A stretch of DNA of 38,085 nucleotides from a virus, in IMG/VR virus record IMGVR_UViG_3300042987_000838, positions 1 to 38,085 of that record; one strand, given 5' to 3'. Numbering within the stretch: the first letter of the stretch is position 1; each line of letters starts with the position of its first letter. This document shows positions 1-38,085 of the stretch, piece after piece. The notes beneath the pieces are model-generated. The model did not search any database and was not told the origin of the DNA. It was given only the letters and a program-made list of their open reading frames with translations. The position numbers were made by a program, and so were the translations under genes.

Positions 1-72
1 GCGTTTTAAGGCACTTGGACCCTCGAGGGTACTGGCTCGCGGTTTCATGCGGCTCAAATCCAAAGGAAAGGC
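1..72. other. Left window end, with 12-bp palindrome
   Basis: No complete gene is present. A perfect 12-bp palindrome, ACCCTCGAGGGT, lies at 19-30. On the minus strand an ATG at 48 opens a frame that is still open at base 1. If the molecule is circular, this frame continues into the right end of the window and stops at 38011, giving 40 residues. This is downstream of the last gene of the early unit. Confidence 0.4.
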
Positions 73-519
73 CTATTCCGAGCCCTCCGTGCGGTCCATC
101 GCAGCCCGCAAACCGTCCGCGGCGCTCATCCCGTCTTCGCGATGCTTCACGGTCTCGCGGTACTCGGACAGCAACGCAGCGATCTCCGGGAACGTGTATT
201 TGACCGCTCGAATGTCTTCCTGCCATTGCCAATGAGCGCATTGGCGGGTCACGCCGCGTTTCGCGACTTGCTCCTCGTAGCTGCGGAGGAGCGCGCCCGT
301 GTCGCCGGAACCGAAGCGCAGCACCATGACAAACGCTCGCTCGGATGTATCGGCTAGCGTTGCCAGTCGTCGGATGAACACCTTGGCCTCGCCTAACTTG
401 GTCTGCTCAATCTCAAGCAGCCGCTCGAAGATCTCGGACATGATCCGAGCTTCTTCTGACGCACCGTCGACCCGGCGGACCGGAGCAACGGGCGTCTGAG
501 CGAGCGTGTACGTCACCAC
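73..519 (-). CDS. Hypothetical protein, last gene of the early unit
   Basis: I do not recognise this 148-residue protein. It is charged and probably helical. The N-terminal 25 residues are Pro/Ala/Val-rich. The segment from about residue 27 (MSEIFERLLEIEQ) onward looks like a coiled or helical bundle, and a Trp/Gln-rich HWQWQED patch sits near the middle. The start is uncertain: tandem GTG codons at 519 and 516 lie just after the upstream stop with only a distant GGAG, while an in-frame ATG at residue 27 would give about 122 residues. The gene is the most distal of the DnaB-containing operon, so a role in replication or early takeover is possible but not shown. Confidence 0.65.
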   Translation of the reverse strand: MVTYTLAQTPVAPVRRVDGASEEARIMSEIFERLLEIEQTKLGEAKVFIRRLATLADTSERAFVMVLRFGSGDTGALLRSYEEQVAKRGVTRQCAHWQWQEDIRAVKYTFPEIAALLSEYRETVKHREDGMSAADGLRAAMDRTEGSE

Positions 520-522
520 GGC

Positions 523-777
523 TTACAGTCTCCGCAGCGGATCGTGGACGAGGACCATGTCGTCCTCGGAGAGCGAGACCGCGGACATTCCCTCGAGCGC
601 CAGCGTCCCCATCTGCTCCCTCGATTCGATCCCGTTGATGATCCGGCGAAGTCGCTTTTTGCGTTCGCTGATCTCCTGCACGAGCGCCTTCTGGCGCATT
701 TCCAAAGTCGCGATTGCGCGACTCGCCCTTGCTGCGAAGCGCAGAGCCTCTAGCTCGCGCTGGTCGTCATTTGCCAC
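523..777 (-). CDS. Hypothetical coiled-coil protein
   Basis: This is an 84-residue protein if translation starts at the GTG at 777. I chose that start because GGAGG lies five bases upstream of it; a longer frame from a TTG at 834 has no ribosome-binding site. The protein is rich in Arg, Glu, Leu and Ala, with a long predicted helix (residues about 10-55) containing an RKKRLRR patch, followed by a short acidic tail. It could be a small nucleic-acid-associated or oligomerising protein. No family is recognised. It sits between two other small unknowns downstream of the DnaB helicase gene. Confidence 0.7.
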   Translation of the reverse strand: MANDDQRELEALRFAARASRAIATLEMRQKALVQEISERKKRLRRIINGIESREQMGTLALEGMSAVSLSEDDMVLVHDPLRRL

Positions 778-852
778 GTTGTCCTCCGTTTCGCGTTCTT
801 GAGCTTTGCAGTCAGTCGTTGGTGCTTGGCCCAAGCGTGCGCGCTGATGTTT

Positions 853-1062
853 TTAGGTCTGCTCGCCACGGCGCGGACCCGTGACATCGCGGAAGCGCAG
901 GTCAACTATTTTCCGAACCGCTTCGCGTCCTTCGATGCGAGCAATCTCGGTTTCAAGTTCGTTGGTCACGGCCTCGAGGTCTTCGAGCGCGGAACGCACG
1001 CGGCGCTGAACGACAGCGCGGGCGCGGAACAGGTTGGCGAGGATTTCGTCGTTTGTTTTCAT
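853..1062 (-). CDS. Hypothetical 69-residue helical protein
   Basis: The start ATG at 1062 overlaps the stop of the DnaB gene in an ATGA junction, which fixes this start against a longer open frame reaching 1344. The protein is highly charged and almost entirely helix-forming, with many Arg/Glu pairs (RARAVVQRRVRSALEDLE) typical of a small coiled coil. It has no recognisable domain. Translational coupling to the helicase suggests co-expression with replication functions, which is inference only. The next 75 bases downstream (778-852) hold no gene I can support. Confidence 0.7.
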   Translation of the reverse strand: MKTNDEILANLFRARAVVQRRVRSALEDLEAVTNELETEIARIEGREAVRKIVDLRFRDVTGPRRGEQT

Positions 1063-2405
1063 TTCGTGGCTGGATGAAAGGTTGCGGTTGCCCGCGTGAA
1101 ATAAAAGCTCTGCGCTGCGGTGCCGTCGTCGCGGCCTTTGGCTTGGATGACGTTGGTGAAGAAACGCGGCCGGTCGGCCTCGAAGTCGGTGTCCCGCTGC
1201 TGCTGGCCCGTGATCGCGTCCTCGTTCGGACGGTGGAGCAGGATGACCTTGTCGGCGTCCTCCTCGACGCTGCCGCTGTCCTTGAGGTCGGTGACGTGTG
1301 GCTCGCGGTTGCCATCCTTCGCGCTCTCGCGATTCAACTGCCAAAGCATGACGACGAGGATGTCCAGCTCCCGCGCAAGGCGCTTAAGCGTCTTCGTGAC
1401 GAGCCCGCACGCGTTCACCTTCTCGCCGCCGCCCTTCGCCTCGTAAATCTCCTTCACGAGCCCGCCGTGATCGACGAAAAGGACGTCCAGTCCGCTGCTG
1501 GCGTGGAGCGCCCGCGCACGCGCCTCGATGCGAGCAAGCGACGAGTCGCGACTTGAAACCGTGATGTTGCGGCCGCGAAGTTCGACGAGCGCCTTGCGGA
1601 TGTCTGCCTGCGAGGCTGGGTGCTCGGTGTGAACGCGCCGAAGGCCGACGCCGGCGAGCGAAGCCGCGATTTGCAGCGGAACCTTGTGCGGCGCGACTTC
1701 GAGCGTGACGTAGTAGCAACGCCGCCCAGCGTTCGCGAGGTGCGTCAGGATCGGCCGAGCAAGCGAGGATTTGCCCGAGGACGAACGGCCCGCGATGACG
1801 ACCAACTGTCCGCGCTCCATCTCGCCGAAGCGTTGATTGAGGACCGGCCAAGGGAACGGCATGAGCTCCTTCCGCTCGGCGCCGGCGATCTTCTGCTCGA
1901 GTTCCGTTTGCGCCTGCTGGACGAGCTCGTCCCAGTTCGCCTCGGCGTCGGAGTCCGATCCGGCCGCGATGTTAAGCAACTCACGCGCACCGTTGCCGAT
2001 GACCTCGGAGATCGGATCGGTCGCCTCGGCCTCCTGCTGGACGCGCTCGGCTAAATTCTGCGCGATGCGGATCGCGTCACGCGCCACGGCGATGCGCTGG
2101 ACCCGCTCGAGGTAATACTTCGCGTTGAGCGCGATCGGGATTCCGGTCGTGAGCCCGACGATGTAAAGATGCCCGCCGGCGGAGTCGAACCGCTGCCGGG
2201 CGATGAGTTCGGCGTAAAGCACGTCCTCGGTTAGCGCCATGCCCGCGGCCATCATTTCGCGCAGCGTGTCGAAGATGACTTGATGCCGCGTATCGTGAAA
2301 GGCGCGACGACTCAAGTTCGCGCCGAGCATCGCTTGCAGCGTGCGGCCATCGTCGACGAGCGCCGCGGCGAGGAGCAGCCGTTCGTGGTCAAGGTTGGCG
2401 ATCAT
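1059..2405 (-). CDS. DnaB-like replicative DNA helicase
   Basis: This 448-residue protein has the full DnaB plan. An N-terminal helical domain (about 1-110, including AQ/ALLLAAALVDDG-type packing) is joined by a linker to a RecA-fold helicase domain. Walker A is GRSSSGKSS at 206-214. Walker B is LDVLFVDHGG at 306-315. The H3/H4 region begins VVMLWQLNRE at 351 and ends in SVEEDADKVILLHR, the usual DnaB signature. DnaB hexamers unwind the fork 5'-3' on the lagging-strand template. No primase domain is present, and none is seen elsewhere, so host DnaG is presumably recruited. The gene overlaps the upstream initiator gene by ATGA. Confidence 0.95.
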   Translation of the reverse strand: MIANLDHERLLLAAALVDDGRTLQAMLGANLSRRAFHDTRHQVIFDTLREMMAAGMALTEDVLYAELIARQRFDSAGGHLYIVGLTTGIPIALNAKYYLERVQRIAVARDAIRIAQNLAERVQQEAEATDPISEVIGNGARELLNIAAGSDSDAEANWDELVQQAQTELEQKIAGAERKELMPFPWPVLNQRFGEMERGQLVVIAGRSSSGKSSLARPILTHLANAGRRCYYVTLEVAPHKVPLQIAASLAGVGLRRVHTEHPASQADIRKALVELRGRNITVSSRDSSLARIEARARALHASSGLDVLFVDHGGLVKEIYEAKGGGEKVNACGLVTKTLKRLARELDILVVMLWQLNRESAKDGNREPHVTDLKDSGSVEEDADKVILLHRPNEDAITGQQQRDTDFEADRPRFFTNVIQAKGRDDGTAAQSFYFTRATATFHPATK

Positions 2406-3091
2406 AGGTACGCCTTGACGACGGTTCCAGTTGCCTCAATCGGCCGCTCGCAACGCAGCAGCCAATTCACGAACCGTCGGCGGCTTGGAAGTTTGCGGTG
2501 GGCTTCGCACCACGACTTCATTCGCGCAAACTCGCGTTCAACGTCGATGCCGGCATACGCCTTGTCGGTTTTGATGATTGCGAGCCAAGCTGCATCCGCA
2601 TCCGGCGCGGACTCATCCGCGCAGCCCTGTTCCTTTCCTATTCCTATTCCTTTCCTTTCCTTTCCCTTCCTTTCCGTTTGGTCTCCGCTTTGGTTCTGCT
2701 TTGGTTCTGGTTTGGTTGTGCTTTGGTTGTGCTTCGCTCCGTTGGCGCGGACGGCTTTCAGTTTTGCTTCGCTCCTGCTTAAACCTCCGAGGCGACCTGC
2801 TTCGCGCTTTGCTTTCACTTCGCTTTCCTTGTCAACAGGATAAGCCCATATCTCAAGCGTGTCTCCGTCCCATTTCCAGAGCGCAGATTCGATCGACACT
2901 TCGGCTTGCGTGACGCGGGCGAGTTGCTGCCACTTTCGGTCCGCCCAGCCTTTGCAATCGGCAATGCGTCCACCGTTTTCCTGTCCGACGCAGTAACGAA
3001 GCAAGCAAAGCCACGTTGCGCGTGCTGTTGGTTCTGATCCCACGAACTCCTCCGAGTCGAGAGTCGTGGTTTCGATGTTAAGCCAGTTCAT
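2402..3091 (-). CDS. Phage replication initiator / helicase-loader protein
   Basis: A 229-residue protein directly upstream of and coupled to DnaB. Residues 1-85 look like a winged-helix DNA-binding domain (with a CVGQENGGRIADC stretch). Residues 96-155 are a low-complexity basic linker rich in K, N, Q, E and G, and the last 60 residues form a second helical domain resembling DnaD/DnaT-type loaders. The position next to DnaB and the two-domain-plus-linker plan match lambda O / DnaD-like initiators. The linker DNA carries four 11-bp tandem repeats and a polypurine tract (see repeats). The start ATG at 3091 lacks a good Shine-Dalgarno and is preceded by a strongly structured leader. The exact family is not certain. 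Confidence 0.75.
   Translation of the reverse strand: MNWLNIETTTLDSEEFVGSEPTARATWLCLLRYCVGQENGGRIADCKGWADRKWQQLARVTQAEVSIESALWKWDGDTLEIWAYPVDKESEVKAKREAGRLGGLSRSEAKLKAVRANGAKHNQSTTKPEPKQNQSGDQTERKGKERKGIGIGKEQGCADESAPDADAAWLAIIKTDKAYAGIDVEREFARMKSWCEAHRKLPSRRRFVNWLLRCERPIEATGTVVKAYL
2630..2675. repeat. Polypurine/polypyrimidine tract in initiator gene
   Basis: The plus strand is 46 bases of C and T, broken only by A at 2640 and 2646, so the minus (coding) strand is nearly all purine. It encodes a Lys/Glu/Gly-rich linker. It lies immediately beside the 11-bp iterons. Asymmetric tracts of this type flank the iterons in oriLambda, where they help unwinding. It may serve the same role here. Confidence 0.85.
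2687..2730. repeat. Four 11-bp tandem iterons, candidate replication origin
   Basis: On the plus strand four units follow each other without gaps: GCTTTGGTTCT (2687-2697), the same again (2698-2708), GGTTTGGTTGT (2709-2719) and GCTTTGGTTGT (2720-2730). Partial copies flank them. Because 11 is not a multiple of 3, the repeat cannot be kept for the sake of the protein sequence. It repeats as DNA, one copy per helical turn. Position inside the initiator gene linker is the arrangement of oriLambda. Function as an origin is inferred. Confidence 0.7.
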
Positions 3092-3231
3092 GTTCGTAAA
3101 GTAAGACCCCGGCCCGCCTGCGGTGAGACTTGCCCCGAGACAACGACGAACTCGGTGCAGGCGCAGACGGCCGGGGAAATTGATTGATGACTGACATGAT
3201 CGACGAGTCTCACCTCGCCTCCTGTCGCTGA
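3092..3231 (-). promoter_or_regulatory. Structured leader, pseudoknot-type RNA candidate
   Basis: The leader of the initiator gene holds perfect inverted repeats: 3107-3114 with 3169-3176 (8 bp, CCCCGGCC), extended by 3115-3121 with 3157-3163 (7 bp), an inner hairpin 3135-3139 with 3151-3155 (5 bp), and 3122-3130 with 3206-3214 (9 bp, GGTGAGACT). The last pair joins the loop of the first stem to upstream sequence, which is pseudoknot geometry. The outer stem ends 15 bases before the start codon, and no U-run follows it, so translational control is more likely than termination. A 39-codon frame (3197-3078) overlaps it and is an alternative explanation. Confidence 0.6.
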
Positions 3232-3732
3232 CTAAACTTCAGGCGGTTCCTCGCGCAAGTCGTTTCTCGCGACGTCGAGCGGATCGCCGTGCGTAGCAAT
3301 TGAAACCCAGACGCCCGGCCGCTGACCCTCGACGACGTAGCCCTTGCAGGCGATGATCGTCGTGACCTGCGAATCGTCGCGCCAGACGCGGCCGTCCTTG
3401 GTGATGACGTCGAGGACGAGCTTCGTGAGGTTGTCTATATCCGGCTTTCCGGTCGGCTCCTTTGGTGCTTTCTCCTTGAGCCCGTGCTTGCCGAAATGCG
3501 CCTTCGGTCGAGGCATGAAGAAGGTCATCGTCACGCGTACTGGCCCGAGCGTCGGCTCTGCGCCGATCTCGTCGAGCTTTTGCTTCAGCGCAAAGTAGAC
3601 CTGCTCCTTCCATTCGTCAGCCGTTCCGGGATTGTACATCCTCGCCGAGTATTTGTTGCCGAAGCGTTGAGCGAACGCCCGCGCCCTCGGTTGGCCTTTC
3701 GGTAGGCCGTAGACTTGAAAGCTGATCGTCAT
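3232..3732 (-). CDS. rusA: RusA-family Holliday junction resolvase
   Basis: A 166-residue protein of the RusA fold, a dimeric endonuclease that cuts Holliday junctions and other branched DNA. The signature KPDIDNLTKLVLDVI is at about 97-110, followed by VWRDDSQV at 117-123. These supply the conserved metal-binding acidic residues (D98, D100, D119/D120) and Lys104. The N-terminal GLPKGQPRAR strand is also family-typical. The length is slightly above the 120-residue E. coli protein because of a loop near 75-95. The gene follows the mini-HTH gene in an ATGA overlap. It likely clears recombination or replication junctions before packaging, alongside the RecT-like/exonuclease pair. Confidence 0.92.
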   Translation of the reverse strand: MTISFQVYGLPKGQPRARAFAQRFGNKYSARMYNPGTADEWKEQVYFALKQKLDEIGAEPTLGPVRVTMTFFMPRPKAHFGKHGLKEKAPKEPTGKPDIDNLTKLVLDVITKDGRVWRDDSQVTTIIACKGYVVEGQRPGVWVSIATHGDPLDVARNDLREEPPEV

Positions 3733-3953
3733 AGTCCGACCGTGGCTGATTGTTTCGAGGCGCGATACTTCGCGAGGAGAGCAAGCTCCTCGGCGTTCAG
3801 ATAAACGCGGCGGTATCCCATCGCGTCGAGGTGTCGGTAGATCGTTCCGGACTGGAAGCCCATCGCCGCGCCGATCGAGGTCGGCTTGACGTAGCCTTGG
3901 AGCATCTTGTCGATCAGCTCGATCTGGTGCGGCGTTACGCGTGGACGTTTCAT
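3729..3953 (-). CDS. Small helix-turn-helix protein
   Basis: A 74-residue protein consisting of one HTH (residues about 18-50: SIGAAMGFQSGTIYRHLDAMG) and a short C-terminal helix containing EELALLAKYR. This suggests a minimal DNA-binding regulator. Its plan closely matches the 63-residue protein at 7350-7541, which has the same G-x-x-P start of the HTH, a G(Y/F)-x-x-(V/I)Y turn and the same E-x-x-LL-x-K-x-R tail, so the two are probable paralogues. It is coupled by ATGA overlaps to both neighbours. Its target is unknown; the AACCG dyads near terS are one candidate. Confidence 0.75.
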   Translation of the reverse strand: MKRPRVTPHQIELIDKMLQGYVKPTSIGAAMGFQSGTIYRHLDAMGYRRVYLNAEELALLAKYRASKQSATVGL

Positions 3954-4123
3954 CGGATGCGGACGGGCGCTGATCGGAGGGTTTCGCGCTCGATGCGGTT
4001 CGCGAGGAAATGTCGGAAGCCGCGGTCGATGTCCTTGTAGAGATGGGCGAAGGGAACCTCGCCTCCGGCTTTCTTTTTGCGACGCGGCTTGTGCGTGAGT
4101 TTTGAGTAAATGGTTTTCGTCAT
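3950..4123 (-). CDS. Small basic hypothetical protein
   Basis: A 57-residue protein starting at the ATG at 4123, chosen because it overlaps the upstream stop in an ATGA junction. It is strongly basic, with a RRKKKAGG cluster near the N terminus and several Arg residues at the C terminus. This charge suits a small nucleic-acid-binding protein. A central segment VPFAHLYKDIDRGFRHFL may form a helix. No family is recognised. Confidence 0.65.
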   Translation of the reverse strand: MTKTIYSKLTHKPRRKKKAGGEVPFAHLYKDIDRGFRHFLANRIERETLRSAPVRIR

Positions 4124-4314
4124 GATTTGATGTTCAGGAATGTTTTCGTCTCTTCGCGGAGGTCTTCTGCGTCGCGGAACGTCCGCGGCCTGCACCAGCA
4201 GCGCAGCAGCCGCTCGCATTTCTCAACGTGCTCCTCGAGTTCGGCGCGCTCGGTTTCGAGTTCGCGCAGGCGCTCCATGAGCGAGCGGAGCCACTCGGTT
4301 TTAAAATCGTTCAC
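4120..4314 (-). CDS. Small coiled-coil hypothetical protein
   Basis: A 64-residue protein starting at the GTG at 4314, which overlaps the upstream stop as GTGA. A longer open frame to 4515 would run deep into the neighbour and is not favoured. Residues 8-40 form a clear heptad-like helix (LRSLMERLRELETERAELEE) followed by a Cys-containing segment CERLLRCWC. No function is assigned. It is one link in a chain of five small genes coupled by 4-nt overlaps. Confidence 0.65.
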   Translation of the reverse strand: MNDFKTEWLRSLMERLRELETERAELEEHVEKCERLLRCWCRPRTFRDAEDLREETKTFLNIKS

Positions 4315-4640
4315 GGCTGCGCCTCCTTTCGTGCTGGGTCGTTCTCCGGCCAATACCCGACGACCATGCGCCCGTATTCCGCGACGATGCGGAACCGGCC
4401 GGCCTCGGCGAGACGCCGGAGGGCGATGGAATCGGTGGTCAGTGCACCGGAGTCGGTGACGAGCGTGCCGGCGACTTGGCCTTTGTAATCGCGGAGCGCG
4501 GTGCCGGTGTAACAATGCTGGCGGGCCAGATCCTCGACCGTATCAAGCAGCGCGGCGTTCTCGCGCTCCAGCTTTTTCACCTCTTCAACGACCCAAGGAG
4601 CAGCTTCGCAATTCGGTCTAATTCTGTCCGATAGGCTCAC
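4311..4640 (-). CDS. Hypothetical protein
   Basis: A 109-residue protein with a GTG start at 4640 in a GTGA overlap. The N-terminal third contains a short helix, VVEEVKKLERENAALLDTVEDLA, of coiled-coil character. The remainder is mixed, with a C-terminal FRIVAEYGRMVVGYW segment that looks like beta strands. I do not recognise the family. It lies between the recombination nuclease gene and the RusA block. Confidence 0.65.
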   Translation of the reverse strand: MSLSDRIRPNCEAAPWVVEEVKKLERENAALLDTVEDLARQHCYTGTALRDYKGQVAGTLVTDSGALTTDSIALRRLAEAGRFRIVAEYGRMVVGYWPENDPARKEAQP

Positions 4641-4873
4641 GGCTTCTCCTTCCTCGCGGCGTCGATGGCAGCGCGTGAAATAAACTCTGGACCCATCAAC
4701 CAGTCTTTGCCCTCCCAGAGTTTATGAGACTGCTCCAACCAATCCAGCCGCTCCTTGTCCTCCCGCAGCGCGATGTTCTCGCGCTCCAGTTCGCGAGCAA
4801 ACTCGCTCGGCACGACATACGTCGAGCACGCGCAACGGATCGCGGCTGCATCTGTTCTCGGTGTATCGCTCAC
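4637..4873 (-). CDS. SDTPRTDAA-type phage hypothetical protein
   Basis: A 78-residue protein starting at the GTG at 4873, which overlaps the nuclease stop as GTGA; a longer frame to 4960 has no such support. It begins with SDTPRTDAA and continues to VPSEFARELERENIALRED. I recognise this pattern from many short proteins in phages and prophages of Gram-negative bacteria, where it is usually left without a function. The middle is a coiled coil (EFARELERENIALREDKERL). Function is unknown. Confidence 0.7.
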   Translation of the reverse strand: MSDTPRTDAAAIRCACSTYVVPSEFARELERENIALREDKERLDWLEQSHKLWEGKDWLMGPEFISRAAIDAARKEKP

Positions 4874-5706
4874 GACGCACCGCCTTTCCCGTACCAGCTC
4901 GGCACGCCGATTTCGCGGAGCGTCGGCTCGATATTCGGCCATTCGTTCGAGTCCATGCACCGCTTAAGCCGGCGCAAATCGTCGAGGGTCTCGTCCTGAC
5001 CGAGCCCCGCGGCCGCGTCGCTGATCCGGTAGACCGCAACGCCGAAGGGTTCGCACTTCTCGACGGCGACGAAGAAGAAGTCGAAGACCGGCCGGCCGAG
5101 GATCTCGCTGACGAGCGGGAGGTAGAAGCCCGCCTGCCGGTGGTAGCCGTACTTGAAAACGGCCTTGTCGAACGAGCCGAAGTCCTCGCCGTTCAGCGAC
5201 TCCACGGTTTTCAGGTCCGCGATGTAAGGCCGACCCTGCGAGAGCGAGCAGCCTTCCGCGTTGAACCAATCGGTCCGGCATTGGAGCGGGAGCGATCCCT
5301 GCGTGCGCCAGCTCAACTCCGCGGCACCATTGCCGAAAAGCTCGGACGCGAGCGGATGCTGGCGGACGGCGTCGGTCATCGCGATGATCTGCGCGGCCTC
5401 GTCGGTGTCGATCACGATCTTGCCAGCGTTCGCGAGCTCGAAGGCGTTCCACTTCTCCTTTCCCTCCTTTGTGCGCCTATCGATGCCCTCCGGCTTGATC
5501 GCGTAGCGTGCCGGCATCTCGCCCGGTTCGAGCACCGAGCAATGGACCGCGGAGCCCAATCGAAACGCAGCGCCCGGTTCCTCGGGCGTGATCTCGCGGG
5601 TGATGTACCGCTTGTAGTAGAGCGCCGGCCGGCGGCGGAACGTCTCGAGCTTCGAGTGCGAGATCGCGGCGTTGCCGTGATACTCGGCGTTCGTCTCGCG
5701 GATCAT
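4870..5706 (-). CDS. PD-(D/E)XK exonuclease, RecE/exonuclease VIII-like
   Basis: A 278-residue nuclease of the phage RecE-like (DUF3799) group. Motifs are visible in order: GSAVHCSVLEP at 51-61, E130 (AELSW), D146 (CRTDW), D164-L-K166 (IADLKT) and the QAGFY helix motif at 191-195. Together these form the PD-(D/E)XK core. Such enzymes resect double-stranded DNA ends 5'-3' to give 3' tails for a partner annealing protein. That partner, a RecT-like protein, is two genes upstream at 6231-6872. The length is that of a single nuclease domain, much shorter than E. coli RecE. It is coupled by 4-nt overlaps on both sides. Confidence 0.88.
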   Translation of the reverse strand: MIRETNAEYHGNAAISHSKLETFRRRPALYYKRYITREITPEEPGAAFRLGSAVHCSVLEPGEMPARYAIKPEGIDRRTKEGKEKWNAFELANAGKIVIDTDEAAQIIAMTDAVRQHPLASELFGNGAAELSWRTQGSLPLQCRTDWFNAEGCSLSQGRPYIADLKTVESLNGEDFGSFDKAVFKYGYHRQAGFYLPLVSEILGRPVFDFFFVAVEKCEPFGVAVYRISDAAAGLGQDETLDDLRRLKRCMDSNEWPNIEPTLREIGVPSWYGKGGAS

Positions 5707-5933
5707 GTCGCACCTCCGTCCGCCTTGCAGTCGAGGTCGTGGAGCCCGAGCGCGATCTCCGAGAGCTTGAGCTCGGCTTCGGTCACGGTGCGGTACGCCT
5801 CCCAGTAGGCGCCCGCGTTGATCTCGTTCGAGGCTTTCGTGACTCCGTCGATGACGTCGAGGAGCGCACCGATGAGTTGCGCCCGCGCCATGATCTCGCC
5901 GTTGGTCGGCTTTTGTTGTCGTTGTGCGACCAT
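5703..5933 (-). CDS. Hypothetical protein between exonuclease and annealing genes
   Basis: A 76-residue protein, helical and mildly acidic toward the C terminus, with no recognised domain. The N terminus (VAQRQQKPTNGEIM) is followed by a hydrophobic helix, LIGALLDVIDGVTKASNEI. A second helix covers YRTVTEAELKLSEIALGLH. The start at 5933 lies one base after the previous stop; a downstream Met at residue 15 is a possible alternative. It is coupled by ATGA to the exonuclease, so it may be an accessory factor of the recombination cassette (inference). Confidence 0.65.
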   Translation of the reverse strand: MVAQRQQKPTNGEIMARAQLIGALLDVIDGVTKASNEINAGAYWEAYRTVTEAELKLSEIALGLHDLDCKADGGAT

Positions 5934-5934
5934 G

Positions 5935-6225
5935 TCAGGAGCCCTCCGGGAGTGAGAGCTTGGTCTGGAGCGGATCGACGACGGCTTCGCTCTCGTCCTT
6001 GAAGCGAGCGGACCAGCCGAGTTTCACGATGACGGTCGGAGCCTCGGCGAGCGCGTCGAACTCGACGGCGACCGTAACCTTCGCACGCGGCTCGGTCTTG
6101 TCCTCGTCGTCGATGAACGACTCGGTCGCGGCCTTGCAGATTGACGGGAAGTGGGTCTCGAAGAGACCGCGGAACTGTTCGGTTGCGGATGCGATGATCG
6201 CCTCGCGGATTTCGTTTTTGCTCAT
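5935..6225 (-). CDS. Hypothetical protein of the recombination cassette
   Basis: A 96-residue acidic protein. Residues 1-45 are helical (SKNEIREAIIASATEQFRGLF). The rest is a probable beta domain (RAKVTVAVEFDALAEAPTVIVKLGW) ending in a Lys/Leu/Ser tail. No function is recognised. It lies five bases downstream of the RecT-like gene and upstream of the exonuclease, so it is part of the same transcript and possibly the same pathway. Confidence 0.7.
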   Translation of the reverse strand: MSKNEIREAIIASATEQFRGLFETHFPSICKAATESFIDDEDKTEPRAKVTVAVEFDALAEAPTVIVKLGWSARFKDESEAVVDPLQTKLSLPEGS

Positions 6226-6230
6226 GGTGG

Positions 6231-6872
6231 TCAGAGTTGGGAGGTGAGACCGGCCGCGACCTTGTCGGCCGGCGTGACGTTGATCGGTTCAAGTGGCGTG
6301 TCGCGGACTTCTTCCATGGTACGGAGACCCTTGAGCACATCACCGAAGACATCGCGCAGCAGGAATCCGCGAGCGCGGAACTTGAGCATCCGCGCCGGAT
6401 AGTCGGTCCACGGTCCGGCCTTGCCCCAGAGCTTCGCGGTCTTCGCGTCGGCGGTCGTGAAGGTCTCGGTCTGCGGATCGAAGCCGCGGCGCTTCGCCGT
6501 GATCTTGTAGCCGAACGAATCCTTGCCGCGTTCTCCGACCTCCTCTTCGGAGTAGGACTCAAGCTGGCCGCTCGAGCGCACGAGTGCGAGCGCCGTGTCT
6601 CCGAAGAGACTCGGCCGGCCGTTGACCACGGCGATGTTCGAGAGCGCAGCCATCGGCGTCAGCCCGAGCTCGGCGCCCCATTGCAGCGCGACGAGGACTG
6701 ACTCCGGCTTCTCCATGCCGCGAGGCGCGAAGCCCGAGGAGACTATTGCCTTCGCAAATCGGAAGGCATCCTCGAGTGATGTCAGTTGCACGCCGGAAGC
6801 TCCGAAGGAGATCGGCGAGGAGACGGTCGGCTTCGCGACCGCGAGTTCGGTTTTGTCGGTTTCGGTATTCAT
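6231..6872 (-). CDS. recT-like: RecT-like single-strand annealing recombinase
   Basis: A 213-residue protein with the layout of phage RecT/Bet-type annealing proteins. It has an N-terminal segment with LEDAFRFAKAIVSSGFAP, the conserved ALQWGAELGLTPMAALSNIAV region (about 66-86), VNGRPSLFGDTALALV (about 87-102), and a C-terminal ARMLKFRARGFLLRD helix. These proteins anneal complementary single strands during phage recombination and repair. Context supports this: a PD-(D/E)XK exonuclease lies two genes downstream and a protein with an SSB-like tail just upstream. The leader (6873-6900) lacks a Shine-Dalgarno and carries AACAACGAATAAC before ATG. The family is RecT-like rather than a certain RecT orthologue. 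Confidence 0.82.
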   Translation of the reverse strand: MNTETDKTELAVAKPTVSSPISFGASGVQLTSLEDAFRFAKAIVSSGFAPRGMEKPESVLVALQWGAELGLTPMAALSNIAVVNGRPSLFGDTALALVRSSGQLESYSEEEVGERGKDSFGYKITAKRRGFDPQTETFTTADAKTAKLWGKAGPWTDYPARMLKFRARGFLLRDVFGDVLKGLRTMEEVRDTPLEPINVTPADKVAAGLTSQL

Positions 6873-6940
6873 GTTATTCGTTGTTCCTGTTGTTGTTTTG
6901 ATGCCGGTCGGTTGCTGGGGAGCGGCCGGCCGGCGTTAAA

Positions 6941-7348
6941 TCAGAAGGGAACTTCTTCGCTGATCGGCTCCGGCTGAAGCACGGGAGCGGGCGTTGGGAT
7001 CGTCCCTCGGCGCTGGTGGACCAGAGTCCGAGCAGCCTCGCGCAGCGCGACGTCAGCCGGCCGCGGAGCGAATGGCGTCCCGTCTTGCTTCAGCTTCGGC
7101 GGCTGCTCCTTTGCGTACCACTCGACACTCTTCGCGCCGAGGTCAGCAAGCGCCCGTCCGGTGTTCTTCCCGAAGTGGACCTGAACTGCCCCCGCGTTCT
7201 CGACCGGCGTGATCGGGAGCGGGATCTCCTCGGACATGGCGGCAGGAGCCGCGGAAGGCGTCGCCGCGGCAGGCGCCCTCGTTTGCGTCAGCGCCGAGCG
7301 GATCGCTCGGACCTCGAGCATGAGCTCGGTGAATTGTTCGTTGGTCAT
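6941..7348 (-). CDS. ExoX-C-like domain protein with SSB-like acidic tail
   Basis: A 135-residue protein. Residues 1-45 are a helix plus an Ala/Pro-rich linker. A central HFGKNTGRALADLGAKSVEWYAKEQ-type segment (about 58-82) resembles the small domain found at the C terminus of exonuclease X and in DUF3820 proteins. The last residues, PISEEVPF, look like the acidic PF tip of single-stranded-DNA-binding proteins, which recruits partner enzymes. No OB fold is visible. It precedes the RecT-like gene and has an AGAAGG ribosome-binding site. A role linking ssDNA metabolism enzymes is inferred. Confidence 0.6.
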   Translation of the reverse strand: MTNEQFTELMLEVRAIRSALTQTRAPAAATPSAAPAAMSEEIPLPITPVENAGAVQVHFGKNTGRALADLGAKSVEWYAKEQPPKLKQDGTPFAPRPADVALREAARTLVHQRRGTIPTPAPVLQPEPISEEVPF

Positions 7349-7349
7349 T

Positions 7350-7541
7350 TCAATAGCCTTCTTTTCTCAACTTCTCGAGCAGGTTGCGTTCGTAGGTCGA
7401 AACATAGATTGATTTGAATCCGAGTTCCCACGCGAGCCGGTAAGCCCACGAGACCGAGATTCCGGCCTCATGAGCGAACTCCTTCGGCGTTTTACCGGCA
7501 CGCAAGGCGGTATCGAGCTGGGTGCGTATGTCGTAGATCAT
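7350..7541 (-). CDS. Mini helix-turn-helix protein, paralogue of 3729-3953
   Basis: A 63-residue protein with one HTH (KTPKEFAHEAGISVSWAYRL, about 17-36) followed by ELGFKSIYVS and ERNLLEKLRKE. The order and spacing of these pieces repeat those of the 74-residue protein at 3729-3953. It is coupled by ATGA to the DNA methyltransferase gene. It could be a transcription factor controlling early or late units, but no operator can be tied to it from sequence. Confidence 0.7.
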   Translation of the reverse strand: MIYDIRTQLDTALRAGKTPKEFAHEAGISVSWAYRLAWELGFKSIYVSTYERNLLEKLRKEGY

Positions 7542-8527
7542 GTGAGCTTGAGTTCGCCGGTCTTAGAATCGCGCTCAATCTGCGAAAGGTTTCGCACCGC
7601 CTGTCGGAAGTAGCTCGGTTTAAGCTCAACTCCTACTCCGCGCCGGCCATTCAGCACGGCCCCATAAACCTCGGAACCGACTCCCATAAACGGCGTGAAG
7701 ACTACCTCGTTAGGATTAGACCAAAGCACGACCGCCCTCTCGATGACGTCAAGCTGGAGCGGGTGAACGTGGCGCTCGTCGTCCTTGTCTCGGCTCTCCT
7801 CGTAGGCGAGCACGTTTTCGATGCGGATGTCATCCCAGACGCATGACGCATACTGGCGCCAAATCCAATGCGAGAATCGGTTTTCCGTCTGCTTGCCCTC
7901 GTGGCCCTTCCACTCAAGTAGCTCACGAGGCATCTGCCGCTCGCCTGCGTATGAGTGGAGCCCGGTAGGGTGCGCTACTGGTATTGGGTTTTCTCCCTTC
8001 TTTCGGAAACAAAGCAGGTAGTCACCGCCGGCCACGTCACACAGAGTCGAATCTTCCACGATCTGTGCGTGTGCTAGCCCCTTAGCCATCGTCCGAAGTC
8101 GAACTCCGAGCGGCTCCTTCCAGATAACTCGCCGCATACAGAACTGGAAACCGTGTCGCTCGTGAGCTCGGATGATGTCGCCGGGGAAGTCAATCAGCCC
8201 CGACCCGACATTTGCTGCGATGCCCATCTTAGCTGTAGGGCCGTTGCCCGTTCCGGCCACGTCCATACAATGCACCGCAGTAATGCGCCCCGGTTTCGTA
8301 AGCCTCGCAAGTTCCGAGATCACGAAATCGTAATGCTCGAAAAACTCGGAGTAGGATCGGCAGTTCGATAGATCGCGCTCGCTGCTGCTGTAGTTGTAAA
8401 GGCCGCAGAATGGCGGAGAATAGACCGAGAGGTCGATTGATCCGTCAGGCATCGCTCGCATAACGTCGATGCAATCTGAGTTGTAGAGCGCAAAGCGCTC
8501 CGTGATGTGTTGTTTATCGTTGTTCAT
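7538..8527 (-). CDS. DNA methyltransferase, N4-cytosine/N6-adenine, beta class order
   Basis: A 329-residue site-specific DNA methyltransferase. The catalytic motif IV is SPPF at 37-40. Motif X is around 255-274 (HPLQLDVIERAVVLWSNPNE), followed by motif I FMGVGSE at 280-286. Catalytic motif before the SAM-binding motif is the beta-class order, and SPPF suits amino-methylation of cytosine N4 or adenine N6. I start at the ATG at 8527, which forms an ATGA overlap with the helicase stop; a TTG two codons upstream is unlikely. No restriction enzyme is nearby, so it probably protects phage DNA from host restriction. The recognition site cannot be predicted here. Confidence 0.9.
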   Translation of the reverse strand: MNNDKQHITERFALYNSDCIDVMRAMPDGSIDLSVYSPPFCGLYNYSSSERDLSNCRSYSEFFEHYDFVISELARLTKPGRITAVHCMDVAGTGNGPTAKMGIAANVGSGLIDFPGDIIRAHERHGFQFCMRRVIWKEPLGVRLRTMAKGLAHAQIVEDSTLCDVAGGDYLLCFRKKGENPIPVAHPTGLHSYAGERQMPRELLEWKGHEGKQTENRFSHWIWRQYASCVWDDIRIENVLAYEESRDKDDERHVHPLQLDVIERAVVLWSNPNEVVFTPFMGVGSEVYGAVLNGRRGVGVELKPSYFRQAVRNLSQIERDSKTGELKLT

Positions 8528-9891
8528 AACCAATTAGGGAAAACAGGATTTAGCTTGGTATGTTTCGCTCCTTCTATTCTGAGCTCGTCGTTGATTAGCG
8601 CGACGAGATGCTTGAACATCGCGTCCGCCTGATCGGCCTTGCGCTGAAGATTAGATACGACCCCGGACTCTCCCTCGGAAGCCACGACATCAATCACGAC
8701 GTCGCGCTTCTGACCAAAACGCCAGCAGCGCCGGACTGCCTGATACCATTGCTCAAACGAGTGGGACGGAAAAAACGTCTGATGCGCGCAATGCTGCCAG
8801 TTCAAACCAAACCCAGCGATCTGCGGCTTAGTAATTAGGACGCGCAATTTACCGGCCGCAAACGCCTCAAACGTCTCCTCCTTCTTGTCGTCGTCGTCAT
8901 CACCTGAGACTTCGGCTGCATCCTCGATCAGTCTACCGAGCATCTTGCCCTCGTCATTTAGATGACACCAGACCACCGCCGGCCGCCCCGTGTTTCCGAC
9001 TAGGCTTGCGACCAATTCGCACCGCTCGACAATCGTGCGCCTCCTCTCTTCTCGCTGCTCTTGAAGCGACATCGCCGGCATATCAAACAGCATCCCGTCC
9101 CGTTGATTGCGCGCCGTCACGACGTGCTCTTTTGTAGTCAGCTTAGGAAGGATAAATGGCCCGTCATCGCAGCCAATATCGCTTGGACGGCGAACAGCTC
9201 GCGCCCAAGAACAGACCCACCTCCAGAAATCGCGCTCTGAATGGCCGCGGAATCTCCACACGCCGGCCCGATGCTCGTCTGACCGCGATGTTGTTGGCCC
9301 TTGCTTCTTGAAAAAGCGGCCGAGCATATCGGAAAACCCCATCTCTCCAAGCGCTTCGCTCGAGGTTCCTAGCTCGATGTAATCGTTAGGCGCTGCCGTT
9401 GCGGTGCATAGCAAGCGATATGGAATCTTCCGAGCGAAGTCCGTGACTGCCGCCTTGGTCATTCCGTCGAAGTTCTTTAGGATTGAAGACTCATCGCAGA
9501 CTACGCCCGCGAATTGATTGCGGTCGAAATGGTGGAGCCGCTGATAATTCGTAACCACAACTCGGGCTCCAGATGGAAAAGTTCCATCCGATGATCGCAC
9601 GCACTCGACTCCGAACTTTGCTCCCTCCTCGACGGCCTGCCGCGCAACTGCTAGCGGAGTCAGTACGAGCACCGGCTTATTCGTGTGCCGCACAATGTTC
9701 TCGGCGAAGGAAAGCTGAATAGCAGTCTTGCCTAAACCGCAGTCCGCAAAAATTGCGGACCGTCCGCGTTGCACGGCCCAAGTCACGAGCGCGCGCTGAA
9801 AGTCGAAAAGTTTATCTGGGATGAATGTCGGCTCGAATCCGTGCTTTGCTCCGACGTGACGCTTGGCATCAAGGAAGGATTCGTAATTCAC
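8524..9891 (-). CDS. SNF2-type DEAD/DEAH helicase
   Basis: A 455-residue superfamily 2 ATPase. Walker A ADCGLGKTA is at 49-57, the DExx box is DESS at 133-136, motif III is TATAAPN at 163-169, and the second RecA domain ends with GFGLNW (360-364) and motif VI QAVRRCWRFGQ at 384-394. This last motif is typical of SNF2-like translocases. An acidic insertion (DDDDDKKEE, about 331-339) is unusual. It is coupled by ATGA to a solitary DNA methyltransferase, a pairing seen in many phages. Its job may be to remodel DNA or displace proteins. The start is a GTG overlapping the lysin stop. Confidence 0.88.
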   Translation of the reverse strand: MNYESFLDAKRHVGAKHGFEPTFIPDKLFDFQRALVTWAVQRGRSAIFADCGLGKTAIQLSFAENIVRHTNKPVLVLTPLAVARQAVEEGAKFGVECVRSSDGTFPSGARVVVTNYQRLHHFDRNQFAGVVCDESSILKNFDGMTKAAVTDFARKIPYRLLCTATAAPNDYIELGTSSEALGEMGFSDMLGRFFKKQGPTTSRSDEHRAGVWRFRGHSERDFWRWVCSWARAVRRPSDIGCDDGPFILPKLTTKEHVVTARNQRDGMLFDMPAMSLQEQREERRRTIVERCELVASLVGNTGRPAVVWCHLNDEGKMLGRLIEDAAEVSGDDDDDKKEETFEAFAAGKLRVLITKPQIAGFGLNWQHCAHQTFFPSHSFEQWYQAVRRCWRFGQKRDVVIDVVASEGESGVVSNLQRKADQADAMFKHLVALINDELRIEGAKHTKLNPVFPNWL

Positions 9892-10268
9892 CGCATCGCC
9901 CTCCGAACCTTGGCCGCGTAATTGACGGTAGCCTGCTTCTTATCGCCTCGCGGCCCGCCATTGTGGATGCGTGCGAGCGTCTCGACGTCTCCCGCAGCCC
10001 ACGCCTTCGCAGCGTAGCGTTGCAAATAGGCCGAGACAACGCGTCGGGCGAACGCCAGATCAACGACCTGCTCGTAAGTGCCGGCGACGCGAGAATCCGC
10101 GAAGTAGGCGCGAGAGATCTGAAGCGGCCCGAGACTGCGACCATTGTCGCCTAGAATCGGTCCTTGCCGGCCGGAGGTCTCGACGAGATGCAGAGCGCGC
10201 CAGAACGACTCCGGCGGTGCGGCGTGAGCCGCAGCCGCGAGAGCGAGGAAAAGAGCGAGGCGCCTCAC
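9888..10268 (-). CDS. Exported lysozyme / transglycosylase-like lysin
   Basis: A 126-residue protein starting at the GTG at 10268, fixed by a GTGA overlap and a perfect AGGAGGT ribosome-binding site. Residues 1-17 are a signal peptide (RR then LALFLALAAAAHA, with likely cleavage before APPE). The mature part has LHLVETSG, with Glu30 as candidate catalytic acid, DNGRSLGPLQISRAYF at 41-56, and IHNGGP near the end. This is the pattern of small goose-type/SLT-like muramidases with GPLQI. A Sec signal would deliver the enzyme to the periplasm without a holin. It lies in the early unit, far from the holin at 26187, which is unusual. Confidence 0.75.
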   Translation of the reverse strand: MRRLALFLALAAAAHAAPPESFWRALHLVETSGRQGPILGDNGRSLGPLQISRAYFADSRVAGTYEQVVDLAFARRVVSAYLQRYAAKAWAAGDVETLARIHNGGPRGDKKQATVNYAAKVRRAMR

Positions 10269-10281
10269 GACGCCACCTCCT
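10265..10281 (-). repeat. 17-nt coupling cassette, copy 1
   Basis: The minus strand reads AGGAGGTGGCGTCGTGA. It encodes the C-terminal EVAS of the upstream gene, supplies a perfect Shine-Dalgarno (AGGAGGT), its stop TGA and the GTG start of the lysin gene. The same 17 bases recur at 10531 and 10755. Confidence 0.95.
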
Positions 10282-10534
10282 GCGGCACCCAGCCGCCTCC
10301 GCGAAGCGCGTTTATGTCGCCACCTGACGCGAGCACCTTGTAGCGATGCGGCTTGCCGCTCGCCCACTCGTAGGAGGTATGGCGTTCGATGACCCACGCG
10401 GCCGTCTCGCCTTTAAGGTCGGGGATGTATTGCCGCGCCTCGCGCAGCGTCGGGAAGTGGCCGAGAACGTCCAGCACGTCGCCGTGCTGGTCGATGGCTC
10501 GGACCTCAATTTCGGTCAGCTTCCAAGTCTTCAC
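10265..10534 (-). CDS. Hypothetical protein ending in EVAS
   Basis: An 89-residue protein with a GTG start at 10534 supplied by the second copy of the 17-nt cassette. The sequence alternates strands and Trp-containing turns (TWKLTEIEVRAIDQHGDVLDVLG; AAWVIERHTSYEW) and suggests a small beta-rich fold. No family is recognised. It belongs to a run of three small genes at the head of the early unit, all ending with the same EVAS residues because of the shared cassette and not because of common ancestry. Confidence 0.75.
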   Translation of the reverse strand: MKTWKLTEIEVRAIDQHGDVLDVLGHFPTLREARQYIPDLKGETAAWVIERHTSYEWASGKPHRYKVLASGGDINALRGGGWVPQEVAS

Positions 10535-10547
10535 GACGCCACCTCCT
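10531..10547 (-). repeat. 17-nt coupling cassette, copy 2
   Basis: Identical to copies at 10265 and 10755 (AGGAGGTGGCGTCGTGA on the minus strand). It ends the gene at 10531-10758 with EEVAS and starts the gene at 10265-10534 with GTG. Confidence 0.95.
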
Positions 10548-10758
10548 CAAACCGCGACCATCCGAGACGCTCGCAGTTTGCGACAATTTCAAAGCAGACT
10601 TTTGCGAAATCGTTCGCGAGGCTGCACATCGTTTTGCCTAGGTCTCGACCGGATTGGTCTTCGACGGAGACGCGCATCTTGCTGACCTTCGGATAAAGCA
10701 CGACCACCGTGCGCTGTCCGTTTGACCAAGGACTGATGAAGCAAGTCGCGGATCTCAC
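10531..10758 (-). CDS. Hypothetical protein ending in EVAS
   Basis: A 75-residue protein with GTG start at 10758 from the third cassette copy. It opens with two or three probable strands (ISPWSNGQRTVVVLYPKV) and continues into a helix containing LANDFAKVCFEIVANCERLGW. Two Cys residues are within the helix and one near the N terminus. The function is unknown. It is expressed as the second gene of the early unit. Confidence 0.72.
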   Translation of the reverse strand: MRSATCFISPWSNGQRTVVVLYPKVSKMRVSVEDQSGRDLGKTMCSLANDFAKVCFEIVANCERLGWSRFEEVAS

Positions 10759-10771
10759 GACGCCACCTCCT
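10755..10771 (-). repeat. 17-nt coupling cassette, copy 3
   Basis: The same AGGAGGTGGCGTCGTGA as copies 1 and 2. It encodes KEVAS at the end of the first early gene and starts the second with GTG. Confidence 0.95.
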
Positions 10772-10973
10772 TCTTCACCAGATCATCAACAAAGCACTTC
10801 GCCTCGAAGAGCGAGCAGAGGCACTCCCGTGCGCTCAATGCCATCTCGCCGCGCTCAAAGCCTCCTTTGCTGTAGACTGAATAGCTTCGGCCTCTAACGT
10901 CTTCATCTTTTAGCTGCACCATATCGAACGAGGTGATGATGTAGCCTCGGTAGTTGCGGATCGTCGTTTTCAT
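10755..10973 (-). CDS. First gene of the early unit, hypothetical
   Basis: A 72-residue protein beginning at the ATG at 10973. I prefer this start to a longer frame reaching 11093 because the leader motif CAACAACGACAA, seen before several other genes here, sits directly upstream. The protein has a strand-rich N terminus (YRGYIITSFDMVQ), a basic turn, then a helix with three Cys (LSARECLCSLFEAKC). No family is recognised. As first gene of the unit it is a candidate early host-interaction factor (inference). Confidence 0.72.
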   Translation of the reverse strand: MKTTIRNYRGYIITSFDMVQLKDEDVRGRSYSVYSKGGFERGEMALSARECLCSLFEAKCFVDDLVKKEVAS

Positions 10974-11128
10974 TTGTCGTTGTTGGTTTTGGTCTCGGGC
11001 TTGATTGCCTCCGACGTCCACGACAAAGGACGATCCCGCGCCCGATGCCAAGCCAAAAGAGAAAAATCTTTTAGTGCCTCGGCAAGCGGCCAAGGCTCAA
11101 CGACTTACGGAAGACGAAAAAAGGCGGG
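10974..11128 (-). promoter_or_regulatory. Intergenic region between late and early units
   Basis: This 155-base gap follows the end of the tail genes and precedes the early unit. It holds a hairpin terminator (11057-11095). The last 20 bases before ATG carry ACCAACAACGACAA, the A/C-rich leader motif. A promoter for the early unit must lie here or the unit is read through from the tail genes, but I see no convincing -35/-10 pair. Confidence 0.55.
11057..11095 (-). terminator. Rho-independent terminator after the tail genes
   Basis: On the minus strand GCCTTGGC pairs with GCCGAGGC (11095-11088 with 11083-11076; eight pairs, one G-U) around a CGCTT loop. ACTAAAAGATTTTTC follows. The T-run is short and offset, so termination may be partial. 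It lies 33 bases downstream of the stop of the last tail gene. Confidence 0.6.
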
Positions 11129-11455
11129 TCAAACGTCCGTCGCGTCGGCGAAAGCGTCGGAACCGAAGTCGGAGATCACCGGCTCGGCCTTGGCCGCGAG
11201 GTAAAGCTGACCGATTGCGTCGTGGTCTTGCAGGACCGCGTTGCCGAGATACTGGTCGAACTTCGCACCGGTTAGCCGGAGCTTCGCGACGTACGGAACG
11301 AGCGGCTGCTTGCCGGTCTGCGCCGCGTTCGCGTCGAGGTAGAGCGCGAAGAGCGCGACGGCCTCGCGCACGCTGCGATCCCAGCGGTAGGTCGTGAGGT
11401 GGACGTAATTGCCGGAGGCGCCGGAGTTGAGCGTGAAGGATTTCGAGAAGGCCAT
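11129..11455 (-). CDS. Hypothetical protein downstream of the tail-tip gene
   Basis: A 108-residue protein directly after the J-like gene. It begins with SFTLNSGASGNYVHLTTYRWDRS, a strand-rich segment with an aromatic motif, then a helical part (AVALFALYLDANAAQ) and an acidic C terminus. Size, composition and place suggest a small virion or tail-tip accessory component. No family is recognised, so this rests on position. Confidence 0.65.
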   Translation of the reverse strand: MAFSKSFTLNSGASGNYVHLTTYRWDRSVREAVALFALYLDANAAQTGKQPLVPYVAKLRLTGAKFDQYLGNAVLQDHDAIGQLYLAAKAEPVISDFGSDAFADATDV

Positions 11456-11460
11456 GGTCG

Positions 11461-14400
11461 TCAGGTGTATTCGGTGAGCTCGACGCTGAAGCGTTGATTG
11501 CCGGCCGGCAGATTTGATCCGTCGAGCGTCGTCACGCGGATCACCGCGTTAGTCGAGCTATTGCCAGCCGCATCGAAGTCGTAGGCGGCAACGATGTTCG
11601 CGTCGCTCGCGCATTGCGCTACGCCTAGATCCGGCTTCGCGCCGAATCCTCGGTTGGTCAGCGAGACGTTGAAGGTCTCGGTGAGCGCGCCGCCGGTTAG
11701 ATTAGAGACGATCGAATCCGAGAAGATCGCGTTGATCTGCCGGACCGAGCTTGCAGAGGTGCTGCCGGTCTTCACGCCGCTCATCGAGACGTCGTTGTTG
11801 TTGTATTGTGAGACGGTGCCAAGCGGGCGGACGATGAGAGAAGGTGAACCTTGAACGCTTCCGATACTCGTCCATGTGGAAGCGACTCCTGAACGAGAGA
11901 TCGCCCGAGCAAATCCGAATCCCGCGGTTGTCTGCGTAGCTTGGTAAAAGAAAACGATCAGCGGTTGAGAGGGGGCGATAGATGACGAGAACAGATCCGC
12001 GCTTCCCTTTGGATACCACGCCGGAGCCGTGTCCGATGAACTGTTGCTCTGCACGATCTTGACCTCGACGCGGGTCACGTCCGTTGACGAGGGAGCCGTG
12101 ATCGAGACTCCGATGGCGTACATCGGGATCGCGCCTTGCGCCACCGGCTCTCCGTTTTGCCCCGAGATGTAAGCGGCGGTCGGAGCAGACGGCGCCGTTG
12201 CGTTCGTCGGAGCCGTGCGTGAAAGCGTCGAGGAAACGGCCGAAGCCACGCCGAAGTTTGAGATGCCGCGAGCGGCGAACTCGTAGGCGACGCCGGGCGA
12301 TAGGTCGTCGATCGAGGCGGCAATGCTGCCACTTGAAAGCTGATTTGCGACTAGCCACTCGCTCGCGCCGCTGCGCCGGTAGAGGATGTCGAGCGCGATC
12401 GCTCCGCTCGGCATTGCGGGAGCCGTGACCGTGATGCGTGCAAACGAGGTGCCATCGGTCGAGAGATAGGTCGTCTCGCTCGCGTAGGTCGGCGCGTTCG
12501 GCGTAGCCGGCGCCGTCGGATCGACGCTGCCTCCGCTGACGTAGGTCGGAACCGCGGTCGCACGATTCGAGAAGCCGGACACGTTCTCCAGCATATCGTA
12601 CGCATTGACCCAATAGTAATACGTCGTGCCGATCGTGACCTCGGTATCGACGAACCGCGAAGCGCGGACCTCGGCGATCTTGTCGGCCGCGGCGCTGGCC
12701 GGCGTGACGCCGCTCGTGTTGCGGTAAATGCCGTACTCGGATAGGTCGGCCTCGGTGTTGTCCGCCCAGTCGAGCGAGACCGCCTTGCCGGTTCCGACCG
12801 ATGCCGTGAGCGAAGTCGGAGTCGCCGGCGCCGTTGTGTCCTTGGCAACGGTCACGCTCGCCGTGAGGTAACTGGTCGCGATTTGGAAGTAGGAAAGGCC
12901 GTAGATGCGGACGTCGTAGCTGGTCCCGATCCGCACGTCGCTCGAGATGTAGTCGAGCGTCTGGTCCCCGTCGACGCGGCTCCATGTGAGGTACGTCGTC
13001 GAGTTGCCCTGCTTGTATTCGATCACCACGTCGCCGCCGCTCTGGATGAACTCCTCGCTGGGTGCGGACCACGCGACCTTGATTCGCGGGAGCGCCGTGC
13101 CGTCGGCTTGGATCAGTTGCGTCGTGCCGTCCGCCGTCAGCGTGAGGTTCGTCGGCGCGTCGAGTGCGAACGGGTCCGGCAGCGTCGTCGTCGGAGTCGT
13201 GTCGACCTGCACCTCGTCGGACGTGCTCCAATCGTAGACCGAGGACGCGGTCTCGCGGAGCGTCATCTCGATTGCCAGTTGCGGCGGACTACCGTCGGCG
13301 ACGAAGTTCCACGAGATGACCTCGAAGACCTTGGCGCTCCATCCGAACTTCGAGAGCGTCACCATCACCGTATCACCGGCGCGGACCTGCATCGCATCCA
13401 AGCGGAAGCGAGCCGTGAACGTGAGTTCCTGCCGGGCGCGTAGGAGTTCGATGCGAGCGATGCGCTGCGCCGCCGAGCTCGAGGTCGTCATCGGTAAGAC
13501 GACGTCGCGCCAGTAGCGGATCGAGTTGTCCTGCGTGTAGAAGGTCGTCGACGTGACGGGCGGGAAGTCCGTCGGTTGCCACTCGCTCTTCTCGGAGACG
13601 AACACGCCCTTGACCGCGTTCACCCGGTCGCGGGAGCTCGTCTTGGTCTGCACGCTGATTCCGCCGGCGAAGTCCGTGTCGGTAAGCGTGACCGTCGGGA
13701 TGCGGTAGCCGGCCGCGTAAGGAACGATCTTGCCGCCCGAGTACGCCACGAGCCCGCCCATCGCGGACAAGAGCTTGCCGACGTTCTCGTCGGGCGAGGC
13801 GCTCGTGTAGAGGACGCCATTGGTCTCGTAGCGGTTCTCGTAGGTCGCCGGCGAAGTCACCGGCTTCACCTCGACTTGCTCGTCGCAGATGTTCGCCGCT
13901 GCCGTGAAGGCCGTGTCGTCGATCTCGCTCGAGCTCATGCCGAGCCCGTAGGTCGAGCTGGTCAGGTAGTCGCGCAGGCAGAGCGCAGCGTTGGCCGAGT
14001 AGACGGTCGTAGTCGTCCGCGGGTCGTAGACCTTCTTGCCCTTCACCATCGCCGAGATGTTCGGGATGCCACCGGTCCAGACCTGATCGCTCCACGTTAG
14101 GCGGACGTAGACGTAGGCGATCCCGCGCAGGCGGTGATTGCTCGTCCACTTGCCGTTCGTCAGTCCCGACGTCGCCGTCTCGAGGTTCGTCTCGACCGTC
14201 TGCGTATCGCTGCCGAGCTTCTTGTAGATGTCCGCGTATCCGGTAAAGCGGCCTTGCGCCGCACTTCCAGCGCCCGTCAGAGCGAGCTCGTCGTTGAAGT
14301 AGACGTCGCCGATCTCCTCGACCTCGTGGCCGGCGAGCGCGATCACGAGGTGCAGGTATTCGTTCTTCGTGCCGGTCGTGCTCATGTAGACGACGACGCC

Positions 14401-14685
14401 GGATACGCGGGTCTGGCCGTAAACGATCTGCCGCGCCGCAATCGGAGAGCGCACCATCTGCGTCCGGTCTGCAAGCGAAGCGTCCGAGAAGCTCGGCATC
14501 TTCGGCGCAAGCAACTTGTTCGCCGCCATGGAGCCGGCCGTGAGTGCGACGAATTGAAGAACCGCAGCAGTCGCCGCGACGTAGGTTCCATAAACCGTCG
14601 TGGCTGTTGCCACGGCGCCCGCGGGAACTCCCGCGAAGAACGCGACGACTTGGATCGCTGCTTGCGTAAAGACTGCTTGCGGCAT
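11461..14685 (-). CDS. Tail tip / host specificity protein, J-like
   Basis: A 1074-residue protein. The first 60 residues contain hydrophobic stretches (VVAFFAGVPAGAVATA, LQFVALTAGSMAANKLL), followed by RSPIAARQIVYGQTRVSG and GHEVEEIGDVYFNDE, characteristic of the lambda J/phage-tail_3 hub region. From about residue 510 come successive fibronectin type III-like modules, marked by PTNLTLTADG, PATPTSLTASVGTGKAVSLDW and APTAAYISG, with typical Trp/Tyr positions. The C-terminal 150 residues are probably the receptor-contact region. The protein caps the tail and determines adsorption. The order of the preceding three genes matches lambda M-L-K-J and GTA g12-g15. Confidence 0.88.
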   Translation of the reverse strand: MPQAVFTQAAIQVVAFFAGVPAGAVATATTVYGTYVAATAAVLQFVALTAGSMAANKLLAPKMPSFSDASLADRTQMVRSPIAARQIVYGQTRVSGVVVYMSTTGTKNEYLHLVIALAGHEVEEIGDVYFNDELALTGAGSAAQGRFTGYADIYKKLGSDTQTVETNLETATSGLTNGKWTSNHRLRGIAYVYVRLTWSDQVWTGGIPNISAMVKGKKVYDPRTTTTVYSANAALCLRDYLTSSTYGLGMSSSEIDDTAFTAAANICDEQVEVKPVTSPATYENRYETNGVLYTSASPDENVGKLLSAMGGLVAYSGGKIVPYAAGYRIPTVTLTDTDFAGGISVQTKTSSRDRVNAVKGVFVSEKSEWQPTDFPPVTSTTFYTQDNSIRYWRDVVLPMTTSSSAAQRIARIELLRARQELTFTARFRLDAMQVRAGDTVMVTLSKFGWSAKVFEVISWNFVADGSPPQLAIEMTLRETASSVYDWSTSDEVQVDTTPTTTLPDPFALDAPTNLTLTADGTTQLIQADGTALPRIKVAWSAPSEEFIQSGGDVVIEYKQGNSTTYLTWSRVDGDQTLDYISSDVRIGTSYDVRIYGLSYFQIATSYLTASVTVAKDTTAPATPTSLTASVGTGKAVSLDWADNTEADLSEYGIYRNTSGVTPASAAADKIAEVRASRFVDTEVTIGTTYYYWVNAYDMLENVSGFSNRATAVPTYVSGGSVDPTAPATPNAPTYASETTYLSTDGTSFARITVTAPAMPSGAIALDILYRRSGASEWLVANQLSSGSIAASIDDLSPGVAYEFAARGISNFGVASAVSSTLSRTAPTNATAPSAPTAAYISGQNGEPVAQGAIPMYAIGVSITAPSSTDVTRVEVKIVQSNSSSDTAPAWYPKGSADLFSSSIAPSQPLIVFFYQATQTTAGFGFARAISRSGVASTWTSIGSVQGSPSLIVRPLGTVSQYNNNDVSMSGVKTGSTSASSVRQINAIFSDSIVSNLTGGALTETFNVSLTNRGFGAKPDLGVAQCASDANIVAAYDFDAAGNSSTNAVIRVTTLDGSNLPAGNQRFSVELTEYT

Positions 14686-14687
14686 GG

Positions 14688-15092
14688 TTAGACTTTCCAG
14701 ACGGCCGCGGCATCCGCCGCTGGCGCGAACTTGATCCCGTCACGCCCGACGTAGGCGCCAACGGCTCCGAGACAGATCCCGAGCGCGAGCCCTCCCGGCA
14801 TCTGATGCGCCAGCAGGTCGCCGCGTTGCGCCGTAGTAAGCGTTCCGCGCTGAAGCCCAGCGTGCCGCTCGGTGAGTCCAAACACGCCGCCGTACTGCTT
14901 GAGCACGCGAGCCGCTCCGAGCGCCGAGAAGTAGCGCCCACGGATTCCGTCGGCAAAGTCTCGCCCGGTAGCCATGCGGACCCAATCGGCCGCGAATAGG
15001 CAGCAGTCGTTCGCGCCCCAGATGAAGCCGAGCGCACGGCGTTCCTCGATGAAGGTCGTGAGCAGCGCCGGCCATGTATCGTGCCGCTTCAT
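14688..15092 (-). CDS. NlpC/P60-like tail assembly protein (DUF6950-type)
   Basis: A 134-residue protein with the WGANDCCLFAADWV motif (about 25-38) that corresponds to the nucleophile Cys region of NlpC/P60 peptidases and of DUF6950 phage proteins. A later QRGDLLAH segment matches the GD turn. The second conserved His of active NlpC enzymes is not evident in the matching strand (LALGICLGAVGAYV), so activity is doubtful. It sits in the K/g14 slot just before the J-like gene, where such proteins help build or act at the tail tip. It is coupled by ATGA to the gene upstream. Confidence 0.75.
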   Translation of the reverse strand: MKRHDTWPALLTTFIEERRALGFIWGANDCCLFAADWVRMATGRDFADGIRGRYFSALGAARVLKQYGGVFGLTERHAGLQRGTLTTAQRGDLLAHQMPGGLALGICLGAVGAYVGRDGIKFAPAADAAAVWKV

Positions 15093-15724
15093 TCGTAGGT
15101 CTGCTTGCTCGTCTCGCCGCCGGCGTCCCAGTCGGTCGCCTGCGTCTGGTTCGGGTTGCCCCAGTAAATCGCCTTTTCCTGAATGTCGTTGACGAACTCA
15201 AGCCCGACGTCGCCGGGGAATAACTGCTGCTGCTCCTCGTCGGTGTAGCGGATCTCCCGCGGCCGCTTGAAATCCATCAACTTGGACTCCGCGGTCATCG
15301 TGATTTCGGCCGTGTTCCCGTCGTCGGTGATCTGCATCACGTCCATCCGGCCGGCGAAGACCGTCACGGGCGAGGCGATCAGCGTGCCAGCCGTAGGCGA
15401 GAGCGCGCCGAACATGATCGAGCACTCGCGGCCTTGGTAGTTCTCGGTCAGCGCCAGCGAGACGTTCGCCGTCGGTACGCCGGACAAGCGCAGCGTCAGC
15501 CCACGCGCCGCGAGGTCGGTCGTTTCCTCGAGCGGTGAGATGGTGCCGAGCGTTCCGAGCCCGAGGTAGGTCGTCGAGTTGTAGACGAGGTTGCCGTAGC
15601 CGCTCCAAAGGTAGACCGGCGTCGAGAAGGAAAGGCTCGCCAGCAGGACCGGCGCAAGCTGCGCGGTCGTGACCTCCGTGACCATTGAGGCCGAGAGCGA
15701 CCGGCCTGCGGTGGTGATGCTCAT
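15089..15724 (-). CDS. Tail tip hub protein, DUF2163/GTA g13-like
   Basis: A 211-residue beta-rich protein. The pattern TPVYLWSGYGNLVYN, YLGLGTLGTISPLEE, LTLRLSGVP, VFAGRMDVMQI and RYTDEEQQQLFPGD is typical of phage proteins in the lambda L / RcGTA g13 position. These form a ring between the distal tail protein and the J-like hub. It is joined to both neighbours by ATGA overlaps. An iron-sulphur Cys cluster like that of lambda L is not seen. The family name is by resemblance. Confidence 0.75.
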   Translation of the reverse strand: MSITTAGRSLSASMVTEVTTAQLAPVLLASLSFSTPVYLWSGYGNLVYNSTTYLGLGTLGTISPLEETTDLAARGLTLRLSGVPTANVSLALTENYQGRECSIMFGALSPTAGTLIASPVTVFAGRMDVMQITDDGNTAEITMTAESKLMDFKRPREIRYTDEEQQQLFPGDVGLEFVNDIQEKAIYWGNPNQTQATDWDAGGETSKQTYE

Positions 15725-16302
15725 GTCGCGATGTCCTCGACGATGGAGAAGCTGACGCCGTAGATCTTCGCGAGCTCGATCGACCAGTCGGTCTTCGATT
15801 CAGCGAGGCGGAAGACTCCGGTCGGGCTTGTGTAGGTGATCGCCGTTCCGGCTGAATAGCTCGAGCGCAAGACCGGGAACAAGTCGACGCTGCTCGTCGA
15901 GTTGACTTGGATGACCTTGTAGAGCGAGGTCGAGATTTGCAGCCAGTCTCCGACGGCGAAGGAGCCGCTCGCGCCCGAGAAGGTAAGCGTCGAGGTGTTG
16001 GCCGTAGCCGTTGAGACAGTCAGCGTCCCGCTCACGTTCCCTCGAGGAGACGGGTTCGCATAGTCCTGAAACAAGAAAGTGCCGCGCTGCGCTGCCAGCA
16101 GGAATCCAATCACGGCCTCGGCATCGGCTCGCACCATCGGCGGACATTCGACTTGCCCGAACCATCCCTGCCCGGGCCAATTGTATTGCTGCGTCTGAAG
16201 CGTGAACGGCGAGACGTTGCGCGAGACCGCCGACAATCCCGTAAGCGAAAGCCTCGAGATGCGGAAAGGCGACGGCGGCGTGAGTGGATAGGAGATAGCC
16301 AT
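15721..16302 (-). CDS. Distal tail protein-like
   Basis: A 193-residue protein, first of the tail-tip set after the tape measure. It contains NWPGQGWFGQVECPPMVRADAEAVIGFLL and AAQRGTFLFQDYAN in its first half, then a Ser/Thr-rich beta domain. The WpG..w..~v.lPpM pattern followed by a GTFL strand is common in phage distal tail or baseplate-ring proteins of the GTA g12 / lambda M position. The assignment leans on both sequence pattern and synteny. It overlaps the next gene by ATGA. Confidence 0.68.
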   Translation of the reverse strand: MAISYPLTPPSPFRISRLSLTGLSAVSRNVSPFTLQTQQYNWPGQGWFGQVECPPMVRADAEAVIGFLLAAQRGTFLFQDYANPSPRGNVSGTLTVSTATANTSTLTFSGASGSFAVGDWLQISTSLYKVIQVNSTSSVDLFPVLRSSYSAGTAITYTSPTGVFRLAESKTDWSIELAKIYGVSFSIVEDIAT

Positions 16303-16305
16303 AGG

Positions 16306-17670
16306 TCAGGCGAACGCTGCGCGATACGCGCCACCGCGGCGCACCATGTCGGGAATCTCGGCCTTCAGACGCTTGCGCTCGGCCTCGAGGATCGGGACGA
16401 GCTCTCCGCGGGAGACGCCGGAGGAGATGTTGTAATTGATCGTGACGCCGCCACCCATGCCGGACCCGCCTCCGCTTCCGAGCCGATGGTTCGGGATGAT
16501 GCTGCCGGAGGCAGTTGGCACGAATAGCTCGGGACCACGCTCGCCGACGATTGCCGGCTTGCCTCGTGTGATTTGTCCTCCGTTCGCGAATCCGGGGAAG
16601 CCCAGCGCCTGACCTAGATTGACCGGAGCCCCGACATTCACACCAGCGAGCGGGTTTGCGATCAGGAAAGACGATAGCTTCGAGGCGAGTCTTTTGGTTA
16701 CGGTCTCGAAGAATACGAGCTTGAGGATCTGCGAAAGCATTTCCTTGAGCACGTTGATGAACTTTCCGCCCTCGAAGATCGCCGTCTGGAAGCTGTCGGC
16801 AACCACGCTTCCAATCTGCTTTTCCAAGGAGTAGCGGCTCTCGAGTAACGGAAGGAGTTCCTTATCAATCCGGTTCCTTTCCGCTCGGAACATATTCTGG
16901 TCCGCGAGACCTTGGTCGGTTGACTTGTCCGCTTGCGCGATTTCTCGCGTGAGCTCGAGACGAGCTTGGAGCAAATCCTTGATAACCTTGGATTCGTCGC
17001 GCTCGACTCCCACCGCGGCGTTTAACTGCACGCGCAAGGCGCGTTGTTCCTCGATCAGATCAATCTCGTCTTCTTGTAATTTGTTAGCCGCGGCCTTGAG
17101 ATCTCCGCGAGCCTTCTCGAGTTCGAGCGTAGCTTGAGCTACGGCAAGATCGTCCTTCGCCATCTTGATTCGGTTCTCTGCTGCCTGAACCTGCGTCCGC
17201 AGATAGGCGACCCTTGCTCCGTCGTTCTGTAGCAAGAGATCGTTCTGGACGATCTGCTTTTCGATCTCGCTGTTTATGTCCTTAACCTGATCCAGCACTC
17301 GCTCGTTGCGTACTGCAACCGCATCTGCCGCCGTCGTCGTGCTTCCAAATGCCTTGGATAGCATCGTCGCCAACTTGCCGACCGAGATCTGAATGTTTTG
17401 GACCGCCTTATCGTAAAGACTCGTAGCCTTCGTCAGCGAATCAACCTCCTCCTGCGTCAGCCCCATCTTGGCGCCCGACTTTTCAGCCTCTGCCATTGCG
17501 GCGTTCAGCCGACGCACTCCGTTGATTGCGGCTTGGAATCCAAAAAACGAAGTCAGTTGCTTCGAGATGTCTCGCGCAAAGTTGTTCGTTTTCTGCAACG
17601 AGTTCTGCACGCTGGCGAAAGCCGCCCGCGTCTGATCTACCGCCCGGAGTGTGAATGTCGCGCTAGCCAT
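16306..17670 (-). CDS. Tape measure protein
   Basis: A 454-residue protein with an N-terminal TFTLRAVDQTRAAFASVQ segment common to tape measures and long helical coiled coil (about 130-300, rich in Ala, Gln, Glu, Lys). A hydrophobic helix lies near 310-345 (LSQILKLVFFETV). The C-terminal FANGGQITRGKPAIVGERGPELFVP pattern (about 375-400) is the commonest tape-measure signature, followed by a Gly-rich run. It is short for the family. By the usual 0.15 nm per residue rule the tail would be about 70 nm. It follows the frameshifted chaperone gene as expected. Confidence 0.88.
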   Translation of the reverse strand: MASATFTLRAVDQTRAAFASVQNSLQKTNNFARDISKQLTSFFGFQAAINGVRRLNAAMAEAEKSGAKMGLTQEEVDSLTKATSLYDKAVQNIQISVGKLATMLSKAFGSTTTAADAVAVRNERVLDQVKDINSEIEKQIVQNDLLLQNDGARVAYLRTQVQAAENRIKMAKDDLAVAQATLELEKARGDLKAAANKLQEDEIDLIEEQRALRVQLNAAVGVERDESKVIKDLLQARLELTREIAQADKSTDQGLADQNMFRAERNRIDKELLPLLESRYSLEKQIGSVVADSFQTAIFEGGKFINVLKEMLSQILKLVFFETVTKRLASKLSSFLIANPLAGVNVGAPVNLGQALGFPGFANGGQITRGKPAIVGERGPELFVPTASGSIIPNHRLGSGGGSGMGGGVTINYNISSGVSRGELVPILEAERKRLKAEIPDMVRRGGAYRAAFA

Positions 17671-18150
17671 GATGACGTTTCGTCACTTGTTGCTGATAGT
17701 GGAAGTAGGCGAGCCAGCCTTGGAGTTCAGATTCCGGCATCGCCAAGACCTCGTGCGCGAACTTGCCGAGTTTTTCCGCGAGAGCATAGACGGCGAGGAA
17801 GTCGGCGGCTTCCCCGCCGTGAATCAGTTTTTTAGTTCTTCGACCTTCGGGCTCTCGTCGGCAAGGATCGCGTTTGCGACCCGTCCGATCACGTTGGAAT
17901 CAGCCTTGGTCAAGAGCGTCGGGCGGTCCTCGATCGTGAAGAGCTTCTCGCCGTTTGCGTTCGTGGCTTTCATCACGAGGACGTCGACGAGGAGCTCCAT
18001 GTCATTCTCTCGGCTCTTGCGGTAGAGGCGGTTCTTCTCGGCCAGCGTGACCGGAGTCGAGAAAATGGTCAGTTTCCATTCAGGCACCTCGATGCGCTTG
18101 GTGCCGAGTGAGGCGAAGTGTTCGCGGACTAGGTCGATGGGTGAAGCCAT
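17663..18150 (-). CDS. Tail assembly chaperone, -1 frameshift product (gpGT-like)
   Basis: The 108-residue zero-frame protein ends EELKN-stop right on an A AAA AAC slippery heptamer at 17833-17827. A -1 shift continues for 54 residues: it starts LIHGGEAADFLAVYALAEK, contains MPESELQGWLAYF, ends KRHHG and stops at TAG 17665-17663, five bases before the tape-measure ATG at 17670. A GGCGG/CCGCC hairpin lies about eight bases after the slip site. This gives a 162-residue fusion. The G/GT pair is established for lambda and many siphophages, where the ratio of the two proteins controls tape-measure loading. The extension is too short to appear as an independent ORF. Confidence 0.88.
17824..18150 (-). 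CDS. Tail assembly chaperone, short form (gpG-like)
   Basis: This is the zero-frame product of 108 residues, lying between the tail tube and tape-measure genes as lambda G does. It is acidic with a VRTHF-like N terminus (REHFASLGTKRIEVPEWK) and central helices containing KNRLYRKSRENDMELLVDVLVMKA. The C-terminal PKVEELKN overlies the frameshift site. It binds the tape measure during tail assembly together with the longer frameshift form. Confidence 0.85.
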   Translation of the reverse strand: MASPIDLVREHFASLGTKRIEVPEWKLTIFSTPVTLAEKNRLYRKSRENDMELLVDVLVMKATNANGEKLFTIEDRPTLLTKADSNVIGRVANAILADESPKVEELKN

Positions 18151-18158
18151 GCGTCACC

Positions 18159-18545
18159 TCAAACCGTCAAAGTCGAGAGCGTGCCGTTGCCTTCAATCGA
18201 GATCGAACCTTCGACCATGCCGTCGAACGCGGCCGAGATGTCGAACTTGGTCACGATGCCGGCGCCCGAATAGTAGACGTCGGTTGAGTCGGCGCCTTCC
18301 GGGTACAGGTTGACCGTGACGGCCGATCCGATCGTGAGCGCGATCTGGCCGGCGTCGGTTTCGTCCCAGTAGAGGTCGCCCGAGACGCTCCACGTTTTCA
18401 TCGTGGCGCGGCGGGTGCGGTAGATGTCGCCGATCACGGAGTCCTCGACGACGTCGGAGGAGTGAGCCAGCGCGTAGTTGCGGAGCTCGCCGATGGTGGT
18501 CGACGAGATTCGGACGGTGCCTTCTCGGCCTAGATGGTTAGCCAT
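18159..18545 (-). CDS. Major tail tube protein
   Basis: A 128-residue protein, almost wholly beta-strand in character: RISSTTIGELRNYAL, SVSGDLYWDETDAGQIAL, VTVNLYPEG, FDISAAFDGMVEGSISIEGNG. Gly-rich turns and the GSISIEGNG closing strand are typical of small siphophage tail tube subunits, which form hexameric rings around the tape measure. It lies just upstream of the chaperone gene, as expected. It has no Ig-like extension. Confidence 0.82.
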   Translation of the reverse strand: MANHLGREGTVRISSTTIGELRNYALAHSSDVVEDSVIGDIYRTRRATMKTWSVSGDLYWDETDAGQIALTIGSAVTVNLYPEGADSTDVYYSGAGIVTKFDISAAFDGMVEGSISIEGNGTLSTLTV

Positions 18546-18546
18546 G

Positions 18547-18978
18547 TCAGTCGGTGGTTAAATAGATGCAGTTGAAGTTGTGGCGAGCGACGCCCCAGCG
18601 CACGTTCTCGTCGGGTTCGATCACATAATCGACGCTCGTCAAATGAGTATCGCGGCAGACACCGCCGAGAGTGACGTCCGACAAAACCGCGGCCTCGACC
18701 GCAGCCGAGCCCGTGTCGAAGAGCGTGTCGATCGCGGTCGTCGACGTCTGCGCCGTAAAGTATTCAACGACGACTTGCAGGACGCGGTACTGGTCGCGGT
18801 TGGAAGGCGCCAGCGTGCGGACCTCGATGTCCTCGTGAATGGCGTAGATCGCGCAGGATGGAAAGGAGATGCTCGCAAGCGTGTTGTTCCGCCCTTGCAG
18901 GATGTTCGCCGTCGGGACGACCGAGGCGCCCGTGAGCGCGTTGGCAATGGCGTTGCGGATGTCGGTGCGGGTGCTCAT
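18547..18978 (-). CDS. Tail terminator-like protein
   Basis: A 143-residue protein one base downstream of the following gene in transcription order. The N-terminal helix RTDIRNAIANALTG, the central TLAPSNRDQYRVLQVVVEYFT and the Ala-rich helix AIDTLFDTGSAAVEAAVL form the alternating pattern of gpU/HK97 gp10-type tail terminators. These cap the tail tube and join the head. Placement directly before the tail tube gene is the usual one. No catalytic residues are expected. Confidence 0.7.
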   Translation of the reverse strand: MSTRTDIRNAIANALTGASVVPTANILQGRNNTLASISFPSCAIYAIHEDIEVRTLAPSNRDQYRVLQVVVEYFTAQTSTTAIDTLFDTGSAAVEAAVLSDVTLGGVCRDTHLTSVDYVIEPDENVRWGVARHNFNCIYLTTD

Positions 18979-19859
18979 CGCGGCATATTCTCCTGAACGC
19001 GGCCGGCTCCGTCAACGCGGGCAAATCCTAGGTTGACCGCTCGGTTGGCAAGGATCGCGTCGACCTTCTTGAGAGTGATCTTGGCTCGGAAATCCAATCC
19101 AGCCTGCACGAACCGTTCAGCGTTCGGGATCTTGATGTTGGTCGCCGTTCCCGTGACGAATGGATTTGAGCCGGTGAAGTTATGCGACTGCGTGCCGGCC
19201 TTCTGCGCGTGACGTCGGACCCACGCCGGAACGCGTTGACCGCACGCCAGAGCGGCTTGAGCGAAGCCGGCTTTAGACCAGCCGACGTTCGACTGCACCT
19301 GACGCAAATACTGGTCGGCGGCGGAATCGCTGATCCACATCTGGTCCTGAACCTTCCACCGTCCGATCGTGCTTTGTGAGACGAACGGGATGCGGCCGTA
19401 TTTGTTCCGGTATCGCAGATGGAAGTTCTTCATCTCCTCCGTCGATGCGTTCTGTTTCCAGAACTTGAAATAGATGCGGATTGTCTTCGACCGTTCCCAT
19501 CCAAGTCTTACGGCTGCGGTCTGCGTCCTTGCTCGCTTCGGCGGTTGCAGCGTTGAACTTCCGATCCGCTGGAAGAGACCGATTGAGGCGTAGCGCGCAC
19601 CGCTCTTTCTTCGGCCTCCGAAGAGGTCGGACTTGATGGCGTTCTCGCCCTGCTGCTGCGCGGCCTTGGCAAGCCCGGATGACTTCGGTTTCGCCGTCGT
19701 TCCTGCGTTCGCGGTGGTCGGCGGGATAATCATCATTATCGAGCGCGCCACGTTTCCGCCCTCCTGCTTGATGACTTTCCCAAGATCGACGCGAGCAGCC
19801 TGCGCAAGTCGCTCAAGCGCGAAATCCAGCTTCGCCGAATTGAGCGTGACCGAGATCAT
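18975..19859 (-). CDS. Head-tail / minor tail protein, extended HK97 gp10-like
   Basis: A 294-residue protein starting at the ATG at 19859, fixed by ATGA overlap; a longer open frame to 20189 runs through the upstream gene and is rejected. The N terminus (LNSAKLDFALERLAQAARVDLGKVIKQEGG then SIMMIIPPTT) resembles HK97 gp10-type neck proteins, but the total length is about twice the usual. The middle is basic and aromatic (RIYFKFWKQN). It lies between the joining protein and the tail terminator. The extra half has no recognised domain and may add a decoration or assembly function. Confidence 0.62.
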   Translation of the reverse strand: MISVTLNSAKLDFALERLAQAARVDLGKVIKQEGGNVARSIMMIIPPTTANAGTTAKPKSSGLAKAAQQQGENAIKSDLFGGRRKSGARYASIGLFQRIGSSTLQPPKRARTQTAAVRLGWERSKTIRIYFKFWKQNASTEEMKNFHLRYRNKYGRIPFVSQSTIGRWKVQDQMWISDSAADQYLRQVQSNVGWSKAGFAQAALACGQRVPAWVRRHAQKAGTQSHNFTGSNPFVTGTATNIKIPNAERFVQAGLDFRAKITLKKVDAILANRAVNLGFARVDGAGRVQENMPR

Positions 19860-20176
19860 ATGACCTTTGCGACGTCGATTTCGCAGCCCGTCCCCTCGGC
19901 ATCGAACCGGACCTGTTCGACGAAGTAGGTCACGCCGGCCCGGACGAGCGTCTGCGTGACGGCCGGAGTGCCGGTGACTTGTGAGGTCGTGAAGAAGACC
20001 GTGAACTTGACGTCGTCTCGGCGCTGATCCTCGAACTCCGAAAACATATTCCGAGACGAAGCCCAGACGCCGGTCACGCTCGAGCCCAGATACGAAAAGG
20101 TGATGCCGGCTTGCTCGAGGATGCCGGCGTAGTCGTAAGCCAGTTGCGCAGGATCGAAGTCGCGGACCGTCGCCAT
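19856..20176 (-). CDS. Head-tail joining protein
   Basis: A 106-residue protein with YDYAGILEQAGITFSYLGSSVTGVW at the N terminus and beta strands after it (DVKFTVFFTTSQV, TYFVEQVRFDAEG). Such short alpha/beta proteins after the capsid gene usually act as head-completion or stopper proteins (HK97 gp7-like). It is separated from the capsid gene here by the glycosyltransferase cassette. Its stop forms an ATGA overlap with the next gene. Confidence 0.65.
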   Translation of the reverse strand: MATVRDFDPAQLAYDYAGILEQAGITFSYLGSSVTGVWASSRNMFSEFEDQRRDDVKFTVFFTTSQVTGTPAVTQTLVRAGVTYFVEQVRFDAEGTGCEIDVAKVI

Positions 20177-20178
20177 AT

Positions 20179-20892
20179 CTAATCGTCAACTGTCACAATT
20201 CTTGACGCTGCCGAGAAGGCGTCATCTTGCGCCACGCCCGAGGAAACGTGCCAGAAGCTCGAGCGAACGGCGCCCGCGATGACGCACGGCGCCGAGTTGA
20301 TGGCGAACATCTCCTCCGCGTCACGGATCAGTCTCGGCAAATGCCCCGGCGAACGCGCCTCGAGAATCCAGTTGCTCGGCATCCCGCTGGCGATGAGGTC
20401 GGACGCCTGACGCGAGTCTGCCAGCACGACGAGCGGCCGCTTCGCGACCAGCCGGCACGCCTTCACGAGAGCCGAGAACGAGTGCCGCCGTCCTTGGCTG
20501 TAGCCGAACGGAGCGAATAGGCAGACCGCACGCGGGAAGCCGTACTCTTCCAAGCCGTCCGTCTTGTCGATCGCATCGAAGACCGGCCGCTGATCGAGGT
20601 TCGCGAACTCCGGTTCAATCCCGAAGACGAAGTCTCCCCACGACTTACCGCTCGCACGGAAGGCATCGTATCGCTGCGGCCAGATTTGCAGGTCGATCAC
20701 GCGGTCGAATTGATGCTCGGCGCGGGCGTTCGGAGCGGACGGCCACGCATAGGTCACGGCGTCGAAGATCCCGCGGTACCGCTCCAAGCACTCGACGCAA
20801 ACGTGGTGACCTTGGCCGGCCAAGTGACGGGCGATCGGCAGGACACGGATGATGTCTCCGAGCCTTTCGTGGTAGATGATGCAGACCTTCAC
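20179..20892 (-). CDS. GT9-like glycosyltransferase (heptosyltransferase type)
   Basis: A 237-residue protein starting at a GTG at 20892 (GTGA overlap with the methyltransferase stop). It opens VKVCIIYHERLGDIIRVLPIARHLAGQGH, the pattern of ADP-heptose:LPS heptosyltransferases, where the GD-x-x-x-x-x-P motif begins the first Rossmann domain. The end, FAINSAPCVIAGAVRSSFWHV, matches the GT9 acceptor/donor-site signature (iNSAp.hiA). It is shorter than host GT9 enzymes (about 320-350), so one domain is reduced. Its substrate is unknown: phage DNA, capsid and cell-surface sugars are all possible. Confidence 0.72.
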   Translation of the reverse strand: MKVCIIYHERLGDIIRVLPIARHLAGQGHHVCVECLERYRGIFDAVTYAWPSAPNARAEHQFDRVIDLQIWPQRYDAFRASGKSWGDFVFGIEPEFANLDQRPVFDAIDKTDGLEEYGFPRAVCLFAPFGYSQGRRHSFSALVKACRLVAKRPLVVLADSRQASDLIASGMPSNWILEARSPGHLPRLIRDAEEMFAINSAPCVIAGAVRSSFWHVSSGVAQDDAFSAASRIVTVDD

Positions 20893-21518
20893 GCCTTGAA
20901 GACCATCGTGAGGATGTTCGGCCAGTCGCCATCGTTCTTGCGGACGGCGTCCTCCGGCGAGCCGATGAAGATCGGGCGCAGGTCGTTGCCTTGCATAGCC
21001 GCCGCAAGCGAGTCCGGCGTGAAGTGCCAGAGATGCTCGCCCGGCCGGCGGTGTTTCCATCGGTAGAACCAGTCGTGGCCGAGGCTCGGATGATACCACG
21101 GCACCGAGACAATCGCGCCACGCGCCTCGAATCGCGGCAGGTGCTCGAAGTGCTCGAGCGAGTCGAAGAAGGTCACGACCGGCCATTCGGTCTCCCGCCA
21201 CCGCGGCTCGAGCTTGACGAAGTCCGGCGCCGGATACGGCGACACGTCGAAGCCGTGGCAACTGATGCCCGGCTTGATCTCGCGCACTGCCCGCAGGAAT
21301 GAGCCCGTGCCGTAGCCGATGTCGCAGACGGAATCCGCTTTCGGGAACAAGCGGTGGAACAGTTCGGCGCGAATCCTCGAGAGCTCCTTCTCCGGGTATT
21401 TCTCATACCTCGCGACGTAGGCGTGATCGTAGCGCGCCGTGATCTCACGGCTGAACGAGGCGACCGCTCCCGTGATCTCGTCGACGTAATACTCCGACTC
21501 GAAGGCGACCGTGCTCAT
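20889..21518 (-). CDS. Class I SAM-dependent methyltransferase
   Basis: A 209-residue enzyme starting at the ATG at 21518 (ATGA overlap; a second ATG four codons upstream is less likely). Motif I VCDIGYGTGSF is at 64-74, the acidic end of strand 2 is FDVSP at 90-94, and VTFFDSLEHFEHL supplies the motif IV/V region. A WKHRRPGEHLWHF segment follows. This is the methyltransf_23 pattern of small-molecule and sugar O-methyltransferases rather than of DNA methylases. Between two glycosyltransferases it probably methylates a sugar. Confidence 0.82.
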   Translation of the reverse strand: MSTVAFESEYYVDEITGAVASFSREITARYDHAYVARYEKYPEKELSRIRAELFHRLFPKADSVCDIGYGTGSFLRAVREIKPGISCHGFDVSPYPAPDFVKLEPRWRETEWPVVTFFDSLEHFEHLPRFEARGAIVSVPWYHPSLGHDWFYRWKHRRPGEHLWHFTPDSLAAAMQGNDLRPIFIGSPEDAVRKNDGDWPNILTMVFKA

Positions 21519-23236
21519 GGCGTCGTCCACTTTGCGTCAGCGTTCGGGTTGCGCTGCTTGAAAAGCGCGAGACCTGCCGCGTATCGCTCGCGGGTGTTGT
21601 TGTGCTGGTAGGTCGCATCCATCGGAGCCTTCCCGAAGATCGGGTGCTTGTGCTCGAAGCGGAGCCGATCGCGGGCGTCGATGACGATCTTGTCCGCATA
21701 AGCTCGAGCGGCGAACTCGTTGTCGGAGAAGACCGACTCGTAGCCCTGAAAGAACAGATGGCCTTGGTTCTCGTAGCGCGCCCGCGATAGGATCGCCATG
21801 CAGAGTAGCTCGTCCTTGCGCGTGCCGTCGTGAGGCGCCACGACGAACTGATCCTTGAGCGGATCGCGGCCGGCGACGACGTCGAGCAGGATCGAATCCC
21901 AGCCCATGCACGGCACCCAATCGTCGGAGAGTTGGACGAAGATGTCACCGGTCGCCTCGGCCGCGGAAAGGTTCCAAGCCGCCACGCAAGACTTCGCGCC
22001 CGATGTTACGCTCACGAACTGTTTCGCCATCTCGACCGAAGCGAGGTCGTCCGCATCGACCGCGAAGATGTGCTCGATCCGCGTCGGGTCCGCGGCTGCG
22101 TTCAGCCACGCGTCGCGAGTTGAGACCGCCTGCGAGGTGCGTCCCCTCGTCGCGTGCAGGAGTGAGATCCTCGGCTTCAGACCGGCGTGGAATTGCGCCT
22201 GAAGGACCGTCGCCATCGCCTTGTTCCCTTCGGCGCGGAACGCACGGGCGGCGAGATCGTAGCCAGCCCAGCCGTACCACTTGGCCTCGTGCGTCCACGG
22301 CCGCTTCGTCTCGAGCGGCTCGCGAAGTTCCAGCATCCGGTTCGCCCACCAGACCGCGGTGCCGTAGTCCTTCACCTGAAACGCGTGCAGGATCAGCCCG
22401 GCAAGCGCCTCCCGGCACCACGGGAAGACGCCGTGCGCTTCCATGAGCATCGCCTTGGCCTCGCGGTTCGAGTAGGAAAGGCGGGCGCAGTTGAGCAGCG
22501 CCTCATACCGGAACGCCGGTTGCAGGTTCGGGAAGGCGAGCGCCAGCTTGCCGAACTCGAGCGCAGCGTCCCTCGATTGATTGCAGAAGTGCTCTTGGTG
22601 GATGTAGAAATACTGGCTCGGCGTCTCGCGGACCGAGTGCGCGAGGATGCGCAGATTCCGCCGGCGGTTCTCCCGCTTGACCTCTTTCGGAGCGTGGACC
22701 CAGACCGTCTCGTTGTTGACGTCGAGATGCTTGTCCCCGTCGAGGATCAGTAGGTTTTCGTGGACGTCGTGATGCCAGACGCGCCCCGTCTTAAAAGCCT
22801 CGCGGCGGATCGCCCGCTCGCGGTAGAGCGCCTTGCCGGAGCCCTTCACGTCGTAGATGAAGCGCAGCATCTTGACCTCGGGAGCTACGGAACCGAGGAC
22901 GCCGCGCAGCGCATCGACTCCGCGGATCACGTCGTCGCAGTCCGACCAGATCAGCCAGTCGCCCGTGCCTTGCGCGAAAGCCTCGTTGCGCGCCTTGGCG
23001 AAGGAATCGACGTGGTCCCACTTGAGCGAGCCGGCATCGTTGAGATGCTCCGAGAAGACGAAGTCCTTGCCGTTGGCCGCGCACCACGCCCGCGCCTTCT
23101 CGACCGTATCGTCGGGAGCCTTCGCCCCGATCGCCCGCACGAGCGAGAGCTCGTCGAAGGCCGGCGCAAACGCGCCGAGCATGGTCTCGATGTGGTGCGA
23201 CTCGTTGCCGCAGATGACGCAGAGGGAAACGCGCAT
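21515..23236 (-). CDS. Two-domain GT2 glycosyltransferase
   Basis: A 573-residue protein. The N-terminal GT-A domain (1-about 215) begins VSLCVICGNESHHIETML and has SDCDD at 98-102 as metal-binding DXD, with WHHDVHENL near 154. Residues about 215-350 are helical repeats (TPR-like, with ALEFGKLALAFPNLQPAFRYE). A second GT-A domain (356-about 560) has ISLLHATRGR, FAVDADD at 391-397 and LSDDWVP. Two catalytic domains joined by helical repeats imply a processive or two-step transferase. Such enzymes modify surface glycans or virion proteins. It opens a three-gene cassette placed between the capsid gene and head-completion genes. Confidence 0.8.
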   Translation of the reverse strand: MRVSLCVICGNESHHIETMLGAFAPAFDELSLVRAIGAKAPDDTVEKARAWCAANGKDFVFSEHLNDAGSLKWDHVDSFAKARNEAFAQGTGDWLIWSDCDDVIRGVDALRGVLGSVAPEVKMLRFIYDVKGSGKALYRERAIRREAFKTGRVWHHDVHENLLILDGDKHLDVNNETVWVHAPKEVKRENRRRNLRILAHSVRETPSQYFYIHQEHFCNQSRDAALEFGKLALAFPNLQPAFRYEALLNCARLSYSNREAKAMLMEAHGVFPWCREALAGLILHAFQVKDYGTAVWWANRMLELREPLETKRPWTHEAKWYGWAGYDLAARAFRAEGNKAMATVLQAQFHAGLKPRISLLHATRGRTSQAVSTRDAWLNAAADPTRIEHIFAVDADDLASVEMAKQFVSVTSGAKSCVAAWNLSAAEATGDIFVQLSDDWVPCMGWDSILLDVVAGRDPLKDQFVVAPHDGTRKDELLCMAILSRARYENQGHLFFQGYESVFSDNEFAARAYADKIVIDARDRLRFEHKHPIFGKAPMDATYQHNNTRERYAAGLALFKQRNPNADAKWTTP

Positions 23237-23252
23237 GGCTCTCTACGGTCTG

Positions 23253-23288
23253 TAAAAAAGAGAAACGCCGCACCTTTCGATGCGGCGT
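23253..23288 (-). terminator. Strong Rho-independent terminator after the capsid gene
   Basis: On the minus strand, ACGCCGCA (23288-23281) pairs perfectly with TGCGGCGT (23272-23265) around TCGAAAGG, followed by TTCTCTTTTTT. An 8-bp GC-rich stem plus a T-run is the textbook form. It lies 41 bases after the capsid stop and should lower expression of the glycosyltransferase cassette and tail genes relative to capsid. Confidence 0.92.
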
Positions 23289-23296
23289 CCCCTTGC

Positions 23297-23320
23297 GATG
23301 CCGAAAAACCCTACGGCATC
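23297..23320 (-). terminator. Second hairpin behind the capsid gene
   Basis: GATGCCG pairs with CGGCATC (23297-23303 with 23314-23320). On the minus strand the loop is TAGGGTTTTT. It lies nine bases from the capsid stop and just before the strong terminator. It may act as an mRNA-end stabiliser or as an accessory terminator. Confidence 0.6.
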
Positions 23321-23329
23321 ACCTCATGG

Positions 23330-24295
23330 TCAGGAGTACTGGGTGTTGATGATCTGACCGGCGTTCGAGTTGACGACCTTCTCGGCCGTGTACTGCGAGG
23401 CGCGGACGATGTTCGACTTGATCGCCTCATCGCGATAAGTGAACACGCCCACGGCGGGACCGTACTCGGACCAGTTCAGGGTGAATCCAGCGCCACCGCC
23501 GAAGTAACCCGAGGAGGCCTCGGTCACGGCGCCAACCCAGATGTAAGCGTTCGACCAGACGTTCGTCGCGCTGTAGGCGATGCCTTCAGCGGCGGCGTCG
23601 TAGCTGGCGCGACCGATCAGCACCTCGGAGACTCCGAACACCTCGGCCGCGGCCTGCGTGGACGCGTTGAGGATCGTGTCGCTCGAGAGACCAGCGCCGC
23701 GGAGGCGGTTCTGGAACTTCGTGCTGGCGCGGATGCGAGTCCAGACGGGAGCCGACATCACAACGCGGAGGTTGTTGGCGGACTCACCGTTCGCGAGGAT
23801 GCGGTCGATCGCCTCCTGCACGTCGGCACCGACGTCGAAGGTCGCGAGGTTGCCGGTGGTGTAAGCCGTGCCGGAGTTCGTCGCGGTGAAGGTCGACGTG
23901 TTGAAGATCGCGGAAGCGACTCGGAGCTCGTGACCGAGCAGGAGCTTACGCTGCGCGAGCTTGGCGGCGACCACCTCGGCGTCGAAGAAACGCGAGACGT
24001 CCTGCGCGACCGTGTCGTCCACACCCATCTCCACGCCGTATTCGAGCGCGAGGTAGGTTTCCTGATTGTAGGCGGCGGTGGCGCGGGCGTAGGACGAGTT
24101 CGGCGAACGCTGCTTGATCTCGTTCTTGAGGAGCTGGCCCTGCTTCAGAAGGAAGCTGGGATACTGACCGGCGCGAACCGGAACGGGCAAGACGGGCATG
24201 ACCCGCGTGCCGACGAGGTTCGACTCCCAGTCTTTCGCCTGCTCGAGAACGCCGGCGATGTCTCCGCGGAAGACCGCGGCTGCATTGGTGTACAT
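23330..24295 (-). CDS. Major capsid protein
   Basis: A 321-residue protein. It begins YTNAAAVFRGDIAGVLEQAKDWESNLVGTRVMPVLPV, contains ALEYGVEMGVDDTVAQDVSRFFDAEV (about 88-115), VVMSAPVWTRIRAS, VLIGRASYDAAAEG, and near the end GFTLNWSEYGPAVGVFTYRDEAIKS. These are features of the HK97-fold E-loop, spine and P/A domains in capsid proteins of the lambda E-like group. Position after protease and decoration genes supports it. AAAGGA 9-10 bases before ATG gives a good ribosome-binding site, suiting high expression. Two hairpins follow, one a strong terminator. Confidence 0.85.
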   Translation of the reverse strand: MYTNAAAVFRGDIAGVLEQAKDWESNLVGTRVMPVLPVPVRAGQYPSFLLKQGQLLKNEIKQRSPNSSYARATAAYNQETYLALEYGVEMGVDDTVAQDVSRFFDAEVVAAKLAQRKLLLGHELRVASAIFNTSTFTATNSGTAYTTGNLATFDVGADVQEAIDRILANGESANNLRVVMSAPVWTRIRASTKFQNRLRGAGLSSDTILNASTQAAAEVFGVSEVLIGRASYDAAAEGIAYSATNVWSNAYIWVGAVTEASSGYFGGGAGFTLNWSEYGPAVGVFTYRDEAIKSNIVRASQYTAEKVVNSNAGQIINTQYS

Positions 24296-24319
24296 GGTAA
24301 GAGTTTCCTTTCTTTATGG

Positions 24320-24670
24320 TTAGATGTTCTTCGGCAGGAACTCGATCGTCGCACCGCTGGAAGCGGTGGTCGTGAGCGACTTGCCGATGGTGACGGTGCC
24401 GGTCGTGGAAACGAGACCAGAGGCGCCGAGGTACAGGGTATCGCCGACCGTGACCGGAGTCGCGGTGATGACGCCCTTCTGGGTGCCGAAGCTGGTCAGG
24501 AACGCGACGGTGACGTAGTCGCCCGAGGCGGCGTCGATCTGCGCGAAGCCGTCGCAAGCGGTGCTGGTCGAAAGACCCACGCCGCGGTTGTTGGAAATCA
24601 CGACGCCGTAAAAGGCGGTGACGGTGGTGTTGGCAAGGAACGTGCCCGTGCCGATGTAGTTGGTAGCCAT
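24320..24670 (-). CDS. Capsid decoration protein-like
   Basis: A 116-residue small beta protein: FLANTTVTAFYGVVISNN, GDYVTVAFLTSFGTQKGVITATPVTVGDTLYLGASG. The pattern of VTVGDTLY followed by a Gly turn is common in DUF2190-like and lambda gpD-place capsid stabilising proteins. It sits between the protease-scaffold and capsid genes, as gpD does in lambda. No Shine-Dalgarno is visible before ATG. Confidence 0.72.
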   Translation of the reverse strand: MATNYIGTGTFLANTTVTAFYGVVISNNRGVGLSTSTACDGFAQIDAASGDYVTVAFLTSFGTQKGVITATPVTVGDTLYLGASGLVSTTGTVTIGKSLTTTASSGATIEFLPKNI

Positions 24671-24683
24671 GGTAGGTTACGGG

Positions 24684-25622
24684 TTAGAGTTTGATGCGCT
24701 CGCCGGCCTGCACGCGGGAGCGGTAGGCGACATAAGCGTCGGAGTTGTTCTTGATGCAGAAGGTGATCGCGGCGGCCTTGTCGCCCTTGAGCTCGGCGGA
24801 CTTCTCGGCGACGAGCGCCTCGAACGTCTTCGCTTCGGCCTTCGGAGCGGGAGCCTCGGCGGAAACGGCCGGGGCGGCGGGCGCTCCGATCGTCTTCGCA
24901 AACTCCTTCAGCGCGGCCGAGGCGGCTTCCTTGGCGGCAAGCTGCACGGCGTCTTCTTGCTTCGCGGCCATCGCGGCCGGCTTCTCTTCGGGCTTCGGCA
25001 TCATGGACTCCAACTTGGAGAGCCTGTCACCGTAAGCCATCATCGCGGACTGGATCATCTCCGCGACGGCTTTCTTCATGTCGTCATTCATTTCAGGATT
25101 GGGTTCGATTTCGATTGAGACGCCGGAGGCGTCGTTAAACTTTTTCATGATTCGGGAAAACAAGCCGTCACGGTTCGCCGCCGGCTCGGACACGAGGTCG
25201 ACGGAATAGATCTCGGAGCACCGCTGAAGCACCGTCTTCTTGTCGGCGCCGAGCTCGCTCGGACCGGAGAACGCGATCGAAAGCCCGAAGGTGTCCGGGA
25301 TCTTCTCCGCGATCTCGAGCACATAGGCGCGGTGCGGCGAGTTTTGCAGCAGGTGCAGATCGCCGAGGAGCTTGGTTCCCTCGATGCGAAGCTCGGAGAC
25401 GTAGCCGATGATGTCGCCCGCGGATGAGTTGTGATCGAGCTTCACCTTGAGCCCGCCGGCGTATTGCTCGGCCGCGGCCTTGACCTGCTCGAGCGTGCGG
25501 CGGTCGATCATCACTCCATGCCCGAGCGCCGGACCCTCGGAGATCAGGGACACGCCGCGGATGACGCCGGAAGCCGCGTCGATCTGGCCGGCGGATACTG
25601 CGAAAGTGATTGTGGGCTGCAT
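24684..25622 (-). CDS. Prohead protease with C-terminal scaffold
   Basis: A 312-residue protein. Residues 1-about 165 are the protease domain: GVSLISEGPALGHGVMID, then KLDHN with candidate His64, FGLSIAF with candidate Ser115, and IYSVDLVSEPAAN. The His-then-Ser order with a final VDLVSEPA strand is the phage prohead-protease pattern. Residues about 170-312 are Ala/Lys/Glu/Pro-rich helix with a coiled coil, fitting an internal scaffold as in lambda C/Nu3. The start ATG at 25622 overlaps the upstream stop by one base (TGATG); a GTG one codon earlier is the alternative. Confidence 0.82.
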   Translation of the reverse strand: MQPTITFAVSAGQIDAASGVIRGVSLISEGPALGHGVMIDRRTLEQVKAAAEQYAGGLKVKLDHNSSAGDIIGYVSELRIEGTKLLGDLHLLQNSPHRAYVLEIAEKIPDTFGLSIAFSGPSELGADKKTVLQRCSEIYSVDLVSEPAANRDGLFSRIMKKFNDASGVSIEIEPNPEMNDDMKKAVAEMIQSAMMAYGDRLSKLESMMPKPEEKPAAMAAKQEDAVQLAAKEAASAALKEFAKTIGAPAAPAVSAEAPAPKAEAKTFEALVAEKSAELKGDKAAAITFCIKNNSDAYVAYRSRVQAGERIKL

Positions 25623-25840
25623 CACTTAATAAGGTATTTCGTCAAGAGCGGCACCAGAATCCCGACGACGGCGAGTCCGCCCATCCACCGGAGAATCTGC
25701 TTTTCATGGCCGGCAACCTTGTGCTCGACCCATTCGATGCGGTCCGCGATCCCGCGGTGCCCCATCGCCTTGTCACCGACGATTGCCCGCTCGATTCGGT
25801 CAACGCTCTCTTGTAGTTTCTCGAAGCTCTCCGGTGTCAT
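25622..25840 (-). CDS. Small membrane protein, hemolysin XhlA-like plan
   Basis: A 72-residue protein: residues 1-48 form a coiled coil (SFEKLQESVDRIERAIVG, IADRIEWVEHKVAGHEKQI), and residues 50-68 form one transmembrane helix (WMGGLAVVGILVPLLTKYL) with a terminal Lys. This coiled coil plus C-terminal TM plan is that of XhlA-type lysis accessory proteins and of some spanin or holin partners. It lies next to a second TM protein and the holin. Topology would be N-in. The functional claim is inferred from form and location. Confidence 0.68.
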   Translation of the reverse strand: MTPESFEKLQESVDRIERAIVGDKAMGHRGIADRIEWVEHKVAGHEKQILRWMGGLAVVGILVPLLTKYLIK

Positions 25841-26190
25841 GATTTGCTTTTGAAGGTTGAACCGCCTTTAGTGACGATGACCTTGTTGCCGTCGACCGTG
25901 ACGCTCATCGGTTCGTTGCTGGCCTCGAGGCGCTGAATCAGTTCGCCGATGATCTGAAACTCCGGCTTCTCCTCCTTGTCCTTTGTTCCCGTGATGCCCT
26001 GCATCATATTGATGAGCGCGACGAGCGCGCCACCGATCATCGTCATTACCGCCGTGATCGCAGCGTCAGGCAGAAAAGCCGAGGCACCGACTCCGATCAG
26101 CACGATACCCGTGATGTAGGCGAGGCCGAAGCGGCCGATGGATTTGCCGGCAACTTCCTTCGCCGTGTCGGTCTGGACGGGAAGGCTCAT
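25837..26190 (-). CDS. Two-TM membrane protein of the lysis region
   Basis: A 117-residue protein with two probable transmembrane helices: FGLAYITGIVLIGVGASAFL (about 22-41) and ITAVMTMIGGALVALINMM (about 45-63). A soluble, charged C-terminal tail of about 50 residues follows. Two TMs with a charged tail fit class II holins or antiholins. It is coupled by ATGA to the three-TM holin gene. Which of the two makes the lethal pore is not decidable from sequence. Confidence 0.68.
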   Translation of the reverse strand: MSLPVQTDTAKEVAGKSIGRFGLAYITGIVLIGVGASAFLPDAAITAVMTMIGGALVALINMMQGITGTKDKEEKPEFQIIGELIQRLEASNEPMSVTVDGNKVIVTKGGSTFKSKS

Positions 26191-26621
26191 TTCTTTTCAC
26201 CGGAACCTCCCGCCTTGGACTTCATGTCGATGATCTTCTCCAGCGTCCGGCCTCCGAAGTAGGCGCTCATCACGAGCATCCCCCATTGACCGAGTAGCTC
26301 GACGAAGTTGTCCGCCACGTCGAACCATCCGGCTCCGTCGCCGATCGCGAGCAGCAAGTAGGCCGACAAGATGAAGACCATCGTCATCGGGCGGATGTTC
26401 TTCGACAGCCACGAATCCGAGTTCATGTCGGCGGTCCATCGCGCCGACACGTTCTCCTGCTCGACCTTCTGCGCCTCGATGTCGGCTTGAAGTTTCGCCA
26501 TGTCCCCGCTCATCGCGAGCTTCGCAAGCTCTAGCTTCGCCGCCTCCTTCTTGTCAGGATCGGGCAGCACGCGGTCGAGAATCTTCGACCCGATGTTCAG
26601 GATGTCGCCGAGCGGAAGCAT
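26187..26621 (-). CDS. Three-TM-type holin
   Basis: A 144-residue protein with LPDPDKKEAAKLELAKLAMSGD near the N terminus, then a helical charged part, NIRPMTMVFILSAYLLLAIGD (about 80-100), and FVELLGQWGMLVMSAYFGGRTLEKI. This is the pattern of the phage Holin_3TMs family, where RP-x-x-M starts the first membrane helix. Holins set lysis timing by permeabilising the inner membrane. It is downstream of two overlapping mini-genes and upstream of two more membrane proteins. Confidence 0.85.
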   Translation of the reverse strand: MLPLGDILNIGSKILDRVLPDPDKKEAAKLELAKLAMSGDMAKLQADIEAQKVEQENVSARWTADMNSDSWLSKNIRPMTMVFILSAYLLLAIGDGAGWFDVADNFVELLGQWGMLVMSAYFGGRTLEKIIDMKSKAGGSGEKK

Positions 26622-26625
26622 GGCG

Positions 26626-26778
26626 TCAGGCGCAGAGCGCCACGGCGATCATCACCGCGCCCGTGACCAAAAGCACGAGCGCGGTCTTTACTGCGAGGTC
26701 ACGCTTATCCGCCCGAATCCTGTTTTGCAGGTTCAACCAGCGGCGCCAATGTTCGGAAGGCTCTTTCAAGGAGTTCAT
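26626..26778 (-). CDS. Small C-terminally anchored membrane protein, nested start
   Basis: A 50-residue frame that begins inside the gene at 26705-26860 in another register and ends five bases before the holin start. The N-terminal 30 residues are hydrophilic and basic (HWRRWLNLQNRIRADKRD). The last 19 residues form one clear transmembrane helix (TALVLLVTGAVMIAVALCA). The positive-inside rule predicts N-in. No lipobox is present, so it is not an obvious spanin. The place before the holin suggests an antiholin or lysis accessory. No strong Shine-Dalgarno precedes it. Confidence 0.6.
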   Translation of the reverse strand: MNSLKEPSEHWRRWLNLQNRIRADKRDLAVKTALVLLVTGAVMIAVALCA

Positions 26779-26860
26779 GTTCGGAGCGCGTTCCGCGGAA
26801 TTGCGCCGCGGCTTGCGCGAGGATTTCGAGTGCTTGTTTCGGAGTCAGGTTTTGGTCCAT
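26705..26860 (-). CDS. Small soluble protein upstream of the lysis genes
   Basis: A 51-residue helical protein (NLTPKQALEILAQAAAQF, ELLERAFRTLAPLVEP) with GAGGTG five bases before its ATG, a good ribosome-binding site. It overlaps the next small membrane-protein gene by 74 bases in a different frame. No family is recognised. Confidence 0.62.
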   Translation of the reverse strand: MDQNLTPKQALEILAQAAAQFRGTRSEHELLERAFRTLAPLVEPAKQDSGG

Positions 26861-26881
26861 GAGTCACCTCGTCTCGTCAAA

Positions 26882-27205
26882 TCAGGCGCGGGTCAGACCG
26901 AGGTTGGCGGAGATGCAGTCAAGCTGGTACTCGTCATCGTCCACCGTCTCGGACCAGCCATCCCATTGAGCCTGCGTCATATTCACGTTGCCGTTCTTCA
27001 GCACCGTGACGATGCTCTGCTCGGGAGCGGCAGCGATTAGCACCGCGCCGGTGGTCGGGTCGAGTTGCTCGGCGACGGGAGGCACCACGACGACGTTTTG
27101 TAGTTCGTAGTAGTAGGCGGGCGGAGGTCCGAGCGTGATGCTGCGGATGAGGAGGACGTTGGCCGTCGAAGGATAGACGGCGACGGGGACGATTGATGTT
27201 TGCAT
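26882..27205 (-). CDS. Hypothetical protein following the fibre-like gene
   Basis: A 107-residue protein: a strand-rich first half (TSIVPVAVYPSTANVLLIRSITLGPPPAYYYELQ) and a helical, acidic second half (MTQAQWDGWSETVDDDEYQLDCI). The last part resembles short C-terminal motifs of fibre-associated proteins (NMTQAQWDGW). It is 12 bases downstream of the fibre-like gene, so it may be a fibre accessory or chaperone. This is inference by position. Confidence 0.6.
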   Translation of the reverse strand: MQTSIVPVAVYPSTANVLLIRSITLGPPPAYYYELQNVVVVPPVAEQLDPTTGAVLIAAAPEQSIVTVLKNGNVNMTQAQWDGWSETVDDDEYQLDCISANLGLTRA

Positions 27206-27217
27206 GATAGGTGAAGA

Positions 27218-30200
27218 TTAGAGAGCGACGGCGGGAATCTTGTACGAGGTGCCGGTGGAGTCCTTAATTACGATGTAGCCGGTGGCGGTCGGAGCTCCAG
27301 CGACGTAGGCGTTCCCGACGGAAATGTCTTTACCTGAAGCCATCGCCAAGCCCGTCGTCGTAATGCTAGCGATCAAAGTTCCGGTGACCGTGGTGTTGTT
27401 TGCCGCCGCATAAAAATTAGTAGTGGTTGCGGCATTGTAGACACTAGAACTTCCACCGATGTTCAAGACATTGGTAGTTGCATCGGAACGTCCTCCAAAA
27501 ATAAACATCGGCTCTTCCGCATTGGTGTAATGAGATACGCCAAAACGAGAATACTTCGCGGTGGAGTTGGTTGTGTTGTCGCGCCCGTAGATTTCCGAGC
27601 CGAGTGTAACGGTAGAACCTGCTGCTGACGTGATGTTCCCCTCAAACGTCGCGTTGTAGCTAGTGTCGAGCGTTAGGACAGTAGTGGTATTGCGTTTGAA
27701 TACCAAGTTTCCCAAATTTGAAGTAATTATGGCTTGATCGTTATTCACGCCATCGCCCAGTTTGAGCGTCGTGGTTGAGCCATTCGCTGTACCACCAATT
27801 ACAACCGTCGGGCTGCTGGACGCCAAAAACGTCAACTCTCTCGTACCTGAACGGTACAGATTGCAATCCGTCCCAAACATCATCCCTCCCGCGCTGGTGG
27901 TCGTGTTGGTGCCGACTTGGAGTTTAGCTCCAGAGTCCACCGTCGTGCCGACGAGGAAGTTGTTCGTCGCGGAATTGATCGTCAGGGCAACGGCTCCCAG
28001 CGTCGAGTTGCTGATGGAGAAATCCTTGGTCGCTGCAAGACCAACGTCCCACCGCTGCGGAGACGTTTCATCCGTGCGGATCAGAATGCGAGAAGTCCGT
28101 GAGGACGTAGTGCCATCACCGGTTTTGACATCCAGTTGCGCGATGTTGGCGGGGCCGGTCGCGTAGGTGTTGGTGACCGCATTGGTTCCCGCGCCTACGG
28201 AATTGAGCAACGTCCCTCCGCTGACGGTGAGATTGCCGGAGAGGGTAGCGGAACCGCCACTCGTAAGAGTCAGAACGGTAGCCGTATCTGCCGCAATCGT
28301 AAGATTGGTCCCGCCATTAAAATCCCAATCGCGCACACCACTTCGCGTCAGACGAAGTTGGCCGTCTGCGCTAGTACGGAAGGATTGCAAAACGCCATCA
28401 GCTACGCCACCAGCCCATACATAATTGGTGCTAGATCCGATCTTTGCGGTGCCGCCCCCGTAAATACTGCCCGCCACGCCCACTCCCCCGCTGACAACCA
28501 GCGCGCCCGTAGACGTGGAGGTGGAGGCGGTGGTGGAAGTCAAACTGACAACGCCAGTGCTCTTGGCAATGGTCAGGAGATTGCTTCCGGCCGTGTTGTC
28601 GCGGATAAGAAATCCTCCCGCACTCGCATCATTCGTGTAGATAGACCATTGTTGCTGCGAGCCTCCACCAAAACCCGATGTCAGGTAAATTATCGGCGAG
28701 GCGTTGGCATTAGCTCCACGGATGCTTAATGTAGGCGAGGCTGTAGCGCCGTTAAGAGTGACATCGCTAGTAAATAAACCCGTCCCCGCCACCTGCAACT
28801 TCTGCCCGCCGTCCGTCGTGGTGCCGATGAGGAGGTTGCCTGCCGCAGACAACATTGCCTTGGTCGTGTTGCCTTGACGAAAATAGATCGGACCGGTAGC
28901 TCCAGTCGCGTTCAGGTAAAGATCCGTCGGCCCCGCCGCTAAAGTGTAGTTTGATGCAGATGGCGTGACGTTGAAATAGAGAGATGGATAGCCCGCCCCA
29001 CCAGCGGCTGCGAGCTGCATATTTTCAGCTCCACTAACTAACGAAACAGAAGAAGATCCTTTTGAAGTTAGCGTCGCTCCACCACTTGCCCCCTGCCCCA
29101 GCACCAAGCTCGCCCCGCTGCTCCCGCCGTTCAGCGTGAGATTGGTCGCGCTCTGCGCCGTCAGGCTGTTGACATTCGTAACCGCAGTCGGAATCGACAA
29201 CGTCACCGCCGCGTCCGCGTTCGTGACCGTGATCTGGTTTGCCGTGCCGGTCAGTTGCGCGTTCTTCCAGAGGTCGTTCGTCTGGTCGTAAATCAGCGTC
29301 TGGCCCGCGAGCTTCGGAGCGTTGATCTGAACGTCGTGGATTTCGTCGAGCTCGTAGCCGTTCTGGATGCGGACGTAGAGTTCACCGTTGCCGCTGTTGG
29401 CGCGCTCGATGATGCCGACGTAGACGAGATGATTCGGCGCGTAGGGCTTGGTGGCCGTGAAACTGCCGGGAGTCGCCCCGAGGTAAACGGTGTCGCCGTC
29501 GCTGTAGGTGCCGAGGTTGAGATTGCTCACCACGCCGACGCAGGTCACCGTGCCCGTCCCATTGGGAGCGATCGACGTATCGGAGACGACGCCGAAGGTC
29601 TTCGCGCTCGTCGCGTCGCTCGTGTTGTAGGCGAGCTTGACCGACGGGAAGCCGCCGGTGGCGCTGAACAGATAGACGACCTGACCCTTCGTGATCGCGA
29701 CGCTCTCGGCGTTCTTGACCGTGGCCGTGAGGATTTCCTGCGCGCCGGTCGCGTCGATGGTGATCGTGCCTGCGCCGTTCGTGATCGTGACGCCCGTTCC
29801 GGCGGTGAGCGTGTTGTTGACGAACGCGGAGCCGTTGCCGATCAACAATTCGCCGTTCTGCGGGACGGCCGTGAGATCCGTGAGAGAAGTCGGTCCGCCA
29901 CCGCCTCCGGTGCCTCGAGCGGCGACAAGCGTCCAGTCCGCGGAACTGCGGCTCGGGCGGGTGCGGTTGTCATCCTTCGCTGACGTGTAAGAGTCCCCGT
30001 TCAGCGTGACGAGATCGAGCTTGTTGTAAGCGACGCCGGCCTGCCACTTGCCGCGAGGGTTGAGCGACTTCGGCTCGGCGAACTCCTTGCGGAGCTGGTC
30101 GATCTCTCCGGCCCGCGGGAAACGAGCGAGCTCTGCGTCAACGATCCCCTTGACGGCCTCGGGAAGTGAAGCGGCGTGCTCCGCGATCTTGGCCTCGGCC

Positions 30201-30526
30201 TCGGCGGCAAGGGCGAAGTTCTGCTCTCGCTCGGCGAGGATGGCGCTGTAGCGCGCCTGCGTGCTGACCTCGAGCGCCTTGGCGAGATCGTTGATCTTGG
30301 CCTCGAGTGAGGCACCCAGCTTCGCGGTCTGATCGGCCGTCTGCTTCGCCGTCCAGTCCTCAAGCTCGACGCGCAACTGCGGTTCGACCTCGTCGAAGAC
30401 TTTCTCGATCTCGGCGTTGAGATGCTCGCGAAGCTCCGGCAACTGCTCGACGAGTTGCTTCAGCTCGGTGCGCTGGACGATGGCAAGTTCGATCAGCCGG
30501 TCGATCTGGGTCTGAGTGTCGTGCAT
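27218..30526 (-). CDS. Large fibre-like virion protein
   Basis: A 1102-residue protein. Residues 1-150 are an acidic coiled coil (QTQIDRLIELAIVQRTELKQL). A GKWQAGVAYNKLDLVTLNGDSYTS module (about 157-180) resembles small carbohydrate-binding units, then a Gly run (ARGTGGGGG). From about 205 the protein is Ser/Thr/Gly/Asn-rich beta with LLIGTTTDGGQKLQV (about 565) and FLVGTTVDSGAKLQV (about 870), sequences familiar from tail fibres and appendages. No S74 chaperone domain is seen at the end. It lies between portal and lysis genes, not after the tail-tip gene, so it could be a head fibre or a tail fibre. Confidence 0.75.
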   Translation of the reverse strand: MHDTQTQIDRLIELAIVQRTELKQLVEQLPELREHLNAEIEKVFDEVEPQLRVELEDWTAKQTADQTAKLGASLEAKINDLAKALEVSTQARYSAILAEREQNFALAAEAEAKIAEHAASLPEAVKGIVDAELARFPRAGEIDQLRKEFAEPKSLNPRGKWQAGVAYNKLDLVTLNGDSYTSAKDDNRTRPSRSSADWTLVAARGTGGGGGPTSLTDLTAVPQNGELLIGNGSAFVNNTLTAGTGVTITNGAGTITIDATGAQEILTATVKNAESVAITKGQVVYLFSATGGFPSVKLAYNTSDATSAKTFGVVSDTSIAPNGTGTVTCVGVVSNLNLGTYSDGDTVYLGATPGSFTATKPYAPNHLVYVGIIERANSGNGELYVRIQNGYELDEIHDVQINAPKLAGQTLIYDQTNDLWKNAQLTGTANQITVTNADAAVTLSIPTAVTNVNSLTAQSATNLTLNGGSSGASLVLGQGASGGATLTSKGSSSVSLVSGAENMQLAAAGGAGYPSLYFNVTPSASNYTLAAGPTDLYLNATGATGPIYFRQGNTTKAMLSAAGNLLIGTTTDGGQKLQVAGTGLFTSDVTLNGATASPTLSIRGANANASPIIYLTSGFGGGSQQQWSIYTNDASAGGFLIRDNTAGSNLLTIAKSTGVVSLTSTTASTSTSTGALVVSGGVGVAGSIYGGGTAKIGSSTNYVWAGGVADGVLQSFRTSADGQLRLTRSGVRDWDFNGGTNLTIAADTATVLTLTSGGSATLSGNLTVSGGTLLNSVGAGTNAVTNTYATGPANIAQLDVKTGDGTTSSRTSRILIRTDETSPQRWDVGLAATKDFSISNSTLGAVALTINSATNNFLVGTTVDSGAKLQVGTNTTTSAGGMMFGTDCNLYRSGTRELTFLASSSPTVVIGGTANGSTTTLKLGDGVNNDQAIITSNLGNLVFKRNTTTVLTLDTSYNATFEGNITSAAGSTVTLGSEIYGRDNTTNSTAKYSRFGVSHYTNAEEPMFIFGGRSDATTNVLNIGGSSSVYNAATTTNFYAAANNTTVTGTLIASITTTGLAMASGKDISVGNAYVAGAPTATGYIVIKDSTGTSYKIPAVAL

Positions 30527-30527
30527 A

Positions 30528-33314
30528 TTATTTCGCGGCCTTCGGATGCTTCGCTGGCAAGAGATCGTTGTCTTGAGTGTAGTTCGGATTTTCCGGTCGT
30601 CCGTTCTTTAGCAGATACAGGAATGCGTTCACGCGGGCGTAAGCCCATTGCTGTTGCGATTGCACCCTCGGCGAGTGCGACGTGTTGTAAGCTCCAACGC
30701 CACGTTGATACACGGAGCGCAACTGTCCAACGGAGGCACCGTATCCGAGCTTCTCCTTGTTCCTTTTGTTAAACTCGTCCGCCTTCTGCTGGAGCGCGTC
30801 CTCTACTTCGGCCGGAACGTCGGCGCCTTTGGTGGTGCTGGCATCACCTTTGGCCGTGCCTTCGCCTTCCGGGTTGCGGTTCGGCGTGTCCGAGGCCGGA
30901 GCCTTGTCGGAGCCAACGATCGCGCCGCGAGGTCCGACCTTCGCCATCTCGACGGAGAACTTGCCCTCGTGCTGCCGCATACAGACCGCGGTGCGTTGCT
31001 CGGCGTCCGGGAACTCGGCCGTTGCGACAGGATCGGCCATGCAGCGCGTCATGAACTCGTCGTGCGTTTCGCCGGCGTTCGGCGTCGGGAGCTCAAACTC
31101 CTTCTTCTTTTCGAGGAGCTGGACCGCGCTCTTGCCGACGATGACCGGCTCGGTGTACGGCGCGCTGCGGGCGTGGAGTTCCTTGCGGTATTCCTGAACG
31201 GCCGTCAGCCAGTCGTTCGCGTGGACGCCGTTGCTCTTGATCGCAAGCTCGACCTCGGTGGCCGCGGAGAACTGGACGCGGTTTTCGGTCGGAGCGCTAT
31301 TCTGCTGCCGCTCCTTGTTGAGCCGCTCAACGATGGCGTTCGCCCACGTCCGGCCTTCGTCGCCGCCCCAACCCATCCAAGCCTGCCAGCCCTTGCCTTG
31401 CTGATCCCACGTCGCGCCTTGCTTGTCGACCTCGTGGCGGTCGAAGTAGGCTTTCATGCGGCGCACGGTCTCGGCGGAGAGCGCCTTCTTGTTCTGGATG
31501 TCGCGGGCGCGAGCGAGCCCGACGGCGGTCATCCCGCGCTGCGACGGCGGCTTTCCGGCGCGAACCTCGAGCGCACGACGAGCGTTCGACGCCATCCGAT
31601 CGTTCGGGACGTAGGAGTCCTCGGCGAAGTTGATCGTGATGAGATCCGCCGAGGCGTTGACCTGCTCGACCGGAGCGTCGGGCGTGGCGCCCTCGGCGAC
31701 ATCCGCCGGAGCGTTGTCCACCGTTCCCTTGCCGGTGGTCGCGTTGACGGCCGCGACCGATTCCGCCGTGACCTCGGTTCCGAGCGCCGCGGCCATCGAA
31801 GGATTCGCCGGCAACTGCTGCGTCACCATGCGGATCGCGGTCTCCGGGATCTCGTACTTCTGCGCGAGCTCCTTGATGTACGCGGCCTCCATCGCGATCT
31901 GCTCGAGGCGAGCGAAGGCGTCGGTGCCTTGCTCCGCGGCGATCTCTTGGAGCGACTTCGCGCCCTGCCTGTTCTCGTTCATGTTCGCCGAGGACTCGCG
32001 GCCGACGTCGATCGTCACCTTCGGCGGGAAGCGCCACTCGCCGCGGGTCGCACGCTTGAGCGCGTGGACCGGCGTTTCGCCTGACTCGAGCGGAGGCGGC
32101 GGGATCTCGCCGCGGGCGATGGCGTCGAGGATGACCGCGTTCTTGATCGGATCGAGAACCTTGTCGACGAGGACGCCTTGATGCTTCGTAAATACGCGGT
32201 CGGCCGCGGCAAACTCGGCGCGAACGCTCGGCCCCTTGTAGTCCTGCGTTCCGAAGAGGACGCCTTCCGGGATGCCGATGCCGATCGCGATCTCGTGCAT
32301 CAAGTGCTGGACGAAGCCCGCAAACGCTTGCGACGGGCGAGAAGGCATCACCTCGATCCTGTCGGCCGTGCCGAAGTAGCGGATCATCCCGACCTCGGAG
32401 AGCTCGTTCTTCTGCGACTGACCGCTCGGGAGCGTGATCGACGGGTTGGGCGTGAAAAGGTTGCGAGGATTCGCCGCCGCCTTGTCCGAGAATACAAGCG
32501 CCGCCTGCTGCGAAGCGAAGCGGACGCCGGTCTTCTCCGCCTCGAGGATCGCGTAAAGCATACGCGCCGAACGGATGCAGGAATGAAAGTCGGAGACGCC
32601 GCGGAACTGATCGCTGCGGAACGGGTCGAAGTAATGGCAGAAGTTCGACGCCGGGATCTCCTCCGGGTCGAAGTAGACGCCGTCCTTCGTGACGCGGTAG
32701 ACCTGATACGAGACCGGGCGTCCGAACTCGTCGACCGTCACGCCTTGGTAATAGTTCGCCGGACCTGCCACGAGCGCGTTCGGATTTCCGATGCGCGTCG
32801 CCGGCACGATCTGAACCTTGAGTTCTTTATCGACGCGCCGCAGGACGAAGCCGAAGTCGCCGTCCACCGGGCGCTCTTCGCATCCGATCTGAACGAGCTT
32901 TCGGAACGAGTGTCGGCCGGAGACGTCGGCGCGCTTGCACCAGTCGTGGAAGTATTCGTTGACGATGCCGTTGTAGTCCTTGTTCCCCGTGCCGGCCGAG
33001 AACTCCTGCGGCGTCAGGTAGAGCGAGAACTTGCGCGTGATCTCGCGGGCCTGCGGGAAGTTTTCGACGAGGTCGCGTGCTTCCCACATCATCACGATCC
33101 GATCGCGGACCGTCTGCGTGGATTCGCTCGGCTGGCCGTACTGGCGCGGCGCGTAGATGCGATCGGTCAGCGCGGCGTTGTAGCTGAAGAGCTCACGCTG
33201 GACGCGAGCCTCGAGGCGCTTCAACGCATAGGCCGGAGCGACCGTTTCGATGGCGCGCTCGAACCACGGGCGGTTGCGGATGACCTTCTGGAAATCGAAC
33301 GGCGGGTGCTCCAT
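30528..33314 (-). CDS. Portal protein (lambda B family) with long C-terminal extension
   Basis: A 928-residue protein starting at the ATG at 33314, directly after the gpW-like stop. Residues 1-about 520 are a lambda-type portal: APAYALKRLEARVQREL, ARDLVENFPQAREITRKFSLYLTP, CHYFDPFRSDQFRGVSDFHS, and GIPEGVLFGTQDYKGPSVRAEF. From about 575-665 comes a module with GMTAVGLARARDIQ, LSAETVRRMKAYFDRHE and AWMGWGGDEGRTWA. Near 751 is HDEFMTRCMADP, and the last 80 residues contain QRGVGAYNTSH and YTQDNDLL. These three modules recur in phage head proteins. Usual lambda portals have about 530 residues, so this is a fusion or an extended portal. Confidence 0.85.
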   Translation of the reverse strand: MEHPPFDFQKVIRNRPWFERAIETVAPAYALKRLEARVQRELFSYNAALTDRIYAPRQYGQPSESTQTVRDRIVMMWEARDLVENFPQAREITRKFSLYLTPQEFSAGTGNKDYNGIVNEYFHDWCKRADVSGRHSFRKLVQIGCEERPVDGDFGFVLRRVDKELKVQIVPATRIGNPNALVAGPANYYQGVTVDEFGRPVSYQVYRVTKDGVYFDPEEIPASNFCHYFDPFRSDQFRGVSDFHSCIRSARMLYAILEAEKTGVRFASQQAALVFSDKAAANPRNLFTPNPSITLPSGQSQKNELSEVGMIRYFGTADRIEVMPSRPSQAFAGFVQHLMHEIAIGIGIPEGVLFGTQDYKGPSVRAEFAAADRVFTKHQGVLVDKVLDPIKNAVILDAIARGEIPPPPLESGETPVHALKRATRGEWRFPPKVTIDVGRESSANMNENRQGAKSLQEIAAEQGTDAFARLEQIAMEAAYIKELAQKYEIPETAIRMVTQQLPANPSMAAALGTEVTAESVAAVNATTGKGTVDNAPADVAEGATPDAPVEQVNASADLITINFAEDSYVPNDRMASNARRALEVRAGKPPSQRGMTAVGLARARDIQNKKALSAETVRRMKAYFDRHEVDKQGATWDQQGKGWQAWMGWGGDEGRTWANAIVERLNKERQQNSAPTENRVQFSAATEVELAIKSNGVHANDWLTAVQEYRKELHARSAPYTEPVIVGKSAVQLLEKKKEFELPTPNAGETHDEFMTRCMADPVATAEFPDAEQRTAVCMRQHEGKFSVEMAKVGPRGAIVGSDKAPASDTPNRNPEGEGTAKGDASTTKGADVPAEVEDALQQKADEFNKRNKEKLGYGASVGQLRSVYQRGVGAYNTSHSPRVQSQQQWAYARVNAFLYLLKNGRPENPNYTQDNDLLPAKHPKAAK

Positions 33315-33315
33315 G

Positions 33316-33555
33316 TTAGTTCCCGTTGAAACTGACAAAAGTGACCGTGTCGGTCGTCCCATTCGCGTCGTCGATCGCGGCCTGAATCTGGCCGAGCATC
33401 GCGTTCAGCCGGCCGAGGTCGGCGCGGGTGACGCTCTTCCCGTTCAGGCTGTAGCTCGTGTTGAGCAGGCAAGCGCGGATCGCCGCGATCGTCTCGGTCT
33501 TGAGAGTCGCGAGCGTTCCGGTGTCGAGGCCCAGAAACGGGTTGTCCATCGCCAT
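33316..33555 (-). CDS. gpW-like head-tail joining protein
   Basis: A 79-residue protein with a helix rich in Leu and Ala (GTLATLKTETIAAIRACLLN) followed by SYSLNGKSVTRADLGRLNAMLGQIQAAI. The A-x-x-L...G..VtraDL..L..~l..l pattern is that of lambda gpW, which joins head and tail after packaging. The gene lies between terminase and portal, the lambda W position. Two in-frame ATGs exist: 33555 and 33549. The second has AGGG about eight bases upstream and may be the true start, giving 77 residues. Confidence 0.82.
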   Translation of the reverse strand: MAMDNPFLGLDTGTLATLKTETIAAIRACLLNTSYSLNGKSVTRADLGRLNAMLGQIQAAIDDANGTTDTVTFVSFNGN

Positions 33556-33584
33556 GCCCTAGCGCATGGCGTAAAAACGGAATC

Positions 33585-35378
33585 TTACACGCTCGGACTT
33601 TGGGGCGCGTACTTGATAAAGCCGGCGATCGTCGCCATGCAGAGCATCATCGCCGAGGTATCAAGGCCGTGGTTCGGCGCGTTGGTTTTGACTTCGACCC
33701 ATTGCCAAACGCCAGACCTCACCTCGACCTTGTGCTCGCCCTTCAGGTGTTCGAGATACAGCGGGTTGACGTCCTCCGGCATATCCCACTTCAGGTCGCC
33801 TTTCCCCTCGATCGCGAGCGAGAGGACGTCCTTGAAATAATCGCCGCTCCAGTCGTAGTAGTAGACATCGCCGCCGCGGTAGTCCGAGACCCGAGGCTCG
33901 GAGAACGGGAAGTTGACTATCTGGCCGGAGTTCTCGTCCCGCATCGTCCAAGTCTTCCGGCCGTAGCCGCGCATCCCGCGCCAGCCGAACTCGGCGCAGT
34001 CACGGTCGACATCCGCCGGCCGGTAGCCGCGGTCCTGCGCGACGCAGGCGTCAGGCACCGCGTAACGCTGTTGAAGTTGCCGAAGCTGGTCCCGCGTCTC
34101 GATGCGCCCGAACCAGAGTTGGCGGTAGCGCGGACCTTGCGCCGTTGAGAAGGCGCCGACCTCAACCCACCAATGGTCCTGCTGGCGGTCGATCGCCATG
34201 AAGCGGATCGCCTCATCCGGGATCGCTTGGCCGGCGGAGTAAGTTGCGGTCGTGTACCCCGACTTCGTCGTGAAGATTGAAACGGTCTTTTTCTCCACGA
34301 TCCACGGCCGCGCCTCGCGCTTGGTCCGAAACTCAACGAGCGGCGTCTCGTCGCCGGTCCGCACAAGGTGATTTTGCGCCGCGGCCCACTCTTCCGCGAG
34401 CAGCCGCATCGGCCGCGAGACGACGGCCTCGACCCGATAGGAGCGAACGTCCGCGGGCGCCTTCGCGTTCTGCGCGACGAAGCGGCCGGTGCGCTTCCAT
34501 GCTGCGCGGGTCGCGTCTGAATCGTCGGTCTGGTGCTGGCAATGGGGGCACTTGAAATGCACCGACTCAATCACGCGAGCGACGTCCCACGTCTCGTCGT
34601 CGCGCCGCGCCTTACGGTCCCATGCTACGCCGCCGGCGATCTCGCCGCGCTCGTCACGGATCGCAAACGCGGCCGGATGAATCCGCTTGCACGCCGGACA
34701 CTCGACCGACCACTCGCCCTCGTGACCGGAGCGGAAGGACGTGTCCTCGACGTTCCCCGTCTCGGCGTCCATGATCGGCGCCTGACTCACGTTGTAAATC
34801 TTGGAGCGCCCGACCTCCTCGAACTTCGAGACGCGAGCGACGGCGTGACCGTAGACTTCCTGCCAGCGCGGGAGCCATATCTCGTCATTGACCTTGTAGC
34901 GGATAGACTGCGACTGCTGGGTCGAAAGGTTCGCCGGATTTAGCGTGAGGAAGAATCCGCCGAAGTAGGTCTCCGTCGTTGTCCGCTGCGGACCCGGCCG
35001 CGGCAGCATCGAGGAGACCGGCTTGCACCGCTCAAGGATCGGATTCAGCCGGCTCTTCGCGTGCCGCTCGACCATGTCTTCCGTTTGCATCGTCCACGAG
35101 ATAGGTCCCGGATCGTTTACGATCACCCACGGAATCCAGACGTCAGCGACGAGCGTGCCGCCGACTTGCACGGCCTTGCGGAAGTGAACGCGGCGCACGA
35201 TCGGATCTTGCAGCGCGTCGAAGATCGGCAAGAGCCACGGCGTCAGCTTGGCATTGAACGGTCCCGGCGTCGCGTAGCTCTCCGGCAAGACGACGTGCTT
35301 GCGCGCCCACTCGTAGATGGGCGAGCGGTCCGGCCGCGGCAGCCGCCACTTCTCAAGGATCTTCTGGACGTCGGTCAT
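33585..35378 (-). CDS. terL: Terminase large subunit, GpA family
   Basis: A 597-residue protein of the lambda gpA family. The N-terminal ATPase has RKAVQVGGTLVADVWIPWVIV at 67-87, the family's altered Walker A region. WTMQTEDMVERHAKSRLNPILERCKPV follows at about 95. Two CxxC pairs (CPACKRIHP, about 240, and CPHCQH, about 275) form the zinc element typical of this family. The C-terminal nuclease half contains FMAIDRQQDHWWVEVGAF and YNQ-type acidic positions. GpA-type enzymes usually cut at cos sites. It overlaps the gene upstream by ATGA. Confidence 0.93.
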   Translation of the reverse strand: MTDVQKILEKWRLPRPDRSPIYEWARKHVVLPESYATPGPFNAKLTPWLLPIFDALQDPIVRRVHFRKAVQVGGTLVADVWIPWVIVNDPGPISWTMQTEDMVERHAKSRLNPILERCKPVSSMLPRPGPQRTTTETYFGGFFLTLNPANLSTQQSQSIRYKVNDEIWLPRWQEVYGHAVARVSKFEEVGRSKIYNVSQAPIMDAETGNVEDTSFRSGHEGEWSVECPACKRIHPAAFAIRDERGEIAGGVAWDRKARRDDETWDVARVIESVHFKCPHCQHQTDDSDATRAAWKRTGRFVAQNAKAPADVRSYRVEAVVSRPMRLLAEEWAAAQNHLVRTGDETPLVEFRTKREARPWIVEKKTVSIFTTKSGYTTATYSAGQAIPDEAIRFMAIDRQQDHWWVEVGAFSTAQGPRYRQLWFGRIETRDQLRQLQQRYAVPDACVAQDRGYRPADVDRDCAEFGWRGMRGYGRKTWTMRDENSGQIVNFPFSEPRVSDYRGGDVYYYDWSGDYFKDVLSLAIEGKGDLKWDMPEDVNPLYLEHLKGEHKVEVRSGVWQWVEVKTNAPNHGLDTSAMMLCMATIAGFIKYAPQSPSV

Positions 35379-35584
35379 GCCGGTTCCGACATAGCCGGCG
35401 GCGTCTTCTTCGGCCGTCCTCCGCGCTTTCCGTTCAGCCGCGCAGCCGCGGCCTTGCGGTCAGACTTGACCCGACCGCCGAGGCGACCGAGCGCGACGGC
35501 GGCGGGATTTTTGGGGGCGTCGCACTCGAAGCAGACCTGCCGGCCGTCCGGCAAGGTCTCGAAGGTGCAGTCGTGGGGTTTCAT
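35375..35584 (-). CDS. Small basic protein with Cys motif and GRLGG-NG motif
   Basis: A 69-residue protein. Cys6, Cys18 and Cys21 near the N terminus suggest a small metal-binding site (VCFEC). Residues 31-60 (ALGRLGGRVKSDRK, ARLNGKRGGRPKK) are a basic motif seen in many short bacterial and phage proteins. A related motif, GRLGG-x3-S-x2-K-x2-A-x-R-x-NG, is in the replication initiator at residues 99-118. It overlaps terL by ATGA and could bind nucleic acid at packaging. The function is not established. Confidence 0.7.
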   Translation of the reverse strand: MKPHDCTFETLPDGRQVCFECDAPKNPAAVALGRLGGRVKSDRKAAAARLNGKRGGRPKKTPPAMSEPA

Positions 35585-35970
35585 CAGGCGGAAGGAATAG
35601 CGCGAAAACCAAACTGCTCGGCGCTGATCTCGGCTTGAGCCTGCTCCTTTTGAGCGGCGCGGATCGCGATGAGCTTATTTGCCGCAGCGGTCGCTTCAGA
35701 AGAACCGAGCGACAGACGGAACCGGATTTCGGAGCGAGCCATCGCAGTCGCCTCGACGATGCGAAACTTCGCGTTGTTCGCGCCGCGCATCTTCGCGAAG
35801 GCGTAGAAGTTTTGAGCAAACTCGTGCTTCCAGTTCTGCACCAGATTCTCGAGGGTCGGCATCGTGTTGTCGGTATCGTTATGCAAAGCGGCGAGGTAAG
35901 CCTGCGCGATGCAGGTCGCAGTCTGCGCGAGCGAGGCGTGAATGATCGGGCTGATTTTGGTCGAGGTCAT
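35584..35970 (-). CDS. Hypothetical protein behind promoter module A
   Basis: A 128-residue protein starting at the ATG at 35970. I prefer this to a longer frame reaching 36042 because AACAACGAC sits just before it, as at other promoter modules. The protein is rich in Ala and helical throughout (AQTATCIAQAYLAALH; AANKLIAIRAAQKEQAQAEIS). No domain is recognised. It ends with a one-base TGATG overlap onto the next gene. It belongs to the cluster of small genes between the two terminase genes. Confidence 0.68.
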   Translation of the reverse strand: MTSTKISPIIHASLAQTATCIAQAYLAALHNDTDNTMPTLENLVQNWKHEFAQNFYAFAKMRGANNAKFRIVEATAMARSEIRFRLSLGSSEATAAANKLIAIRAAQKEQAQAEISAEQFGFRAIPSA

Positions 35971-36011
35971 TGTCGTTGTTTTGTTGAGGTTCTCGTTGCT
36001 GACGTAGGAGA

Positions 36012-36056
36012 GAGAAAGCGAAGCGGTTCGGTTCGTCAACACCTTTTCGGAAAAAA
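36012..36056 (-). promoter_or_regulatory. Promoter/operator module A
   Basis: On the minus strand a TTGACG box (36039-36034) follows an A/T-rich CGAAAAGG, with the dyad AAGCG-AAG-CGGTT (plus 36016-36028) five bases beyond it and TTCTCT 17 bases after the box. AACAACGAC follows before the ATG at 35970. This is one of four copies; half-site one has a single mismatch. Confidence 0.65.
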
Positions 36057-36066
36057 GTTTTGAGGC

Positions 36067-36399
36067 TCAAATCTTGATCCAGACCTTGCGAATCTTCCGA
36101 CGGCTTAGACCGGCCGAAGTCTTCGTGACCTCGAACCGAGTTCCGCGAACGCGGTTGCCGTCCGCGTGCCAGACGTAAGCAGAGCTCCCAGACTGCGTCG
36201 CGTCGACATCCTCGACGTCTTCCATCCAGCGCGAGATTCCTCGCTCGGTCACGGTCTCGCCGCGGCGGAGCGCCGAGTTGATCGTGCGTTCGATCGCATC
36301 TTCGCCGACGCCGCTTCCGATCTGAACGTGCATCGTGTCACCGATGCGGACGACGCGAGAGGTCGCGCCGGCGAGGAGAGAGTTGATCGTGGTGGTCAT
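36067..36399 (-). CDS. Hypothetical protein of the ter-interval cluster
   Basis: A 110-residue protein starting at the ATG at 36399, which overlaps the upstream stop by ATGA. The first 40 residues contain SRVVRIGDTMHVQIGSGVGEDAIERTINSAL, and the C-terminal part is a basic strand-rich segment (SRRKIRKVWIKI). A central MEDVEDVDATQS segment is acidic. The mixed alpha/beta form with a basic end suits a small regulator or inhibitor, but no family is recognised. Confidence 0.68.
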   Translation of the reverse strand: MTTTINSLLAGATSRVVRIGDTMHVQIGSGVGEDAIERTINSALRRGETVTERGISRWMEDVEDVDATQSGSSAYVWHADGNRVRGTRFEVTKTSAGLSRRKIRKVWIKI

Positions 36400-36617
36400 T
36401 GTTGAAAAAACAGATCGGACGCCTTTTCGTAAGCATCGCCCATCTTCTCGACGCCTTTGCATTGAGCGAGAAACTCGCGTTGCTCGGGAGTCATCGAATC
36501 AAAAAAAGTTTTCATCGCGCAAAAAAACTCATTGAACGCTTGCCGGTCGGCGGAAAAAACCGGCTTCGGTTGTTTTTTGTAAGCGATAACTGGGCCGAGG
36601 TTGTTGTAGTGTCTCAT
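36396..36617 (-). CDS. Hypothetical protein behind promoter module B
   Basis: A 73-residue protein starting at the ATG at 36617 with AACAACGACCA directly before it. It begins RHYNNLGPVIAYKKQPKPV and continues as an amphipathic helix, FNEFFCAMKTFFDSMTPEQREFLAQC. Aromatic-rich (seven Phe) for its length. No family is recognised. It is the first gene of a two-gene unit with the 110-residue protein. Confidence 0.68.
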   Translation of the reverse strand: MRHYNNLGPVIAYKKQPKPVFSADRQAFNEFFCAMKTFFDSMTPEQREFLAQCKGVEKMGDAYEKASDLFFQQ

Positions 36618-36642
36618 TGGTCGTTGTTGATTACGGGATGAG

Positions 36643-36684
36643 GAGAACCGAAGCGGTTCGCTTCGTCAATACCTATTTTCAGAA
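36643..36684 (-). promoter_or_regulatory. Promoter/operator module B
   Basis: Minus strand CTGAAAATAGGTATTGACG (box at 36669-36664), then a perfect dyad AACCG-AAG-CGGTT (plus 36646-36658) and TCTCCT 17 bases after the box. TCAACAACGACC follows before ATG at 36617. The upstream A/T-rich edge overlaps the stop of the gene at 36679. Confidence 0.7.
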
Positions 36685-36894
36685 AAACTCGCGGCCAAAA
36701 TTATCGCGCACGCGGTCAGGAACTCGACGCGACCAGCATCCGATCCAATGCACCGGAAGCGGCGCCCAGACACAATACACCTCGTGGAAGTATTGATCGC
36801 TGCCGACCAGCCGCACGCCGAGCGTCGGGTCGGTTTCCCGACCCGCGCCGGCCGCGGCCTCTTCAGCAGATGCCGAGCGCGAGGAGAGCTTCAT
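36679..36894 (-). CDS. Hypothetical protein overlapping its neighbour by 32 bases
   Basis: A 71-residue protein beginning at an ATG at 36894, inside the end of the gene at 36863-37090. The start is uncertain because there is no Shine-Dalgarno. Residues 24-71 (TLGVRLVGSDQYFHEVYCVWAPLPVHWIGCW then SRRVPDRVRDNFGREFF) look like true coding sequence, with strands and many aromatics, while the first 20 are low-complexity Ala/Glu. It may begin later. No function is recognised. Confidence 0.5.
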   Translation of the reverse strand: MKLSSRSASAEEAAAGAGRETDPTLGVRLVGSDQYFHEVYCVWAPLPVHWIGCWSRRVPDRVRDNFGREFF

Positions 36895-37090
36895 CGTCGG
36901 AGAGGATCATGTCCGAGGACAGGTCGAGGTAGGCGTGGCGAGCGAGCGCCGAGTTGTAGCAGTAGAGGAGCCGGCGTCCCGTGCGGGAGACAAACTCGGT
37001 CTCGGTGCCGCCGTTAGCGGGAACCCAGACGTTCTTGAAGGTCGCGATGGCGTTGCGGATCGCGAGGAGGGAGGTGGTGTCGTTGTTCAC
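36863..37090 (-). CDS. Hypothetical protein behind promoter module C
   Basis: A 75-residue protein with GTG start at 37090. The codons after GTG are AACAACGAC, so the leader motif itself encodes Asn-Asn-Asp here. The body contains LLAIRNAIATFKNVWVPANGG and GRRLLYCYNSALARHAYLDLS, then an acidic DMILSDDEALLALGIC end. It is a mixed alpha/beta protein without a recognised family. If the promoter call is right, the mRNA would be leaderless or nearly so. Confidence 0.62.
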   Translation of the reverse strand: MNNDTTSLLAIRNAIATFKNVWVPANGGTETEFVSRTGRRLLYCYNSALARHAYLDLSSDMILSDDEALLALGIC

Positions 37091-37099
37091 GGTTCAGAT

Positions 37100-37140
37100 A
37101 GAAACCGAAGCGGTAGGGTATTGCAAGAACTATTTTCGAG
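37100..37140 (-). promoter_or_regulatory. Promoter/operator module C
   Basis: Minus strand CTCGAAAATAGTTCTTGCAA (box 37126-37121), dyad AACCG-AAG-CGGTA on plus 37103-37115 and TTCTAT 17 bases after the box, the best -10-like hexamer of the four. The GTG start lies only about seven bases further on. Confidence 0.68.
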
Positions 37141-37147
37141 AAAGTTT

Positions 37148-37172
37148 GGGGCCGGTTTTTTAGGCCGGCCCC
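37148..37172. terminator. Hairpin after the gene at 37180-37401
   Basis: GGGGCCGG and CCGGCCCC (37148-37155 with 37165-37172) form a perfect 8-bp stem with a TTTTTTAGG loop on the plus strand. On the minus strand the loop is A-rich and only AAACTTT follows, so termination on the coding strand is not textbook. It separates the terS-proximal small gene from module C. Confidence 0.55.
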
Positions 37173-37179
37173 GAGAGGC

Positions 37180-37401
37180 TTACCAGTTGCCGCGATAGGC
37201 TCGGCGGTTGTCTCCGCGCATCTGCTGGTGATCGTCGTAGGCCATCGCCAGCGTCTGCTTCTGGAGGTTCTCGCCGAGCTTGCCTTTAGTCAGGTAGAAG
37301 CTCGGGCGGTAGTTGCCTTCAGCGGTGAGCAGCGCGGAGAAGGAGGGGAACATCGTCAGCTTGCGGGTGATGTTGTCGAGGTGATTGGCGTTGGTGTTCA
37401 T
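37180..37401 (-). CDS. Hypothetical protein behind promoter module D
   Basis: A 73-residue protein starting at the ATG at 37401 with AAAAACAACGACG directly before it; a longer frame to 37482 would run through the module. The protein contains HLDNITRKLTMFPSFSALLTAEG and then a polar, basic end (YDDHQQMRGDNRRAYRG). Arg/Asn/Gln richness at the end suggests a disordered tail. No family is recognised. It is the first gene after terS in transcription order. Confidence 0.65.
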   Translation of the reverse strand: MNTNANHLDNITRKLTMFPSFSALLTAEGNYRPSFYLTKGKLGENLQKQTLAMAYDDHQQMRGDNRRAYRGNW

Positions 37402-37442
37402 CGTCGTTGTTTTTGGTTGGTTGTCGTTGTTGACGAGGCAGA

Positions 37443-37494
37443 GCAAAACCCAACCGCTCCGGTTTATCAAGCACTTTTTCAACTATTTTTCGGA
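37443..37494 (-). promoter_or_regulatory. Promoter/operator module D
   Basis: Minus strand CCGAAAAATAGTTG then GTGCTTGATA (box 37470-37465) and a perfect dyad AACCG-CTC-CGGTT at plus 37452-37464, directly against the box. CGTCAACAACGACAACC follows, then a second AACAACGAC right before ATG 37401. It begins about ten bases after the small terminase stop. Confidence 0.68.
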
Positions 37495-37503
37495 CAGTCC
37501 GAA

Positions 37504-37980
37504 TCACTCGGCGTCCCTCTGCTCGGCCAGCGCCTCGGCTTGGAAGTTTGCGATGTTCCCGGCGACCACCTCGCGGATCTCCTCGAGGATCGCGCCGCCT
37601 TCGACGTTTGCCTCCGCGGCGGACTTGCCGGCGACCCGCGGCCCGAGCTCAACCTCGAGCTTCAGCCGCAGCAGCAGGTCGAGCTTCTGCGCCAAGACGC
37701 CGAGCATTTCCTCGACGACTTCGCGGTCGATCACGTCGCCGCGTTCGCGTGCGATCTTGAGATCCCGAAGCTCAATATCCCGACGCAGCAGGTCCGCCCG
37801 CAGCGAACCGAGCGAGCCGTCGCTGATCCGGTGCAGCCCTTGCTCTTCGGCCCATGCCCGAACCGCTTCGGGTGTTCCCCCGTTCGGAAAGCCGACGCGC
37901 TTACGCCAGTTCGTGACCGTCCTGATGTTGACGCCGAGCGCCTGCGCTATCGCGTGGAGTTCCGGTTTGGCGGCTGGCAT
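37504..37980 (-). CDS. terS: Terminase small subunit, Nu1-like
   Basis: A 158-residue protein. Residues 7-40 are a winged HTH (LHAIAQALGVNIRTVTNWRKRVGFP), as in lambda Nu1, for binding the packaging site. Then come WAEEQGLHRI, a long charged coiled coil (about 60-125, with LRRDIELRDLKIARERGDVIDREVVEEML) and an Ala/Glu-rich end. This is the standard form for DNA recognition plus oligomerisation with the large subunit. terL lies 2.1 kb downstream, separated by small unrelated genes, instead of adjacent. The ATG has no strong Shine-Dalgarno. Confidence 0.85.
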   Translation of the reverse strand: MPAAKPELHAIAQALGVNIRTVTNWRKRVGFPNGGTPEAVRAWAEEQGLHRISDGSLGSLRADLLRRDIELRDLKIARERGDVIDREVVEEMLGVLAQKLDLLLRLKLEVELGPRVAGKSAAEANVEGGAILEEIREVVAGNIANFQAEALAEQRDAE

Positions 37981-38085
37981 CGCGGAGGGTGTCGCACTCG
38001 TGAGTTTGCGTCAGTTACGCAAGTTCGCGTTTCGGAACTTCTTGCGAAAGGTCAGCCGCAGAAAACTGCGGCAGGTCTTGCAACC
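37981..38085. other. Right window end, hairpins upstream of terS
   Basis: Two perfect hairpins lie upstream of the small terminase gene: TTGCGT/ACGCAA (38006-38011 with 38017-38022, five-base loop) and GCCGCAG/CTGCGGC (38055-38061 with 38066-38072, AAAA loop). In lambda-type phages the cos or packaging site lies upstream of terS, so this is a candidate packaging region. No direct terminal repeat with the left end is visible. On the minus strand a frame is open from 38085 to a stop at 38011. Confidence 0.5.

Follow-up and report, generated by a model that had tools for sequence, protein, structure and literature searches.

The gene for a candidate replication initiator in this phage carries an array of 11-bp iterons that runs directly into a purine tract, and array and tract together probably constitute the phage replication origin, located inside its own initiator gene in the manner of ori-lambda. 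The window, i.e. the whole stretch of DNA analysed, is a 38-kb virus record from IMG/VR (38,085 nt; the record may be incomplete), and the features discussed are collected in Table 1. We describe repeats at the DNA level, their conservation and position, the predicted layout of the encoded protein and the gene context, and we infer from these that replication starts at the array and tract. An earlier note on this DNA had read the linker-coding part of the gene as oriLambda-like, and this reading is supported by conservation within the clade, a layout found family-wide in all three reading frames, a winged-helix protein, a disordered linker and a helicase-type neighbour. The GC-skew minimum, proposed in the same note as a marker of the origin, did not bear it out: the skew is weak and the cumulative minimum lies at position 10,925, away from the array.

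Table 1. Coordinates of the features in the window, with strand and supporting evidence
Feature	Position	Strand	Evidence
DnaB-type replicative helicase	1059..2405	-	Pfam DnaB_C 9e-39, DnaB N 4e-12; PHROG 19 1e-58
Replication initiator candidate, 229 aa	2402..3091	-	ORF, AlphaFold model, relatives, BFVD neighbours
Purine tract, GGAAA-type 5-bp period, candidate unwinding element	2630..2675	-	TRF, tract length, stability, rare codons
Iteron array, six head-to-tail 11-bp units	2674..2739	-	TRF, synonymous-recoding test, aligned relatives, third-position conservation
Pseudoknotted RNA leader candidate, before the initiator start, outside the origin itself	3103..3225	-	Fold z -2.5; model R1 17.7 bits; covariation in relatives

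The four contiguous 11-bp units described previously are present letter for letter at 2687-2730, with plus-strand sequences GCTTTGGTTCT (2687-2697 and 2698-2708), GGTTTGGTTGT (2709-2719) and GCTTTGGTTGT (2720-2730), and the tandem-repeat search suggested at that time identified a repeat of period 11 at 2677-2734 (TRF; 5.2 copies, 89% match). These four strong units are flanked by one weaker unit at each end, and as both are conserved in the aligned relatives, the array comprises six units. On the coding strand the unit consensus is approximately RRNCMAAGCNN, and the last unit (RRACCNAACGG) adjoins the tract without a spacer. The array spans 66 bp or 22 codons, encoding residues ~118-139 of the initiator candidate, and because this is a whole number of codons, gain or loss of a single 11-bp unit would shift the reading frame. 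The period-11 score is 35.5 at the array, and no other site in the 38 kb exceeds 10.5.

That the repeat exists at the level of DNA and not of protein, as had been claimed, follows from the failure of any tested synonymous recoding to reproduce the array: the period-11 score was reached by none of 20,000 synonymous resamplings of the peptide using the phage's own codon usage, the repeat score for any period of 7-24 by none of 4,000 such resamplings, and the repeat score by none of 5,000 within-gene codon permutations. In an ungapped comparison of six genes of the 11-bp type, peptide identity in the array was 0.56, with nucleotide and third-position identities of 0.75 each, versus 0.69 (peptide), 0.67 (nucleotide) and 0.46 (third position) in the N-domain; third-position identity stayed at 0.46-0.49 across the N-domain and the following helix. 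The 11-bp clade thus keeps the period and its phase to the tract with a third-position identity above that of the peptide, in line with the expectation that the unit would be kept while the peptide drifts, and peptide-level repetition as the cause is ruled out by the synonymous recoding and the third-position identity. With only a disordered linker encoded by the array, the DNA would be free for selection as a binding site and the peptide free to drift.

The run of 46 almost pure C/T bases reported alongside the repeats was recovered as well, with 44 of the 46 bases being pyrimidines on the plus strand; TRF assigns it 8.8 copies of its 5-bp period, and it is by far the longest C/T tract in the window, scoring 36 against 19 for the runner-up. 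It encodes residues 140-154 using rare codons (AGG, 4% of the arginine codons in the phage, and ATA, ~4% of the isoleucine codons), and its purine richness was reached in none of 200,000 synonymous resamplings. With a G+C content of ~41% versus ~62% for the genome, the tract is purine-rich and not strictly A/T-rich, and in duplex instability the 100-bp window at 2629-2728 reaches the 99.6th percentile of the 38 kb. Most loci of the family are similar, in that the 100-bp window over array and tract belongs to the least stable 5% of its locus in 26 of 42 clusters, as against none of the 42 for an N-domain control window. Three further relatives (L113, L116 and L123) keep the 11-bp iterons, but where the others have the purine tract they carry GTAATA repeats, and only in these three is the tract A/T-rich; this replacement fits a role in melting better than a specific purine function.

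The AlphaFold model of the initiator candidate (mean pLDDT 75.5) consists of a winged-helix N-domain (residues ~1-85, pLDDT 90-98), a long helix up to residue 117, a disordered linker (121-160, pLDDT below 50) and a helical C-domain (163-213). The same organisation emerged from AlphaFold2 models of 46 relatives: the winged-helix N-domain and the long helix after it (together residues 1-117) are modelled with confidence, residues 121-160 form a disordered linker, and the C-domain is helical. The predicted linker coincides with the array and purine tract. The window protein is covered by no family in Pfam or NCBIfam, and was without a match in the PDB, either by Foldseek at E <= 0.001 or by sequence search, so that no solved structural relative can be named. 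Its structural neighbours in BFVD are DUF1376, replisome organizer and Lin1244-like proteins (E values 1.6e-5 to 3e-3). Weak matches to a 'replication initiation protein' PHROG were found for 16 of the 46 relatives (phrog_3926; best 2e-6, located in the N-part where seen), and a few have matches to further PHROGs (replication-initiation, O-like or primosomal), the listed ones lying in the linker and C-part; the C-domain of some family members matches replication-initiation PHROGs. Membership of an initiator family lacking a Pfam or NCBIfam model would be the best explanation for the candidate.

The end of the initiator candidate overlaps the start of the directly downstream dnaB gene by 4 bp, and genes for RusA, a RecE-type exonuclease and RecT are located upstream. 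In the relatives, all immediately neighbouring genes to which a name could be given encode DnaB, a DnaC-like loader or a primase-helicase; some loci yielded a more distant ORF or no family. When the DnaB of the window was used as tblastn query, a downstream match was obtained in only 16 of 74 relatives, with the others carrying a loader or primase-helicase where nameable.

The search for relatives, by tblastn and pattern searches, yielded 83 distinct genes forming 42 clusters at 85% N-domain identity. They are mostly from phages, including three Akkermansia phages and IMG/VR contigs, together with seven genome contigs; the bacterial genomes are mainly Verrucomicrobiota, with four of the seven contigs assigned to Verrucomicrobia, Verrucomicrobiia or Akkermansia, and the others to Planctomycetota, Lentisphaerae and a Clostridiales bin. 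Repeats in the linker DNA exceeded within-gene synonymous permutations at p<=0.01 in 33 of the 42 clusters, compared to two for control segments in the N-domain and five for the C-part; nine clusters miss this threshold and four fit no site class. In almost every cluster the repeats run up to the tract, lying immediately 5' of a purine tract with a short period, and the sites found at this same place in the linker are of several types: 11-bp direct repeats (CCAAGC/CAAAGC), 12-bp direct repeats (AAACCCAACG), AACC...GGTT dyads (of the form AACC-N(4-8)-GGTT), AGCTT units and GGCAT/TGCC units. The 12-bp arrays, which are in frame, vary in copy number between close relatives. The word AACCCAACG is read in all three frames in the linkers of the relatives, and the junction at which ...AAC meets GGAAAGGAAAGG likewise recurs in all three frames; only the iterons carry this frame argument, since in the tract a 5-bp period gives the same cyclic pentapeptide in any frame. 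In one branch (L023-L034 and L008) the sites are inverted and not direct repeats, consisting of AACC-N-ACGTYGG-TT dyads followed by TTCTGCGAAAGCGGAAGGAGAAGG or close variants thereof, which are conserved across clusters.

Site type tends to go with the N-domain and not with the C-domain. In label permutations, which ignore descent, 25 of 47 pairs from the same N-domain family shared their site type (11.9 expected, p 0.001), and the association was also seen when the C-domains differ (p 0.007), whereas the C-domain family showed none (p 0.36). We regard the link as a tendency, as the N-domain family of the window mixes direct and dyad sites: the window's N-domain is more than 70% identical to that of relatives with AACC-type dyads instead of 11-bp direct repeats, so that the arrangement is not determined by resemblance between N-domains alone. 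Similar N-domains are combined with several unrelated types of C-domain, the junction lying near the purine tract, a pattern which suggests recombination at the linker.

If array and tract are the origin, the winged-helix N-domain would bind the 11-bp units, with several molecules arranged head to tail, and the bound complex would strain the purine tract beside it, a strand-asymmetric and weakly paired stretch that adjoins the last unit. The tract would then open, and the C-domain would deliver the DnaB helicase encoded by the next gene.

We have weighed this origin against three other explanations. The array could be a binding site, for the encoded protein or another phage regulator, that serves mainly for control: an intragenic operator repressing its own gene or keeping transcription out of the helicase gene, with the origin elsewhere, which we regard as unlikely. 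Conservation at the DNA level and a winged-helix N-domain would fit any specific binding site, and the SPP1 initiator gp38 binds two distant sites (PMC6316719), but an operator would be expected to have a promoter nearby, and a consensus scan (the only search made) of 2300-4300 found none of the sigma-70 type. An operator also gives no role to a regular neighbouring tract of low duplex stability, and no second array was found anywhere in the 38-kb record by TRF or the repeat-score scan.

Action of tract and repeats in RNA or transcription, as an R-loop, a rare-codon translational pause or an internal ribosome-binding site, would be consistent with the purine-rich coding strand (and hence mRNA) and with the rare AGG and ATA codons, and an R-loop is compatible with origin function and could even be part of it; as a replacement for a protein-bound origin we consider it quite improbable, because it leaves the conserved repeats beside the tract unexplained, GTAATA repeats can take the place of the purine tract in relatives, and no stable fold was found for the array strand. 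It is harder still to credit that replication slippage in a weakly constrained linker left the repeats behind, where only a charged, repetitive and disordered peptide matters. The linkers are predicted to be disordered and the 12-bp in-frame arrays do vary in copy number, but each 11-bp slip would shift the frame, rare codons maintain the tract, and the array surpasses the N-domain in conservation at synonymous positions. Slippage alone is contradicted by this third-position conservation and by the single DNA word kept in three frames. An origin inside the initiator gene is the reading we retain.

Upstream of the initiator candidate, the gap at 3092-3231 contains a strong hairpin and a U-rich run on the strand of the initiator gene. 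The conserved leader found at this place in relatives is ~110 nt long and consists of a small hairpin, the loop of which pairs (7-9 bp, with compensatory changes) with a bulge of a long GC-rich stem, which is followed by the U-rich run ending shortly before the start codon. A pattern search detected such leaders in 23 viral contigs, and the complement of loop and bulge is kept in nearly all of 30 distinct leaders, the exceptions being L121 and L024, in which the longest helix is another one. Exchange of partners shortened the helices, from a mean of 7.2 to one of 5.9, with all 300 exchanges giving a lower mean than that observed. A smaller leader set was aligned, as MAFFT over all leader RNAs had misplaced stems; in nine sequences, 18 of 33 pairs change on both sides, including four in the pseudoknot, with 99.3% of cells paired, versus 0-4 such pairs in slid controls. 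Besides the window (3092-3231, minus strand), leaders are located in L004 (3881-3989), L023 (2382-2492), L057 (2387-2496) and L060 (2385-2490), and also in L076, L080, L113, L116, L121, L123, L125 and others, ~22-38 nt upstream of genes for initiators of this family, DUF1376 proteins, another initiator-like family and HNH or HNH-like proteins. Searches of Rfam gave no match for the leader at gathering thresholds, with only implausible miRNA, snoRNA and enteric sRNA families below threshold, and the RNA leader model had no match in five host genomes and two matches in 289 genomes from the same phylum as one of these hosts. Our guess is that the leader acts on initiator expression, as an attenuator or a regulated terminator.

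The same RNA leader precedes initiator-like genes with unrelated N-domains (L112, L119, L121, L125, L127, L128 and L129), and the linkers of these contain short repeats followed by a short-period tract of the AGGATA or CTTCAGT type. From such sequences, the linker layout of repeats followed by a tract may be general.

Taken together, these features would fit, though we hold this only tentatively and rather doubt it as a whole, an unrecognised initiator family centred on the Verrucomicrobiota, in which the winged-helix domain and its in-gene sites form a cassette swapped among C-domains, the sites switch between 11-bp, 12-bp and dyad forms in place, and a shared pseudoknotted RNA leader sets expression of these and unrelated initiators. 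Phage origins are rarely known outside a few model hosts, and here the sequence of ~80 related genes shows a candidate, since what the protein requires of the code is distinguishable from what the DNA site requires. Joint change of initiator and site can be followed in this family as in a natural experiment, as the units differ in length, orientation and number but keep their position and the tract, and the family offers a direct test of the purine tract as unwinding element. With relatives in three Akkermansia phages, it also supplies a candidate origin for replicating plasmids in Verrucomicrobiota. In published reads of Akkermansia muciniphila YL44 induced with mitomycin, coverage over the prophages is tent-shaped (PMC8008629).

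Finally, we compared the arrangement with known systems. Lambda O and ori-lambda share with it the central location of iterons within the initiator gene, a tract of special composition alongside and a helicase partner gene next door. As in ori-lambda, the repeats lie in the linker-coding part of the initiator gene, to which the encoded protein would bind (codons ~118-139, predicted linker 121-160), and a helicase or loader gene, here dnaB, follows directly downstream. The lambda iterons are 19 bp long and lie beside an A/T-rich tract (PMC3985674, PMC7466680), and their copy number varies, with four in lambda and six in Stx phages, adding 13 residues (PMC7466680), whereas the direct units are 11 bp here and 12 bp or dyads in relatives, next to a tract that is purine-rich in the window. 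The window protein was without a match to O in Pfam or the O-like PHROGs, and O-like phrog_678 was matched by three of 46 relatives, in the C-part of L064, the one listed. In phage SPP1, direct repeats within gene 38 (oriL) are bound by its product gp38, and the phage encodes a DnaB-family helicase (PMC6316719), an arrangement resembling that proposed here; SPP1 differs in its protein family, a second origin (oriR) and A/T-rich unwinding elements, with one array found in our record. The Rep protein of pSK41, a plasmid and not a phage initiator, has a winged-helix N-domain of ~120 residues that binds four boxes central in the rep gene, an origin-encoded linker that is dispensable as protein, and a C-domain that differs between genera (PMC5703833). 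The RepA N-domain structures 4pql, 4pt7, 4pta and 5kbj match at Z 3.4-4.0, too low to claim homology, and Pfam gave no RepA_N domain (PF06970) match for the window protein, with none listed among 15 members scanned. The DUF1376, Lin1244-like and 'replisome organizer' phage proteins are the best structural neighbours among viral models, and some DUF1376 genes carry the same RNA leader as the initiator candidate, although Pfam gave no sequence-level match to DUF1376 for the window protein. By analogy, the logic of the mechanism would be that of lambda O, SPP1 gp38 and pSK41 Rep (PMC3985674, PMC7466680, PMC6316719, PMC5703833). An origin within the initiator gene is of a known kind; the candidate described here differs in its protein family, its 11-bp unit and its purine tract, and in that site formats are exchanged at a fixed place within one family.

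Follow-up and report, generated by a model that had tools for sequence, protein, structure and literature searches.

What lies between a resolvase gene and a replication gene in a 38,085-base IMG/VR virus record (analyzed here over its whole length and referred to as the window), and what does it do there? The initial annotation proposed that the leader of the replication gene forms a cis-acting pseudoknotted RNA, with a 39-codon reading frame across the same bases as an alternative explanation in the form of a leader peptide. The structured RNA is supported, with covariation among its relatives as the decisive evidence, and the reading frame turned out to be no rival to it: both are parts of one device.

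The locus and the fold of its element

The gap between the RusA-like resolvase gene and the initiator-like gene is filled by the element, and the surrounding genes all lie on the minus strand (Table 1). The initiator-like protein of the window itself has no PHROG or Pfam match; a member of its family (L188) matches PHROG 3926, replication initiation protein. On genome contigs, relatives of this initiator were located in three MAGs, two from Verrucomicrobia and one from Planctomycetota, and no element was found at the initiator loci of these three. No DNA similarity was found between the window and deposited phages. Many environmental phages that are akin to Verrucomicrobia viruses carry the element, and their hosts are probably Verrucomicrobiota.

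Four perfect complementary pairs had been reported in the leader, and all are present: 9 bp (3122-3130/3206-3214), 8 bp (3107-3114/3169-3176), 7 bp (3115-3121/3157-3163), and a 5-bp hairpin (3135-3139/3151-3155). Among 3,000 dinucleotide shuffles of the 140 bases, a pair of at least 9 bp arose in 72, and a 9-bp pair crossing one of at least 8 bp in 3, whereas the nested fold without the pseudoknot is only modestly distinguished (z = -2.1, with 4 of 200 shuffles equally good). The 7-bp pair is an alternative register only; relatives keep 3162-3168 paired with 3116-3122, leaving G3115 bulged (alignment A6, see below). Base 3122 is common to A' and the main stem P2, which is broken by a 7- to 9-nt bulge and contains the further hairpin P3. 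The P1 stem has 4 bp, and its loop has 6 nt in the window versus 8 nt in most relatives. As annotated, the main stem ends (at 3107) 15 bases ahead of the ATG of the initiator gene (at 3091), and that ATG is without a Shine-Dalgarno (SD) sequence. The element was not reported by a simple promoter/terminator scan because the loop rule of that scan is limited to 3-8 nt.

Table 1. Coordinates of the element, its parts, and the neighboring genes in the window.
Feature	Position	Strand	Basis or remark
RusA-like Holliday junction resolvase (upstream gene)	3232..3732	-	PHROG and Pfam searches; its profile retrieved further loci (see below)
P1 hairpin (target hairpin)	3204..3217	-	CGAG (3217-3214) with CTCG (3207-3204), 6-nt loop
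A, 5' strand of the pseudoknot helix	3206..3214	-	GGTGAGACT; also SD-like for the leader ORF (GAGGTGA)
Leader ORF, 39 codons	3078..3197	-	spans the whole structure; 14-base overlap with the initiator start
P2 main stem, 5' strand	3162..3176	-	fold and alignment A6
P3 inner hairpin	3131..3159	-	loop TTCGTCGTTGT (3150-3140), at the b' position of C4
A', 3' strand of the pseudoknot helix	3122..3130	-	AGTCTCACC; between P3 and the main stem
P2 main stem, 3' strand	3107..3122	-	bulged G at 3115
T-rich tract directly 3' of the main stem	3098..3106	-	weak in the window, strong in most phage relatives
Replication-initiator-like protein (MNWLNIET...; downstream gene)	2402..3091	-	start codon without SD
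DnaB helicase, next after the initiator-like gene	1059-2405	-	neighborhood of the element

Relatives of the element and covariation of its helices

Relatives were gathered by initiator and helicase scans, pattern scans, an initiator profile scan, and a RusA profile scan. In the RusA set, the element was sought with two models: R1, built from eight elements of another type than that of the window, and R2, representing the window's own type (W-type). The RusA profile retrieved 80 loci, of which 79 were searched (L164 was left out); R1 found the element in 65 of them at E values of 1e-8 or better and R2 added three more, so that the element lies downstream of RusA in 68 of 79. This set includes contigs already known (L210, L221, L223, L236, and L161-L163) and yielded 31 distinct new sequences, 30 of which, after removal of a cut-off copy (L235), are independent of model building. 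Alignments were made type by type: A6 contains the W-type, A7 served for the test of the whole structure, and A9 holds the 30 new sequences only. No description of the element was found among the matches listed in open-access literature searches on pseudoknot leaders of phage initiators, RNAs of Verrucomicrobia phages, RusA in combination with pseudoknots, and C4, subscription journals being mostly outside the reach of this search.

Chromosomal copies are rare: 1 of 387 Verrucomicrobiota genomes and, at E values up to 0.1, 5 of 273 genomes of one order were matched, three with the structure (L148, L150, and L151) and two without it. The weak genome matches L152 and L153, which lack the structure, were rejected as members. 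As judged from labels read from translations, the L150 copy lies near phage-tail-like and excisionase-like genes and the L151 copy near an integrase-like gene; that of L148 lies near a tRNA gene.

The 9-bp pseudoknot pair (A:A') is kept among relatives by compensatory changes, which the initial annotation had named as the decisive observation, in about a dozen pairing classes. In the test of 13 classes, A reads GGTGAGACT, GGTGACACT, GGTGATAG, GTGAGAGGT, GTAGAAA, GTGATAA, GTAAGAA, GTGAAAC, GTGAGAAA, CTGAAAG, TGAAAC, or TGAAAA; additional classes are GTGAAAA and GTGAAAG, from the new sequences, and GTGAGAA and GTGGAAA. The pair GGTGACACT/AGTGTCACC, for instance, replaces A/A' in L055, L060, and L108. 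With the A and A' regions delimited by hand or by pattern, the 13 classes reached a complementarity score of 94 against at most 82 in 200,000 re-pairings, and the score observed in the newer sequences was never reached in 20,000 re-pairings. One of the 13 classes is L037, which was rejected as a member: it looks similar by eye, but its A:A' pairing is poor (4 bp).

In alignment A9, for which A:A' had not been modeled, 99% of the cells of the pseudoknot helix are paired, 4 of its 7 pairs change on both sides, and A:A' reaches at least 6 bp in 28 of the 30 sequences, with L169 and L195 breaking the pairing. Over the whole structure, both sides change in 24 of 34 pairs in A7, with a covariation score of 0.61 versus 0.215 for shuffled and at most 0.15 for slid alignments, and in 7 of 31 pairs in A6. 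On the coding strand, G-U cells far outnumber A-C cells (50 versus 4 in A7, 12 versus 0 in A6, 62 versus 4 combined), which identifies the minus-strand RNA as the selected strand. Upon inspection, the invariant unpaired positions are short junctions only: CAA before A' and ATTT before P2.

The genes that follow near-identical or closely related elements encode an NW[LI]N-type initiator, a DUF1376/primosomal-type protein, an RTIKPEF-type replication initiation protein, an MSKRF-type protein, a small acidic protein, a DEAD/SNF2 helicase, and a protein that is HNH-like by eye and has no Pfam match. The element is thus tied to no single initiator, which makes autoregulation by a single initiator unlikely and speaks against the suggestion that the leader senses the initiator, since near-identical copies precede initiators of different families, the HNH-like protein, or the helicase. 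A small protein, about 60-80 aa long (e.g., MNTSEDGKEIICETKMEVSAYITEGGGIAIEQ), is often encoded between element and initiator (L199, L179, L207, L052, and L022); the one scanned, from L199, has no Pfam or PHROG match.

The leader reading frame and the second pairing

The 39-codon frame at 3197-3078 exists as annotated and ends inside the initiator gene. A corresponding ATG lies 16-27 nt from the start of the P1 hairpin in 50 of 52 distinct phage-borne elements, the exceptions, L032 and L077, having no ATG in the linker. The stop of this leader ORF falls within -8 to +17 of the next start in 42 of the 50, compared with 17.7 expected from random frames with the sequences kept, and in 32 of the 50 it forms exactly ATGA. 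Among representatives with less than 80% identity, all 16 have the stop near the next start (6.7 expected, P = 3.7e-7), as do all 12 with less than 70% identity (P = 3e-5). Seven of the eight misses have the stop at -18 (L165, L166, L170, and L199) or -27 (L185, L207, and L230), and in the eighth (L177) the leader ORF is fused in frame with the next gene. In the window, a 14-base overlap with the initiator takes the place of ATGA.

The frame is conserved at this place, whereas the peptide, judging from its sequence variation, is not. The leader frame varies relative to A' (L125 versus L113, L027 versus L032, and L203 versus L179): in L125 and L113, the RNA is near-identical in much of the stem and the frames and peptides differ, yet both end at ATGA. 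Because the frame differs against a conserved RNA, the peptides are unrelated in those stretches. Changes in the leader ORF fall on all three codon positions (20, 23, and 16), and 21 of 59 are synonymous versus 15.6 expected, a slight excess in raw counts; this spread suggests that selection on the peptide is weak, if any, with room left for weak selection. Six leader peptides had no Pfam or NCBIfam match at an E value of 10, including the Icd/Ash families, tblastn searches with two of them returned matches only at E values of 1 or worse, and the Phage_ASH model gave weak matches elsewhere only. An ORF at this place is conserved, and the 39-codon frame of the initial annotation is no rival to the RNA; a structured RNA and a conserved frame with an unconserved peptide can be one device. 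From these alignments, we are almost certain that the structure and the leader ORF are conserved features.

An SD-like match of at least 4 nt precedes the initiator in 2 of 15 loci with the element, both overlapping the stem, versus 22 of 37 homologues without it, which were picked by the analyst from the retrieved loci with near-duplicates skipped, and the contrast may partly reflect different upstream genes. In L148 and L150, both chromosomal, SD-like sequences are present and ATGA is missing.

A second pairing (B:B') is predicted between the P3 loop and the linker carrying the leader start. Across 44 elements outside the W-type (41 from phages and three from chromosomes), which have 21 different loops, the complementarity sum is 280.5 versus 208.6 expected (sd 10.1), a value reached in none of 50,000 re-pairings. 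The pairs include ATGAAAC/GTTTCAT (L002), GATGAACA/TGTTCATC (L168), and CAGGAC/GTCCTG (L113), as well as CATGAC/GTCATG (L190) as opposed to CATGAG/CTCATG (L180); by the same measure, complementarity is weak, at 3 bp, in L228, L237, and L177. Elsewhere, it comprises 7 bp in L115, is weak in L017, and is missing in L076. The P3 loop thus appears to pair with the leader start region in most relatives, but not in the window's type, in which the loop TTCGTCGTTGT is invariant and lacks a conserved cis partner in the eight elements checked, including the window. The invariance of the loop and the lack of a conserved cis partner raise the possibility that it has a target in trans. Around this loop, the P3 stem changes by compensation (window, L027, L079, L084, L108, and L032).

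Candidate mechanisms and known systems

From the comparative sequence evidence and by analogy with known systems, we incline, with some reserve, to the reading that the element is a C4-like switch with a target in cis, whose pairing would block a leader ORF to which the translation of replication initiators from several families is coupled. The comparison shows that the P1 loop presents A, that P2 with its one inner hairpin P3 holds A' between P3 and the P2 3' strand, and that A pairs with A'; in most relatives, though not in the window's type, the P3 loop appears to pair as well with the stretch around the leader start codon. Formation of A:A' (and B:B') would close the leader start to ribosomes, and the SD-less replication gene would be silent because its own start would depend on ribosomes coming off the leader ORF. 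Where a phage has a strong T-run, stem and T-run could possibly end transcription as well. If the pairing opened, a ribosome would translate the leader, melt the stem, and restart on the initiator; candidate openers are translation of the upstream resolvase gene, a trans-acting RNA copy, or a protein. Such a device would probably set when the phage genome is copied.

The comparison with C4 (RF01695, clan CL00128; phages P1, P7, and Gifsy-1) rests on a small upstream hairpin with the target in its loop (a 4-bp a1 hairpin in the c4-a1b1 model), on an unpaired a' strand that is complementary to a and follows the last inner hairpin, just before the main stem closes with its 3' strand, which is the position of A', and on an early phage control gene downstream. 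C4 also has a b' in the loop of an inner hairpin, the position of the P3 loop; complementarity of this loop to the ORF start is found in the non-W-type group and L115, is weak in L017 and missing in L076, and is not conserved in the W-type, including the window. In P1 and Gifsy-1, C4 has two inner hairpins, whereas the present element has one; unlike in C4, its target and antisense share one transcript, separated by only about 80-90 nt, and it sits between RusA-like and replication genes of phages whose hosts are probably Verrucomicrobiota. Phages P1 and Gifsy-1 both match the Rfam models C4 and c4-a1b1 (RF03163), whereas none of 10 viral records with the element matched the C4 model at E values up to 10. 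The single inner hairpin and the failure of this model make the element C4-like, not a member. The initial annotation matched it to no known riboswitch class, and Rfam agrees: the window had no match at gathering score, nor at E values up to 10 around the element, and neither did 13 further loci together with L148, L150, and L151. Conversely, the R1 model gave no real match when run on phages P4 and P1. PMC5320573 states that C4 prevents superinfection, that its specificity comes from a', and that its b' covers ribosome-binding sites in part.

The leader ORF, too, has a counterpart, in the isrK-orf45-anrP region of Gifsy-1. PMC4825925 describes orf45 as lying in the C4 region with varying amino acids and conserved nucleotides, reports that anrP needs translation of orf45 (translational coupling), and names a structural homologue, SeqA of phage P4, which has been linked to the restraint of replication genes. 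Our inspection of the sequence places orf45 through the C4 fold with its end at AUGA. A short ORF running through a C4-type RNA, a stop/start overlap (AUGA), varied amino acids, and coupling, here predicted, are common to both systems, whereas the gene controlled is an antirepressor in Gifsy-1 and a replication initiator here. The family as a whole shows the arrangement of a coupled leader ORF of the Icd/orf45 type (exactly ATGA in 32 of 50, near in 42), the window differing by its 14-base overlap. No IsrK-like RNA was found upstream of the element at Rfam gathering scores in the loci searched.

Leaders of plasmid replication genes offer further parallels. The repY-repZ leaders of IncI-alpha, IncB, and IncL-M plasmids (ColIb-P9) are said to contain a pseudoknot between a loop and downstream sequence and a leader ORF coupled to the replication initiator, and in this they resemble the present element. 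The repY-repZ pseudoknot, however, reportedly switches translation on through a fixed UUGGCG-type motif, whereas the present element has about a dozen pairing classes and its pairing is predicted to be the off state. A fixed UUGGCG loop near an initiator SD is not what the family displays: its loops are GTGAGA, GTAGAAA, GTGAAAA, and others, and the initiator has no SD. Attenuation of the pT181 type reportedly involves a hairpin and T-run just ahead of the start of the replication initiator; by contrast, no separate antisense transcript is known for the present element, which carries a leader ORF. If the C4-like reading is right, the logic of C4 and the leader ORF would extend from phages and sRNAs of Proteobacteria to distant phages in a simpler, self-targeting form, suggesting a portable translational gate on phage replication, placed before initiators of several families and equipped with a readable pairing code.

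As a tentative and rather doubtful extension, A/A' (with B/B' where it exists) may be a code for immunity or incompatibility: released by processing or termination, the P2-P3 body would act in trans on leaders of its own class and silence the replication genes of a superinfecting relative, in the manner of C4, an RNase P-processed RNA active in trans, in P1 and P7. At 85-95% core identity, substitutions accumulate in A at about double the rate of the remainder (0.155 versus 0.073 and 0.241 versus 0.099 substitutions per site) although paired changes are needed, which fits such a code; at 95% identity or more A is not faster (0.014 versus 0.019), which speaks against it. A likeness to the a1 and a2 targets flanking C4 in phage P1 also fits: in L151 (1501-1670, chromosome of G446), the P1 target hairpin GGCCGTGATAAGCC occurs twice, the second copy 43 nt after the start of A'. 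Against the code, the window showed no second target, and around the other 22 elements (about 0.6-0.7 kb to either side) the matches were confined to one of 8 nt in L055 and P1-like ones of 9 nt in L032 and L077, in a scan that required at least 8 nt and could therefore miss copies of 7-nt classes. If true, the code would divide an abundant lineage of Verrucomicrobiota phages, few phages of that host group having been cultured, into heteroimmune groups corresponding to the dozen or so A classes.

Among the alternatives to the C4-like switch, an unlikely one is a regulated intrinsic terminator, in which the stem and T-run would end transcription of the recombination genes, the pseudoknot would tune read-through to the replication genes, and the leader ORF would be secondary. 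In the phage copies inspected, the T-run does begin immediately at the base of the stem, and premature termination under the CI RNA reportedly restrains the replication genes of phage P4, according to PMC4825925. The tract is weak in the window (TCTTACTTT), however, and no strong one is present in the chromosomal L150 and L151; the bulged stem with another hairpin inside is ill suited; and the conserved leader ORF and the pairing of the P3 loop with the leader start would be left unexplained.

We consider it distinctly improbable that the leader is a riboswitch or operator controlling the SD-less start by binding a ligand or a protein, such as a phage replication protein or ribosomal protein S1. 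A compact pseudoknot, a U-rich tract beside the SD-less start codon, and the short conserved junctions would suit such a role, but unrelated proteins follow near-identical elements, so the downstream product is not the common ligand, and two freely co-varying antisense pairings are atypical of an aptamer core. For the metabolite switch considered in the initial annotation, no positive evidence emerged: no Rfam class matched, and conservation lies in the pairing apart from the short AA and ATTT junctions, the only invariant unpaired positions.

A leader peptide acting through its amino acid sequence, as a stalling peptide or small protein, is very improbable: the ORF in 50 of 52 elements and the slight synonymous excess are outweighed by frames that shift against a conserved RNA and by six peptides without a Pfam or NCBIfam match. 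Least credible is the structured single-stranded DNA element also raised initially, for example, a lagging-strand initiation site, which the adjoining initiator and helicase genes would suit and which the excess of G-U over A-C cells and the conserved leader ORF disfavor. An HDV-like or pistol-like ribozyme was set aside on inspection by eye, the strand order being unfit for pistol and no invariant unpaired bases resembling a catalytic core being seen, and a frameshift element was rejected by reasoning, because the structure precedes, rather than follows, any slippery site joining the frames.

Two further features of the window lie outside the element. The first, between two genes on the minus strand at 23292-23261, is an ordinary intrinsic terminator of high strength (14-bp stem, CTTTTTT), which can usefully serve as a reference for the shape of terminators in this phage. 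The second is a set of short, purine-rich repeats inside the initiator gene, at 2634-2700 (coding strand GGAAAGGAAAGG); they encode ERKGKERKG where relatives have GEGEGEGE and could be origin repeats.
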